Assembly: GCA_030062745.1 (NCBI GenBank)
Contig: CP099840.1
Span: 32,057,006-32,121,005, forward strand
Reading direction: 5' to 3'
From: Capitulum mitella
Taxonomy: Eukaryota > Arthropoda > Thecostraca > Pollicipedomorpha > Pollicipedidae
Length of the DNA stretch: 64,000 bases
The translations under genes were made by a program, and so were the position numbers. Below the pieces are notes generated by a model that saw nothing but the letters and a program-made list of their open reading frames with translations, had not been told where the DNA came from and did no database searches. This document shows, piece by piece, positions 1 to 64,000 of this stretch; position 1 is the stretch's first letter; each line of letters begins with the position of its first letter.

Positions 1-960
1 GTCTGCCAAAAAAAACGTTTTTAAGATAAAACCTAAAACTTTATATGGATGTATATCTAAATAGTTGGGCAATGTGCAGATATAATTTTGCTCGTCTGAG
101 GTCACTTTACAACGTCAGGTCAAAGTCAAAAGCCAAAAATCTGGTTTTATTGCAATAATTTCGGCGCTGTTTTTTCAAATGCAAACCTGGAATATATATG
201 ACGTAGAAAGGTGCCATCTACTTGTGCATCAAGTTTCAGCTTGATATCAGGTCGGGTCACGGAGCTATGACCTAAAATGTCAGTGCGCGTACCCTATATT
301 GCAATAGCCATGAAATGAAATTTTTCAAATAGAGTGGATTAAAATGATTGATAACGTTTACAGATAACATTAAATGCACACGAGATCATTCCAAGTGACT
401 CGAAGGTCACTGGAGGTCATTTAAGGTGAAAGGTCACAAGTTGATCTGAAGAACGTGTGACCATGACAGTTCCCCCTTTTTCATGTCCCTGGCACCGCCT
501 ACGATAACATTATACAAACATTGTAATGCGATTTGTACTTCTTTAGCATGACATAACTAGCAGAAGCCAAAAAAGCGCTTTTGCCTTTTTTGTTCATTCA
601 GTTGTTGAAAAACTAATCCTCTTATTTTTAAAACCCTGTGAACGCCCATGAATTTTTCCAAAATTTCAGATGTTTGTACCAATGGTAAAAAATCCTATTC
701 ATAATCTCTCGATTAATGCCAGTTTCATCGAAATCGGTCCATAAACACCGGCGTTATCAGAAGTCCAAAAATACCCTTGATTTTGATATTTTTGTCCCCC
801 TGTATCCACACCTTTCAAAATTTTGGAAACTTCTTTTTTATAAAAATGTAGTTCACGTCATGTCAAATCGATTGCCGTTTGTTGCGATGAAATCGGAAGT
901 GTAGTTCTCGAGATTTCAGGGGGGGCCGAATCCGCCCTCCCCCTGCCGGGAATCGACCAT
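1..960. repeat. AGGTCA-rich noncoding repeat-like sequence
   Basis: No coding signal was seen. The stretch carries many copies of AGGTCA/TGACCT half-sites, often close together (around 100-125, 250-275 and 400-440). Similar sequence occurs at 10.0-11.0 kb and 19.4-20.3 kb. It ends in a G/C homopolymer segment near 920-950. It is probably part of an old dispersed repeat family; the family is not recognised. Confidence 0.4.
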
Positions 961-2600
961 GCCGTCTAACCCACCGGGAATAAGGTTAAATGTGACGTAA
1001 ATTTCATGAAACTGCTGCTTTTCCTGTAAATTTTGCCATATGCCTGTACCATATGGCAAACCTTCATATTTGTCCCCATCCTGAGGAAAATCCTGGCTGA
1101 GTGCCTGGCTGGGAAGGGCCTTTTGACCTCCTTAGGAATTATCAGCCTCCAGGCGCACCCTCCCCATGTACTGATCAGCCACTCCTCGTGGACACGGCGC
1201 CCTTGTAGGTAAGGGCTCTCGTACAGAACAGGTAATCCTCACATAATCGGCGCCCCATACAGGCCAGACGGCCCTTGCTGTACAGATGAGACGCCTGAAA
1301 GCGCTTGGCTTCCTTCACAGACCAGACACCTCTTTAATGCAGGCGCCACTTGCAGGACAGGCGCCCCATACAGATCACGCGTCCCTTGGGGGCCTGGCGC
1401 CCTTGGCGAACGAAGTGCAGGTCAGACCAGGTTCAGATCAGAGAGGCACGGATCATGCACCTTTCATGTACTCGGTGACCGCCCCCCCCCCCTCACAAAC
1501 CAAGTACTCACACGGGACTTAGCGCCCCGCACAGAATATGCACGCTTTACCAGGTACGCTCCTCGTACTGGTCAGGCTGGTTGTGTGCATGTTTGATTCC
1601 ATTTTATGCGTTCGTTTCTTACGGTTTAGTAGACTCACCCTTAGCTGGAACAGCATGCAGTTTTTTACCCCAGAGACGTGAGGTATTGGTGGTCCTCGCA
1701 GGTAATAATTTAAGCTAAAAGACTCAAATGACGACTTTCTTCATAGTCACTATTTGAAGAATACTGACGCAGCTAAAAACTCTTTACCCCGCATAAATGA
1801 TTTTACCATTGACGGCCAGATGAGACCGGCTTCATGGGGATAAATCAGATGTGATGAAGTTGTTTCGAACCAATGTCATCAGACGTAGTACTGAGAAAAA
1901 TGGCGTCAAAAGCTGAACATTGTCACAGGAGTGCAAGCAAAAAGTGTTCCACTTCATCTGTTTCCTTGGCACCGCTCATGTCCACGTACATGAATCTAAA
2001 CACAAGAAACGTTGATATATTCCCCTTTATAGCCGTAAATATCTTGCAAACTACCTCTTTGATTCTAAGTAGATGACGCTCCTGTTTGAAACCAGCGCCC
2101 CTCCTGGAGGCTGGCAACCCTCCTAGACAAATGTTCCCTCCCCCACTTTTCGTCGAGTTCCTTCATCCCTGGTCATGTGTTCTTTGTTGTCTGACCGCAA
2201 GGAAAATTCAGGCTTGCGCCAAAATATTGCATTCCTTCTGCCAGAAACGTCCCTTTCAATAAAAAATACAACAAACAGGTGTCAAGCTATACTTCAGAAT
2301 TACGACTTGGCCATTCCCCGAATATGCGCACCAAACTTGAAATGAAATAACCAACGTCAAAGTCATTATCCACAGCGAATGAAAGCCATTGAACTCTCCG
2401 GGAGTGTAACTCAACATTTCTAGATTAACGCTTTGGCCGTGGGCTTTTTTTACACCCAGTGGATAGTACATTGCGGAAAAATCTTAACTCAAGTTTAACT
2501 ACAGGGCAGGAGCAAATGCTTTTTGTTATCTTCGGGCATATGATAATTTATATTATCATATCAGGTTTATTTCTGATAAACAACAGTACAAATTTGGGAA
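961..2600. other. intergenic, nothing identified
   Basis: Only short chance ORFs. A C tract lies near 1482-1492. From 1130 to 1530 there is a loosely repetitive run of CAGGCGCC/CAGACC-type words. No gene, RNA or complete mobile element was seen. Confidence 0.4.
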
Positions 2601-2630
2601 AGCACTGCCTCTAAGGTCAACCATATTCCT

Positions 2631-3720
2631 ATGACCGAAAAGAAAAGAGATGACATTTTTTCGCGCTTTCTCGGGTGGAAAGAAATGGAAGATCTTGACA
2701 AAATGGAAACAAGCCAGACACAGGAGAACACCGAGCAGGCACTGGAGGAAAGAACCAAACGCTTTGTCGGATCTGCGCGCAGTAATGAAACAACGAGAAA
2801 GTCAGAATACTGTCTCCGGCGCCAGCAAGAGCACATCCAGGATGGTGTGCGGTGTGCGGTACATGCGGAACGGTGATGTACTCTGCAAGCGCAGACAAGA
2901 CGGCCATGAATAAAGTGACCTGTCCGTCTTTAATGGAGACCAAGAAACGGACGGAAGCAAAGACAAAATAAGCACAATGCACCAACTGTTCTCGATCCTG
3001 GACCGGTTCCTTAAAGATCAGAAGCCCGGGAACCTCGAAACAGATGAGGAGCATCAGGCAGCCAGGGACGTGAAACGGGCCAAATAAAACTTTTGAAGTC
3101 TGAAGGAATGAGGAATAAGCCTTTCAGGCCACAGCAGTCAACGAGAGGAGGAAGATGCCCTATACGAGAACGAGCAGCTGTGCGGGAAACTCCACGTGCT
3201 CTTCAGCAGACGATATGGTGGCAGACAACCCTTCTTTTCTGGCATAGGAGCAGAAATGAGAGTCGCCAAATGAAGTGATGTGAGCCACAGCTGAAAACAG
3301 ATGAAAACAGCCCAGAGTTCCCAGAGATGCACAAAAACCCTGAACGGAGAGGAGTGCGGAAGGAGCAGAGATTCGTTCCAAAGGCTTTTGAATGCGCCGA
3401 AGACCCCAAATCCTGCCCAGTGCGCACTTACAAGGAGTTTGCAAAAGATCGCTCTAAAAAAATGCTGAACCCAGAAAGTCCGTTTTATTTGGCGATAATC
3501 CACAACAGGAGGCTAGAATGTAGAGTCTGATGCTCCCGCATGCCGCTGGGAAAAATTACCCTCAGTACGCTCTTGAAAAGGATTGGCAAGAGGCGGGAGT
3601 TTGGGGGAAAAAACAACCATTCCGCCAGAAAAATCTGCGTGATACGGGCGCTAGACACCGGATGCCCACATGAATACGTAGCCCAACTGACAGGCCCTAC
3701 TGTTCACTGCTCACGACAAG
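2631..3720 (+). pseudogene. Crypton-type tyrosine recombinase (DUF3504-like) remnant
   Basis: Pieces of one protein can be read in several + frames, in the order expected for the tyrosine-recombinase-derived domain shared by Crypton transposons and the ZMYM/QRICH1 C-termini. They are: a segment with RFLKDQ near 2990-3085; a segment reading EEDALYENEQL near 3145-3180; a segment with CPVRTYKEF and NPESPFYLA near 3410-3490; and a segment with MPLGK, NHSARK and VAQLTG near 3540-3700. NHSARK carries the HxxR active-site pair. The following LTGH is LTGP here, and no catalytic Tyr segment follows. Frameshifts and stops separate the pieces, so this copy cannot encode a full enzyme. The family was recognised from motifs only. 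Confidence 0.7.
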
Positions 3721-3839
3721 TCAGTGAGCAGTCTAGAGAACCATGTGGAAGCAGGCATTACTGTGCAGTGGCATTACAGGCATTACAGGCATTACTGTGC
3801 TGGGAGCGTTTTAACGGGCGCTAAGCTTGTTATGTCAGT

Positions 3840-5090
3840 CACCGTGATGACGTCGTCACAGGCGTCTGTGGTTTTTAAAATCTATCTCAAACTGCGAAAA
3901 CGTCCACATCGTCCAGAAGTAACGGACACAATATCAAGAGATCCAGCATGGGCCAGACAGCCGTCGAGCTCTGCTGTGCCTCCGTCACGGTCTGCCTTCT
4001 TGCTGTAGTTGGCTGTTCTCTTTGGTCTTATTAAGTTGAATGCACTCTTGCTTTACACATTTGTGAAGCGGATACATCAAAGGAATTGTGTCGTCTGTCG
4101 ACGATAATATGCGTAAATTTACTCCCCGACACTGGATTGTTCACATGAACCATTTTTGAGCAAAGATGAGGCCAATCAATTGATGTTTCGTTCCTTAAAT
4201 GACCTTTACGAATGTCGCGTCAAATTTGCGTTTTGGAAGATCAAAATGCCGTAGGGCCAGATCGTTTCCCACATACTTTAACATGGCTTGCAGAGGGCCA
4301 AACTTATTTCCCAAATGCATGTGGTAACGCATTCCAGATACCTCAGCATACGGTAAAAGCATCAAAGACGCGGTGGCAAGACTCGTGAAAAATCGATATG
4401 AGGTGACGAGGTGACGCTCGGCTCCGGGAGCGGCTTCAACAGGGGCTTTAGCAGGGCAGCGCCAGCTGCCCTGTCTCTCTCGACCTGCCATCTTGCAGCA
4501 GGGACCTGCTGGATTGGCTGCAGCTAGTCCGTAATGCACGCGTAGGTGCAGTAAAACGCCCAGTCTTAAGGAACCTGGACGTCCTGCAGGTGGCTGCTGG
4601 ACATTCTGGCCCCTCTGGGGCGGACCGATTGTGCCCCAGCCGGGTGGAGGCTGCCGGTGGGCGTACCTGCGGTGCTGTCAGGTTCGGATCAGCCTTATGC
4701 CAACAGGAACTTCTACGGCGCTCATCGTCCACTGGTTACACCCATTCAAACTCTGATGTCGGCGTTCTTGGAAAGTCTTTGGCACCGGAGTCCCAGATGA
4801 GGAAGAGATTGACTGGTTTCTTTGATTAAAGTCGGGCGACGCAGAACTGTGTTTTTCTGGCGTAAATTTTGACTATGAAAAGCAAGCGTGACCACAGCCT
4901 TCGCGCAATGAAACAGTTTTGTCAGCGGGGGCGGTGCATTTTTGCACGCAACGTCATTGCAGAGCCATTCGTGAAAAGCGTCATTCGTGAACAATGTTTG
5001 TGAGGAGGAATGTTGTTGAAAAAGAATGTGAGTGATGTTATAGCAGGGAGCATATGTAAGCCGCCATGATTGGTTTTATTTTAACTCTAT
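3840..5090. other. intergenic, nothing identified
   Basis: A moderately GC-rich patch (4430-4740) is open in several frames on both strands but matches no family I recognise. No splice-site pair or start context supports a gene. Confidence 0.3.
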
Positions 5091-5094
5091 AATT

Positions 5095-5345
5095 GCTGAC
5101 GTGTGATAGAACACAAAAAATCGATACAGGGTTTTCTGTGAAGACGTACATTTTCAAATGCAAAGTCACTGCAAAAATACCCCGCCCATCAATGTCTTAG
5201 CGAGGCTTGTATCACCAGTTATGTGTACTTATAAAATGGATATATGAAATAAATATGTATGTAAGCGCAATAAATACATTTTTCTGCTGAGACATCAGAT
5301 TTTTCTAAATGCGAAGCCACTGCAAAAATTCTTCATTTACCAGTT
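5095..5345 (+). repeat. dispersed repeat, copy 1 (second copy inverted at 33.0-33.35 kb)
   Basis: Contains two similar half-units, each with an AAATGC(A/G)AAG(T/C)CACTGCAAAAAT-type core (about 5156 and 5310). Between them is the AATAAATATGTATGT segment. The same order is readable on the - strand at 33,040-33,350. The dimeric layout and lack of coding suggest a non-autonomous element; its class is unknown. Confidence 0.55.
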
Positions 5346-8300
5346 TTTTGCATGCTGGAATCACCACTGGTAGTGTATGTAAATTGCAGATGCTGATAAC
5401 ACTCTTTATGAGACCGTAAAACCGACAAAGGAAAAGCCCAAAAGCATGCGGTCGAAATATGAGAGGGAAAAGGCCTGGATAGACAGTAGGTTAAACGCAA
5501 GGAAGAAACGGGTCTAGAACAGAACAATTATCTTTCATGCAGACATACCTCGGAAAACAGGACGGTCATTTTCAGACGTCCACTTCCGAATACTCTACAT
5601 GTTTAAGCCATGCTATTTTTGCCTTGAAAATGGCTGTTTTTCGCCACCGCTTGCCTTTTATGAGGCATAAGTTCGTTTTAACCGGACCAACCTCATATAG
5701 TTCAAGGTCAGTGGCATGCAGAATGGCCTGATATCTGGCCCCACATGACATGCAACACCTCTTGGTGCAGTCTTAAAGTCATAATGATCCCAAATAAGTT
5801 ATTTTTTGGAAGTGGAACCAAATTCCCTGGCATGCGCAGTTCGATTACAGCATATAATACCGTATGGCTTGAATCGGAAAATGCTGTAAGAGAGCCAACG
5901 AACAAAAAACATCGAACAAGATGAATAACGACGGACGAGAATCTTGGACGGGGAAATATGGAGTGCCAGATATCAATCTGGGGCTTTATGTGCAAAAGTC
6001 AAAATTTCGTCGAACAAAGCGTTCAATGGTGAAATGTCGAATGCCAAATGTTCAACAGAAATACCGAAGCGGCATAAAGATCAACCGTCTATATACCAAA
6101 TGACAGATGACTGAATGACACAATATTGCGACGGGGATCAATAACTCACCGGATCAATATTAAAATGAAAAATATCGCAAGACAACTAGTAACGCAACAT
6201 GTTGGATGCGGACACTGACTTCTGAAAACTGTAAGGGGACCTGCCACCAGGAATGTCGTGAAAGCCTCCTAGTCCTCCACATAATCTCCGGAGACTCTTC
6301 GCTATTTAGCTAGAATCCCTTGAAATGAATATTCCAGTCATTTCAAGGGGCTGTTGGACTGAACCGACAAGACAAATATCCTAGTAGCGCCACTGGAACT
6401 GATGGTGTGGCTGCAGGAGCGGCGCTATGGATTGTTGACTGTGGGTACTACCGCAGGCGCAGCCCAGGCGGTGAGCTCTTGAAAGGAGATCATAGATGTA
6501 ATCTCTGTGGCATTGCCTCCGGAGCCGAGATGCTCGTGTTCTTATACATCAGCTTACGCGAAAAGTCCTACGCATCTTGAGATTCTTTGATTCCGAATAT
6601 ATTTCATTTCAGTCTCGAAATAAATGTGTTAAAGTATTAAAAGTACAGGCGTCGCGACAGTTATCCGAACTGGGAATACAAACCTGCCGAAAAGAAGAAG
6701 GGAAATAAAAATATGGCTGTCGACAGCAACTAAGAGTATTATCAACGTAAGACATTGCGTTAATGTACATTTATGCCAGATTTTACTGTTTTTTGAAAAC
6801 AGTGACTAAAATAAGAGTTCATAAAGGTGTGTTTTATGGCCCCAGGCTATGAAATAGGGACACGTCAATTTTGTACCCTCGTTGGCAGCATCTATTGCTG
6901 AAAGCATAAAGGATCCAGAAATACTTAGCAGGTCCCGCTCCAAAGACCGGAACTTCGTGAGCACCGTATCCCTCTCCCGGCTTCGGTACCCATGGCTGAG
7001 ACTCTGAGATGACGTTCATGCAGTCAGGTATTGTCACGATATTTCCTCAAACCTGTGCTGTATGCACACGCACGTTGACAAAGTTTCTCGGCTACAAGAG
7101 AATGAACAAGCCAGGACACCTCTTCGAATCGTGGACTAGCTCCACAATATTGCATGTCAAACATAGAGTGATTTGGCACTGATCCAGTTCTAACGGCGTA
7201 GCTCATATTTGACCCCTAAGATTGTTCAGAGTCGAAAGAGGTAAGAGTGAGCTTTGCACGCTTTTAGCGAGTGAGATTTCACACACGGCGGTCGCTCGGA
7301 AAAGTTCAGATCTGGATGTCTGTCGTTCAGTCATTCAGTCAGTCAGCCAGTCAGTCCAAGCTTCCGAGGGTCTAGTTCCCGAACGCGCCTGCCGATCGAG
7401 ACACAAGTGACACCATCGGGCGCGCCGACTCGGCGGACAGACTGTGGTGCAAGTTTCGGCCGTACGGCACGTGACACGTGGCGCGAGCCGGACCTCTGCA
7501 GAATTCAATTAATCATGGGTACAGGTCAAACGGCGGCTTGCGGGTTTATGCTTTTGTGGTCGACACCCACGTGCAATCCATGTGGCGATCCACAGGCATG
7601 TGTTTCGATTTGGAATCAGGAGCCTCCGAATGCCGTCAGAAGTGACCTAGGCGGCTGAAATTTGGCGGATAGATAGACAAGCACGAGATACCCCACATGG
7701 TGGGTATGGTCCAATGGGCCACGTGCAGCGCACGCATGCTTCTCCCCCCCCCCTCTGTTTTTTCTTATGGGCTAATGGCCGGGACGCAAACGACGCAGCT
7801 CGGTGCGATGATGATGGCTTGGAAAGACGGATGGGCAGCTGGGAGATCAATTTCGATGGATTTAGGCCGAAACGGGGGTGCAGCTTGCACGTGAAGCGCA
7901 AGGTGCCCAAGAATAACACCCCCTTCCTTCATTGTTGCAAATGTACTACCGCTGGGATGTTGAAAACTGGCGGACAGCAGCACATGATACGTAGCAGTCG
8001 ATATATGCGGCTATTTTGCACGTCAATAGCTTAAGCCTGGTGAGTACGGCGCGCACGTGCTAAGATGTACCCCTTTGACATTCAGGCCTTTGGAAACTGT
8101 TGACGCTGGTGGCGACAAATTTTGTGGCGCGCTGCAGAGTCGTTAATGCCATCCAGCACAAACAAGATTTAGGGCGTCAGTGGCTAGGTGCCATCCGTTG
8201 TGAGTGTGTAACTTGTTGGACTTGGGATCCTCCGTTTGCGGGAAGTTTGTGATGCCTTCTTTAGTACCCTGATCTAGAGAAAGGTACTAAGCGGGCGCAC

Positions 8301-9480
8301 ATGTCTGCATGCAATACAAAGCTTCCCCAATCAGTTGATTTTCCCCAAACCAACTGAGCAACGCTTTGGTCTGCCTGCAATGCACTTATCCAGGTGACTG
8401 CTTAAATCGCAGCAATCTCCTAAGCGCCCAAAATAACGAGGATTCCGGTCAGGGGTCCCTGTTTACGCAATGTAACTTCAGTAATACAAATTATTTGCTC
8501 AAGTTTTAGTCAACACTGGTAAGTTGGGCTTATGCTGTTCGCTATGTTATCCAGAGTGTGCAGTTTTCATATCAGAATCATTTTGGAAATAGCTTTTCAA
8601 CACTGACTGAATCAATTTTTCGCATCCTTACGAGCAAGGTCGAAGGTGCAGTGGGCCTTATTTTAACTAGCCGAAAAAATCGAATTGAGCAGCCCGACCC
8701 GGCCAGGCCAGTATTTTTTCTGAAGGCTAATAGCTTTGCAACCGCTAGGCGCCGAATCATGAAATGTTCAATTTTAGCAGTTCATTTCTTCAAATTGTAC
8801 GTGATTGCATTTGCAAAGTCCTACCATGCAAACTCTTTCTTCTGCACAATTATGCCGGGGGTAATATTTTCTCTTTTACATCTATTTCCACGGGCATTTT
8901 TGAGCCGCTCGATAATGATACCAAAAAATAATACGGGAACACGTGGCGTTTAAACTTGTAGTACTTCGGATACAACATACTGAAATAGATCACTTAACAT
9001 TATACTGCACTGCGAAATGTATAAGTGGAGAATAATGATGCAAGCAGCAAAGAAGTAGGCCTCGCTCGTCCTGCGTCTCACAAAGCGTCACACTGTTTTA
9101 CGACGCAGGAAAATAGTCTGACCGACAGACATAACGAATGACATTGGTTTATTTTCTCTCGGTTTTTGAATAGTCTTGTAGTTTAAAACGCAAATGATAG
9201 ACTGCTGGTTACATCCATGTGGTCGGAATTGCCTACAGTGCATTGTCTGAATTTGAATCTAAAGTGTCATCCAAAAAAATACCAGGTTTGTAATGTGTGC
9301 GCTGATTCTTATTGTTTCTAGCGACACTTGCCGTCGGTGACAACTAGTACGGGCATTCTTTACAATGCATTGTCTGACATCCACCGGTACCACATCCGCC
9401 TTCTAACATGCTGCTGACAGGTGAATAGTGACGGGTCTATTGATAGCGGCTGTCCATTATTCTGTTCAAGTTCCTTCTCC
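5346..9480. other. intergenic, nothing identified
   Basis: Only short ORFs without recognisable motifs. A C-tract lies near 7745-7755. No gene or intact element could be supported. Confidence 0.35.
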
Positions 9481-9488
9481 CTTCCTCC

Positions 9489-9490
<2 letters not shown>

Positions 9491-9534
<44 letters not shown>

Positions 9535-9590
9535 CTATGTTTTTCTCTTCCTTCTGTCTCTGTCTCCGTCTCTGTGTCTGCTTATGTGCT
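9491..9590. repeat. (CT)n microsatellite
   Basis: A nearly pure CT run of about 35 bases (9491-9525) is followed by an imperfect CT/GTCTC tail to about 9590. It accounts for the Ser/Leu-rich and Glu/Arg-rich ORFs overlapping it, which are not genes. Confidence 0.9.
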
Positions 9591-9999
9591 CCACTTCTGC
9601 ACTTCACGCTGCAGTCATACATGCATCAACAGATAAAAAGAGACAGATAAAAACCATGAAAACACCGAGGAACATGCTTAAAATGAACAACCTAGTGCAA
9701 TTTCATGCGAGTGTAAGTAACTCCATACGAGCTCACGTAAGACGGCTCATGCGCTCACATTCATAGGTGTCACTCTGTACAAAAACAGTCATGGCAACGC
9801 AAATGTAAAAAGCCCGAGGCCATTCTGAGATTCTGACCACCAAGTTCATGTTAGCTTCAGACAGCTCTGGCGGCAACCAAAATATACTTAACCCGGCATC
9901 GCCTGCGGATGTCAAATAGGGCAACCCCATGGTTTTTCTTGAATAATTTCTAAACCGTTAGAGCCAGCCCAACGAAATCTTCAGTACCTGTACATCAGT

Positions 10000-11040
10000 C
10001 AATTTGACATCTTCACACCAAAATCATTTCCGTGTTTCCGTGTTAGGTCAGGTCATGGAGACATGATATCATCAGTGAACCCCTTGTACGCATGTTTTGG
10101 CCTCCTCGGGTGGTGGCTCGAACATGGATCGTTTTTTCATAGTATTCGCGAATATAATGCATGGATTATTTGGGCTTACATAGCACGCGTCCTCAACAGG
10201 ATATACAACCGTGAAACGTCAGCATTAGAGATCATGCTAGGTCACATGCGTGATGACGATTGGACTGACTCGCATGGTGGTGATAGAAGTGGTTGCCGCT
10301 GACCTTCCCTATCGTTCAAGCCAGGCAAGAAAATTTATCTGCACCTCTTAGCAAGGCTCACCAAATACAACGTGAGATCACGTAAGGCCACGTCAAAGGT
10401 TTATGTCAAAACCAAATAAAATACAGCATTGTCTGTGAAAGATCGTCCAGGTATTATGAACGTGCAGCAAAGAGGAATTATTGTCCTTAGTCGGAAAAAG
10501 AAAAACGGCTTTCTGTCCTGACCTGGCTTGACCTTGACCCGATAAAGAGCAGAGAGCGCACATCTAATTATCATGAGATATCATTTCAGTTTTATACTTG
10601 ACGCAATCAAGAATCGCTATGAGTAATTATTGCTCTTTGTCAGGAAGAGTAATGCAGCCTTATCCGACCTCACCTAGACTGACCTTGACTGAATGAAAAA
10701 CAGGCAATGCAAGACTGGTGATCACCAGAGGGTTGCATTTCCAGTTCTTTTCGTAACGTGGACCAAAACTCCTGCAAGTAAGTATTGGTCTTTGGCATGT
10801 AAATTAAGAGCAATGTTTCCACTGACCTAACTTGACCATGACCTCGCGGTTTTTGAATTTTTTGGCATGCTTCCAATGCAGAAGATTGTGACGTTTCGTC
10901 ACATACCCGTCTGAAGGCTCTAAGACCAGTATTGCTGATGTTATGATGTATCAACCGATGACAATTTCTCCGACGCCGTGTTATACGTTTTGCAAGACCT
11001 GTCACGTCATCAGTCATATGACCAGAGTCAACATAGTATT
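10000..11040. repeat. AGGTCA/TGACCT-rich noncoding repeat-like sequence
   Basis: Repeated TGACCT and TTGACC words occur (around 10040, 10520-10540, 10670-10690, 10825-10850), as at 1-960 and 19.4-20.3 kb. No coding signal was seen. The element family is not recognised. Confidence 0.4.
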
Positions 11041-14000
11041 TTCTGAATTGTAAGACTCAGGGCTATCGATTGGTGGCAGACCGGTTTAGATCCGACGGTT
11101 AGATCCTGAGATAACAGAGGGGTGCCTTTTTTGACGTCTCCCAGGCGGTCGTGAATATAAAAACGCCAGGCGGTGTCGGGTTAATTCAACAGACCGTCCG
11201 AGAAGAGAAATCGATGGTTTCCTCTATAAAGACATGTCTTTCTTGAAGATAATAATTACCACCTTTCTTGCACATCGTGCCGGGATTTCCTAATGTTTAA
11301 TATCACACAAACGTTCCTTCAGCATGCTTATTGTGGCCAGCCTATTATTTATCAAACGTACATTACTATGAATAAATCTGACATTGACTTATGCAAGTGA
11401 AATGTGGCAGCGTTGTGCTGATAGCAGTGAACCGAAATAAGGTTCTCTGAGTCTGTGATGAACAAAACACATGCATTTGCCATTACGTGGCCGCCTAAAC
11501 ACAGCTTCTGAAGTAGGTCGGATACATCAGGCACAGAAGAAAAAGAAAAATACTGAAATGATTCTTTTATACTGATATTATTTGAGACAACCTATCAAAG
11601 GTTGCATGCACTGTTTTGTCAAGTCTTGGACCATGCAGTCATTATTACCCGAGATCATATTGCGTGCCCTATTGTTAAATGGACTGACTTTCGATTCTTG
11701 CTTTGGGACGAAAATTGTTTCTGCATTGAAGGACATCTCGGCAAAATGAGACAAACATGCAGTAATCGTGACAGCAGCTAAAATCATCAACTGCACCAGT
11801 GACGAGGAAGATGCAGACAGTGTCACAACCAAAGCCTCCTTAGTTAGACTTCACTGAGCGCGGGACCCGGTGATGTCATCAGTGTTCCGGCCACGCCACA
11901 CATTGAACTGGCAGCCAGTTTTTTGACGTCTGATGACGCAGGCGGTCGCCGTGCCGGGGGCGGGGAAGGCGCGTTACTCGGGCGGCGTGACGCGTCACTC
12001 GGGCGGGGTGACGCGCAGCTAGGTTCGCCAGACGAGTCACGCGCGCAGTGACGCCTCGAAGCTCAGCGAAGCAGTGCTGCTCCGTTAGAGGCTGGCCTGG
12101 AAAAAGGGGTGGAATGATGTTCTCTGTACCGTCGCCGAATGCCTCACCCAGAAAACTCCCCGAGATTTCTCGCAGTACAATCACGAGCAACAGTTTCACG
12201 ACCCGGCCCTTCTACATCCACAGTTGCAAAGAAAACGTAATACATGAGCAGATGGTTCGCGATTAAAGTCATTTTACGTCGTTTTTATGTTTCCATCCTG
12301 GCCTCTTCTTTTAACTGCCGGGGTACTGGACCCCACATCTGCTTTTTCAAATATCAACAGCCTCATAGAAATCATGGAAGCACAAAGGTATACATCGAGA
12401 TTAGCAGAAACAAAGACAAAAGGGACAAGACTAGCGTGGGTTTTCATTCATGGCTTCATTCATCAGAAGATTTTCAGCGTAGCGGAGTTATTTTGTACGA
12501 GTGGCGAGTATCGGAAAGGAGGTGATTTGAAGTGCCACCATTCGTGTGTCTACGCTGTCAATAACTTCGCTACTTCATCGGTAATTTTGTTGTATGCTCA
12601 ATGATCAGCATATGTCCACACACAGGCTGGGTATTCAGAATGTCCCATCATGCGTGAAATAGGCCACATTCCATGAGCGGCCAACTGCAGTCCAGTGTAC
12701 CCTTGCAGTTATATCATGCTTGAAGAATCATGGCTTGTTGAGGTGCATTTTATTTACTCGAGCTAGCGTTGAAATGCTTACGGGTAGCGTTTCTGCTCAT
12801 GTTTTTTTAAAATGCGCCTCTTCAATTTAGAATGGTTCGGAGCCTTGGTAGCTCAGACCATGCGATGATCACCACGGCAGAATACTGACAGCTAAGTGGA
12901 AATCTCCTACCTCTTGACGACTTGTATGTCGCGAATCGTTTGCGACATTAAGTCGAAACCATTCTCTCGGTCGAAACCGGAAGTGCACAGTGTGACGTTC
13001 TCCTCTTTCGCGCGAAGCTATTGTCTCATCGTAACTTGAACCACCAGGATTTTGCAGCTGACTCCCCCCCCCCATAGTTTTTATTTCTCCTCAGCAAAAG
13101 TTTCCGGACGTGGAGCACCGACCAGACCGGAGAGGGCGGCCAGCCGCCGAGAGCCGGACAGCTGCCGTAATCCACGGCGCCCTGTTCCTCCAGCGCCGGG
13201 CCGAGTCACGGCTTTTCTCACGGTCACTTGGCATGTGACGTCACGGCGCGGAACCGACGTGACGAATAAACACACCTACGGAGAGACCGCAGACCTGTCG
13301 GTATCGCTTTCAGGAAATAGACAGAAACGTATGGCTATGGGCTTAAAAAAGACAGTCCCAATAAAGATAAGTGACGCAAAAACAAACAAAAAAACTTTTT
13401 CTGCATTGCACCAGGCAGCAGCCGATACAATGTTTTCTTGTTTTCCAAAACTTCCTGTCAGGTTTATTTCGGCTTCACATTCCTAAACGTACATCTCCCT
13501 CCAGCGCTCAAGAAAACATGATGTAGGTGAAAACTTACGCCGTTGAAAATTTGGACCACTGGCATTTTTGACAGATAAGGAGATAAGGAGGTACTTTGGA
13601 GCTCACTTTCACACCAAATATGGAATGAAAGACATATGCAGAAGCTACTGTTTTCAACAATTGTGCATGGTCCAGTGGTAGTCCTAAGCATCTCTGATGG
13701 TGATGTTTCCTGATCTGGTTCAGGTGACGGCTTCCCCGTAAACCCCGCACCTGTGGTGGTAGCCCCCAGCCTTGCTCCGGCCCAGACGAGGGGTTCTTGA
13801 ATCCCCCTGTGGCAACTGCTCTGAAACCCACTCCGGAAGCGGTCACCTCTCAAACCGCAACTGCGACAAAGCCCGTTTAATCCCGCTCCTGCGACGAGGC
13901 CTGTTTCAACCTGCTACGACGGCAGTGGTCCCTGAACCCGCTTCTGCGACAGCCACAGGATCCATTCAGTCACGATGCCAAAGGCCTCTGAGCCAGCTCC

Positions 14001-15600
14001 GGCGCCGCCCATCTTGAGCGGGCTCCCGTTTGCGTAACGCGAGCGGACACGGCGCGGTTAGAAAGGCGGGCGGTGCAGGGCAGCGCTGGCCGCGGCTCAG
14101 CGGCCGCGCGGCGGCGACGGTCCTTTCATGGCCTCCGGTCGTGGCCCCCGCGCCGCACCGGCGTCCCCGCGCGCCCTGCGTCCACTACGACCGTTTGCGT
14201 CATGGGCGAGGTCGGTTGGCCCACCGCGGCCGGCCGAATCAAGGTCGGCACCGGACGCCGAAGCGCGCTGCCTTTCGCACGCCGGGCCGAAATCGAGCCT
14301 CCGGCAGCGTGCCGATGTGGCGAGACCACTGTCCGTCGGACGTCGGTCCTTGTGTCGATTTCGTCACGGAACAGGGCGATCCGGGCCAGTCCGGCTATTG
14401 TGCCAGCTCGCCGCTGTGGTAAGATACAGGTCTAAAAACGCGGTAACTGGCCGGCTTTCTTCTTACGCTTGGAACATGTTAGAGGTCAAGCTGGCTGCGA
14501 CGTTGAACGCTACATCAGTAGATAAGGACTATTTACTTTGAATTATTCTACGATTATTTTTGATGTTTTCTGGCGACTAACATCTAGAACATCATGACAG
14601 CACACACAATGAGCCTTAAGCAAAGTATTTGGCAAGCACAATAGCGGCAAAGCTGAATGTACATTGTACAGTCATGGGAGTCTAGGATTCTGAATGGCTG
14701 CTGACCTCATGAGCTGACGTAGTTTTTTTGACAGTTGAATCGTGCAAATTCGACTGGAAGGGACGCTTGGCTAAAACTGCAATTACCTGGACTTATAAGT
14801 CTAGGTTAATATCACGAGATAGAGTTTCAGTGAGATCGGAAGATGGTACGTGATAAAATCACATAATGAACTGGCTGCAAAATAACAAGACTGGCATAAA
14901 GCAAAATGTGGAAAAGAGCCCAGTTCGAAAAGAAACGGATTTGAAACCGAGAGGAGTATGTTGCTTCTGACGAGAAACATGTGGGGCTTCTTGCCCTGAG
15001 CCAGGACTAATTCGTATTGTGAAATCACAAACCTCAGTTGTAAAATCACGAAAATCAATATGCTGTTCCAATAACTAGGTCTCTCGGGAGCGGGAGAAAG
15101 CTCACTCACACATACCGGCGAAAGGCATGTGTGTTCTCTTACACATAAGTTATGGAACAATCCTGAAAAAGCATGAGAGTTTGGCAAGCTTAGCATGGAT
15201 TGCAAAACTATTTATATGGCAATGGAACGAAGACGACCAATGCCAAATAACTCTTGCATTGCATATTTATCTCTGAAGTAAGCCCAAGATGTAGATTACC
15301 AGTCTGTTTAAAGCCTGCCCTGCTTAAAGAAAGGCAGGATTAAACACGATCTTCTCTCGTCATTTGAAGCCCAGGTGAGCAAGAACATTGGATGACTCAC
15401 TTGTTTTCTGGAGCTTGGTTATGTACGTGTCCCTTCAGAATTTAACATTACTTGGTGCTAGCATGCCTATGTATCATCCATCATATTTCTGCGTTTTTCG
15501 GTTCGCTTACATTTAAAGCCCAGCTTTACAGGTAATCGAAGTTAAAGTAAAAATAATGTTTACATTAAATGTTTCGGCCAAGGGGGGAGGGCAGTGAATT
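11041..15600. other. intergenic with three GC-rich islands
   Basis: GC- and CpG-rich patches lie at 11,930-12,080 (short CTCGGGCGG-GTGACGCG tandem units), 13,090-13,270 and 13,990-14,430. The last is open in several frames, but no frame has recognisable motifs or clean splice sites. They could be promoter-like islands or unrecognised 5' exons of the astacin-like gene downstream. Neither can be shown from sequence. Confidence 0.3.
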
Positions 15601-15634
15601 TTGCCATCAGTTACAAGGAATCGCCTTCAAAACA

Positions 15635-15720
15635 AACGCAGTGAAGAGAAGATTTTTGATATGACTATTCCCAAAGAAAACGTAGCCAATTGCTGGGCGA
15701 AAGTCGTCACCTAAAATTCG
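15635..15720 (+). repeat. diverged copy of a segment inside the 16.0-16.3 kb ORF
   Basis: This segment and 16,195-16,280 share an alignable stretch, both readable as EEKIFDM-x-IPK. The copies are clearly diverged and lie about 560 bp apart in the same orientation. It is either a duplicated exon or a repeat fragment. Confidence 0.5.
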
Positions 15721-16000
15721 AACGGAATATGCTTCATGATCTTAATGATTTTATCTAGAAGACCCGTGGTTTCGGCAAAATGCATTTATTCAAACTCTAA
15801 AACAAGAAGTGTCATTAATTATTGCTCCCGTGCAGCAAAGACAGGTAACCTTGCAACGTGTATTTCAGCGATGGAGAATGACGCACATAAGACATTTAAA
15901 ATCATGGCGGCACGGCGGTACTAATTTTCTAGAACTAAAATAATGTTTTAATTGGGAAGTCAAGCGCATGATTATATTCAGGCATGCGTCCATATAGACC

Positions 16001-16321
16001 ATGTATGCATTGTGTTATTATAAGCTAATTTTTTTGTATATCTGCTTTGCCATGTTACACACCACTTTGCACAATGAAACGCATATAAGAAGACGAAGAG
16101 GCTCAAACAAGAGCGTAAAGCATGATGTCAATGAACGAATCAAGGTTCAAGGACCGAATGAAACTTTCGTGAAAACCGCTTCGAATCAACTACACAACGA
16201 TAATGAAGAAAAAATCTTTGATATGATCATTCCTAAAGGAAACATGGACGTTAAGTTATGGCCGAAAGTGGGAAACAAAGTAGTAAGTATAAAACAAAGC
16301 ATGGATGGACTACATGTATAA
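16001..16321 (+). CDS. hypothetical 106-aa ORF with signal-peptide-like start
   Basis: ATG at 16001, stop at 16321. The first 20 residues include a hydrophobic stretch (YKLIFLYICFAML) that could be a signal peptide. It is followed by a basic RRRR cluster and a hydrophilic remainder that includes EEKIFDM. A related piece of the last part lies at 15,635-15,720, which has its own stop and no obvious start. No family is recognised and codon use is AT-rich and unremarkable. It could be a chance ORF in a repeat; confidence that it is a gene is low. Confidence 0.2.
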   Translation: MYALCYYKLIFLYICFAMLHTTLHNETHIRRRRGSNKSVKHDVNERIKVQGPNETFVKTASNQLHNDNEEKIFDMIIPKGNMDVKLWPKVGNKVVSIKQSMDGLHV

Positions 16322-16753
16322 TAATGATGCAGTCTATTCAATATTCGTTTGCGAAGCAAGGAATATCCTCCCTATATAAGACGACATAGTCGCCTGAACT
16401 CTGTCCTTTCTGAGCAACTAGTGTATCAAATCATTGCATTAAAAAGGAAAAAATGCATAATGGCAAGATGATTTGACTCGTGGTGCATATCCTTTGCATC
16501 CGGTTTGGATTTGCTCTCTTATCTAGATGGCTGTTTACAACATTTCGTTATTTGGTTTTGTGTGAATTTCATCAAAGAAAATATTCGTTCACAAACAAAA
16601 GAAAGCTATTTATATGGCGACTTTTACATCCGCATGGTTTTTTACATCGCTAACAGGTCACTTTGATGTTGACCAAGAATCGAACCTGATGTATTTTTGC
16701 CACACATCGTTTCACGATTCCGACTGTGTGCTCAGATATCTCCGATTTTTAAT

Positions 16754-16919
16754 ATGAAAACCTCCGAAACTCGAAAAGCCTGGTCCACTAATATAGTTCG
16801 GAGGAGCGTTCTCGTAAACCGAGTCGTCTTTATTGTGTTTGGCACACTTCTTTGTTTTATTGCTGCGATGCCAGTAGGATGGGAGCCACAGATTCTTTCG
16901 GCATCAAACGAATTCCAAG
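16754..16919 (+). CDS. possible signal-anchor exon upstream of the astacin-like gene
   Basis: ATG at 16754 opens about 55 codons. A basic N-terminus is followed by a hydrophobic helix (RVVFIVFGTLLCFIAAM), which would suit a signal peptide or signal anchor. A weak GTGTTG donor follows at 16920. It lies about 2 kb upstream of the first recognised astacin exon on the same strand. The phases do not join directly (1 versus 0), so at least one more exon would be needed for the propeptide. Speculative. Confidence 0.2.
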
Positions 16920-16939
16920 GTGTTGCAACGTGTCGATAG

Positions 16940-18924
16940 GAATGAGCTAGAGAGAAAACGGCGGCCTGGGCTTTCGGTCCAGGCTCTGATACGTCCGATA
17001 TCGATTAATGGAGGACGCAGCCTGCTCCGTGAGTGGCATTGAAATGAAGACTCAAACTGAATTCAGATAGAAATGTCTGTGTCGAAGAAGTGTGGTGATG
17101 GTCAGACCAGCAGCTAGAGAAATATCACGCGAATACATACCCTTGTCTGCCCTTTGCATGCATTTTCTACAAGTGATGGGGAAACGTGCATTAATTATAG
17201 GCTTCATATCCAACGAAAATCTAGAGATACCATTTTGATCGTTTGTTTGTGCTTTATGGACATTGTTATGACGGTATCATCAGTTACCAAAGCCTTAAGC
17301 ATGAGTGGTACAATATGCCGAATATCACGAGATGAAAATGTCTGTCCATCGTCACAGTAGCTTATGCGCATTACCGACTCCAGTGCGTTTTTACACACAT
17401 ATTTTTTCGACTTGCTTTAAAACTTTGGTTAATGCACATGATTAAACCAGACAACCAGATGAGAAATTAATAATATGTCTGATATGACGAAATGTGTTTG
17501 AGAGTTCAATTTTTTAATGCTGAGGAGGCATCCCGGTATGATTACACTACTACTTCGCAACTGAAGTCAAACAACATGTCTAACGCCTGATCCCTGTTGT
17601 TAATCTAATGGTCTAATGTTACCTATTTCCCCACCTTCGCTTTGAAGCATCACCGTGCCGTACACTGCATTTTCCGCATCTCCAAACTGTGTCTCTTCAG
17701 CAAACGTTTATGATCCGGCTAAGGTTGACTGACATGCTGGAATAATCCTTTGGCTTACCGCTTGCAATAGATAGGTACGTGATTTACAACGTTCGAATGC
17801 TCTGATTTGTCTCGAGAAGCATCAGTCCACCATTGACGGCTGAAAACGGGAGTGCGCTTAACGCCGTCCCTCTCTCGGCGCATTTCTTAGATATCTCCCA
17901 AACGAATAAATGCAGCGTTCTGAAACTTTCAGTAGCTTTTCTTAGATGGATCGTGCACATGCCGACAGAGAATTTGGGGGAAGGGTTACCATAGGCCACG
18001 TCGCTATGACGTCATAAAGATAACCATGCTTTGCGACTCAACGTCCAATTTTACTTCGCCACTATTGGTCGGTGCTTTACAGTGTATGGTAATTGTGGCT
18101 TACATTAAATATCCGCATGGCCTGAGAGTTCAATATTGAGCAGCCCTGACCTCATGCTAGGTCATAACAAACTGACTTGTAGGGTCATCCAGAGGTGCCG
18201 AATGAAGATCACTTTTTCTTCTGAAGCGTGTTCTTGCTACTCTGGGTTTCAAACTACAGAATGTTGCAATACCACATGTACACGGTAACTGGGACTATTT
18301 TAAGGCTTTTTTCTTGCGCCCAAAGTTCAAGCGTCTTTTTAGAATCTCCGTGCCAGATTGGCCAGGAAATATGCATTGCAGGACCCGTTATCATGGACGT
18401 CAAATGTGACCCAGCCTGTGACCTCGGCCTTTGACGACCTTGGGTTAAATGTCCCTCAGAATATGAGATCAAACTGCGAGACACATACTGCACTGCAAAC
18501 GTCAGTTTCAGCCTGCTTTTCATTGTTCTTTGGTAACTCTGGAGAAAAGGGCCACTGTTGCATGTTCGATCTCACATGTGACGTCTCAGTGGCCAAAAAA
18601 TAAAAAAATGTATGTCATAAGATCGCACGGTTTGGCGATATCGATTGTCGTTTGAATCAGCCGAATCGGGCAATTGGTTCCAACCTCGCCTTCAGCTTTA
18701 ATTTCGAGCTCCTCGATCCAAACCAGTCCTAGCCATCATTCAGGCAGTTATATCTGTTTTCTCCAGTGCACAATGCATGTTTTGAAAGCCCATCTTTCCC
18801 ACTTAATCGCTCTTCATCTGGCATGGTCCCCTGAAGTCCCAATAATCAATCACCTGGCGCAGTCATCGAAGGTATCGATGACCATGCCAACCAGCGATTA
18901 ATCTCTCATCTTGCATTGTTCCAG
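16940..18924. other. no gene identified (upstream or intron of the astacin-like gene)
   Basis: AT-rich sequence with scattered TGACCT words around 18,145-18,440. No propeptide exon for the astacin-like gene could be recognised here. Confidence 0.3.
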
Positions 18925-21900
18925 ACAATCCCCTACGCCCTGGACGTCTCGCTGAGCGCCTCTCAGCGGCTCACCATTCCCGGCGTGCTGCGCTCCGTGC
19001 AGGAGGCCACGTGCATACGGTTCGAGCGGCGAGAAGCAGCGTGCCGCGGTGGCGGCGGCGGCGACGGCGGCCCGGCCGTCTGCTTCCTCGCCGGCCGCCA
19101 TAGGGCGGCTCACCTGGGCCTCGCTGGCGGCGGCGGCCCCCAGCCGGTGACTCTGGCCGCTGGCGACGGTCCGTTCTGGACGCTGCACCTGGTGGGGCAC
19201 ATCCTCGGCCTGCCACATCCGCACACCTGCCGACTGAGCCGGCCCGCCGTCCGCGTGCACCCAGAGTTCCTGAACCCGGCATGGTACGAACGCCGCTCGG
19301 CGGAAATGCTTGTGTGCGTCCCAATCTCTGAGTGCCTGAGAGCTGGCCGGACGGATGCTGTCCATAGGTCAGAGTTCTCTTTAACCTGCAAGCAATGGTT
19401 TTGGTTCTGGTTTTCAGCCTGGACAGCATGATGTGTTTGCTGATCTTTATTGGGTCATTCCGCGTCAAATCGCACAAGTTGCCCGACTCCTTCCGATTTT
19501 GATGAAAGTTGGCAGGCTTGGTACCTATTGAAAAGTAGACATCCACCAGTTGTTAGCCCTAGGTGAACTCTGAGATCAAAAGTGCAGGTCACGAAAGGTC
19601 ACTGGTTTTTACAGACATTGCATGATTTTAATGCCGCTAACTCGGTGACAGATCGTCACAGAAAAGTGCGATTAGCGCGGTTGGATGCGGAATGTGCCAG
19701 CTTTTAGAAATGGGTCAGTTTTTTCCGTCGACCTCGCGATGACCTTTGATCCGACTACGTCAAATTAAGCACTTTCGGGGTTGACCATGTTTCGCCACCC
19801 TGATCGCGAGAATGTAGCACAACAGGTGTCATATTACGTGGAATAAGCTTGACAAAACAGTGGGCAAATTCCAATTTCTTTAGATATTTCAGTTCATGTT
19901 ATACCAAGCGGCAATTGAGAAATATGCCCTGAGGCTATTTGACGAATGTTGGTGGATTTTGTGCCTTTCGTTTGCCTGATTATGCTACAGTTTGGTGTGC
20001 ACAATATCCTGGTTGTGTATTACACATCTGCCGAACCTTAAATTACTTTACCTAAAAGGTCAGGGGTCAAAGGTCATGACATGCCATCCAGATTTGACAA
20101 GTACCTTTTATCACTTCTTCAACGAAACTGAGTTCATCCAATCTTATTAGACCCGAAAGCCAAATAAGACTATCTTAGCCGTGCTTCGGTATTTAAAGGC
20201 TGTTTAAAAGCCAACCGAGGTCATTGACCTTGATTAGCCCGGGACGAACTATGGTGGCCATGGATGTAAATTTTTGGGCACTTATTCTGAATTTCACATT
20301 TATTCACATGAATGCAGTGTTGCAACACCACTTCCCTGAAAAGCTGGAGCTGTTCCTGTAACTGGTGTTGCGCACAGATAAACGATGTTTTATGTTCACG
20401 TCATAAACACGTAAACACAGGTACATGTTTTCCGACCTACGGATTCAAGGAATGACGTCATTACTAAAAAGTAAGCGTCCTCTAGAGTACCTTGGACAAA
20501 TTTACGATACGTGGATTATTTGATGAGATGACGCGGAACTGACCTGTTGCATTGCTATTCCTACTGACTATACTTTCGTAAATGCAGCAACGAGATTTCA
20601 GATTTTTATCACAGCCTTAACGGCTTCTAAACAGATACACCATATCTTTCAGGTCTAAACCTCACAAGCTGATCCACAAGCTGACTCAGTGCCGGCGCTC
20701 TTGCCGTCTCTCTCTGACGCGGGCTCCGAGCTCTCTGCCGACGGGTTTCTCGCAGTGTCCCGTTTGTCCAGCGTTGTTCACCGCTCGTGCGTCCACTGTT
20801 CGGCTGGCTGTAATGGTTGCCTTCAGGGCCGGCCCTGGATGAACGAATGCCGAGACTCCAGGCGAGACCGCGGAGTGCGTCAGCGTGGCCTCGCGCCGCC
20901 AGCTTGTGCAACCGGCGAGCATGTGTCGGGAATTCTCCGATGCCTTCACGCTGGCTTTGAAGCCGCCTCGAGTCGGCGTTTCAGGTTGACGTATTGATCT
21001 AAAACGCATAGCAAGTCATAACGATAGTACGGATCACGCCGGGACGGTGTGCGAGATCGCCAAATAGAGCTGGAAGGTTGTCACACTGATTATTTGATAG
21101 ACATTTCGAACAGGACGTATGAAACACGTATTTGTGTGAGGCGAAACATGGTAATGGTGGCATAAAGATCGGAAGATCTGTTAGGACAAAACAAAAGAGA
21201 CAGAGACAGCGAGGGAAAAGAAATGGGACGAAAGGAAAGAAAAAAGGGGGGGGGAATAGACGACAAAATCTGAGAACACACGGGAGAGGGAGAGAAATGT
21301 TCTGTTAATTAATAACATCATAACAAATCCTTGTCAGGAAAACAAAATGTCTGCCAAAGAGATGTATATGCTAAACGTGAGACTGCACGATATAAAGCCA
21401 AATCCAGGATAACTTCGTAAATTTCCGGACATAAAAAACATAAAATGTAATATATATATATATACTTTCGCATCAAACCTGTATTGGATTTCCTGTACTA
21501 GTATGCAACATACTAGTATGTCTGTATAGCTACCAATGCTATCAGTCATTCCCGTTACGAAAAGGTTCAAAGACTGCATTGAAATATCCTGTCTCCGCAG
21601 TGGCAGAATGCCCTACCACTCGTTACTGGTTCCGAAGGTTGACGGCGGCAGCGATGGCGTGCCGAACTCCACTGCTCTGACTCAGCAGTGCACAGTGAAT
21701 TTCAGGAATTTCACGAGCCACTGTACCTATCACGCGACGTTCAAGGCCGTTTCTCGCTTATGATTCACGCCGTGCCAAGGGCGGCGTATCTAGATCGCGG
21801 CGCACCACTCCAGTTCTGGTCGACGTCTCTCGAGCCAAGCCCGTGACTTACCGTCGTCGGTCTTCTGACAGAGCAGGGAGCACGTGACTGGCACTCGCGA

Positions 21901-24549
21901 CGTTTTTTAGTCATCTCCGGCTAGAAGGCCGGCACGTTTTCTGAATGGTATTCTAGAGCTCGCACTGTTCGTGAAACGCTCCACCAAGGTGAAGGATACA
22001 TCACTTGAGAGCTCTTGTAGCTCTGTCATTCCAGTACGGCATGACGTGATGGCTGATTTATTGTGACGTCGACAGGAAGATTCTTCTTCCCACCTGATAT
22101 AATTTACTTAAAAAAGCATGGATTGGCTGCGTTTTTAGTCTGGCGCTATAAATCAAACAGCTTTTACGTGTGTACCGGCCTTTTGGCTAATTAAGGATCG
22201 GTGTACGGTTCAGAAAATCCTTTTATTTACGTAGAAACATTTTCCGGAGTGGTGCCGGCCTCCCAGTCAGGAACAAAGTGACACTCAAAAACAAACGTTA
22301 GACAGGGTCGCCGCAAACAGCGCAGTTAAATCATCAACCAAACAAAAACAAAATGATCACCGCGGACTGCGGTAACAACGTGTGTTCTAGAAATCACCTC
22401 TCCAATCGTTCATCAACGCGTCACCAATGCAAACGCTAGTTGCTGAACACCTTTCGCTCACGCCTCACGCAAACCTACTCAGAGCACTAAAGGAAACTGT
22501 ATTCTTTTGGGGATGTCTGGGCAGTTCCAATGGTAAAAAATGCATTCCCAGTAGCACCAGCAGCTCCCGCAATGTTAAATGATAATTTTCTAGTGGTAGG
22601 CATGGAAAAGGAAATTATGGGATGTTTCATTATCTTTAACTTAACTCAATCCTGTACACCCGTAAATCCAACCGTTCCGTCGCCGATATCTAGATGAAGT
22701 CAAAGTGGACCTTGCTAAACATAGTGGCAACATTTTGCGAAAATGTTGCCACTATTTGTAATTGACGGTCAACTGAATCAAATAGCATGAAACATGCGAA
22801 ACGTTGACGGAACATTATGGATTGGAAACTACAATGCCGATGTCTCCAATTTCCGTAGAATTTGTAGGACAATGACGTTACGTGTTGCAATTTTTGTGCG
22901 TTTGTTGTGGAGCTTGTGGGTGTGGTTCTGTGGGCTTATCGTTTTAGTAAACGCATTGACATCTCTTATGCTCCGCTCACGGCAGTTTTACATGCTGACT
23001 TATGACCTAGGTTCAGACCATATTTTACACGATTTTTTAGGCCCGCAATTGGAAACACTTATTTTTTTCAATCAAGAAATGTTTCTTTCTGAAAGAAGGA
23101 AAAATCTTTATAGAACCTTAGTTGCCAAGGGTCTAATCACATTTGGCCCAAGCTGACCTGGTTTATCCTTCAAAAAACTGCTGCTTATTTTCTTTGCGTG
23201 CATATCGCATGTGACCAAACGTGATTCCTCCCATACCTTCTTTCTTTACAATTTATACGTATTGCTTTAGTCCTCTTATTTCTGGTCACTAAATATAAAC
23301 CATGTCCATCGCAAGAATGGCTTGTCTCCAAATGTCAAGCTTTATCGCCATATCACAAGTCTTTATCACCTGAAATTCAAGCGAGATGCCAAACTACCAC
23401 GGTCACTTGTCAAGTACGTGTAAAAACAAATGTTTTTTTGGGGAGAGCTAATAATGGCACGTTTGGAGGGGGGACGGCGCCATTTTTATCAGCTTGCAAT
23501 ATGGGAATGCCATAATGTTGCCGTGGCGATATCAAGGACAAATTGTTGCTGGCTACCACAAAGTATCGACGGACATGTTGTTCAGGGCCAGGGTCGACGC
23601 GCTGATGTTCCGATTGAGTAGTGTTATTATGATAGGACGAAATATCGCTATCAGCGACAAAAAAAATACGAGTCAAATGAATTGTACCTGAGGAAACGGA
23701 AGCACATTTAGTGCTAAAATACTACTGATTTATTTTGCCAGCGTTACCTGCGGCGGTACCCAGAGATTCAAATATTCAACTCTGAATTTAACACGAGCTT
23801 GGCTTATTGGCACTCAGAGGGCAAAATAAACACTGTTTCGTTGACGAACTGCTATTATGTACCCCGTTGCCGAGCATTAATGTGGCTGAAGTTGCCTTGA
23901 ACAGTTCACACGCTGTTCCGCATCATTTGCCTGACAGAAAACCATTGAGCGCTTCATTAACCACCATTTTGGTGATCTATGGTATTTTAATGTTTGTTAA
24001 CCTGGTCGTTACGCTAATGCTTTTGAAACGCATCTTTAATGGCAGCCTTCAGCAGCCCATAGGATCGGACTGAAACGAACCTTAGAAGGAGAAGAGTTAT
24101 CGGTATTCAGAGGTGCAACAAAAATATAAATGTGTACTGCACTGCATTGTATTGTATAATTTCGGGGTTATCCACACAACTGGTGGCTATAAGGCCCAGC
24201 GTCAAACATTTAAAACCGTAAACACTCACAAGACAATGTAACTGCAAAGCGTGTGCCTCGGTATGTACACTTTTCGTTACCCGGCATGTGGCGCTTCAGC
24301 TGGCGACCGAACTTCGCACGGCGAACAACGAGCCTCGAGTGGTAGCTCATTGTACAAAACTGGCGCACGTCAGCAGAACGCAGGGGTGGAACGCATCTGG
24401 AGGCTACCTAGCAGTACCTGCTGGCTGTTGAGGTTTTGTTCATCATCTTTCTTCTCTGCTGACGGGGAATGGTGTACTGCTTCTGACTCTCTACTGTCTA
24501 CCAGCAGAAACGATTTCCTGACTCTCTCACACTTCCTCTATTTCTCCCT

Positions 24550-24596
<47 letters not shown>

Positions 24597-26325
24597 GCCG
24601 GAGAGACGGAGAGGCTGACGCCTGTCTCCGTCTCTGTTCTCTGTCGGTAGAGCCTGGCCTACCATCCCCGTCTCTTCTGCCTCTGCCGACGCGGCCAGGC
24701 CCCCTGTCTCCGTTTCCGCCCCCTCTGCCGGCAGGGGCTGGCGGGCCGGCTGCACCACGGAGAGCTGCCGCTGGCGTCGCTTCGACCCGAGCTCAGCGCT
24801 GCAGCTGACCGCTGACGAGCTGAGCAGCGAGCCGCCGCTGCCGTCGCTGCAGCCGCAGCCGCCGGCCGCCCTGCTGGCGGTGGGCCGCGCCCGCCGCGCC
24901 GCCCGGCTCTCCCGGCTGGACCGGCTGGCGCTGAACGAGGCGTACGGCTGCGGCCGGCCGCCGCGTCCCTGCCCGGCCCGCCGCGCCTGCAAGAACGGCG
25001 GCGTCCTGGACGAGTGGTGCGGCTGCGCGTGTCCGGCGGGGTTCGCCGGCGCCGACTGCGGCTCCAGACAGCGCGGGCCGCCGCCGCCGGACGCCGCCTG
25101 CGTCCGCCACCTGGAGCAGGGCGCCGAGCTCGACCTGGCCGCGCTCGGCTTCCTCGCCGACGATCTGTCGGCGTCGGTCGACTTTTGCGTGGTGAGCCTG
25201 CGGACGACGTTCGAGCGGCCGCGGCTGGCGGTCAGCATGGCGGGGCTGGACGCCGTGTCCAGTATGTCGAGCCAGCAGGCCGCCGAACTGTTTTCAGAGG
25301 CGATTTTGTGTACGATGAAGATGTACATGTTCCGAAATGGGAGTTTTATCAGAGCCTTCTGCATCCTGGACTATTTAGGGGAATATCTGTCGCTTAGTGT
25401 GTCTAGCAATGCTGTGGATATGTTGCTCTGGTTAGACGCGTCTCAGGTGCACGTCAGGAAGATGATGCTGGAAGCTCGTTTGGTTGTTCGAGCGAATGAG
25501 GACCCGTTTAAGAACCTGACGAACAACAGATCTGCCCCCTTCTCGAATCCAAAAATGCGCTCCTTGAGGGAGAAGGTCAACAACCAGCGGCTTATCATTC
25601 TTGCTTGTGTTATTTTTTCCCTTATGGGACTAAATTATGTCATCATTGTCGCCTTCCGGAAGTACTGGGAACGTAAATATGGCACCTCTAGCATTGTCCG
25701 ATCATCAGGGAGTTGGCGAGCAGTGGGTGACGAAGAGGAGCCAGAAGACTGGACAATCAAGGTAAGCTATTCTGATACCACTTGTGATGCAGACGAGGAA
25801 AAAAGCAACACAGGAACTCCCATTTTCGGGAGCAGCTTTTTTGGAACAGAAAAGCCTTCCGACAAGCCAAACAAAGAAGAAGCTTCCCATAAAGACGCAA
25901 TGGCCTCAAACGCTCCCGCTGAAACTCCAAAATCTCCACAAACCAAAAAACGAGTAAGTTTCAGCGACCAAGCCGGCTCACCGAGGGCAAGCAATCAAAC
26001 TTCAAAAGAGAGTGTTCTTGATACAGAGGAAAGACCCTCTGCCACCGCCCCTCCGGAGCCTGAACAACCCGAATCGTCGTCAGAAGATTTAGATGCCATC
26101 GGGCCGGACTCCGCAACGCAGAGCCCAGAACCCGTGGAAGACAGCAGAGAGCCTATTTCTGACGAAGAAATCAATTCTGAGTCATCCACCAGTTCAGACT
26201 TGTGGAGCTCCACGTCCTCGTCGAGTGATTTTGATGAATCTGTATCAGTGAGGCTGTCCTTTATGCAGAAACTGAAAAGATGGCTTACCAGGAGATCGAA
26301 AAAAACTTCCAATGAAATACAATGA
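18925..26325 (+). CDS. membrane-anchored astacin-like pseudoprotease (5' incomplete)
   Basis: Two exons are supported. Exon a is 18,925 to about 19,313 (GTGCGT donor; an alternative at 19,367 keeps the same phase). Exon b is 24,735-26,325, after a GCCGGCAG acceptor, and joins in phase 2. Exon a opens with an astacin N-terminal signature (IPYALD...SLSASQR, then TCIRF) and reaches the zinc site at 19,186-19,218, H-L-V-G-H-I-L-G-L-P-H. The three zinc ligands of HExxHxxGxxH are present, but the catalytic Glu is Leu. Exon b begins just before the Met-turn, which reads S-A-L-Q-L instead of SxMHY (24,793-24,807). The domain closes with the usual LSRLDRLALNEAYGC. Next come a Cys-rich EGF-like module (about 24,970-25,062), a CUB-like region (about 25,090-25,490), a transmembrane helix (about 25,591-25,657) and a Ser/Glu/Pro-rich tail of about 220 residues. 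Astacins are secreted or membrane zinc endopeptidases; by sequence this one should be inactive. Signal, propeptide and further 5' exons were not found. Confidence 0.8.
19430..20300. repeat. AGGTCA-rich repeat-like sequence in the astacin-like intron
   Basis: Noncoding sequence with clustered AGGTCA/TGACC words (for example around 19,585-19,600, 19,740-19,755 and 20,058-20,080). It resembles in style the sequences at 1-960 and 10.0-11.0 kb. Confidence 0.4.
20300..22780. other. intronic sequence, nothing identified
   Basis: A GC-rich patch (20,640-20,990) is open on both strands without recognisable motifs. A purine-rich run with a G tract (21,180-21,300) and a short TA repeat (about 21,450-21,465) follow. 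No RNA gene was recognised. Confidence 0.35.
22794..23156 (+). CDS. hypothetical ORF with one hydrophobic helix
   Basis: A 120-aa ORF from a true ATG, with a second ATG at 22,872. It lies inside the large intron of the astacin-like gene. A strongly hydrophobic segment around residues 30-58 ends in VNALTSLML followed by a basic residue. That layout (VN-x4-LML, basic residues, later GSD) is shared with the ORF at 23,807-24,073. No family is recognised. It may be an alternative or decayed membrane-anchor exon, or chance. Confidence 0.25.
   Translation: MRNVDGTLWIGNYNADVSNFRRICRTMTLRVAIFVRLLWSLWVWFCGLIVLVNALTSLMLRSRQFYMLTYDLGSDHILHDFLGPQLETLIFFNQEMFLSERRKNLYRTLVAKGLITFGPS
23807..24073 (+). CDS. 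possible duplicated membrane-anchor exon
   Basis: An open stretch of 88 codons without an ATG start, ending in a TGA. A hydrophobic helix (LVIYGILMFVNLVVTLMLL) is followed by KRIF. By eye this resembles the transmembrane segment of the astacin-like gene 1.6 kb downstream (VIFSLMGLNYVIIVAF then RKYW). It also shares the VN-x4-LML pattern with the ORF at 22,794-23,156. It could be an alternative last exon or a relic of exon duplication. No clear acceptor was found. Confidence 0.25.
   Translation: MALRGQNKHCFVDELLLCTPLPSINVAEVALNSSHAVPHHLPDRKPLSASLTTILVIYGILMFVNLVVTLMLLKRIFNGSLQQPIGSD
24541..24597. repeat. (CT)n microsatellite upstream of the astacin-like exon b
   Basis: A C run followed by a nearly uninterrupted CT repeat, ending about 140 bases before the exon b acceptor at 24,734. 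Ser/Leu-rich and Arg/Glu-rich ORFs through it are artefacts. Confidence 0.9.
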
Positions 26326-27050
26326 CCGTGCAAAATGTCTGGAACAAATTGGTATAAATGCGCCATATCGAAAGTTTTACACGCGTATTTAGTATGACAC
26401 TTCCCCGAACAGCAAAAAGAAAATAACAACTGGAACCCCTAGCCAATAGCTCCGACACGGGTTTTTACTCAGAGTGTTGAGGGAGGTCAAAGGCTATCTA
26501 TAGTTCGTATTTGTATTTGTATTTGCCACCTTCCCGATACAAGAGAAAATCTCGCTTGGAATTAATATTTTCAACTGCACATGAGTAGACAGCTCAAGCT
26601 GTCCAAACTGCATCGGGGAAGCTGATTCCGCCCCCAGTAAGCTAAAATTTGCATTAAAAGATGCCGTTTTGGTCTAAATCCATTGAAAAACCCCCACTGG
26701 TATCCATGCATGTTGGATATAATTGGAGGAATTAATTTGATTTTTGCGGCAATAATTGATAGTTTTCATAACAAAACAGAAACATTTCGGTTTGAAAATT
26801 CAAGAGTTGTGCTTGGGTCTCAAATTTCCTACGTCACGACACTTACTCCACTGCGAGCTCCGCATAATTATTATTCCTGTTGCCAGACTGCAGTGGCATT
26901 TTTACGACTGAAATCAGGGGCAGCAGGGGGGATTGGGAGAGGGGACAAAAGTATGTTTTTGTTCCCCTCCCCGAACAATATTGGGAGACCTCTTTTACCC
27001 GAACTGAAATTTTGTTGTTACATATGCTACCAGAATTCAGATAAGAGTAA
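26326..27050. other. 3' flank of the astacin-like gene
   Basis: Presumably 3' UTR then intergenic sequence. ATTAAA at about 26,653 is a possible poly(A) signal; no clean AATAAA is near the stop. Nothing else was identified. Confidence 0.3.
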
Positions 27051-27057
27051 AAAGCTA

Positions 27058-27765
27058 ACAGTCGATTCGAGACGTTCGAGACATTCGACACATTCGGTCA
27101 TCTGCAAAGTTGACAACTGATTCCAGACATTCCACACATTCGATGCATTCGCGTTTAAAGTTAGCAGTCGATTCGCGACACTCGACACATTCGATACAAT
27201 CACCGTGCGTTGTTTGGAGCCGATTTGCGACATTGGACGCATTCGATACATTCACTGTGTACAGTTCAGAGCCGATCCGAGATATTCGATACATTCAGCG
27301 TATACAACTTGCAGCCGATTAAAAACGTTCAGTGTGTTTGGTACATTCACTGAATACAGCTTGCAGCCGATTTAAGACGTTCAACACATTTAATACATTC
27401 ACTATGTACTGTTCGCAGCCGATTTGAGATATTCCACACGTCCGATACATTTATCATGTATAGTTGTCAGCCCATTCAAGCCATTCGACACATTCGACAC
27501 ATTATTCGTCGCAATTGTAAAGTTGACAGCCGATTCGAGACTTTTGACACATTTCACACATTCGCATTTGTAGTTTTAAGCCGATTTGATAAGCTCGCCA
27601 CATTTGATACATTCACCGCGTATACTTTGCAGCTGATTCAAGACATTCGTCACATTCGATACATTCACCGTGTATAATTTGCAGCCGATTCAAGACATCC
27701 GACACATTCGATACATCTACCGTATATTGTTTACAACCAATGTGAGACATTCGACACATTCGAAT
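27058..27765. repeat. minisatellite, period about 51 bp
   Basis: About 13 imperfect units recur, each with GCAGCCGATT, then GACATTCGACACATTCG and GATACATTCACCGTGTATA-like parts. GCCGAT-type landmarks recur about every 45-56 bases. The period is close to a multiple of three, so both strands carry repetitive ORFs. No evidence of coding. Confidence 0.9.
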
Positions 27766-27889
27766 TCACAGTGACTCAGACCAAGAATTAATTCCAAGGG
27801 TTAATTCAAAGAATTACTCAAATTTAGGTCAGATCAGATCAGATCACGTGACAGAACTAGGTGGTCTTTAATTAGGTTAAGGAGGCTGT

Positions 27890-28460
27890 TTCCGCATCAA
27901 AAGGCTCCTTTTTGGATCAGGGGGTCACTTCATGAATTGGATGGCTCCTCCTCAGGATCAGGAGGCCCTGTTTTGTATTAACGCCCCTTTGCTGGTTCAG
28001 GAGGCCCCTTTTATGGATCAGAAGACCCCTGTTCTGGATTCAGAGGCACCCTCTATATATCAGGAGACCCCTGTTCCAGACCAGGAGGATCAGTTTTGGG
28101 ATATGGAAGCCCCTTGCTGGATTGGGAGGTCCTCCTTTATGAACCAGGAGGCCCATGTTCTGGATTCGGAAGTGCCTTCTATGTATTCTATCCTATTCTA
28201 CGAACAGGAGGGTCCTGTTCCGGATCAGGTAGGTCAGTTTTTGGATATGGATGATCTTTGCTGCATTGAGAGACCCACTTTATGAATCAGGAGGCCCGTC
28301 CTTGATTAGGGGGTCCCCTTCATGTACCAGGAGGCCCCTGTTCTCGAACAGGAGGCTCTATTTTGAGAAGAAAGGGGTCCTTTGCTGGGTCGGGAAGTGA
28401 CCGGCATGAACCAGGAGGTCCCCCTACGAGGAGGCCCCATTTTGTCTAAGAGGCCCCGTA
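27890..28460. repeat. minisatellite, period about 21-23 bp
   Basis: Units of the type GGATCAGGAGGCCCCTGTTCT repeat imperfectly through the region. Where the period is 21 bp a + strand ORF (27,932-28,285) reads as 7-residue repeats of the QEAPxxD type. This is best explained by the repeat and not by a gene. Confidence 0.8.
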
Positions 28461-29800
28461 GAAAATTCCCCCCCCCCTCCCCTGCAACTCAAAATCCGTG
28501 CGCCGTGGCGCCGCACCTGACTGCCACTAAATGAAATAAAAGAAATAAAATAAAATAAGAGAGTTTTTCCGCGCCCCTACCGAGTCGCCTCATTTTGCTT
28601 CACAATATTGATGTTGAAGAGCGGATTGGTGGCAGCCCCAGGCACCTTCGCATTGGCGTCGGGGCCAGGTTCCTAGAAATCATCCCTCCAAAGTTTGTTC
28701 AGCTGGCCAACATTGTAAGACGTTTCCGTCACACAGATATGCTTTCGATTAAAGTGGTCAAGCTAAAAATTCGAAGGGTCAGGCGCCCGGCAGGAACGTA
28801 ATTTCAGTTAAAGGTGTTCATGTGCATTCTTGTCGGATGCCTAGGTGCACGAAAACGGCCCACGCCGGCGTTTTTCTTTGTGAGAGAACGAAGGACGCCG
28901 TCCTCGTGTTAGTTTTCTGAACACCGCGAGCCGAAACTTACTTCACACGAGGGCAGAGACGGTGTGACCACTGGAACGCTGGGGCGATGTGCCCCCCCCC
29001 CCCCTTTCGCCCGCCCTCTCATTGAACAATTTAATTCAAATAATTAATTCAACATTAACCCTAGCATGGGTTGATCGTCAAAGTGGCAAAATGGCTTGCG
29101 CTGCCCTTTTAATCATTCACGGCCAAAGCACATGATTTGTCTTAATTCTCCGGAATTCCAGGGCGTCCCAAGTCCCAGAGCATCAATGGATTCTCCGTCT
29201 TGTGAACGTTTATTTTGACATTTAAGGAGTCGAGGAGGCATGGCCATGTTCGAAGTCCACCGTTACGCCTGTTTTATACGCTGCCGTTCAGTAGTGACAC
29301 CTAGTATTTGAAGGAAATACTAAGCCTCTCATGGATTCACAGTAGACAGCAGCACTGTCGGAGCCAAGGGGGTCGGGAGACCGATCCCCTCCCCCCCTTA
29401 GGACTACATTTTTGTAAAAACCATTGCGTATTGTCTTCCCAGCGGTGGTTTTCGTATGATTTCAGGTCACACTGAACCCTACCCCCCCCCCCCCTTTAAG
29501 AAAGTCCTGGCTGCGCCCCTGGACAGCAGGTATGACACATAGAGGAGAACTGAGTATTCCTCGAGTGAAAACGCCTTCACATGACTCTGAAAATATCTTG
29601 AAGAAAGTATTTTCTTCCTCCTTAATTGTCTAACCAAATGTTGCCAGTACCGAGTGGTGCTCTTGTGAGAACAAACTCTGGTGAAATTAAAATTATATCG
29701 GTCTTTAGGATTTCGTGTGAAATTAGGAAGGGGTAAAATGGTCCAGTATTTTGATTTATGAGTTGGATTGCATAGGTAGCGATTTTCCTTTTAAAAATTT
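28461..29800. other. intergenic upstream of SEC63
   Basis: Several long C tracts (about 28,470-28,480, 28,990-29,003 and 29,483-29,495) and a TTAATTCAA-rich patch near 29,030. No gene identified. C-tract lengths are likely to be error-prone in assembly. Confidence 0.35.
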
Positions 29801-29819
29801 TTAGTCTCTAGTCACTCTC

Positions 29820-30215
29820 AAAACATGTGTTTGATGACGAAGACAAGAGTCAGCGAGTGCTGACCTACAAGCACAAATATGGCGCAACTGAGTCGAATAA
29901 CGGTGTCTTCACGGTGGATCGAAAGCTGCGGCGTGTCAGATGTTTCGCGGCGACGGTTTCTTGTGACAGAGCTTCGTGTGTCGTGACCGGTTACTTACGA
30001 AAGGGGACACAAAGTTTCGCCCTATCATTGTGGTCTTTTATCGCATTGTCCGAATTCGTGGTCTGGACTTATCAAAGTTTTTGGACGTGGTTTCGGTACG
30101 AAAGCGATTAGCTCGTCACGCTTTCACGCGCTTCCAAAAAGCTCTAAACCTAAACCATATGATATTTCGGTTATGGACTAGAAGTCTAACATTTAGTTCA
30201 TAGTGAAAGCTCACC
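29820..30215 (+). promoter_or_regulatory. putative SEC63 promoter/5' UTR region
   Basis: This stretch has normal to high CpG density (for example 29,920-29,965) and ends abruptly at about 30,169, just before the SEC63 ATG, where a nearly CpG-free tract begins. An unmethylated promoter next to a methylated gene body would produce this boundary. No TATA box or initiator was recognised. The role is inferred from position and composition only. Confidence 0.4.
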
Positions 30216-32529
30216 ATGGCAGGTCAAAAGTTTGAATATGATGAAAGTGGTTCTACATTTTACTATTTTCTTCTTTGTTTCTTGGGATTAGTATTAGCCC
30301 CAGCATCATATGTGTATTTCATCAAAGATGACAAGAAAGGTAAGTGCTAATCGACATATATCCAAACTAGTCCAGATGATGTCCCATATTTTATGGATAT
30401 ATTCTGAGATATTTGGACTATGTACATTCAGTCCTGTCACAAATGTAATGGCTTGAAAGTTATGTTAAGAGTGTTTGTCCAGTAAAACCACTGTGCTAAC
30501 AGTCTGAAAATTCATGGTGATTTGTTGCTATCTGCTCTTATAGAATTATGGCCACCACATAAACAGCTGCATTTGTCTTAGGAAGTAACTAGAATGTCTG
30601 GTTCCAGTCTTCACTATTTGCAAACTGTGTTTAAATTTTTGTGAAGAAATATTAAGATTTCTTAACAGTGCTGGTTGGCACTCAGATAATAATAGATGAG
30701 CCACTGTGATTGGTAGCTTAGTTGGTGGAGGACTGGTTTCTTTGTCCTAGAAAGACAAGTTTGAGTCACTACATTTTGTGATTTTTAGCCTGCTGGTTGG
30801 TTGACATCTGGCAAGCATAGGGCCATATGGCTGTCTGACAGACTTTGTGAAGCCATGGAATTTGTTATTTTGTTTGAACTCCTATGCATAATTCTGGAGT
30901 TCCCATCTGTCCTGTACTCTTTTCTCACTGAGGTCCTGTGAGCACTCTACCCTAACAATAGTATCATCTTTGGAATGTGTGTGTCAGCAATAGAATGGGC
31001 TTTGTATATGGCATCTGGTTAGCAAAATTTGAAACCACCAGGGCCTTTTGCACTGAGATACATGGCAGTCTGAATGGTAAGTTCCTTTTAGTTGTCTCTG
31101 ATGAAAGGTCTCTGATGATTGTCTCTGTAGATCTGAAGCCAGGTGCTGGCATCCAGGTCCTTGTGGAAGGAATTTTGACTGGGGTGCCAGGCCTTCCAGT
31201 CTGGCATTCTAGTAACATCTACCTACTGTGGTGATGTACAAACTTATAAGCAAATCAGAATTTAACCAGTATCAATATTGAGTTCGCCATTCTTTTTGCA
31301 GAACACATTTAGACCTGATTCTATATTCAACAACTGTGAATCAGTATCAGGATAAGAAATGCATTTTGACTCAATAATCAAAGTCAGGTTGATTCAAAAA
31401 GTTCTTGGAAATCAATTCAGGGAATTGGTTTCCAAATCCTGGTTCATCTCAATGCTTGCTTTGTTCATGTAATAAATGAGGTTATTTATCACTAATATTT
31501 ATAAGAATAAGTGACAACCATGAGGTCTATCAGTATTGATAACAGATGCCTAAATGAGAATTGGAAAGGAAAATTCTGGTTATTATGCAATGGAAGGTGA
31601 AATATTTCCTTTACTGCTGCCACTTTGTTAAACATAGATGTAAGGAGTTTTAGTTGCAAGTGATTACTGGTAAACATTTTTGTCCTCACCCTTGACCCCA
31701 AACACCAACATATTGATATACTGGAACTGTTAACATCTAGATGGTCAGTGCAAATTGAATTTGGGCACAATGCAGTATGGCCATGCATACTGATGCCATG
31801 TAGCATGTGATTCACCCTGTCATTGTTCCTTCATACTCTCCTATAATCTCAGTCAACTCTTGTGATAACATGGGTCCCAGGATTTGGCTATTGCATTTAT
31901 CACAAAAAAGTGGCACAGGTCTTGTTACTTTGTGTAAAACTTAATCTTAAATTTAATCACAAATCATGAATCATGAATGGGATTTGTGGCTCTGCAGTCA
32001 GAAATGGCCTTTGAATCCAAATTGAATCAATTCTCTGTGGGCTGAAAATCAGAACTGAATCCATACCCCCATGAATCACCTACAAGTCAGGTCATGTAAA
32101 AATTAAGTTACAGAAACTCACAGATATTTGAATGCAACCCTTAGGAGCAAGATCTTTTTAAATTGGCTAAGTGGTTTATTATGCTGAAATTACCTTTTTC
32201 AAACCATGCATTTTTCCTTGGAAAGGGATCATTTTTCCTGATTATTAACCTTCTCATAAGTGATGAGATTGTGTAAACCCCACCATCCCTATGTTTTGAT
32301 CCTTGCCATTTCAAAAGTAGTCCTGCATTTTGCCCTAGGTAGTCTCATTGACCTTTAGGTATGGTTTTCAGGTCACAGATGTACCAGAAAAATATTTTTA
32401 TAGAAGCATAGCCAAATATATTGGAGCATGTTGTTAATGAACAGTTCAGAAGACTGATGTGGACTAGACAACAATAACATTTGAGATGTCATTTGGCATT
32501 ATGTTCTGTAATCAAACCACACATACCAG
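30170..32529. other. CpG-depleted tract over SEC63 exon 1 and intron 1
   Basis: Reading base by base, I find only two CG dinucleotides in about 2.36 kb (30,352 and 31,285), while TG and CA are common. Flanking sequence on both sides has ordinary CpG density. This is the footprint expected from long-term cytosine methylation in the germ line. Confidence 0.8.
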
Positions 32530-35500
32530 CGCATTGGGTTCCATTTCTAAGAAGATACTTTGGGACCACTATGATTTTGATATTGCACCGAAGGGTGTCA
32601 TAGGTCAAGTGAGGTTAAATATCAGGCCATTTTGGATTTTAATGAGCTCTGAGCATGTTGGGTTGGCATGGGTAAAATGAGCTTTTGCCTTGTGAGAAGA
32701 CAAGAAGTTGTGAAAAGTGGTCACTCTCAAGGCAAAAATGCATTGTTTAGAAAAAGTTGAATTCTTCAGAAGAAGAGCACTTAGAAATAAAATAGTCCTG
32801 GTTTCTGGGCTATGGGCTGGATGAAAGATACTTGTTTTTTTGCAGAGCCAGTGTTTTCTTCGCCTGTAACCTAATGCCTACCCCGACTTTTTCCCTGTCA
32901 TATGTTGGCAGCATTGTTTTGGGTTTCCCTTTTCAGTGTCACGCCCATGTGACCACCGCGAAATGGCCGCAGTAGCCGAAGTGCTGTATAAAACTCAGTC
33001 GTCATCATTCTTTTCAGTGTCACTGCAGCATAAAAAAAAATGTTATCAGCAGATGTCATTTGCGTGCATCATCACGAATGATCCAGGCGTACGAAAAAAA
33101 TGACATTTGAAGCATTTTTGCAGTGACTACATTTGGAAACGTCTGACTTCACCTCAGAAGACCCCGTATTTATTGTATTAACATACATATTTATTTTACA
33201 TGTGTTCCATGAACACACATAACTCTGTTTTTGTATTCATTATCACTGGTGATACGAGCGCCGCTGTAAAAATGGACGGACAAGGCATTTTTGCAGTGAT
33301 TGCATATGAAGAAATAGTGCATCTCCACTGAAAACCCTCTATTATATTTTATTATTTCGAGCATTCCAGTTGCCCCTCCCCCACTTCCCCAGTTTTGCCT
33401 CGATGGGGGGGGAATGGGCTGGCGATTCCACTGCAGAGGCTGAGCCCCCTCAGATAACATAACAAGTTAATGAGGGGACCTGTCAGGCACAGCCGAGACC
33501 AAGAAAACTGGAAATGTTTAGAGGTGTAGCCGAAGTTGCCGTGAAGTGAAATGAGCTACAGGCTGCTTCTTGCAGGCATATGGCATTTGCCATTGAGTCC
33601 GTGCGTTTTAATGAAGAGCTCTCGGGCAAAACGGGTGGGCAGTATTACAGTATGGAATGGGACAAAACATAGGCTTAATATCTCAGATGTTTTTAAGGCA
33701 TCCAAACGGAACTTCACTTCACAGACACTTGGTCAGTTTTTATGCTACTCTTTTTTAGTGAAAAACGCAGTTTCTCTGGTTGTCAGCAGAGCGAGCGCGC
33801 GCAGACGCGCCGCAACATTTTTCGCGGCACTTCGCAACATTTTTCGTGGCACTTCGGGGTCCAGTCGAGAGGTAACCTGCCGGATCTGGCGCCCCAGGCC
33901 GTCACCCGAGGTTGCGAACCAACGTCTTCGGTAGACCCACTGCTTGACTACACACCGCATGTCTTCTATGGGGCGCAGCTGGAGCATGCAGGAGGGGGGA
34001 GGGGGGATTTTCGTCATGTGCCACTCAGGATACAATGGCCTCCGCCAGTAAAGCCGGCGGTCTCTTCGCGTGATGCGTGCCGGCCAGGTCTGACCAACAT
34101 AAGCAACCCCTCTGAGGGTAGTGATCATCAAAAAAAGGAAATCGGGACTTCCTTCAGACAACTCTGTCGGTAGACGTCGCCGTCGACATTACCCCTGCTG
34201 GGCGTAATCACAGGCCGAGTTACACCCGGTGGAGATAACCTCATCCAAACCAGCAGCTTCCTGGGAAACTTGCCCTCTGGCCTCTGCGTGACTTTTGCTG
34301 ACACGTCTCATGTCAGCAGTGCCTTCCTTCATTCATTTTTGTTTTTACCTTGCTCTTTGCACACGTTAAGTGGGTGCTTATACATGTGCGCATCAGTGTA
34401 GTTTGCCAAGGCGTTCCTTAATGTTTGTTTCAGATGAAGTGTCTGAAACACAGGACACCAACACTTGTCAGTGCAGTGGCTGCGTGCGAAAACGGCATTT
34501 GCTGAAACTGAAGGAGCCGTCTAGAAAATGGAAGCGGAGAACTATGTAAGACTGTGGCCCGTATTGTGGACAAGAAGACACACAGTCTGCTAGTGCCATA
34601 CAGCATCGGTGGTGTCGAATAGGAAAGATTTTCTTTGTGACGGGACTTTTATAAGTACATCTTTTGCAGGCACTTTGCCTCCTGATTTGTAATGAACTTA
34701 ACCAGATTCCGCGATGCTGGTTTTCCTGGTTTTCATGTGCCGCAATACTGTGCAAGTGGTATTGACCTGCTGCTGGCCATTGACCCACACATTGCCATGT
34801 TACTGGGCAGGCGTGGTGAATTTAACCCCAGTAATCAACCGAAGCCTAATCAGTGAACCCCTCACGTCTGCCTGTCGCCAGTCCACGAAACCCCGTAATT
34901 CTTCCACCGGAACAGTCGGCCCGCGGCCATGGTGCCGGCAGTGACCGCCGTTTGACCCCGCAGCCAGGTGCTCCTGGTACTGGGCTGGATCGCCGTCGCC
35001 ATGCTGGTGCAGAGGGTGCGCGAGTTCGACTACGAGTACGCCAACTTCGACCCGTACGACATCCTCGGGGTCTCTCCGGTGCGTGCGGCAGGCGCAGCCC
35101 TTCCCGGCACGCGCGGAATGTTCCGAGTACATGCAGAGATGCCTGGGAGACGCGACTTGGGTCTGACAGCAGTCGGATTGGCGGACTGTGGCGAAACTGG
35201 GCTGGGTCGGAGATGTTTCGCTGCAGGAAAAAGGCCTCGATAACGCCGTTTTCCCCTTTTTAACGGGTTGGCGGTAGGTCAGCTATGTTCGTGCTGTAAT
35301 AGTGCATTGGACAGTAAGATGTGTATTATAATGTTTTGTGTGAACTGTGCGGTTTTCTTTTGCGTTCGGTTGAATCCTCCTTTGATACTCGAATCGCGTT
35401 CAAGTGCCTGCGTTGTTTCACAGGTGTGCGCGATGACCAGTTTGTCGTGCATGAAGACACTCGTGTGGTAGGAATGAAGAATCTTCAGTGGTCTCAGTGG

Positions 35501-38500
35501 TTAGCATATATTACATGCAAGCATTGTGGTGCGCGGTGTAAGGCAGTGTCCATGTCCTCAGGGTGCGAGGAAAGCGGATATCAAAAAGGCTTACAAGAAA
35601 TTGTCGTTGACTGAGCATCCCGACAAGGGCGGAGATGAAAAGAAGTTTGTCAAGATCAACAAAGGCAAGTTTTCGCCGAGTCCCACTTTTGCTTTCATCT
35701 CGTAGGTTCATAAAACCAAAGAAATGCTGTTTTTTCCTTTGTTTGAATGGAGCCAGAGGCGCTGCAGCACGTTCTATCATGATCAGGTGGCAGGCGAGAC
35801 TGGCGTGTTACCCGTCTGCCCGGTGCGTCCCGTTCTCAGCGTACCAGGCGCTGACGGACGACGTGGCGCGGCGCAACTGGGAACTGTACGGCAACCCGGA
35901 CGGCCCGGGAGTGATGAACTTCGGCATCGCGCTGCCCTCGTGGATCGTCCAGAAGGAGAACTCGGTCTGGGTGCTGGGCGTCTACACACTGGTGTTCATG
36001 ATCGCGCTGCCGACGGTCGTCGGCGTCTGGTGGTACAACTCCATCAAGTTCTCCGGCGACCAGGTGGGCGGCTGCGTTCGGCGACGACTGCGGCCAGTCC
36101 CCGGCCCGCGCTGCCGTGCGTGGTTGGAAAGCGGCGCAAGTCTGGACCGGGCCGCTGGTTCGGCGTCCTGAGTTTTTGTTCCTGTGGACCTTTGAGGGTC
36201 GCTGCGTTCGTGGATGGTCCAGCCATGTCTTGCTTCGTGGCATGTTGCATTAGTAAGCGCGTCTGCTGGCCTGTCGCAGTTGATTTGTGATGGTGATTTG
36301 AGCCGGGGACGAACTGGGCTCACCATCGCTGCTGCTGCGCCCCTTACGCCGCACTGTGTGCCGTGCTGCAGTGTCAGCGGGGTCGTCCTTGATCGCTCCC
36401 AAACGTCGGCCGGCAGGTCCTGCTGGACACGACGCAGCTCTACTTCTACTTCTTCCACAAGACGCCGCACATGATGCTGCGCCGGGTGCTGATGGTGCTG
36501 AGCGCCTCGCTGGAGTTCGAGCGCGGCCACAACTCGGAGGTGCAGATGCGGCCCAGCGACAACTTCGAGGTGCCGCTGCTGATCAAGCGGCTGCCCAATC
36601 TCAGCGAGAACAACAAGGAGCGGCCGCTGTGCTTCGAGTACTCGATGAAGGCGCGCTGCCTGCTGCACGCCCACCTCACCCGGCTGCCGCTGCCGCCGGC
36701 CACGCTGGAGATCGACAGGTGACCGTCCGCGGCCCGGCCAGCCGCGTGCCAGAGGCAGGATCGCGCCGGGGTCGAAACTACGTACTTGACATGGACTGTT
36801 GCTTTCTCGGGAACCCCCCCCCCCCCAGTCTGACGACAGCCCTGGTGCCGTCCGCAGGCAGTACGTGGTGCGCAAGTGCCCGTACCTGATCCAGGAGATG
36901 GTGACCTGCATCAGCCAGCTGGTGATGCTGGCGCACGCCGGGCGCATCTCGCGCCTGCCCAGCCTGGAGACGATCGACAACACCATGAAGCTGTGCCCGA
37001 TGATCGTGCAGGCGCTCTGGGAGTCCAAGTCGGTGCTTCTTCAGCTGCCGCACATTGACGAGACCATGCTGCGCCACTTCGTCGACAAGAAGGTGGGCCG
37101 GCGGGCGACGGCGCCACGCTCGGGCCTCGGCTCGCAACGGAGCCGTGCCGTGGGAATTATTTAGCCCACGATTTGCTGAAAGGGGAGCTTCTGCGCGTCT
37201 GATGCCATCCAGTCCTTTTTGTTGCCGCATAATTCCGTAATCAAACGGCTCAGCGTTGTCAAATTTGAAATGTTTCTCAGTACATCATTTCTTCATATTC
37301 GGTAAGATGCATTGGTGAGTGCATCATAGGTCAGGTCATAATTGCTTCATAAAGATGACGTTTTGTAGTTTTTGTACCCATGTCCTAGTTTTTACGTCGT
37401 TAAATATTTTTCTAGTGTTTTCAAGTTTTATGCGCCATATTTGACATACTGGAAAGTACCATGTGGTTGGCTTCATAATACCTCGCGACCTAGCTTGACT
37501 TTTGCTACCATTTTACTCGGATAGGCGTTTATGGACATCCCATACATACCCTTGCACATGCTTTGCCCTTAAGATGTCTGCAGTTTCCACATGCATGCAT
37601 ATGCACTTGTGTGTTTGTGGCGAATTTGTCGACAGTAATGGCAAAAACTGCCTCCTGCTTTGTCGTCGTCCCATGGTGGCCGTATATGCACGAGATGACT
37701 GCACAAATGGCGGCACGATCATCGGCGACCGTCTGTGCGGTCCTGGTCGCTGCGCCGTGACCCGTGTGCGCGGCTGAAGCCAGAACCACCAGCTTTGGGA
37801 CGGATAAGAGGGGAGGGGGACGCCGCCAAGTTGCACGGATATCGGAAAGGCTGCTGCCGACGCTTCCTGCCCGCGGCGGCCAGGCGCAGCGCGTCAGGCC
37901 GCACTTAAGTTTTGGGCTCGAAGTGTTCCTCATTCTGCAGCTATGTGTGGGTTGAAAACGTGTTGGTATGTCATTGTCAGAAACGTTTACTAGCATGTAA
38001 ACGTTTGTGACACTGAGTGTGTCACAAACGTGTGGAGTCATGGTTTACGCCACGGAACCGGGGGAGGGGAACGCAGCAGATGCGTATCATCATGGCCGAC
38101 ATGGGGCGGTGGCGCCGCAGTTATTTGAATAGCGTGGCCGACGTCAACAAATCATGGGAAACACGTGACCGTGCCAGCTTCACACCAGTCCACACCTCGG
38201 AAGTCATGGTCTGATCACGTGGCTGTGACGGTTTTCACCGAGCCGAGACCTCGCACGTGACCCTGTCTGATCGCATGACCTTGCCCGCACAGCGCAAGAT
38301 CAACGTGAAGACCCTGCAGCAGTTTGCCGAGCTGGACGCGCTGGACCGGCGCCACGTGCTGCGCAACCTCTCGGACGAGCAGGCCCAGAACGTGGAGACG
38401 GTGCTGCTGGCCATGCCGCACGTCACCATGGACGTGACGTCAGAGGGTGAGCAGGGGCTGGGCGGGCGGTCGGCCGGCTGCCCGGCGATCGCCGCTGTCG

Positions 38501-41500
38501 GTCGGTCACTGTGGCTTCCCGTGCCAGATATACCACGCTGCTGCCGACTGCTCGGTTTGGCATGGTTTTGCCGTGTGGTCTTTGATGTGTGTTTCGTTAA
38601 ACAGGTGTCCAGTTTTCAGGATTGCTGTTTGTCTTTAGATGTAGTTTTCAGTTGCATCGGCCGTTATGCTTTTATCATTTTTGTCGATGCCGTAAATTAA
38701 TGTGACGAGTGTCGGCGTTTCGAACCGTGCGGCAGAACGCGTACCTGGGGCGACAAAAGCTGGGGCGAGGCAAGCGTTGGCAGCATGGTGGGGGTCAGCG
38801 TGCCATTGACTGACATTTGGTATTTGACAGCCGTCTGTTAAATGTCAACAGAGTAAAACGTTTTCTGGCTGGCACCCGAAAGCTGTGGTGGTGCGGGCTG
38901 TGGGCATTGTACTGCCTTGTTTGCCATTGTTTCCACCTATTATCTTTCACACGCTTGTGTTCCTGAGAATATTTTGAATGTCGAAAGCGGACAGTATATT
39001 GACAATGTCCGGGTCAGATATACGTTTCTGCCATGCAATATCCATGGCTTTTAGCTCACAGTATGGCTGAGGTATCAGAAAATCTGCAATCCATCAAACG
39101 TTATGGATTCAGGGTTTGTGACCGTTTCTGTTTAACGCTGATTTATATTTTGTATGACGTGGTATCGAAGTTAACAGTGATGCATTCCGAATCATCTTCA
39201 AGTGTTGAACTGTTAATTCTGAACCAAGGGTTTTCCGAAGCATATCTGAAATTTCAGGAGCCTTCTGCTGCATAAACGTGATTTGACAGCTAATTGATAT
39301 GTTAAGGAACTAGTAGTTTGAGTTGGCGGCATATCTGTATTATGAATGCTGTGTTCGGAGTGAACCGTTTCTGAACAAGATCGCATCTGGGGCAATTCAT
39401 GGGCCTCCTGCGAATAATGACAACTTGGACGTCAACGTATTATCCAATTTCAGTGTTTTTTTATCATATACAGGGCTCTTCGTTTTGGTAAAACCGGATT
39501 GGTATGAGGAAGCGGCAGATATCACCAATACGACGACATCTTCACTACGAATGCGTATGGCGAAGGCTTTAGCTTTTTGCAAGGGAAAAAGCAAGTTAGC
39601 AAACAAACTCTCTCGGTTGTTTGCTGATGGTCCTTTGATGGCATTGGTCCTCTCGGCATGCCAGTGGAAAAGTAGGGTGTATTTTGTAGGGGCTTTATTT
39701 CAACTTAGGAATAGCGCTGACATCTCAAACCAGCTCAAACCACATCAGATCGTGGAAGCGCAAGACAACTCAGCTAGACAACACAGCGAAGGGGTTGCAA
39801 TCGCCACGGTAGCCTCTCACACGAATCGCCGCAGCCTCCCGCACGCCTTGCCGCAACCCCCACGCGAATCACCGTAAGCTGCCGCGCGAATGAGACGCGC
39901 AGGCGGGGACCGCTCTGCGCCCGCCGCCGCTGACCGGCCGCGGGCGCTCCGCAGTGCTGGATGACGAAAATTCGGGGGAGTTCACGGCGGGCGCCATCAC
40001 CACCGTGACGGTGCGGCTGACGCGCCGCAACCTGGCCGACGCCCACCAGCGCCAGAGGCCGGAGGCCGCCTCCGAGTCGCAGGAGGCCAACGCAGCAGCA
40101 GCAGCCGCAGCTGCCGGCGCCGGCGACGAGCAGAAGGGCGACCAGGTCTGGCAGGGACGGCGTGGCGCCGGCCGGGTCGGCTGCCGTCATGGGGAGGGGG
40201 GGAGGGAAGCGGTCCGTGTCGGTCGGCCGGGTCGGCTGCCGTCAAGGGGAGGGCGGCGGTCCGTGTCGGCCGGCCGGGTCGGCTGCCGTCATGGGGAGGG
40301 GACGGTCCGTGTCGGTCGGCCGGGTCGGCTGCCGTCATGGGGAGGGGGCGGTCCGTGTCGGTCGGCCGGGTCGGCTGCCGTCATGGGGAGGGCGGCGGTC
40401 CGTGTCGGCCGGCCGGGTCGGCTGCCGTGAAGGAGGGGGGGGGGGGCGGTCCGTGTCGGTCGGCCGGGTCGGCTGCCGCCGTGGGCGGTGGCGGACGGCG
40501 TTTTTGTGAACGATGGTGGTCCTGTCGTCAGTCTACGAAAAGGATACGGCCGGAAACATGAAATAATAAGAAATAATAACAAATGATAATGATATAACAA
40601 TGTTCATATCCGAGTTGCATTGTGTTTTGGAACAAGAAACTCTATGGCGTCATTGAATGGTGGTTTCCGTATAATGCTATGCTTTTCAGCACAGAAATGC
40701 GTGCTTGTGCGAGATGAAATATGCACGTGTTCGTGATTCTCAGACGTCGCTTGCATTGTTTTCAGAACAAGGACAAAACTCCAGTTTGGATGAAAAACAA
40801 AAAGAAGGCGAAAACGGGCAAGAAATCAACCAAAAAGCACACAAAAGCAAAGTCTCAAAAGCCAGATGACTCCCCGAAGCCATCTAGTGAGGTACATTTG
40901 GTTTTAGACATCCGACATACGTCCGTTATCCGGGCTAGATGTAAATGTGGCTTCCTTGTGAACGCAGCTTCCGCAAATCGTTTTTTTGTGTTTTTTTCAT
41001 TCAGACTCGTGTTTGGCTTTGCGTAAACCATATGTCAGTATGGTATGGGCAGTGTAGTGTGGGCACGTATGGTTACTTGTCACACGTCTTAAACTGGTAA
41101 TTAGGTGTTCATCGTTGTATATGGTGTTAAGTTTATCCTTAAGTTTTAAGGACCTTTATTTTAAGACAGACTATGTCTGTTTTACGCGTAACCAAAGTGG
41201 ACATTCCTAACGGTCGCCTTTGCTCAGGTTTCGGGCTCTGTGTGTGGCCATCACGTGATGGAAACACCACATTCCCTATGTTTCTATGTTTTCCAACGTC
41301 TGCTGCCACCACCAGTTCATCGGACCCCATGTGGCAAACCGTCCCTCCCAGTGGCCCTCATCCCCAGCTCATCTGACCCCGTTTGACCCTTCTGACCTGC
41401 CAGCGGCATCTGGTCTCTGCCCGTCTGACATTTCTGACCCACCTGATCCAGCAGCAGCAGCCCCATGTGGCGCCGTCTGACATTATTGTCCCGTCTAGCA

Positions 41501-43092
41501 GTGGCAGCTGCTGTGTCGTCCGTCATTTGTCAACCGCCTGGAGGCCGTCTGAGGTTGTTGTGCTGCGTGCTGTCGTCTGGGGTCGTTGTGCTTCATGTTG
41601 TTGTGGGAGATTGTGTTCCGTTGTGTTGTCTGAGCTTGTGCTCCGCATTCTTGTTTTCCAATCTTGTGCTATGCATTGTCTGAACTTTCCGTGTTCCGTA
41701 TTGCCTGAGCTCACTGTGCTCCGTGGTGTCTGAGAGCTGGCTGTGCTCTGTGTTGTCCGGGCTCGCTGCTCTTCGCGTTGGTATTGCCTGAGCTCTCTGT
41801 GCTTCTTGTCTGAGCTGGCTGTGCTTCGTGTTGTTTGAACTTGTTGTGCTCCGTATTGTCTGAGCTTGCTGTGCTCCGTATTGTCTGAGCTGACCGTGCT
41901 TCCTGCTGTGTGAGCTTGTGCCCTGTGTTGTCTGAGCTGACTGTGCTCCGTGTTGTCTGAGCTCGCTGTGCCCCATGTTGTCCGTGATCGTTGTGCTCCA
42001 CGTTGTTGTCTGAGTCGGCTGTGCTCCGTGTTGTCTGAGCCGGCTGTGCTCCTTGTTGTCTGAGCCGGCTGTGCTCCGTGTTGTCTGAGCCGGCTGTGCT
42101 CCACGTTGTTGTCTGAGCCGGCTGTGCTCCGTGTTGTCTGAGCCGGTTGTGTTGGGCAGCGCTCCGAGGGCCAGCCGTCGGCCAGCGAGGACGGCTCGGA
42201 CGACGACTCGGACCGCTCGGAGGCCGGCTCCGACAGCGACCAGGGCTCGGGGGCGGGCGGCCGGCCGGCGCGCACCGCCGACGAGCGCGAGACGGACGAC
42301 GAGGAGTGGGAGCGCTTCCAGAGCCGGATCAACAAGCGCGGCAAGGCGCTGGAGACCAGGTCGCGCGTCTCGCACCCCGTGCACTCGCCGCACTTCCCCG
42401 ACGAGAAGCAGGAGTACTGGTGGGTGTACGTCTGCGACCGCAAGAACAAGGGCCTGGTGACGGCGCCCTTCCAGGTGACGGACCTGGTGACGGAGGCAGA
42501 GGTGGAGCTCAAGTTCACGGCGCCGCGCAAGCCCGGCCTGTACACGTTCACCGTGATGCTGCGCTCGGACTCCTACCTCGGTTTCGATCAGTCCAAGGAT
42601 CTCAAGGTGAGAAGTGCCGCGGCCTGGGGCGGGTGGGATTTTAACTGTCGCACTAGGCCCGCGCATTGGGGTATTTGTTACGCTTCCGACACGTTTATAT
42701 GATATATGTGAAATATACGCCATGTAACACAGGCCCGCGGATGCGTCCAGGAAGATTTGATGTTGAACGAAGCTTTTCGACTCGTATGCCCCAATGTTTC
42801 CCGAAATTTGTGTACCACTGGTGACGGCCGTAGCGTCACCGGTGAATGGTATGGCTTAGTGGTATTTCATCCTACAGACCAGTTGACAGTGTCAAATACA
42901 TCGCTGCGTTCACTTGGCCGTGTTGACTGACGTTTTGCCTGCCGGCAGCTGGACGTGAAGCAGGCGTACGAAATTCCGGTGGAGCACCCGCAATGGGACA
43001 TAAGCGACGACGAGGAGAAGTCCGAGGACGAGAGCGACGTGGACGAGTTCGCCACCGACGACGAGCTGGACGAGTCGGAGCTGGAGGACTGA
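30216..43092 (+). CDS. SEC63: SEC63 translocon J-protein, complete, 12 exons, 758 aa
   Basis: Sec63 is an ER membrane J-protein. It works with the Sec61 channel, Sec62 and the Hsp70 BiP to drive post-translational import. Exons: 30216-30339, 34434-34545, 34964-35078, 35562-35664, 35840-36063, 36417-36718, 36858-37092, 38293-38446, 39955-40145, 40766-40891, 42160-42606, 42949-43092. All junctions keep frame; introns are GT-AG except intron 4, which is GC-AG. The protein starts MAGQKFEYDESG. Transmembrane helices lie at about 14-38, 81-96 and 194-216. The lumenal J domain (about 105-165) has HPD at 136-138. The Sec63/Brl region follows from about residue 227, interrupted by a Lys-rich (521-562) and an acidic Ser/Asp-rich stretch (563-620). 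HPVHSPHFPDEKQEYWW and LRSDSYLG sit near the end of Brl. The C-terminus is acidic, as needed for Sec62 binding in other species. Length matches animal Sec63 proteins. The exon 9 donor (GTCTGG) is weak. Confidence 0.97.
30708..30785 (+). ncRNA. tRNA-like SINE/pseudo-tRNA remnant
   Basis: Contains an A-box-like TAGCTTAGTTGG and, about 35 bases on, a B-box-like GTTTGAGTC, the spacing of a tRNA. The B box has lost its CpG (GTTCGA to GTTTGA), in keeping with the CpG-free tract it sits in. No good acceptor stem was found, so it is probably a tRNA-derived SINE head and not a working tRNA. Confidence 0.4.
33040..33350 (-). repeat. dispersed repeat, copy 2 (inverted relative to 5.1 kb)
   Basis: On the - strand this shows the same order as 5,095-5,345: two CACTGCAAAAATG cores about 160 bases apart, with AATAAATATGTATGTTAAT between them. 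It lies in SEC63 intron 1, downstream of the CpG-free tract. Confidence 0.55.
35665..35839 (+). other. SEC63 intron 4, GC-AG type
   Basis: The 5' splice site reads AAAG|GCAAGT and the 3' site TTCTCAG|CG. Using GC as donor keeps exon 4 (phase 1) in frame with exon 5 and restores the expected INK-A-YQALTDD junction after the J domain. Apart from GC the donor matches consensus well, typical of GC-AG introns. Confidence 0.85.
37981..38031. repeat. two overlapping perfect inverted repeats in SEC63 intron 7
   Basis: 37,981-37,990 pairs with 37,997-38,006 (10-bp arms, 6-nt loop). 38,001-38,013 pairs with 38,019-38,031 (13-bp arms, 5-nt loop). They share ACGTTT, so the two hairpins are mutually exclusive. 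Function unknown. Confidence 0.85.
40165..40490. repeat. GC-rich minisatellite in SEC63 intron 9, period about 46 bp
   Basis: About seven units containing GGCCGGGTCGGCTGCCGT, then CATGGGGAGGG and GCGGTCCGTGTCGG parts. It starts about 20 bases after the exon 9 donor. Several long Arg/Gly/Pro-rich ORFs on both strands come from it and are not genes. Confidence 0.95.
41530..42156. repeat. 24-bp minisatellite filling the end of SEC63 intron 10
   Basis: Units of the type CTGTGCTCCGTGTTGTCTGAG are repeated some 25 times, most regular after 41,700, and run directly into the exon 11 acceptor (CAG at 42,157-42,159). The last pyrimidine/TG-rich stretch before the splice site is itself repeat-derived. 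Because 24 is a multiple of three, long - strand Thr/Ser/Gln-rich ORFs run through it. These are artefacts. Confidence 0.92.
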
Positions 43093-44070
43093 GCCGCCGG
43101 GTGAACCCGGGCCGGCCGCCGAGCGTCTGAGAGCCGCCGCCGGACGAACAGCGGGGACGCGGACGTTGGGACTACTTCAAGAGGCGCTCGTCGGCTGGGG
43201 GGTCGTTATTCCGTGCAGCTGGCGCGCGGCGGCCGGCGTGGCCGAACGTGTCGTTAGTTTAACCCGCGAGACGCCGGAGCGCGGCCCTCGACCGTCCGCG
43301 AGACTGGCCGCCTCTCCGGACCCCCGGCCGACGCCGCACCCTGACACGACCTCAGGGTCGGCCCGGCGCCCCCCCCCCTGTTGGGGGGCGGTAGCGCACG
43401 TGTCGCCCGGCGCCGGTTTCTCTGTGCACAAAGGTCGCGCGCGGCCGTCGGTGTTCTCAGGCCGTTGGTCAGACGCTGTGTGCCCTGTCGGAGCTGCGCC
43501 GCGTCGCCGCGCGGTCTGCGTGACGCGCGGTGACGCCTATCCAGGTGGTACTACGGTCAGTGTTGTGACGGCTGACGTCCATCGGCGGAACGGAAATGGA
43601 TGATAGCAGCGCCGCTGTGTGGCGGAGAACGTGCACGAAACTGGTGGTGATGGTTATGTTTAGTTCGTTGTTCGCTCTATCTGTTTCGAAAACTTCTTCG
43701 CGCATTGTAAACTTCGGGGCATTTGTTAAGTATTTTATCAAATAGAAATCCGTAAGGAGCGTTGTTTGTCCTCGGCAGTGGATGAACCCGATCGGTGCTT
43801 TGGATTCTGAGAATGTTTTTCGACCCGTCGACGACACGGCCCGTATAACATCAGAATGCACGAGGATGTTGCAAGTCAAAATTTCAGGACTGCTCGTCGA
43901 GAGCTTTGCACTGTGTGCAGATGGCCAACATACGCCAGAACTACGAGCCGATTAAATTATTTCGTCATGCAACAGATCGTGCAGCAGTGGTCGTCGAGCA
44001 AAGCAGACGGCCGTGAGCAGGCACAAGGTGCTCCGGTCTTCCATATCGCGGTAAGAACGGAGCACTTTGC
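43093..44070 (+). other. SEC63 3' UTR and flank
   Basis: GC-rich sequence directly after the stop, then more AT-rich. ATTAAA at 43,951-43,956 is a candidate poly(A) signal. No further gene recognised. Confidence 0.35.
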
Positions 44071-44099
44071 GTTCTGTCAGCAGCACACGCTGCTTTTGT

Positions 44100-44725
44100 G
44101 ACTCAGTTCAATACGATGTGAACGCATTTCGGATGGAAAAGGACGGTAAAAATAGTAAAGGGAAAACGCAACAAAAATACAGTACGAGACAACGTACACA
44201 CGCAACACGACCTCGAGTGATAGCCGGGGCGAGCCAGAAACGTGACGTGGTCACTGCCTGCTTAGACTACTGCATTCATGTTCAGATTTCACTCAGGCGG
44301 TGTTAATGGCCCGCAGAATCGCATCAAATACGGTACGAAGCAGCAGGCAAAGGAAAAAAAGGAAAACGATCCATTCGGAGCACAGAAATATCTACCGTCG
44401 GTTGCGTGACCAAGCGTATATGCCGTTTATTTTGAACAAGGTCTGTCAATCATTCTTGGACGTGGTCTTCTGACGTTGAAACAATACGTGGCAGGTCCGG
44501 TGCGGAACATTCTTGAACTGCGTTATGTGACGTGAAACATCCCAAAGAGAACCATGTATGGGTTTCAGCCGGACGACGAAAAAAAGAAAAGAAGAAACGA
44601 AGAAAGAACAATGTACAGGAACCGAAAAGAATTTGGCATACATCTCTTCGGGCAATTTGACAAAGAGAACAAGGAGAAAAGAACATCTCTTGCGCTCAGA
44701 TGGGTGAGCGACGTGGATGACAACA
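44100..44725. repeat. segmental duplication block, copy 1 (partner 48.4-49.55 kb)
   Basis: 44,300-44,360 aligns with 48,505-48,575, and 44,515-44,725 with 49,350-49,552, in the same orientation and order. The partner is interrupted by a TTAA-flanked insertion (48,693-49,343) that this copy lacks, so this copy shows the pre-insertion arrangement. No coding function assigned. Confidence 0.75.
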
Positions 44726-44879
44726 TCAGTAACGGCAAGGTGGATGAAATGGGGTAGCAGCAGAAGCAGAGAGGGAAAATAAAAAACCTTGGGGAAGGAG
44801 CCATTGAGAGACCAAAGTAGAATGCCGAGGAGAGATGAAGACCATTGATTTAAAGGGCTAGTGTGTGATACCTTGCTGA

Positions 44880-45060
44880 TGTTCTTGACGGAAGAATATC
44901 GGTTTTGCTAAGCAGTGTGAGCTCAGGAGACCCCGCGCCTTCCGTTTTTCGCATCGGGTCCCTCCTCTCCTCGAGCCTCGGTCGTACGAGGACCCGCGGC
45001 TGGATCTGACCGCCACACTCGGTGGTGTTTTCACCGGCGTCTTCAGCAAGCTCTGCTTCG
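44880..45060 (+). repeat. duplicated blocks E/F, copy 1
   Basis: 44,880-44,960 resembles 46,720-46,830 and 50,480-50,600 (block E). 44,988-45,063 resembles 52,456-52,530 (block F). In block F, + strand differences fall often at third codon positions (GAT/GAC, GGT/GGC, GTT/GTC), hinting at a former exon reading EDPRLDLTATLGGV. I do not recognise the family with any confidence. Confidence 0.55.
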
Positions 45061-45089
45061 GCCAGCGGCGGCTCGGTCGGCAGATGGTC

Positions 45090-45212
45090 GACCACAGACA
45101 TCAAGCGGACTGTGCCGCTGTCTTTTTGACAGGCGACCTCTTGGGTCGGGGGTGGAATGCGCGACATCCCGTCAGCATTCCCATGTGCCAGACCTGGGCG
45201 GTGCTGCACCGT
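45090..45212 (-). mobile_element. gypsy-type retrotransposon RNase H fragment
   Basis: On the - strand this reads FTVQHRPGLAHGNADGMSR, the signature at the end of the RNase H domain of Ty3/gypsy polyproteins (HRPG-x2-HGNAD-x2-SR). Only this scrap is present, with no reverse transcriptase, integrase or LTR recognised nearby. It abuts, or slightly overlaps, the start of the integrin-like fragment on the + strand. Confidence 0.75.
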
Positions 45213-46060
45213 GAATTTGTTCAAGTGTCTGCTCAGCACCAACAGAATCGACTGCGTCCAGGTGGTGACCGACGGCCTCAGGGGAGCAGATGACACCTCA
45301 CTTTCGCCTCCGAGCGAGAAGGAGCTCAAGGAGGGTCAATGGATGGCAGTGACTGTCAGAAGCCAGGTACCCGGCAAGAACGTGCTGATGTTCGCGCACC
45401 GGCACATCGAGCGGGACGTTGCCAACGACTACCACTGGGGCCACGGCCTCTGCTACACCCTGCATCAGGATCTCAAGTTCAATGAGGCCTGGGTGTCGTG
45501 CCACAACCTTGGCACTAGCAGGGCGCACGAGCAATACGGCTACTGCCAGTTGGGTACGTCAGGCCTGCTGACGGACGACGATGATCTTTTGGTTGGCCTC
45601 CCCGGTCCGTGCATCTGGCGAGGCGCTGTGTTCGCCGTCAACGTGTCGGACAACTTTCTGCGTCGCGACAAGACCCAGTGCTTCGGCCCCGTCACGGAAA
45701 GGACTTTTCCTGTCGACAAGTACAGCTACCTAGGCATGGCCAGCCCAGGGCAGGTTTTTTCCTGGTGCCAATGCAGACTCTCTGGTTGGAGGAGCGCCCA
45801 GGTCCAAAGGCACCGGACACGTCGTCTTCTTTTCAAAGGAGCATGTGGTGCAGAAGGCGCTGAAATACGGCCGCATCCTCGACGGAGAGACGCTCGCTTC
45901 TCAATTTCACTACGAAACCTGCGTGCCAGACTTTAACTCTAATGGGATGACGGATTTGGTGGTGGGTGCGCCCTTGCACTCGGCCGACACGACTGGTGGC
46001 GCCATCTGTATCTACAAGACTCGTCGTTCGCGGCTTTCGACCGAGACGAAAGCCCGTGGG
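45205..46060 (+). pseudogene. integrin alpha beta-propeller fragment, copy 1, frameshifted
   Basis: Integrin alpha subunits form the ligand-binding beta-propeller of alpha-beta adhesion receptors. This piece reads in order FKCLLSTNRIDC, EGQWMAVTVRSQ, HEQYGYCQLGTSG, LVGLPGPCIWRGAVF and VDKYSYLGMA, a typical order for PS1/alpha3/alpha6-like (laminin-binding) subunits. Near 45,740 a 2-base loss relative to copy 2 shifts the frame. The second frame continues through a calcium-loop-like DFNSNGMTDLVVGAP to about 46,054. It then breaks into a 45-bp sequence also found next to copy 2. No signal peptide, legs, membrane helix or tail were found. Probably a pseudogene; an assembly or sequencing error at the frameshift is the alternative. 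Confidence 0.8.
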
Positions 46061-46065
46061 ATATC

Positions 46066-46110
46066 CTTATGCTTGCACGAGTATTTACTCATACACCCTT
46101 ATAACGTTTC
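46066..46110 (+). repeat. 45-bp identical repeat, copy 1 (3' side of integrin copy 1)
   Basis: The 45 bases starting CTTATGCTTGCACGAG are identical to 49,555-49,599. Here they follow the integrin-like fragment; at the other site they precede it. They mark a recent rearrangement junction. Confidence 0.9.
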
Positions 46111-46690
46111 AAATTCTATCTTAAAAACGTTATTTTCGACAGCCACGTTTTCGTTTACTCTCAACACGGCCAAAAAATAGCCTGAGACGCCTCCCAAAAA
46201 CGTTGCCTGCATATACCCCTGAACAAAAACGAATTACGAAATTTAGTTACAGTGCGTAGAATATTGCGTAGAATATATTGCAAAAGCGACCAAGTTTCCG
46301 AAAGCAGAGTCAAAAACTTTGGAATTAGTAAGAAAAAACCCAAGTGGGCAGATGCAGACCATTCCGCAGGGAATAGGGTTAATTCCGAATGACTCGTAAC
46401 GCGAAAAAGGGATGGGTTTGTGGATGTCACGTAATGTCGCGTAACACTTGCATAGGTAAAACGCAATATTTAGTTTTCGTATAACTGAGGAATGGCAGAA
46501 GATTCTCCTAAGCATGGTAATTTCAGCACCAAAGCCAGACACGGATCGAAGACTTTTGGTTATGGCTGGAGATTTCCGAAAATTGTTTGGGGCGGGTATG
46601 AATAGGATTTCAGATGTTGTCATTGCCATTGGCCTAATGTCCATCACTGAAAATTGCGGGTCTAGACTCTGCCGTCCCCCCCCCTCCCGG
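46111..46690. other. no feature identified
   Basis: AT-rich sequence with short ORFs only. It ends in a C tract at 46,676-46,687. Confidence 0.3.
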
Positions 46691-46694
46691 GAGT

Positions 46695-46960
46695 TTTGAC
46701 CATGTGTTTCAGTATAATTTCTGTTGATGTTCTTGGCGGAGGGTTATCAATAGTGCGAAGAATTGTGCTTGGGAAGCCTCAGCGCCTCCTCTTTTTCGCA
46801 TCGGGCCTCTCCTTTCCCCAAGTCTTGGATCCGTGCCTGCAAGACGTGAAGAGATGCCTATGGTCCCCTAGTGGCAGAAGCAGATCGAGGGTGAGCTCAA
46901 GTTCGCCTACTGAGACGGCGCTACCCGAGGACGACGATAATTTCTGGTTGCCGCCATAAA
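46695..46960 (+). repeat. duplicated block E, copy 2
   Basis: Aligns along most of its length with 50,458-50,710, starting at ACCATGTGTTTC and running through GGAAGCCTCAGCGCC, CTTGGATCCG and TATGGTCCCCTAGTG. Its right part (46,855-46,960) also matches the reverse complement of 47,640-47,765. Function unknown. Confidence 0.75.
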
Positions 46961-46979
46961 CCTTAGTCGTCATTGTCGA

Positions 46980-47630
46980 ATGCTAGGAACAGTCGTCATC
47001 GTCCGCGCCCTCTGTTTAAAACAGAGACAAACGCTCGTGTCACGCCAGCCCTCTCTAGGGCCAGGTAATCTCCGGACATTGGCCTCAGCTTAACAAGCCA
47101 CGAACTGAGCTGGCGGTGCCAACCCTGCTCTCCAGAGCCGGAGTTATCTTTCTCTCAAGGTCCCGCCGCAGTGCATGATGCGTTGTGTTGCTTTGGTTGG
47201 ATGTTCGTGTTTAAAGATGGCATTCCATCTACAGCAAATAAACAAGATGTAATTTGAAGAACAGTAGAGCAATCTGTTTCAGGTTTCAAAAGATCGCGGT
47301 GAAACATCATTTTCACCTCGGTTCTCTTTGAATCTTGAAGCAGGCTACATTGATTTCAAATGGCATCTTGTTATTTGACGCACTGTTGGCGTGCCAACTT
47401 TAAACACGAGTGTTCATCCTCTGCAACCGGTCGCACAGATTACAGCTGGACCTAAAGAGGACTAGCCCAGGTCTGACGAGCAGTGCTGACACCTCGAGCT
47501 CCGGGTGCGTATCGCTAATGTTTTCAAGCAAAGGTCGATGGAGGACCTGACCCGACAGCGAGCGGCGTGAAATAAGTGCTCGTTCCCGACCGGGACGGGG
47601 ACGGGGACGAGGAAGACTGGCCGCGCGCCG
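46980..47630. other. no feature identified
   Basis: Mixed composition with no recognisable coding or RNA feature. Confidence 0.3.
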
Positions 47631-47639
47631 ACGGTGGCG

Positions 47640-47765
47640 GCGACCGTCGTGTCGGCCACCACGGATTATCGTCGTCCTAGTGCAGCGCCGTCTCGACAGG
47701 CGTCCGTGACCGCGCTCTCGGTCTGCTCCTACCACTGGGGGACCATCTGCACCTCTGGCGGCTTT
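47640..47765 (-). repeat. inverted copy of the right end of block E
   Basis: The reverse complement matches 46,855-46,960: ATGGTCCCC(T/C)AGTGG, then GAGACGGCGCT and AGGACGACGATAAT in the same order. It lies 0.7 kb away in inverted orientation, so the pair could form a large hairpin. Confidence 0.65.
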
Positions 47766-48479
47766 GGCGCTGTAACTTCGCTGTGCGCACGTATGTCGGT
47801 TCTTCATCAGCCACGCCGGACAAAACAACCAGCTTTTCAGCCAACAACGACTTGGAGGCACCCGTGAATGGCTTTGCAAATTTCAGATTTAGCAGCGAGT
47901 TTCCTCCCATGATTTCCTGTAAGAGAAAGAACCCCAGACAAGATATTCATGACGTAAGTGTTTTGTTATGGTGACTGATTTGTCTGCAAGGATTGGGAAA
48001 TTGCACAGTGAAGTTCTGGCTCCCTTCTGGTTTCGAAATGTTTTGGGATGAAACGGTGTTTTTTACGCATGCCGTGTTACGCATAGTACCCAAATGACGA
48101 AAAGACAAAAACCGAGAACCGAGGAAAACAACGCGCAAAACACCGAAAATGTGGCAGCAAGCAAGTACCTCTACGAGCAAGGCCGCAAAGAAAAAGTTCA
48201 AAGATTATATGATGTAAATTGCAGTGTTCAGCTTCGTTAAGCGATGCCACGTTTCCTTCCGACAAAGAAAATTCTGAGCATCGAAGAACAGAGTATCCTG
48301 GAGCGTTCTCCATTGACTGTACGAAGACGGGTGGGATCGTGCATAACTCAGATGAGAAACCAAGAAGACGAAGCGGAAAGATGAAGGGAAAACACATCGA
48401 ATATGCATTAGAAAACACCACAAATACCATGCGCAACGCTGCCATAGACGACTGTTAGAACAAGCCGAAAACTGGGAGT

Positions 48480-48688
48480 GGACACTGCGTACTGAGACGT
48501 CACTCGGGCGTATTTGATGACCCGCGGAATGACATCAAATTCGGCACCAACCAGCAACCAAAGGAACACCTGCACCGACGCAACGTGTCTCGAGATCATG
48601 GTCACTGTCAATGACACCATATCCTCGCAGTTCTAACACAGTGAAGATGGTGAAGCAGACAGGAGAATACCAGGCCAGTTTGTCTGAC
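48480..48688. repeat. segmental duplication block, copy 2, left part
   Basis: Aligns with about 44,285-44,510 of copy 1. It is diverged and interrupted on its right by the TTAA element. Confidence 0.55.
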
Positions 48689-49347
48689 TTAACCCGTCCC
48701 TGACAGGGAGGGGGGCAGTTGACTGCCCCCCCCCCTGAGGTTCTTCTGGGATTGCGAGAGAACCAACAAACACAGAGTCACGAAACTTTGTGTACCTTTT
48801 GCTTCATCAATTTTACATCTCGCGTCAAAATTCTGACCTCAGGTCAGATCAGATGCCTGACCTAGGTCAGGTCAAACAGACCTATGTCAAAAAAAGTTTA
48901 GCGCCCTCTAACTTTTTCGCAAAACAAGATATCTCAATAATACTTTCAGAGATTAGTGAATGTGATAGATGCAACAAATCCCCTATCTCAGATTTTTCGG
49001 AATTTTCCGGGTCATTAACCTAAGGTCAAACCCATTTTTGAGACATGTCGTCGTTTTTTGGAAATTGACGGAATATTTCATAACATTTTTAGTGTGGAGT
49101 GAAGCAGACATCTCCTTACCGTCGTTGGGCAAAGTATCAATAACTTCCAGCCATTGACCTGAGGTCAGGTCACGAATAACTGTAGTAAGCCAAAAGAGGA
49201 TGAATTACTCAGGATGGGTAGAAAATGGCAGAACTGGCTTGCACAGGCGTAAGTAATACCAGGAACCTCAAAAAGTTTGAAAGAAACGCACCGTTGTTGT
49301 CGCCGTCGCCGATGTTCGAAACGGACCGACGGTCGTGCGCGGGTTAA
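48689..49347 (-). mobile_element. piggyBac-like non-autonomous element A
   Basis: Flanked by TTAA on both sides (48,689-48,692 and 49,344-49,347), with ends CCCG...CGGG. That is the target-site duplication and terminal CCC expected for piggyBac-superfamily transposons. It is about 651 bp, internally deleted relative to element B (58,566-59,781) and in the opposite orientation. A palindrome-like GGGGCAGTTGACTGCCCC lies just inside the left end. No transposase ORF. Contains AGGTCA-type words. Copy 1 of the surrounding duplication at 44.5 kb lacks it. Confidence 0.8.
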
Positions 49348-49349
49348 TT

Positions 49350-49552
49350 GCGTTACGTAGCGTGAAATCATCCCAAAGAGAGCCATGTTTGGTTTTCAAT
49401 AGGACGACGAAAAAAGAAAAGAAGAAACGAAGAAAGAACAATGCATAGGAACCGAAAAGAATTTAGCATACATCTCTTTGGGCAAGTTGACAAAGGAACA
49501 AGGGGAAAAGAACATCCTTTGCCCTCAGATGGGTGAACGAGGTGGATGACAG
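49350..49552. repeat. segmental duplication block, copy 2, right part
   Basis: Closely matches 44,515-44,725 (shared words include ACGACGAAAAAA, AATTT-GCATACATCTCTT and CTCAGATGGGTGA). It stops where the 45-bp repeat begins. Confidence 0.85.
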
Positions 49553-49554
49553 TT

Positions 49555-49599
49555 CTTATGCTTGCACGAGTATTTACTCATACACCCTTATAACGTTTC
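49555..49599 (+). repeat. 45-bp identical repeat, copy 2 (5' side of integrin copy 2)
   Basis: Identical to 46,066-46,110. It is followed by two copies of GTACGAGGCC and then integrin-like sequence. Confidence 0.9.
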
Positions 49600-49620
49600 C
49601 GTACGAGGCCGTACGAGGCC

Positions 49621-50331
49621 GTCCCTGGTCCGTGCACCTGGCGAGGCACTGTGTTCGCCGTCAACGTGCCGGACAACTTTCTGCGTCGCGACAAGACCCA
49701 GTGCTTCGGCCCCGTCACGGAAAGGACTTTTCCTGTCGACAAGTACAGCTACCTCGGCATGGCCGTGGCCCAGGGCAGGCTCTTCCCTGGTGCCAATGCA
49801 GACTCTCTGGTTGGAGAAGCGCCCAGGTCCAAAGGCACCGGACAGGTCGTCTTCTTTTCAAAGGAGCATGTGGGGCAGAAGGCGCTGAAATACGGCCGCA
49901 TCCTCGACGGAGAGACGCTCGCTTCTCAATTTCGCTACGAAACCTGCGTGCCAGACTTTAACTCTCATGGGATGACGGATTTGGTGGTGGGTGCGCCCTT
50001 GCACTCGGCCGACACGACTGGTGGCGCCATCTGTATCTACAAGACTCGTCGTTCGCGGCTTTCGACCGAGACGAAGCCCGATGGGATTGTTGGGGCGCCC
50101 GAGTCGCGGTTCGGCTTCGCGCTAGCCAGCCTGGCCCACCTGAAGAAAAACAGCCTCGAGGACCTGGCCGTGGGCGTGCGTCTCGAGGGCCACGGCGTGG
50201 TGTACGTGTACCTGCGGGGGAGGTGTCGAGAGGGTCTCGGCTTCGAGCTGGCTCAGGTGATCCGCTCAGAGGACGTGGCCGGAGCCGGGGCGCCCATCAC
50301 CTTCGGTTACTCGCTGGGCGGCGGCACCGAC
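49621..50331 (+). pseudogene. integrin alpha beta-propeller fragment, copy 2, open but truncated
   Basis: Starts abruptly at the point equivalent to PGPCTWRGTVF of copy 1 and stays open through VDKYSYLGMAVAQGRLF, VPDFNSHGMTDLVVGAP, EDLAVGV and YSLGGGTD. Homology then stops within a propeller blade at about 50,331; the reading frame closes at 50,358. The calcium-binding loops are imperfect (the expected third Asp of DxNxDG is His here and Asn in copy 1). It has the intact frame that copy 1 lost, but no N-terminal blades, legs or membrane anchor. It could be an internal exon of a larger gene whose other exons are unrecognised, since GTAACT at 50,338 might act as a donor. A truncated duplicate is more likely. 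Confidence 0.7.
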
Positions 50332-50334
50332 TAT

Positions 50335-50414
50335 TTTGTAACTTTAATGACTATATGACTATCTTGTAACTCCAAAAAGACAACAGAAACAGGGATGTGT
50401 ATGTATACTGCAGG
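50335..50414 (+). repeat. repeat shared with 53,737-53,809
   Basis: CT-AAAAAGACAACAG-AACAGGGATGTG with flanks is nearly the same in both places. It lies exactly where integrin homology in copy 2 ends, and again in intron 1 of the zinc-finger gene, so it is probably a dispersed repeat that broke the integrin copy. Confidence 0.6.
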
Positions 50415-50457
50415 ATGTGTGTGTACCAGGCCGCCTCCTTCCGCCACCACGGGCTCT

Positions 50458-50710
50458 AACCATGTGTTTCGGTACAATTTCTGCTGATGGTGTTGGCCGA
50501 CAGATATCAATAATACCAAGAATTGTGTGCTTGGGAAGCCTCAGCGCCTTCTCTTTTTCGCATATGGACTCTCCTTTCCCTTGGTCTTGGATCCGCGCCT
50601 GGAAGACGTGACATAGGTGCATATGGTCCCCTAGTGAGACAGGCAAATCGCGCGCGGACTGAAGGTCGACGGCCTTACCCGAGGACGGCGAGAATCTCTG
50701 CTTGCCGCGG
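50458..50710 (+). repeat. duplicated block E, copy 3
   Basis: Aligns with 46,695-46,960 (see that entry). Confidence 0.75.
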
Positions 50711-50714
50711 GCTG

Positions 50715-52430
50715 CCCACGGACAGACGCGGCCGACAAGTCTGATAACAGTCAGTAGCGTACGATGAGTGAGTTCGAATCAGACGACGAGAAAAAGGAAC
50801 CATGAAATGAAATAAGGAAGCAAACGGAGACGCATAGGGCTGATACAAAATTTTCAAAAATGCACACGCCGCGGTAACTGCATTCGCGACTGCCCCGGGA
50901 TCGCCAGAGCATATCCGCTTTTTCTCCATTGAAGAATGCGGAACCTAGGAGACATCTCGATTGGAAAAGTAGTTTAAAACCACTCATTCTGAATCCCCAA
51001 CTCAAACCCTCCCCATAAAGGAAATATCTACCATGTTGCCTCGGATGCCACTGTGGCTTTAAAAAAAATGTGGACTTGCAAGGCATGAAAAGAAAAGGTA
51101 ATACCTAATAAGGGCAGGCAGAGTCATCGAAATCACCAACTGCAGGAAGAACTTTTTTGTATGAAGAGTTGTCGCCGTTGCCAGGTGATAAGCAGCCGAA
51201 CAACAGATCCAGTGTGCGGCTGACACAGGCTCCGTGTTCCAGAACGGGCACCTGTTTTCGGCCTGAGCCCGAAGTGGTCAGCCAGGCACGGGACGACCGT
51301 GTCAAGGCACGTTCACGTGGAACGTTGGAGATCCTCCAGCCACGGGTGTAGGAACGGGGTGAGCCAGGGGGCTATCCCCCGCTTTTTGGGAAATTTTGCA
51401 TTAGTCTTTAGGAAAAACGTCTTTGCCCCTCCCCTCCACTTTTTCTAGATGTTCTTACGCCATGCCTTCCAGCACTACCTGGTTCGGCGCCTGGGGCAAA
51501 ATCAATTCATGTTTGGTAGCACTTGGGTGGCCGGCTCAGGGTTCACCAGCAAGCTCGGTTTAGCATGGAGTGTGACCCCAGCGCCAAGCACCAGGACGTT
51601 CGGACTAAATTTGTTAAGAAAACTAATCAAAAAGCTTGTTTGGTTCTTCTGGAACCAAAATGACTCGTTTGCAATTAAACTTATTTGAAAGTGCTTTGGC
51701 CGGACTGGTTTTGGTACAAATATAAGTAAAGATATTTTGTTTTGAATTAATTCGGCGTGCGCCATTGAGCTGGAAGCGGGGAGTGGAGGCAGGGGTCGAG
51801 GTCCCGAACTTTTGTGAAATTTAACATTGGCTCTATAAGCACTGACTGGAAAGAACTGACCCAAAATGCATCTGTGCCCCCTCCCATCTGCGGAGGAATT
51901 CCCGCGCCCCTGGCGTACGCCCATTGTTTGCACCCACATTGCCTTGTCACCTGCCGATGTGTAAGGAAGAGCCTTAGAGTATTGGTCCTGCGGCCATTCG
52001 GGCCGCGCCCCATGGTGGGCGACCTATAGGGGCGCTCGTGAGCGGCGTGTCGCTTTGTCTTTTGTTCGTTTCTCCGCTCGCGCCCCTGGAGCGCCCTGAT
52101 GCGGGGCCGCGAGCGGTGTGTAAACGGAGCCTATAGGGGCGCTCGGTCACGTCCGACCGAGAATACAGAAAAATGTTGTGCTGCTGAGTGTGTTACGCAA
52201 GATACGTCGGCTGTGGAGTGGAGGCGATCAAGGTGCACGCTACTTATGTACCTATCATCACGGCCTTGCTACCACGTAATATTTCGAAGCGAGAAAGGAA
52301 ATTTGTATGCCTGTCCCTTCAGGAAATCTGGTAGCATAAGCTTTCTTGGCGTTCTTGAGTCGAACAAATCCTGGAAAAGATTTGGCGAGGCTCTGGGGCG
52401 GCGCGAGCGTGCCGTGCCACCGTGACGCCG
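50715..52430. other. no feature identified
   Basis: Mixed sequence with short ORFs only. Around 52,010-52,160 a short direct repeat includes CTATAGGGGCGCTCG twice. No gene could be supported. Confidence 0.35.
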
Positions 52431-52439
52431 CTGTCGGCC

Positions 52440-52670
52440 CTTGCAGGACGAGGCGTGCGAGGACCCGCGGCTGGACCTGACCGCCACACTCGGCGGTGTC
52501 CTCATTGACGTCTTCAGCAAGCTCTGCTTCGGCCTGCTGCGAGTCAGGTTCAGCTGCCATAGGTTTGCTTCACCGTCCCCCACGACATCCATCGCGAGAG
52601 GTTGCGACGCGAAATGACCCTGGCGATAGAGAGCGTTGCAAAATAACCAAATAACCAACCAGCCATTGCG
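52440..52670 (+). repeat. duplicated block F copy 2 and block G copy 1
   Basis: 52,456-52,530 repeats 44,988-45,063. Next to it, 52,570-52,670 resembles 57,970-58,075 (GTCCC-CACGACA, GAGAGCGT-GC, AATAACCA). Both may be exon relics; the family is not recognised. Confidence 0.55.
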
Positions 52671-52774
52671 TGCTGCTAGACATGGGCTTTTCCGTTGACG
52701 AGAGCCATTGTTCTGTCAGATGTTCTTGAAAGGCAGTTATGGGAAGCAATTCTATTGGCAGTGATGTTTGTCTC

Positions 52775-54766
52775 GATGCTGCTTTTTGTCAAATGTACCT
52801 GTTGTCAAACCCATTACATTTTGTCCAGGCATTTAAACAATTTGAAATGACCATTGAAATAATTTGGAAAGGAAATATGGGTGTTGTGGCTTCTTCACTG
52901 CACTGTGTTCTGATTACTGGCTACTTAATTGATACTTTTCCAGCAAGGATGTCTCTTTGTTAAAAAAAGAAGTTATCATGTTTGATGACCACTACCAAAG
53001 CTATACAGACCAGTAGGATGGATGTGTTCAAACATGCCTGAAGAAGATCCAAATTCTTTATGTGCTGAGCAAGGGGCAGTGAATCCTTCAAGCCACAAGC
53101 AAGATGCATCCCTTGTGATCTCTTCAGATACCTGCCATCATACACAGTCTTCAGATGTAAGTGAAGAATGAATTTTTTGTGTGCTGCCAGATACTGTGTG
53201 TTGAAGCCTGTCAGAGCCATGCATGTATGTTGCCTATTTGTATGTTTTCATATTGTGTTTAGACATCTAGTTAGCTGCTCTGATGCTGTATGATGGTGTA
53301 GATTTGGTCATTTCTCTGTCAGTGCCCCAGATTTATAGCATTTGGTAGAAAATAACATTTCAGGGAGCAAGGATCTTTTGCCATTTTATCCACCTAATTC
53401 ATAGTCTTATTTTCCACTCTTGAGTGTTTAATTTTCCTTGTCATGTTAAACTCAGCATGCATAATTTCAGCTCTAAATTGCACTGATTTACTCATACTTC
53501 CTTCTCACATTGTATGTAGGTGTTACAAGTGATGCAGTTATTCATTTCTGAGCATGCATACCCAAAATACACTTGCTATATTATTGTTTACTATTTTTCT
53601 GTTTTCATATTCCTATTCCCTTGGTCTTTTCTTGCTTCATGTTTCTGTCTTGACACCTTGAGACATATTGGATTTTGGTACACTGCCCTCTGTTGACCAA
53701 CTAAGAGGCTGTCGTTTTATGATACTGAAAAAGTCAAATCATCAAAGCTATGGCTGTCTTCTAACTCTAAAAAGACAACAGCAACAGGGATGTGTATGTG
53801 TACTGCAGGAGCAGACTGATCCAGTCAGCCATCTGCTCTGTTTTGGTTCAGATCATCAGAGAAATGCCATAGCATGATGTATGGTTTAATCTTCTGAGGA
53901 AATCAGCAACTCTTATGTATGACATATGCCAGTACTTGGTGCAAGATTATGGGATATTTGGGCCCACCTGCATAATGGGATCAGGCTCTGAACATTATAC
54001 AGTGCTGAGTTCATGTGTGGCAGTGGTGCACAATTCAGTCATTTTAAAACACACAGCATTATGTTTATAACACTGGCTCAAAATGCTTGGCCAAGGCAGA
54101 TGAACATTTGTGCCCAGCACAGTCTTCTCCAACTGCCAAAGCAATTTTTGTTGTGGGGAACAACCCTGACACATGCCTCCTGCAACCTCCCCATAGCCAG
54201 CTGACATGACCATCTCAGTCTCAGGCCAAAGGTTAACATCTGTTCTTGGATTATTCCATTATTCTGCCACAATCACATTTCCTCACATTGACTTCCTTCT
54301 GCCAGTTAATACCAGCCTGTACATGGAAGCAGCATGTAGATGATAAAAAGCTGGCAAAGAGGTATGTTTGTAGAGAATAGGTCCAGAGGATTCATCAGGA
54401 GTGTGGCTTCTACCAACACATATTAATTCATGCATGACAGCCAGGAGCCTGTTTTGTGTTACCCTTTGTCTTTGGCAGGCTGATCCTGGCTCACATGGCT
54501 GTGTGCTGTGTGGGGGCTTTGTATCTGTCTCCAAATCTGCAGAACTGAACAAGCTGGATGTGTTCTCCAGGCTGTCCCCAGCATGTGACATTATTGTCAT
54601 CAACAAGGTGAGCCACTGCTCACCATCAGGTTACTTTGTATCATGTTGCAATAGATGCTTAACTACTTCATACCTGCTAGATGTATCCTTATCTTGTTGA
54701 TGTTGGGCTCCAGGAAGTCATGTTCAATTGGCTTGGCAATTGAATTGAATTGACAACACATCACAT
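52775..54766. other. CpG-depleted tract over the 5' part of the zinc-finger gene
   Basis: A single CG (about 53,712) in about 2.0 kb, against ordinary or high CpG density on both sides. TG/CA is frequent. The tract covers exons 1 and 2 and intron 1 of the zinc-finger gene. Confidence 0.8.
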
Positions 54767-57700
54767 CGGCTTCGCGCAATGTGGTGTGTTGTCTTCATCA
54801 AGCGGATTTTCTAGATGAGAACAATCCCATTAGGACTGGAAACTGTTCCTTGGTGTTCTTGACTTCTGGTGTCGAGCATGTCTCTGCGATCTGTGGGAAC
54901 AGTGGAAAATATGTCATCAACATAGGAATCAACAATGAAAAGAATTAACTGTAGGTGGTTAATAGAACATTGAATGCAGACATGTGCTGTTTGGTTTAGA
55001 TCCATAGGTTTTATGTGGCATTTCTTGATTTTGCTCAGCACCAGGAAGAGTTGTTTTAACCCTGATTGCTATCTTTTTGGCAGCTCAGTGTTACACTTGG
55101 CATCCACTCACCAGACATGGATTGGATGCTGATTCACGTCAACATTCACAGCTAATGACCTGGCAGTTGTCACTCTGCGCTCTGCTGCAGGGTCTGTCGG
55201 CTCTCCTGACAGGGTCTATCGGCTCTGCTGACGGAGTATGGCGGCTCTGTTGACTGAGTCTGTTGGCTCTGCTGACGGAGTCTGTGGACTGTGCTGACAG
55301 GGTCTGTCGATTCTGCTGACGCTGTTGGCCGTGTTTCCAGCTGTCGGCCGTGGCCGGCTGCAGTGCGGCGGACCTGCATGCGCGCGGCAGCTACGTCTGC
55401 CCCTCCTGCCACGGACGCGTGCTGAAGCTGCACAGTCTGGAGGCGGCGGTAAGCCGGCGCCGCTCTCTCCGTGTCTCGCTGCTGAAGCCGAGCAGTTGTT
55501 CCCCGACTCACAGACGCCCGAACGGATTTTGCCACCTTCTTTGTCAATGTTTCATGGCGAACGGTGAAAAGAGATGCTTGAAAGTGTTGGCTCCTAATGT
55601 GCCACGTTTGGAAGGAGAAAGTCAGCATCATTGATCGATTCGTTGGATTGTCGCATTGGCATTTGTCGATGCCATGTGAAATGTCAGTAGAACTCAGATT
55701 TGTGGGTTAGATAATTCGAATATTTAGGTTTGGCAAATGCTCTAATGAGGATTTCAATCTTCGCTGAGCAAATATTCGGTCGGCCATTGTTTCATACAAG
55801 TGTTTGCATATTACTGGAATGGCAACCGAGCATTCGAATATTCTTTTAAATTTCGCTGTAGTATCTAGACATATTTGAATTCTGTCATGCATAGTGATGC
55901 GAAATGCGAATTCGGGCATTGCTTATCACCTTATGCGACGTTCTTGCATCAGCATGGCAGATAACAGAGCGCGGGCAATGGCATTAAGACACACTCCAAC
56001 CCTTGCACTGTGGCCTGATCAACTCCTCAAGTGTCCTGAATAAGTGCGTGACTAATCTGTCGCTTGTTCCGTGATGGCCACAACTGGCAGAGACCCAATT
56101 TCGGGATCAGCCAGCGAGTGAAGCTGAACACTAATAGATTGTAAAAAAATCTGTATATTTCCATCTTCTCATGTTGCCCTTTAGGCGGACATAGGAGAAA
56201 TTGCCGGTCCATCGTTCCATCGATTGATATTTTGCACTCAGTGAGCTTTTGCACCCTGGCTTATTTTGCATGCTAGAAATATGATACATGAGCAAGCATA
56301 TAATACTTTTCCGTACATCGAAGCTGTATACTTCGGCGCTGACTCAGTCGAGCGCCCTCTGCCGCTGCCATGCCCCTCGTCTGGGCAGCGCCCGGCCGCC
56401 GCCCGCCCACTGCTTGGCGCCGGCCTCAGCTTTAAAGTTCTGTAACTTCGTCATTGTGAATCATTCGGATTTTTGTATATGTATTGCTCCAATAACAGCT
56501 TTTGACTCGAATTTCAGAAGATTCCAGTGCTGGGTCCGAATATTCAGATATTCGGATCTCATCGGTGCATCCGAATGTTGAAAAAATTCGGAGATACCCA
56601 TGCGAATATTCGATTCCATTTATCTGTTCGAATCCTCAGCCCCAAAAACCAGTCATTGTCCTGATCCTCTTCAGTCTCTCAGTTCAGGTCTTCTTCAGCG
56701 CTGTTAAGCGTGCTGTGGGGGAATGAACAGTGCTCGGTCAGTAAACCACATCGTGCCTCTTTTAGATCATTATCTTATTGCCAAGAAAAATATATTTATG
56801 TTGTAACGTGGTCTTTCCCTTCACCTGGTCATTGCCGTTCGCCATCTCTTTTTAGCAGCGGTATTTTGTGTCGTCATTTTTAAGATGATTGGCGCCTTGG
56901 AGCTCACGGTGGAGAATCTGGACTCAGAAATGACTGTCTGTGAAGATATCGCCAGCCCTGCGATAGCCAGCACCAGAGGCTGCGAAGCTGTACGGCCACA
57001 ATCATCGACATGCGTTCAGTCGACAGTCGACTTTCACAGCAGTCGAGATGCCAACAGATGACTTTGAAAAGCCGCGTGTTGAACCAGTCCGTACATGATT
57101 GTGGAGTTGATGCGGTACGCCCTGTCAGTTGTTCTCGTATTTTAGCACACGGCTGTGGCGGAGTGGCGGCGTAACTGTTTTGCCCGTGCTCCGATGGCAC
57201 GGCCCGGCGGCCTTTGTTCACCTCATACGCCGCAGTGCTGGCGCGCCGCGGCCGCCGCTGACGGCTGCCGCCGCGGCCGGCAGGTGGAGCAGGAGCGTGC
57301 TCTGCTGGCGGACTTGTTCAGCCGCAGCCGCGCGCCGCCGCCGCCGGCCGTGCCGCCGCCGCCGCCGCCGCCGCCGCCGGGCGACAGCCTGCTGGTGTTG
57401 GACGACGTGGAGGTGCGACTCCAGGATGACCAGGTGACGGCCGTGCCGCTCACCACCAGTCGGCGTCGACAGCTGCTGCGACAGGCGCGCACCGCACAGA
57501 GACGCTTCGAGTGCAAGGTACGCCGGCCGGACGGCAGCACACTGGACCCTGTGTGTCCCGGAGGGGAGGGGCAACTGGCAGTACTGCTCAGAGTGGGGTA
57601 CACCGGCCGGTGGGCGGGACACGGTGCCTTGTGTGTAGCGGGGGAGGGCGCAACTGACGTTGCGGCTCGCTGAGGGTAACGCCGGCCGGCAGAATGCAGG

Positions 57701-60700
57701 ACACGGCCGGGAGATGCTGGCCGTCGGGTGCAGCTGACGATCGTCTGTGTGGGCTTTTGGTAACGGTAACGCCCGATGGGGCTCCTTGCAGAGGCGTCTA
57801 GTAGGTGTCATGTCTCAAGAGCAAAAAAGGCGAGGAGTTTTGTTACGAGCGAGGCCAATACGTCCGCCAACTCCACGGGATCAAACAGGAAATAATGTTA
57901 GGAAGCCCGCGTAAATGCAAAAATATCACTCCTGGTATAGTTCTATACACAGGAAAACTTGATTTCGCGGTCCCTCACGACAGCCGGCGTGAGGTGTTGC
58001 TACACGCATGGTCCTGGCAGTCGAGAGCGTCGCTAAATAACCCAATAACCATCCAACCGACAGGACAGTTCGAAAGCCGAGTCATTGCGAATGCAATTCA
58101 TAAAATTAAAAAGAAAACAATGGTAAGCTCTCCTGCAGTGAATCTTCTGATTATGTGCATGGTGGCTGCAAAGTTATTATTATTCTTGTAGAAAGCAGTA
58201 TGACTGGGCCGGGCCGGGCCAGCCGCTTAGTTTTTTTCTGGTTGTTGAAGCATGACGTGACATATGTCATATAAATGTATGTCATGACATGACATGACAT
58301 ACATTTTGACCAGAGGACGACTTACTTCTTTAAAAGTTTTGGCTTTCCACCCCAGATCCGATACTAAGAAGTTTGTGGTCCATTTAACTGTACGGAGAAT
58401 GATGTTTTTGCCTTTTGATGTTTTTTCTTCGGCATTTTGGCACTGATCAGTAATGACAGTAATTAACTCGTGCTCGTGTGTTCGTGGCATTTAACACTGC
58501 ATTTCCTCGAGTGGAAAACGCGGAAATGATTGCTAAATATTGTTTTGCATTGGGAAATGTATTAACCCGCGCACGACCGTCGGTCCGTCCCGAACACCGG
58601 CGACTGGGGGGGGGGCAGTTGACTGCCCCCCTCTAACTCACGAACGGTTGGTCGCACGGTAAAAATAAGCATACCGTTGGAAAGCCTGTGACGAGTAGAG
58701 CTCGAAACTGGTCTCATTTTTAGTTTTAGATAATATGTAAGCCAATTTACGCCCTATATATGTTTTCTCATAGCAGACTGCATGAGACCGAGAAATGGCC
58801 TGAATCTCAAGGGCTGTGACTAATAACGCATAGGTAAAGGCACCAGCGCACAAGTAAATGTCCGCGGATGCCGATACACGTCTAATTTCCTCAGATTTGT
58901 TCAGTATATACGCCGAAACGTTGAGTTAAAGACACCGTAATTCTTCCGTGAGCCGTCAGTGTGCGCCGCCGCAGTATGCTGTACCAAATTGACGGGAACT
59001 AATTTTAGCGTTCCGTTATTTTTGCGAAAAAAACAGTCTATGTCAATTTTATTGATCTTTGTGGTTCTTGTGATGGTTTCTCATGCTTAAATTTGGGAAA
59101 AATTGATCAGTTGCCAATGTACAAAATTGGCGGAGCTTTATTCGCGAGAGCCTGTTTATTTCCCAAATATGCTACTTTTTCAAACTTTTTGAGGTTCCTG
59201 GTATTAATTACGTCTGTGCAAGCTGGTTCTGCCATTTTCTACCCATTGTGAGTAATTGATGGTCGATTTTGACGGTGGTACATTTTGGCCCACTACAGTC
59301 ATTCGTGACCTGACCTCAGGTCAATGGCTGGAAGTCACTGATACTTTGCCCAATGACGGTAACTAGATGTCTGCTTCACTCCACACTAAAAATGTTATGG
59401 AATATTCCGTCAATTTCCGAAAAAAGGGCGATATGTCTTAAAAATGGGCTTGACCTTAGGTCAATGACCCGGAAAATTCCGAAAAATCTGAGATAGGGGA
59501 TTTGTTGCATCTATCACGATGACTAATCCCTGAAAGTATTATTGAGATATCTTGTTTTGTGAAAAAGTTAGAGGGCACTAAACTTTTTTTGACATAGGTC
59601 TGTTTGACCTAACCTAGGTCAGGCACCTGACATGACCTGGGGTCAAAATTTTGACACGAGACGTAGAATTGATGGAGTAAAAGGTACACAAAGTTTCGTG
59701 ACTCTGTGTTTGTTGGTTCTCTCGCAATCCCAGAAAAACCTCAGGGGGGGGCAGTCAACTGCCCCCCCAGTCGGGGACGGGTTAAAGTAAAATCAGTATG
59801 CCAAACATCATTTAAGAATATGCTTCCAAAGGTTAAGAGAAATGCATTAGGCCTTGCTCGTCAAGCGCGTCATTAAGCGTCTTGCTGCATAACAGTGGCT
59901 TGAATGCAAGGAGCTTACATTTGCGAATATTTGCTAAAAGGCATACATATTCCGTGAAAACATGCATATCGTTTTTTGGCTCTTTATCACATAGGAGCAT
60001 TTTCATCAGAGAAGATACGGGAAATTAAGTGCCATTCTTCCTGTTATCGTTAAAGATCAGCACGTTGCATTTCAGTATAAATGTCTCATGCGTTTCATTT
60101 TTATAAAACCACACGTAAACGTGAAGTCGTGACTTGTGCGCCCGGGAAGTCCCCTTATTCAGCAGTAAGATTCCTTGTCAGTCGCATCATGAACGAGATC
60201 TGTTCCGTTGCGGTTTGCATCATTGCTTCCCCTTTTTGCATTTTGCTATACAAAAAGTATCGATCTACCTGACTATTTTGCATTCAAGGCATTGCAAGTT
60301 TGAACGTCAAGCGCACCCGTGTTTTTTTCGCTGCCATTTCTAAACTGTCAAGAAACACGTGTAGAAAAATAGATCGGAGAGTGAAATCATTTCTCCCGAA
60401 ATAGTTACGTTGAAGTTAGAATTTGTAAGCTGACACAATACATATACAGCGACGTTATGTTCAATGAATTGGCTAATTATCTTCCGCTGAAAATTTCATG
60501 ATTTGACGCCCATTTGTGGGGAAGTCATGAGCCTCCATAAATCACTATGGCCGAACAACTTACTGTGATTTTTCTGCTGGTTAAAGGAAGGCCCAGTAAG
60601 ACGTCTCGTGGGCGGAGGACGAGTGAGACCTACTTCGCTGTCACTCGTATCAATACTTTCCCTTTATGCATTTAACAGTACAAATCCCCTGAAACGAGCA

Positions 60701-63643
60701 CGTGATGTCTCATCTTGCACTTGCATGATGCTGTGTGATTGGGCGTTCAGTTTCCTTCGAAGCGATACCCATTTCGAGTCTTTCTGACCCTTGGTTGCAG
60801 GGTTACCCTCAAAATCTTGTCTGAACCGGAACCATTTTGGAAAGAAAAACTGTGCAGTCTTCCGCCGCTGATCTCAGGTATTGAGCATTGCGTGCGTCGT
60901 TTAGCGCATTCGATCGTGAATTTAGCCATCAACTGCAGCAGGTAAGTGATTTTTTGTCTTCCAGAACTCCGCGTTGGGACGTGCAGACGTTAACGAAAAC
61001 ATAGATTGTAACCAAACCACAGTAAAATGCGACCATATTTTGGGTTGATATAGGGGGACAAAAGAACGGGCTGCACGTCGATGCACTTTATTCCTAAAAC
61101 CCTTTAGCTTCAGTGCCGATATCAAAGTGAAATCAATAAGAAGTGCGAGAATGAATGCATGCACCTCTTCCAGTTCCACAGTTTAGGCGGCGTGGCGCCC
61201 AACCTGTGGACCGGAGGTATTCGGCTGCCGGTGCCAACAAAAAACGGCACACAGAACCACATTGGCTCCTTTTTTGAGTCGCTGCGATCTCTGGATCGTC
61301 AGCACCATATCCTTGCAGTCTTTGAAAACGCCCAGAAAGGGCTTTTTGACATTGTCGTCGCTTGCGCATGGCCCGTGCCGCTCACATTGGAATGTGCTGC
61401 ACACCACGCGATTACCTGTTCAAGTTATCGTTCCAACTGGATACGTTTCGAGCCGATGCGAGCCGTGGTTGCCTAGAAAACTTGCCGGGACCGAGGGAAA
61501 ATCTTTTTTTGCTGTTGATAAGTCTCATTTTGCGCGTTGTTCTTTTGGGTGAAAAATTCCCGTAGAAGCGCGCAATACGCACGAACGTTGGGCTGCAGTA
61601 CGACGAAAATCGGTGTGCGGCACGTGCCAATCCGTCCAGACGTTTGGGCTGTGGACTGGAAAAGAGGTCTGACGACTGGTGCGTGGAAGTGAAAACATTT
61701 GTCCCGGAATAGTCGTGGTAGAAGAGGAAGTTTACAAGCTGACGCATCGCAAATGTCACAGCATAACATTCAAGGCAATGAGCTTTCTTCAAGTGAAAAT
61801 TACATTGTTTTGTGCCTGTAGTTGCGAAGTTATTAGCCTCCAGAAAATGTCACCGCCGGCCGGGTCTGGCCGCTCAGTTGGATTTTCGTCTGCTAGTTGA
61901 AGTTGGACACTCGGCCTTCGGCCTCGCGCGTAATGAGGGGGAGAAAAAACTACCTGCGCTAGACGTCAGAACGTCAAACCTTTATTGTACACAAGTTTCA
62001 TATGAGGAGCACTAACCGGACATATCGGCAAACATACGCATAACACGGATTACAGATAGGGTTGTGGCAATAATAAGACTGGTGCCTTGCGAGAATATTC
62101 AGCTGGTGTTTAAGGCGAATTTTTTTAAGTGCGCAGTGCGCTGTTTCTGTAATCGAAGTGCTTTACTGGCATTTGTACGCCACAAGTTGGACAGAATTTA
62201 AGTCTAGAAGTTCATCAGACTAGGCATGCTTAAGAAATCTGAAGTTCAACTGTTGTTGCGTATCTGTTAAAACTAACTGCTCTCGATAGCCTTCTAATCG
62301 TGATGATTTGAGAAGAATCGGCAGGTGAATTGTCCCAGCGGTTGATCGCCCTTGCACAGCATTCACTTTGCATTAACTCCAAACGGATGTGTAATAACTG
62401 CGTATTTTGAATAGATATAAAAGTATATTGAATTTCGAGATATGCAATTAACAGTTGCACATCAGTGTAACAACTGAATGGATATGGAAGACGTCTTCTT
62501 TTATACTGGTGGTATTTTGGGGCTTTGGCATGCAGCGCCATCTAGTTTCCGGAGTTTTGCTTGAACGCCCCATGGTATGTTTGCATCATGCCTTAGTGGT
62601 TCGTTTAAGGTGGGCAGGTGTTACTTGCTCGAGCGTGCAGTGATTTTTCAACGTGTTCGACTGTCCAGGAGCTGTGTGCCCCGGGTGTTGGCTTTTTTAC
62701 AAGGCCTCAGCTGTTGGTGGCGATGTGCAGGGCGAGGCAGGCTCCATTTGTGTTTGTTTCTAATGCAGCGGTATGCTGTGTTGACTGGACAGTCGCTGTC
62801 TCAGTGGTCCCCGTGCCGGACCGGGCGCGGCGTCCTGTCGCTGCGTACGCCGCGCAGGGTGAGCGCACCGGTGACTGCCCTTTCGCCAGTGAACCCACCG
62901 CCGCTCTCCGTGCCGGCCAGGTGTGCGGCAAGCGGTTCCGCGCCTTCAGCCACCGCGTCGAGCACATGCTGATCCACGTGAACGAGCTGCCGTGGTCGTG
63001 CCGGCTGTGTCCGAAGACGTTCCGCACCAAGTCGGCACGGACTGCGCACCAGCGCGTCCACGCGCCGCCCGAGACCGGCCTCAGCTGCTCCGTCTGCCAG
63101 CGACAACTGGCAGACGCCGCCTCGCTCCGACAGCATGCGCGCACGCACGCCGAACGCAAGCCGTTCGTGTGCGGTGCGTGCGGCCACCAGTTCGCGCGGC
63201 GCAAGGACCACGCAGTGCACGTGCGCCAGCACACGGGCGAGCGGCCGCACACCTGTCCCGAGTGTTCGCAGACGTTCGTGGCGCGCTCGCGGCTGAACCG
63301 GCACCTGCTGTTGCACCGCGACAAGCAGTTCCGCTGCGGCTGCGGCCGCGCCTTCCGGCGCCGCTATGAGCTGCGGCGGCACGCGCCGGCCTGTGGGCAG
63401 CCGCCGCCGCCGCCCGCGCCCCCGCCGCCGCCTCCGCCCCCGCCGCCGCCGCCCCTGCCCCCGCCGCAGCAGCAGCAGCAGCTGCCAGTCCCCTACCTGT
63501 CGGCCGTGGTGCTGCCGGAGTCGGCGTCGACGCTCTACTACCAGGTGGTGGCGCCGCTACCGGCGTCACAGGAGAGCCCGGAGCGGGCGGCCTCTGCCGA
63601 CCGGGTGTCGCAGCCGTCCGCCCAGCTCGTGCCGCCTCAGTGA
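53034..63643 (+). CDS. ZAD-like C2H2 zinc-finger protein, 5 exons, 438 aa
   Basis: A probable nuclear DNA-binding transcription factor. Exons: 53034-53156, 54479-54607, 55341-55448, 57284-57517, 62921-63643. Each is a whole number of codons with GT-AG sites, so all introns are phase 0. Exon 1 (41 codons from ATG, GTAAGT donor) is short and inferred from its signals. Residues 49-52 (CVLC) and 104-107 (CPSC), followed by a helix, resemble the paired CxxC of ZAD dimerisation domains. Exon 4 adds a poly-Pro run from a CCG repeat. The first finger is split by intron 4: FECK at the end of exon 4, VCGKRF at the start of exon 5. Five regular C2H2 fingers follow, with one HTGERPH linker, then a sixth irregular CGC...HxxxC finger. 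The tail has a long Pro run, five Gln and no known domain. Target unknown. An extra exon in intron 4 (5.4 kb) cannot be excluded. Confidence 0.85.
54752..54793. repeat. inverted repeat at the end of the CpG-free tract
   Basis: 15-base arms (54,752-54,766 and 54,779-54,793), 14 of 15 pairing, around a 12-base CpG-containing loop. It sits in intron 2 of the zinc-finger gene. Confidence 0.75.
55185..55320 (+). repeat. 22-bp tandem array before zinc-finger exon 3
   Basis: Six units of exactly 22 bp, each ending in CTGAC (TTGAC in one unit; at 55,206, 55,228, 55,250, 55,272, 55,294 and 55,316). The last CTGAC lies about 20 bases before the AG of the exon 3 acceptor (55,339-55,340), at the usual branch-point distance. 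Confidence 0.92.
57905..58235 (+). repeat. repeat family H, copy 1
   Basis: Shares order and words with 61,680-61,910 and more weakly with 60,375-60,600: a segment readable as NI-x-PGIV, and a G/C-rich GGCCGGG...GGCCGCT(T/C)AGTT segment followed by CTG(G/C)T-GTTGAAG. The 128-aa ORF here (57,805-58,191) is not preserved in the other copies, so it is not called as a gene. Confidence 0.5.
58245..58304. repeat. palindromic ACATG/TGACAT repeat
   Basis: 58,275-58,304 is a near-perfect palindrome (12-base arms ATGTATGTCATG and its complement around a 6-base centre). It is preceded by a related CATGACGTGACATATGTCAT stretch. Confidence 0.8.
58562..59785 (+). mobile_element. piggyBac-like non-autonomous element B
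   Basis: Flanked by TTAA (58,562-58,565 and 59,782-59,785) with ends CCCGCGCACG... and ...GGGGACGGG. It is about 1.2 kb and fuller than element A; its right half matches A in inverted orientation along some 500 bases. Near each end sits a G-run/C-run palindrome around CAGTTGACTG or CAGTCAACTG. Many AGGTCA/TGACCT words lie in the right half. No transposase. It lies in the last intron of the zinc-finger gene. Confidence 0.8.
60375..60600 (+). repeat. repeat family H, copy 2
   Basis: GTGAAATCATTTCTCCCGAAATAG through TTTGTAAGCTGACAC matches the left part of copy 3. TTTCTGCTGGTTAAAGGAAG matches its right end. It is strongly diverged and noncoding. Confidence 0.45.
61680..61910 (+). repeat. repeat family H, copy 3
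   Basis: See copy 1 at 57,905. Contains GTTGCGAAGTTATTAG, then CCGGCCGGGTCTGGCCGCTCAG and CTGCTAGTTGAAG in the same order as copy 1. Confidence 0.5.
61920..62915. other. intron 4 of the zinc-finger gene, 3' part
   Basis: The frame of exon 5 stays open upstream to 62,618, giving a longer ORF, but the acceptor TGCCGGCCAG at 62,911-62,920 and the split finger place the exon start at 62,921. Nothing else identified. Confidence 0.5.
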
Positions 63644-64000
63644 TTCAGCAGCCGCGATGTCATCTTATGTATATGTCGTGACGTCATGACGAACTGAAGT
63701 GTCTCTGTTCGAGGCCTCAAGCCGTTTTCAGATTACGTATCGGACTGAGACTTTCCTTGTGCTTCGATAGCCCTTCGGTGCCTTTCTCCGTACGACGCGC
63801 GCTGGTGGCCCTGTGAGAGACATGCTCATTGGTGCGGGTGGGAGGGGGCATATGTTTTACCCCTCTGTTTCCCGATCTGTGTCCTGCTGGCAACGAAAAT
63901 CTGTGGGCTGGTGGTGCGCAGAGTAATCCTACAATCTGCTTAATCTCAGTGACCTGGGTGAAATTCATCGAGGTCAAGAGAGATCAGACACGGGATATAA
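63644..64000 (+). other. 3' UTR/flank of the zinc-finger gene
   Basis: No AATAAA is visible before the window ends, so the transcript end may lie outside. Confidence 0.35.

Follow-up and report, generated by a model that had tools for sequence, protein, structure and literature searches.

We analyzed a window of 64,000 nt from Capitulum mitella (GCA_030062745.1, CP099840.1, positions 32,057,006-32,121,005, forward strand); all coordinates below are those of the window. The gene under study is an open frame of 743 aa in three exons (Table 1), and its product reads, in order, as a signal-like start, a propeptide, an astacin domain, an EGF module, a CUB-like domain, a transmembrane (TM) helix, and a Ser-rich, acidic tail. 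A genome search found no close copy of this gene.

Table 1. Features of the window gene, in window coordinates
Feature	Position	Strand	Remarks
Exon A (probable)	16001-16282	+	Start codon, signal-like stretch, propeptide
Signal-like hydrophobic stretch	about 16001-16069	+	By-eye call
Exon B	18925-19283	+	N-terminal half of astacin domain through zinc helix; starts in phase 0, ends in phase 2
Zinc motif HLVGHILGLPH	19186-19218	+	Leu in place of the catalytic Glu; all three His retained
Exon C	24735-26325	+	C-terminal astacin half, EGF, CUB-like, TM helix, tail, stop; from translation and profile scores
Degenerate Met-turn SALQL, within FDPSSALQL	24793-24807	+	SIMHY type in astacins
EGF-like module, six Cys	24970-25059	+	Cys invariant in 14-row TM-astacin alignment A1
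CUB-like domain, four Cys	25084-25512	+	Two Cys invariant in alignment A1
TM helix	25588-25656	+	Hydropathy; predicted-structure helix, block pLDDT 80-93
Cytoplasmic tail, 222 aa	25657-26322	+	20% Ser, 19% Asp+Glu; stop at 26325
RVSF in tail	25951-25962	+	

Exon structure of the window gene

A preceding sequence-only reading had recognized two exons but had missed the probable third, 5' exon. This exon A ends in ...DVKLWPKVGNKV (...LWPKVGNKV), followed by the donor GTAAGT; it was open in 7 of 20,000 shuffles and adds 3.9 bits to the astacin profile score of exon B and 5.6 bits to that of B and C combined. Upstream of the gene lies a partial, decayed copy of this exon. Exon B probably ends at 19283 (ATG/GTACGA), with 19313 as the alternative, the two ends giving alignment scores of 80.7 and 79.2 bits, respectively. 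Where B and C meet, a W-x5-C motif was also considered as a donor marker, and because it aligned with the TM family once but not in a larger alignment, it was dropped for this purpose. Exon C was open in none of 5,000 shuffles. Exon B had a third-position GC of 0.84 and the stretch 24736-25290 one of 0.95, in both cases exceeding that of the first two positions.

An astacin domain with an altered catalytic site

On profile evidence, the window gene encodes an astacin fold. The Astacin-profile search that the sequence-only reading had called for passed the Pfam PF01400 threshold (25.6 bits against a cut-off of 22.5, profile positions 5-188 of 189), and exon B alone (18925-19320) reached 23.8 bits against the same cut-off. 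With a genome-specific profile made from the astacins of the same genome, the window excluded, exon B to 19283 scored 44.0 bits, exon C 14.3, B and C joined 60.6, and all three exons 66.2, while the top score among 500 shuffles of the joined protein was 3.2 bits. Against solved structures, the top match of exon B (18925-19320) was BMP1 (E 0.0014).

The three catalytic and structural observations of the sequence-only reading were all borne out by direct inspection, namely the zinc motif with Leu for Glu and three ligands kept, the SALQL Met-turn, and the retained fold landmarks (TIPYALD..SASQR at 18925, TCIRF, and LSRLDRLALNEAYGCG). Both the Met-turn Met and the zinc-binding Tyr are replaced. 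After the third His, the ExxRxDRD motif with the family Glu that anchors the N-terminus is absent, and PHTCRLSR stands instead. The astacin disulfides are given as C42-C198 and C64-C84 in a section of PMC9848320. The window protein keeps the TCI and YGC Cys of the former and has lost both Cys of the latter together, a pattern expected under structural constraint. A Gly-rich insertion was also observed in the gene.

Downstream of the astacin domain, the sequence-only reading had listed an EGF module, a CUB-like region, a TM helix, and a long tail. This order was read directly, although the CUB assignment is less settled: the window protein had no Pfam PF00431 (CUB) match at E up to 1, yet CUB domains rank first among the fold matches of the region. 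An hhalign comparison with CUBs of the same genome was weak (E 0.042, probability 1.3). Pfam EGF_2 matched at E 0.057, under its cut-off. Among solved structures, the alignment A1 profile matched meprin beta (E 2e-4) as well as proteins that carry EGF, and CUB was not named among the 27 sequences listed for that comparison. In the tail, RVSF is presumably of the protein-phosphatase-1 docking type; the pattern was missing from 14 other tails scanned, and a pattern search of the window-gene tail found no dileucine, YxxPhi, or PDZ end. Tail length is uncertain because of two strong donor-like sites within it, at 25762 and 25954; the tail 3' of the former was open in 0 of 5,000 shuffles and that 3' of the latter in 8 of 5,000.

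Membrane-anchored astacins of the same genome

The genome contains at least 11 single-frame astacin-EGF-CUB-like-TM genes with HExxH (L009-L012, L013b, and L014-L019) and at least two further HExxH TM astacins that seem to be split, for a total of at least 13 with HExxH. At least eight other TM-astacin relatives have broken motifs, so that nine TM-astacin genes with a lost active site were found when the window gene is counted. Replacement of Glu by Leu also occurs in three of these eight and in a separate secreted group. The sequence-only reading knew of no architecture of this kind with a long tail; the identical domain order of the 11 genes refutes its uniqueness, and tails of more than 200 aa also occur in L009 and L024, while those of 10 of the 11 measure 8-71 aa. 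Domain order, EGF and CUB-like Cys, TM helix, and a Cys pair in the catalytic domain are common to the window gene and the 11 genes, which differ in retaining HExxHxxGxxH and in being coded in one frame, whereas the window gene has three exons and its 222-aa tail.

A post-catalytic profile built from these 11 genes, with the window left out, recovered exon C with 29.9 bits (E 4.9e-9, bias correction 10.0 bits), against a top score of 1.4 bits in 200 shuffles. The Cys pair AC...AVC, between TCI and the zinc helix, is fully present in the window gene. Each Cys was found in 11/11 active and 5/7 broken TM rows, but in 0/15 secreted active and 0/5 secreted HLLGH rows. The rows cover 11 of the 13 active TM genes, 7 of the 8 broken TM genes other than the window gene, 15 of the 20 secreted active genes, and 5 of the 8 secreted HL genes; the multi-frame genes omitted were L013a and L021 (active TM), L026 (broken TM), L034, L035, L043, L045, and the tolloid (secreted active), and L027, L047, and L048 (secreted HL). 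On the basis of domain order and this diagnostic Cys pair, we group the window gene with the expanded membrane-anchored astacins. Its HExxH-bearing relatives in the genome are distant paralogues only, and such paralogues do not make its open frame a pseudogene.

In two astacin-domain trees, the window gene sat on a very long branch, of 3.07 changes per column in one and 2.42 in the other, which was the longest end branch. The protein has an unusual residue make-up, and its best identity to any other row of the astacin-domain alignment was 26%. It grouped weakly with L023 and L024 (89/77 and 69/88), where long branches meet, and its placement on the TM side had support of 63/61. The tree rows exclude L044, L046, and the alternative join of the window gene, and they treat L040 and L041 as one tolloid row. 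The secreted HLLGH genes (L020, L028, L038, L039, and L042) show the same change of Glu to Leu with three His kept, but differ from the window gene in having no TM helix by hydropathy, no TM-type Cys pair, and a Met-turn Met in 5/5. A tree joining the window gene to this group was not rejected (p-AU 0.317). Close kinship through the shared Leu was nevertheless set aside, with moderate confidence, because the TM helix and Cys pair are missing there. Another seven genes (L005-L008 and L029-L031) have the same astacin, EGF, and CUB order, with a CUB scored by Pfam in L005, the one member scanned; unlike the window gene, they have an active motif, and hydropathy shows no TM helix downstream of their catalytic domain, the single hydrophobic stretch of L029 and L031 lying before that domain. 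Nematode NAS-type proteins are also astacin-EGF-CUB proteins.

A candidate surface pseudo-astacin

Pseudoproteases are well known in ADAMs, rhomboids, and others. Parts of a 2024 review of metallopeptidase pseudoenzymes (PMC11266112) describe ADAM7, 11, 22, 23, and 29 as membrane metzincins without the general base, like the window protein; ADAM7 (HQLGHNLGMQHD) and ADAM29 (HHLGHNLGMNHD) keep three His and have lost the Glu. On the best reading, the window protein would be comparable, by analogy, to these ADAMs. They belong to another family, however, and typically retain the Met-turn (PMC11266112), whereas the window protein has lost it and has no disintegrin/Cys-rich domain, with no Pfam match to reprolysin or disintegrin domains at E up to 1. 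Meprin beta is likewise a membrane-anchored astacin with EGF, according to a portion of PMC9848320, but it has MAM and TRAF domains, an active site, and no CUB; neither MAM nor TRAF matched the window protein in Pfam at E up to 1. The meprin beta tail is short.

In the text examined from the 2024 review, astacins are named once, only as metzincins, and a word search of a 2023 astacin review found no words beginning "inactive". Excerpts of other papers give the HExxHxxGxxH consensus for eight astacin domains (PMC10828956) or treat chitinase (PMC4398375). The words "transmembrane astacin" occur in PMC10119388. No astacin pseudoprotease or membrane pseudo-astacin appeared in the titles and abstract openings searched, which lie mostly outside subscription journals.

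Because the catalytic residues are gone while the landmarks of the fold, its TCI and YGC Cys, the EGF module, the TM helix, and the long frame are kept, the gene fits a membrane pseudoenzyme, as the sequence-only reading had proposed; divergence can also mark a gene that is losing its function. The product is probably a catalytically dead membrane protein, judging from its residues, and, granted this, is likely to function by binding or regulation: an enzyme shape held at the cell surface without its cutting residues would probably serve there as a binding or regulatory protein. Peptide-bond cleavage would be impossible, the three His could continue to bind zinc in a structural role, and the astacin, EGF, and CUB-like modules would form a binding platform, the likeliest partners being ligands, substrates, or sister membrane astacins. 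The tail, with its putative phosphatase-1 docking motif, could tie binding to the cell interior, but signalling through it is doubtful. Overall, we moderately favor a single-copy, open-frame gene for a cell-surface pseudo-astacin that acts by binding.

It is rather improbable that the locus is a former membrane astacin decaying under relaxed selection, its frame still open but its function gone. The longest end branch, several motif losses with the Gly-rich insertion, the low top identity, and the decayed upstream copy of exon A would suit such a history, against which stand 743 stop-free codons, the shuffle result for exon C, the elevated third-position GC, and the retention of six EGF Cys, two invariant CUB-like Cys, and the TCI and YGC Cys. 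That the exons come from different genes or transcripts is very unlikely: although the 5.4-kb B-C intron holds same-strand ORFs with hydrophobic stretches (22872-23153 and 23792-24073) and the two donors that exon B could use agree with the consensus at just 5 or 6 of 9 places, exon B stops after the zinc helix and exon C starts before the Met-turn, the two cover complementary stretches of the profile (15-108 and 145-200), and together they score more than the sum of the parts. In addition, the most pyrimidine-rich acceptor in the frame of exon C (24735) requires a phase 2 donor, which is present at both 19283 and 19313.

The protein might instead be a dominant-negative or stabilizing partner of active membrane astacins in mixed dimers and not a ligand receptor. 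Eleven single-frame HExxH relatives with the same anchor would be available, and meprins dimerize, but the meprin dimer interface sits in domains missing here, and this role seems unlikely. Pseudopeptidases at times regulate active kin, as parts of PMC11266112 describe. A hydrolase using another residue as its base is hardly credible, since the site Glu, Tyr, and Met are all replaced and PHTCRLSR takes the place of ExxRxDRD, even though the three zinc His remain.

Beyond the binding role that we favor, a wider and speculative picture would be an ADAM-like system evolved from astacins in an arthropod lineage, with active shedding-type enzymes and dead sisters as receptors or regulators, the window gene acting via its 222-aa tail. 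As part of the same tentative picture, dead TM astacins may have reached the loss of their active site by several distinct routes.

Judging from their motifs, some membrane astacins of this genome are apparently working and others disabled, and Leu for Glu occurs in two groups of differing architecture. So many membrane astacins with and without an active site in one genome would form a natural series on how the astacin fold is used after catalysis is lost, and this series would allow one to ask whether dead TM astacins regulate active ones.

Exon structure and genomic setting

The sequence-only reading had proposed a membrane-anchored astacin-like protein encoded by two exons, and direct reading of exons B and C showed both to be real. 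We scored the exons with an astacin profile made from this genome with the window excluded. Exons B and C scored 44.0 and 14.3 bits singly and exon A by itself gave no astacin-profile score (-1.7), while the joins A+B, B+C and A+B+C reached 47.9, 60.6 and 66.2 bits; the best of 500 shuffled sequences reached 3.2 bits. The profile ranges of exon B (15-108) and exon C (145-200) were complementary. A search with the Pfam Astacin profile also recognized the joined protein, PF01400 matching at 25.6 bits over 5-188/189 (cut-off, 22.5 bits). Joined in phase to TIPYALD, exon A resembles the LWP...IPY border of astacins, for example LWPNAEIPY in the astacin-like locus L001.

Features of the window gene and its surroundings (window positions)
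Feature	Position	Description
Decayed partial copy of exon A 3' end	15642-15704	score of 47 when aligned; highest among 300 shuffles, 32
Exon A, probable 5' exon	16001-16282	start codon, hydrophobic signal-like stretch (by eye), propeptide ending LWPKVGNKV before GTAAGT
Exon B	18925 to 19283 or 19313	TIPYALD...SASQR, TCIRF, HLVGHILGLPH
Intronic open frames, between exons B and C	22872-23153, 23271-23420, 23455-23688, 23792-24073	same strand as window gene; some with hydrophobic stretches
CT dinucleotide array	24557-24596	20 copies, upstream of exon C acceptor
Exon C	24735 to stop at 26325	FDPSSALQL, LSRLDRLALNEAYGCG, EGF-like module, further domain, TM helix, long tail
Donor-like site 1, strong	25762	AAG/GTAAGC, inside tail frame
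Donor-like site 2, strong	25954	CGA/GTAAGT, inside tail frame
52-bp tandem repeats	27075-27763	degenerate, several arrays, downstream of window gene
Sec63 neighbor gene	42142-42699	Brl domain frame; Pfam match over cut-off
Second integrin-alpha-like frame	45130-45933	similar to the 49594-50355 frame by eye; no hit in Pfam scan
Integrin-alpha-like frame	49594-50355	FG-GAP match below cut-off
C2H2 zinc-finger frame, neighbor gene	62609-63640	

The decayed copy points to an ancient duplication of this exon on the upstream side of the gene. Length variation of the CT array could affect splicing, and the two donor-like sites make alternative tails possible. The intronic frames, in which a Pfam scan found no family over cut-off, could form a small nested membrane-protein gene. 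Neighboring genes were surveyed over 35611-63640. The genome searched was a 477-Mb, 16-contig assembly in which the window lies at C2:32057006-32121005. The window DNA is arthropod; the cuticle family Chitin_bind_4 had at least 150 matches in the genome (150 of 627 candidates scored).

Active-site residues and the membrane astacin family

We compared the window gene with astacin features (motifs and disulfides) as defined in PMC9848320. The loss of catalytic residues claimed from sequence held: neither the Glu that serves as general base nor the Met and Tyr of the Met-turn remains, and the family Glu, RxDRD and both cysteines of the second disulfide are gone too. The window gene retains three zinc His, the helix Gly, the cysteines of TCI and YGC and all six EGF cysteines.

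An Astacin search of the genome gave 52 matches, and many of these run in one long frame. In eleven genes (L009-L012, L013b, L014-L019) a single frame encodes an HExxH astacin domain followed by EGF, another domain, a TM helix (called at hydropathy over 2.0) and a tail; L013a and L021 look similar but are split or cut. Eight further relatives lack the Glu; these family counts are lower bounds, since the exon C search gave extra weaker places, three of which were read. The TM helix was seen in the astacin frame in L022, L023 and L024, and a TM-like stretch lay in a second frame in L025 and L026; the fetched piece of L061 has a hydrophobic end, and those of L062 and L063 stop short of the TM place. 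Three His survive in just two of the nine Glu-less genes, L023 (HMMVHALGLMH) and the window gene itself. Leu replaces Glu in four of the nine (the window gene, L022, L024 and L063), so the Leu of the window gene may have been inherited within this broken group.

No close copy of the window gene was found in the genome: apart from the gene itself, the best match scored 36 bits for exon C and 24 bits for exon B. Whereas the eleven membrane astacins each occupy a single uninterrupted frame, the window gene has three exons, and retroposition or intron loss during the expansion is possible. One of the eleven, L009 (1-4001), retains HExxH with a Met-turn reading SVEHY (Glu for Met) and has a 227-aa tail.

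Relationship to secreted astacin-like genes

Five secreted astacin-like genes without a TM helix by hydropathy (L020, L028, L038, L039 and L042) share HLLGHxxGLxH, with Leu for the catalytic Glu, and retain the His, the Met-turn Met and RPDR. The conservation of this replacement across all five suggests a maintained zinc-binding pseudoenzyme.

A profile of the region after the catalytic domain, built from the 11 membrane genes with HExxH, matched exon C at E = 4.9e-9 (29.9 bits, bias 10.0), the alignment running along the EGF module, the further domain and the TM helix; 200 shuffles gave at most 1.4 bits. The membrane group is marked by a pair of cysteines lying between TCI and the zinc helix: each occurs in 11/11 active and 5/7 broken membrane rows but in 0/15 active and 0/5 HLLGH secreted rows, and the window gene has both. 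The astacin-domain tree placed the window gene weakly with L023 and L024 (support 89/77), and without the zinc and Met-turn columns this grouping had 69/88 and the membrane side 63/61. Long branches make the placement unsure, and a tree uniting the gene with the secreted HLLGH genes was not rejected (p-AU 0.317). We conclude with moderate confidence that the window gene is a membrane astacin by architecture and that its Leu arose apart from that of the secreted HLLGH genes.

Possible function of the protein

With the Glu and Met-turn residues gone, the protein would not be expected to cleave peptides by the astacin mechanism. Zinc may remain as a structural ion, the ectodomain probably binds a partner, and cytoplasmic proteins may be recruited by the polar tail. 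The main rival use would be regulation of active sister astacins, and the main non-functional rival is a gene in decay. Exon C was open in 0 of 5,000 shuffles and exon A in 7 of 20,000; the tail was open in 0 of 5,000 past the first donor-like site and in 8 of 5,000 past the second.

As a partner-binding protein, the product would resemble ADAM7 and ADAM29, in which, according to the sections of PMC11266112 consulted, Glu is lost and the three His are kept; in the same sections, the inactive domain of ADAM22/23 makes its interactions via other parts of its surface. Astacin pseudoenzymes were not found described in the available portions of PMC9848320 or PMC11266112, and no astacin-pseudoprotease paper was among the matches listed in a literature search with subscription journals mostly outside its scope. 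What appears new here is a putative pseudo-metalloprotease in the astacin family, within a membrane family that mixes intact and broken members.
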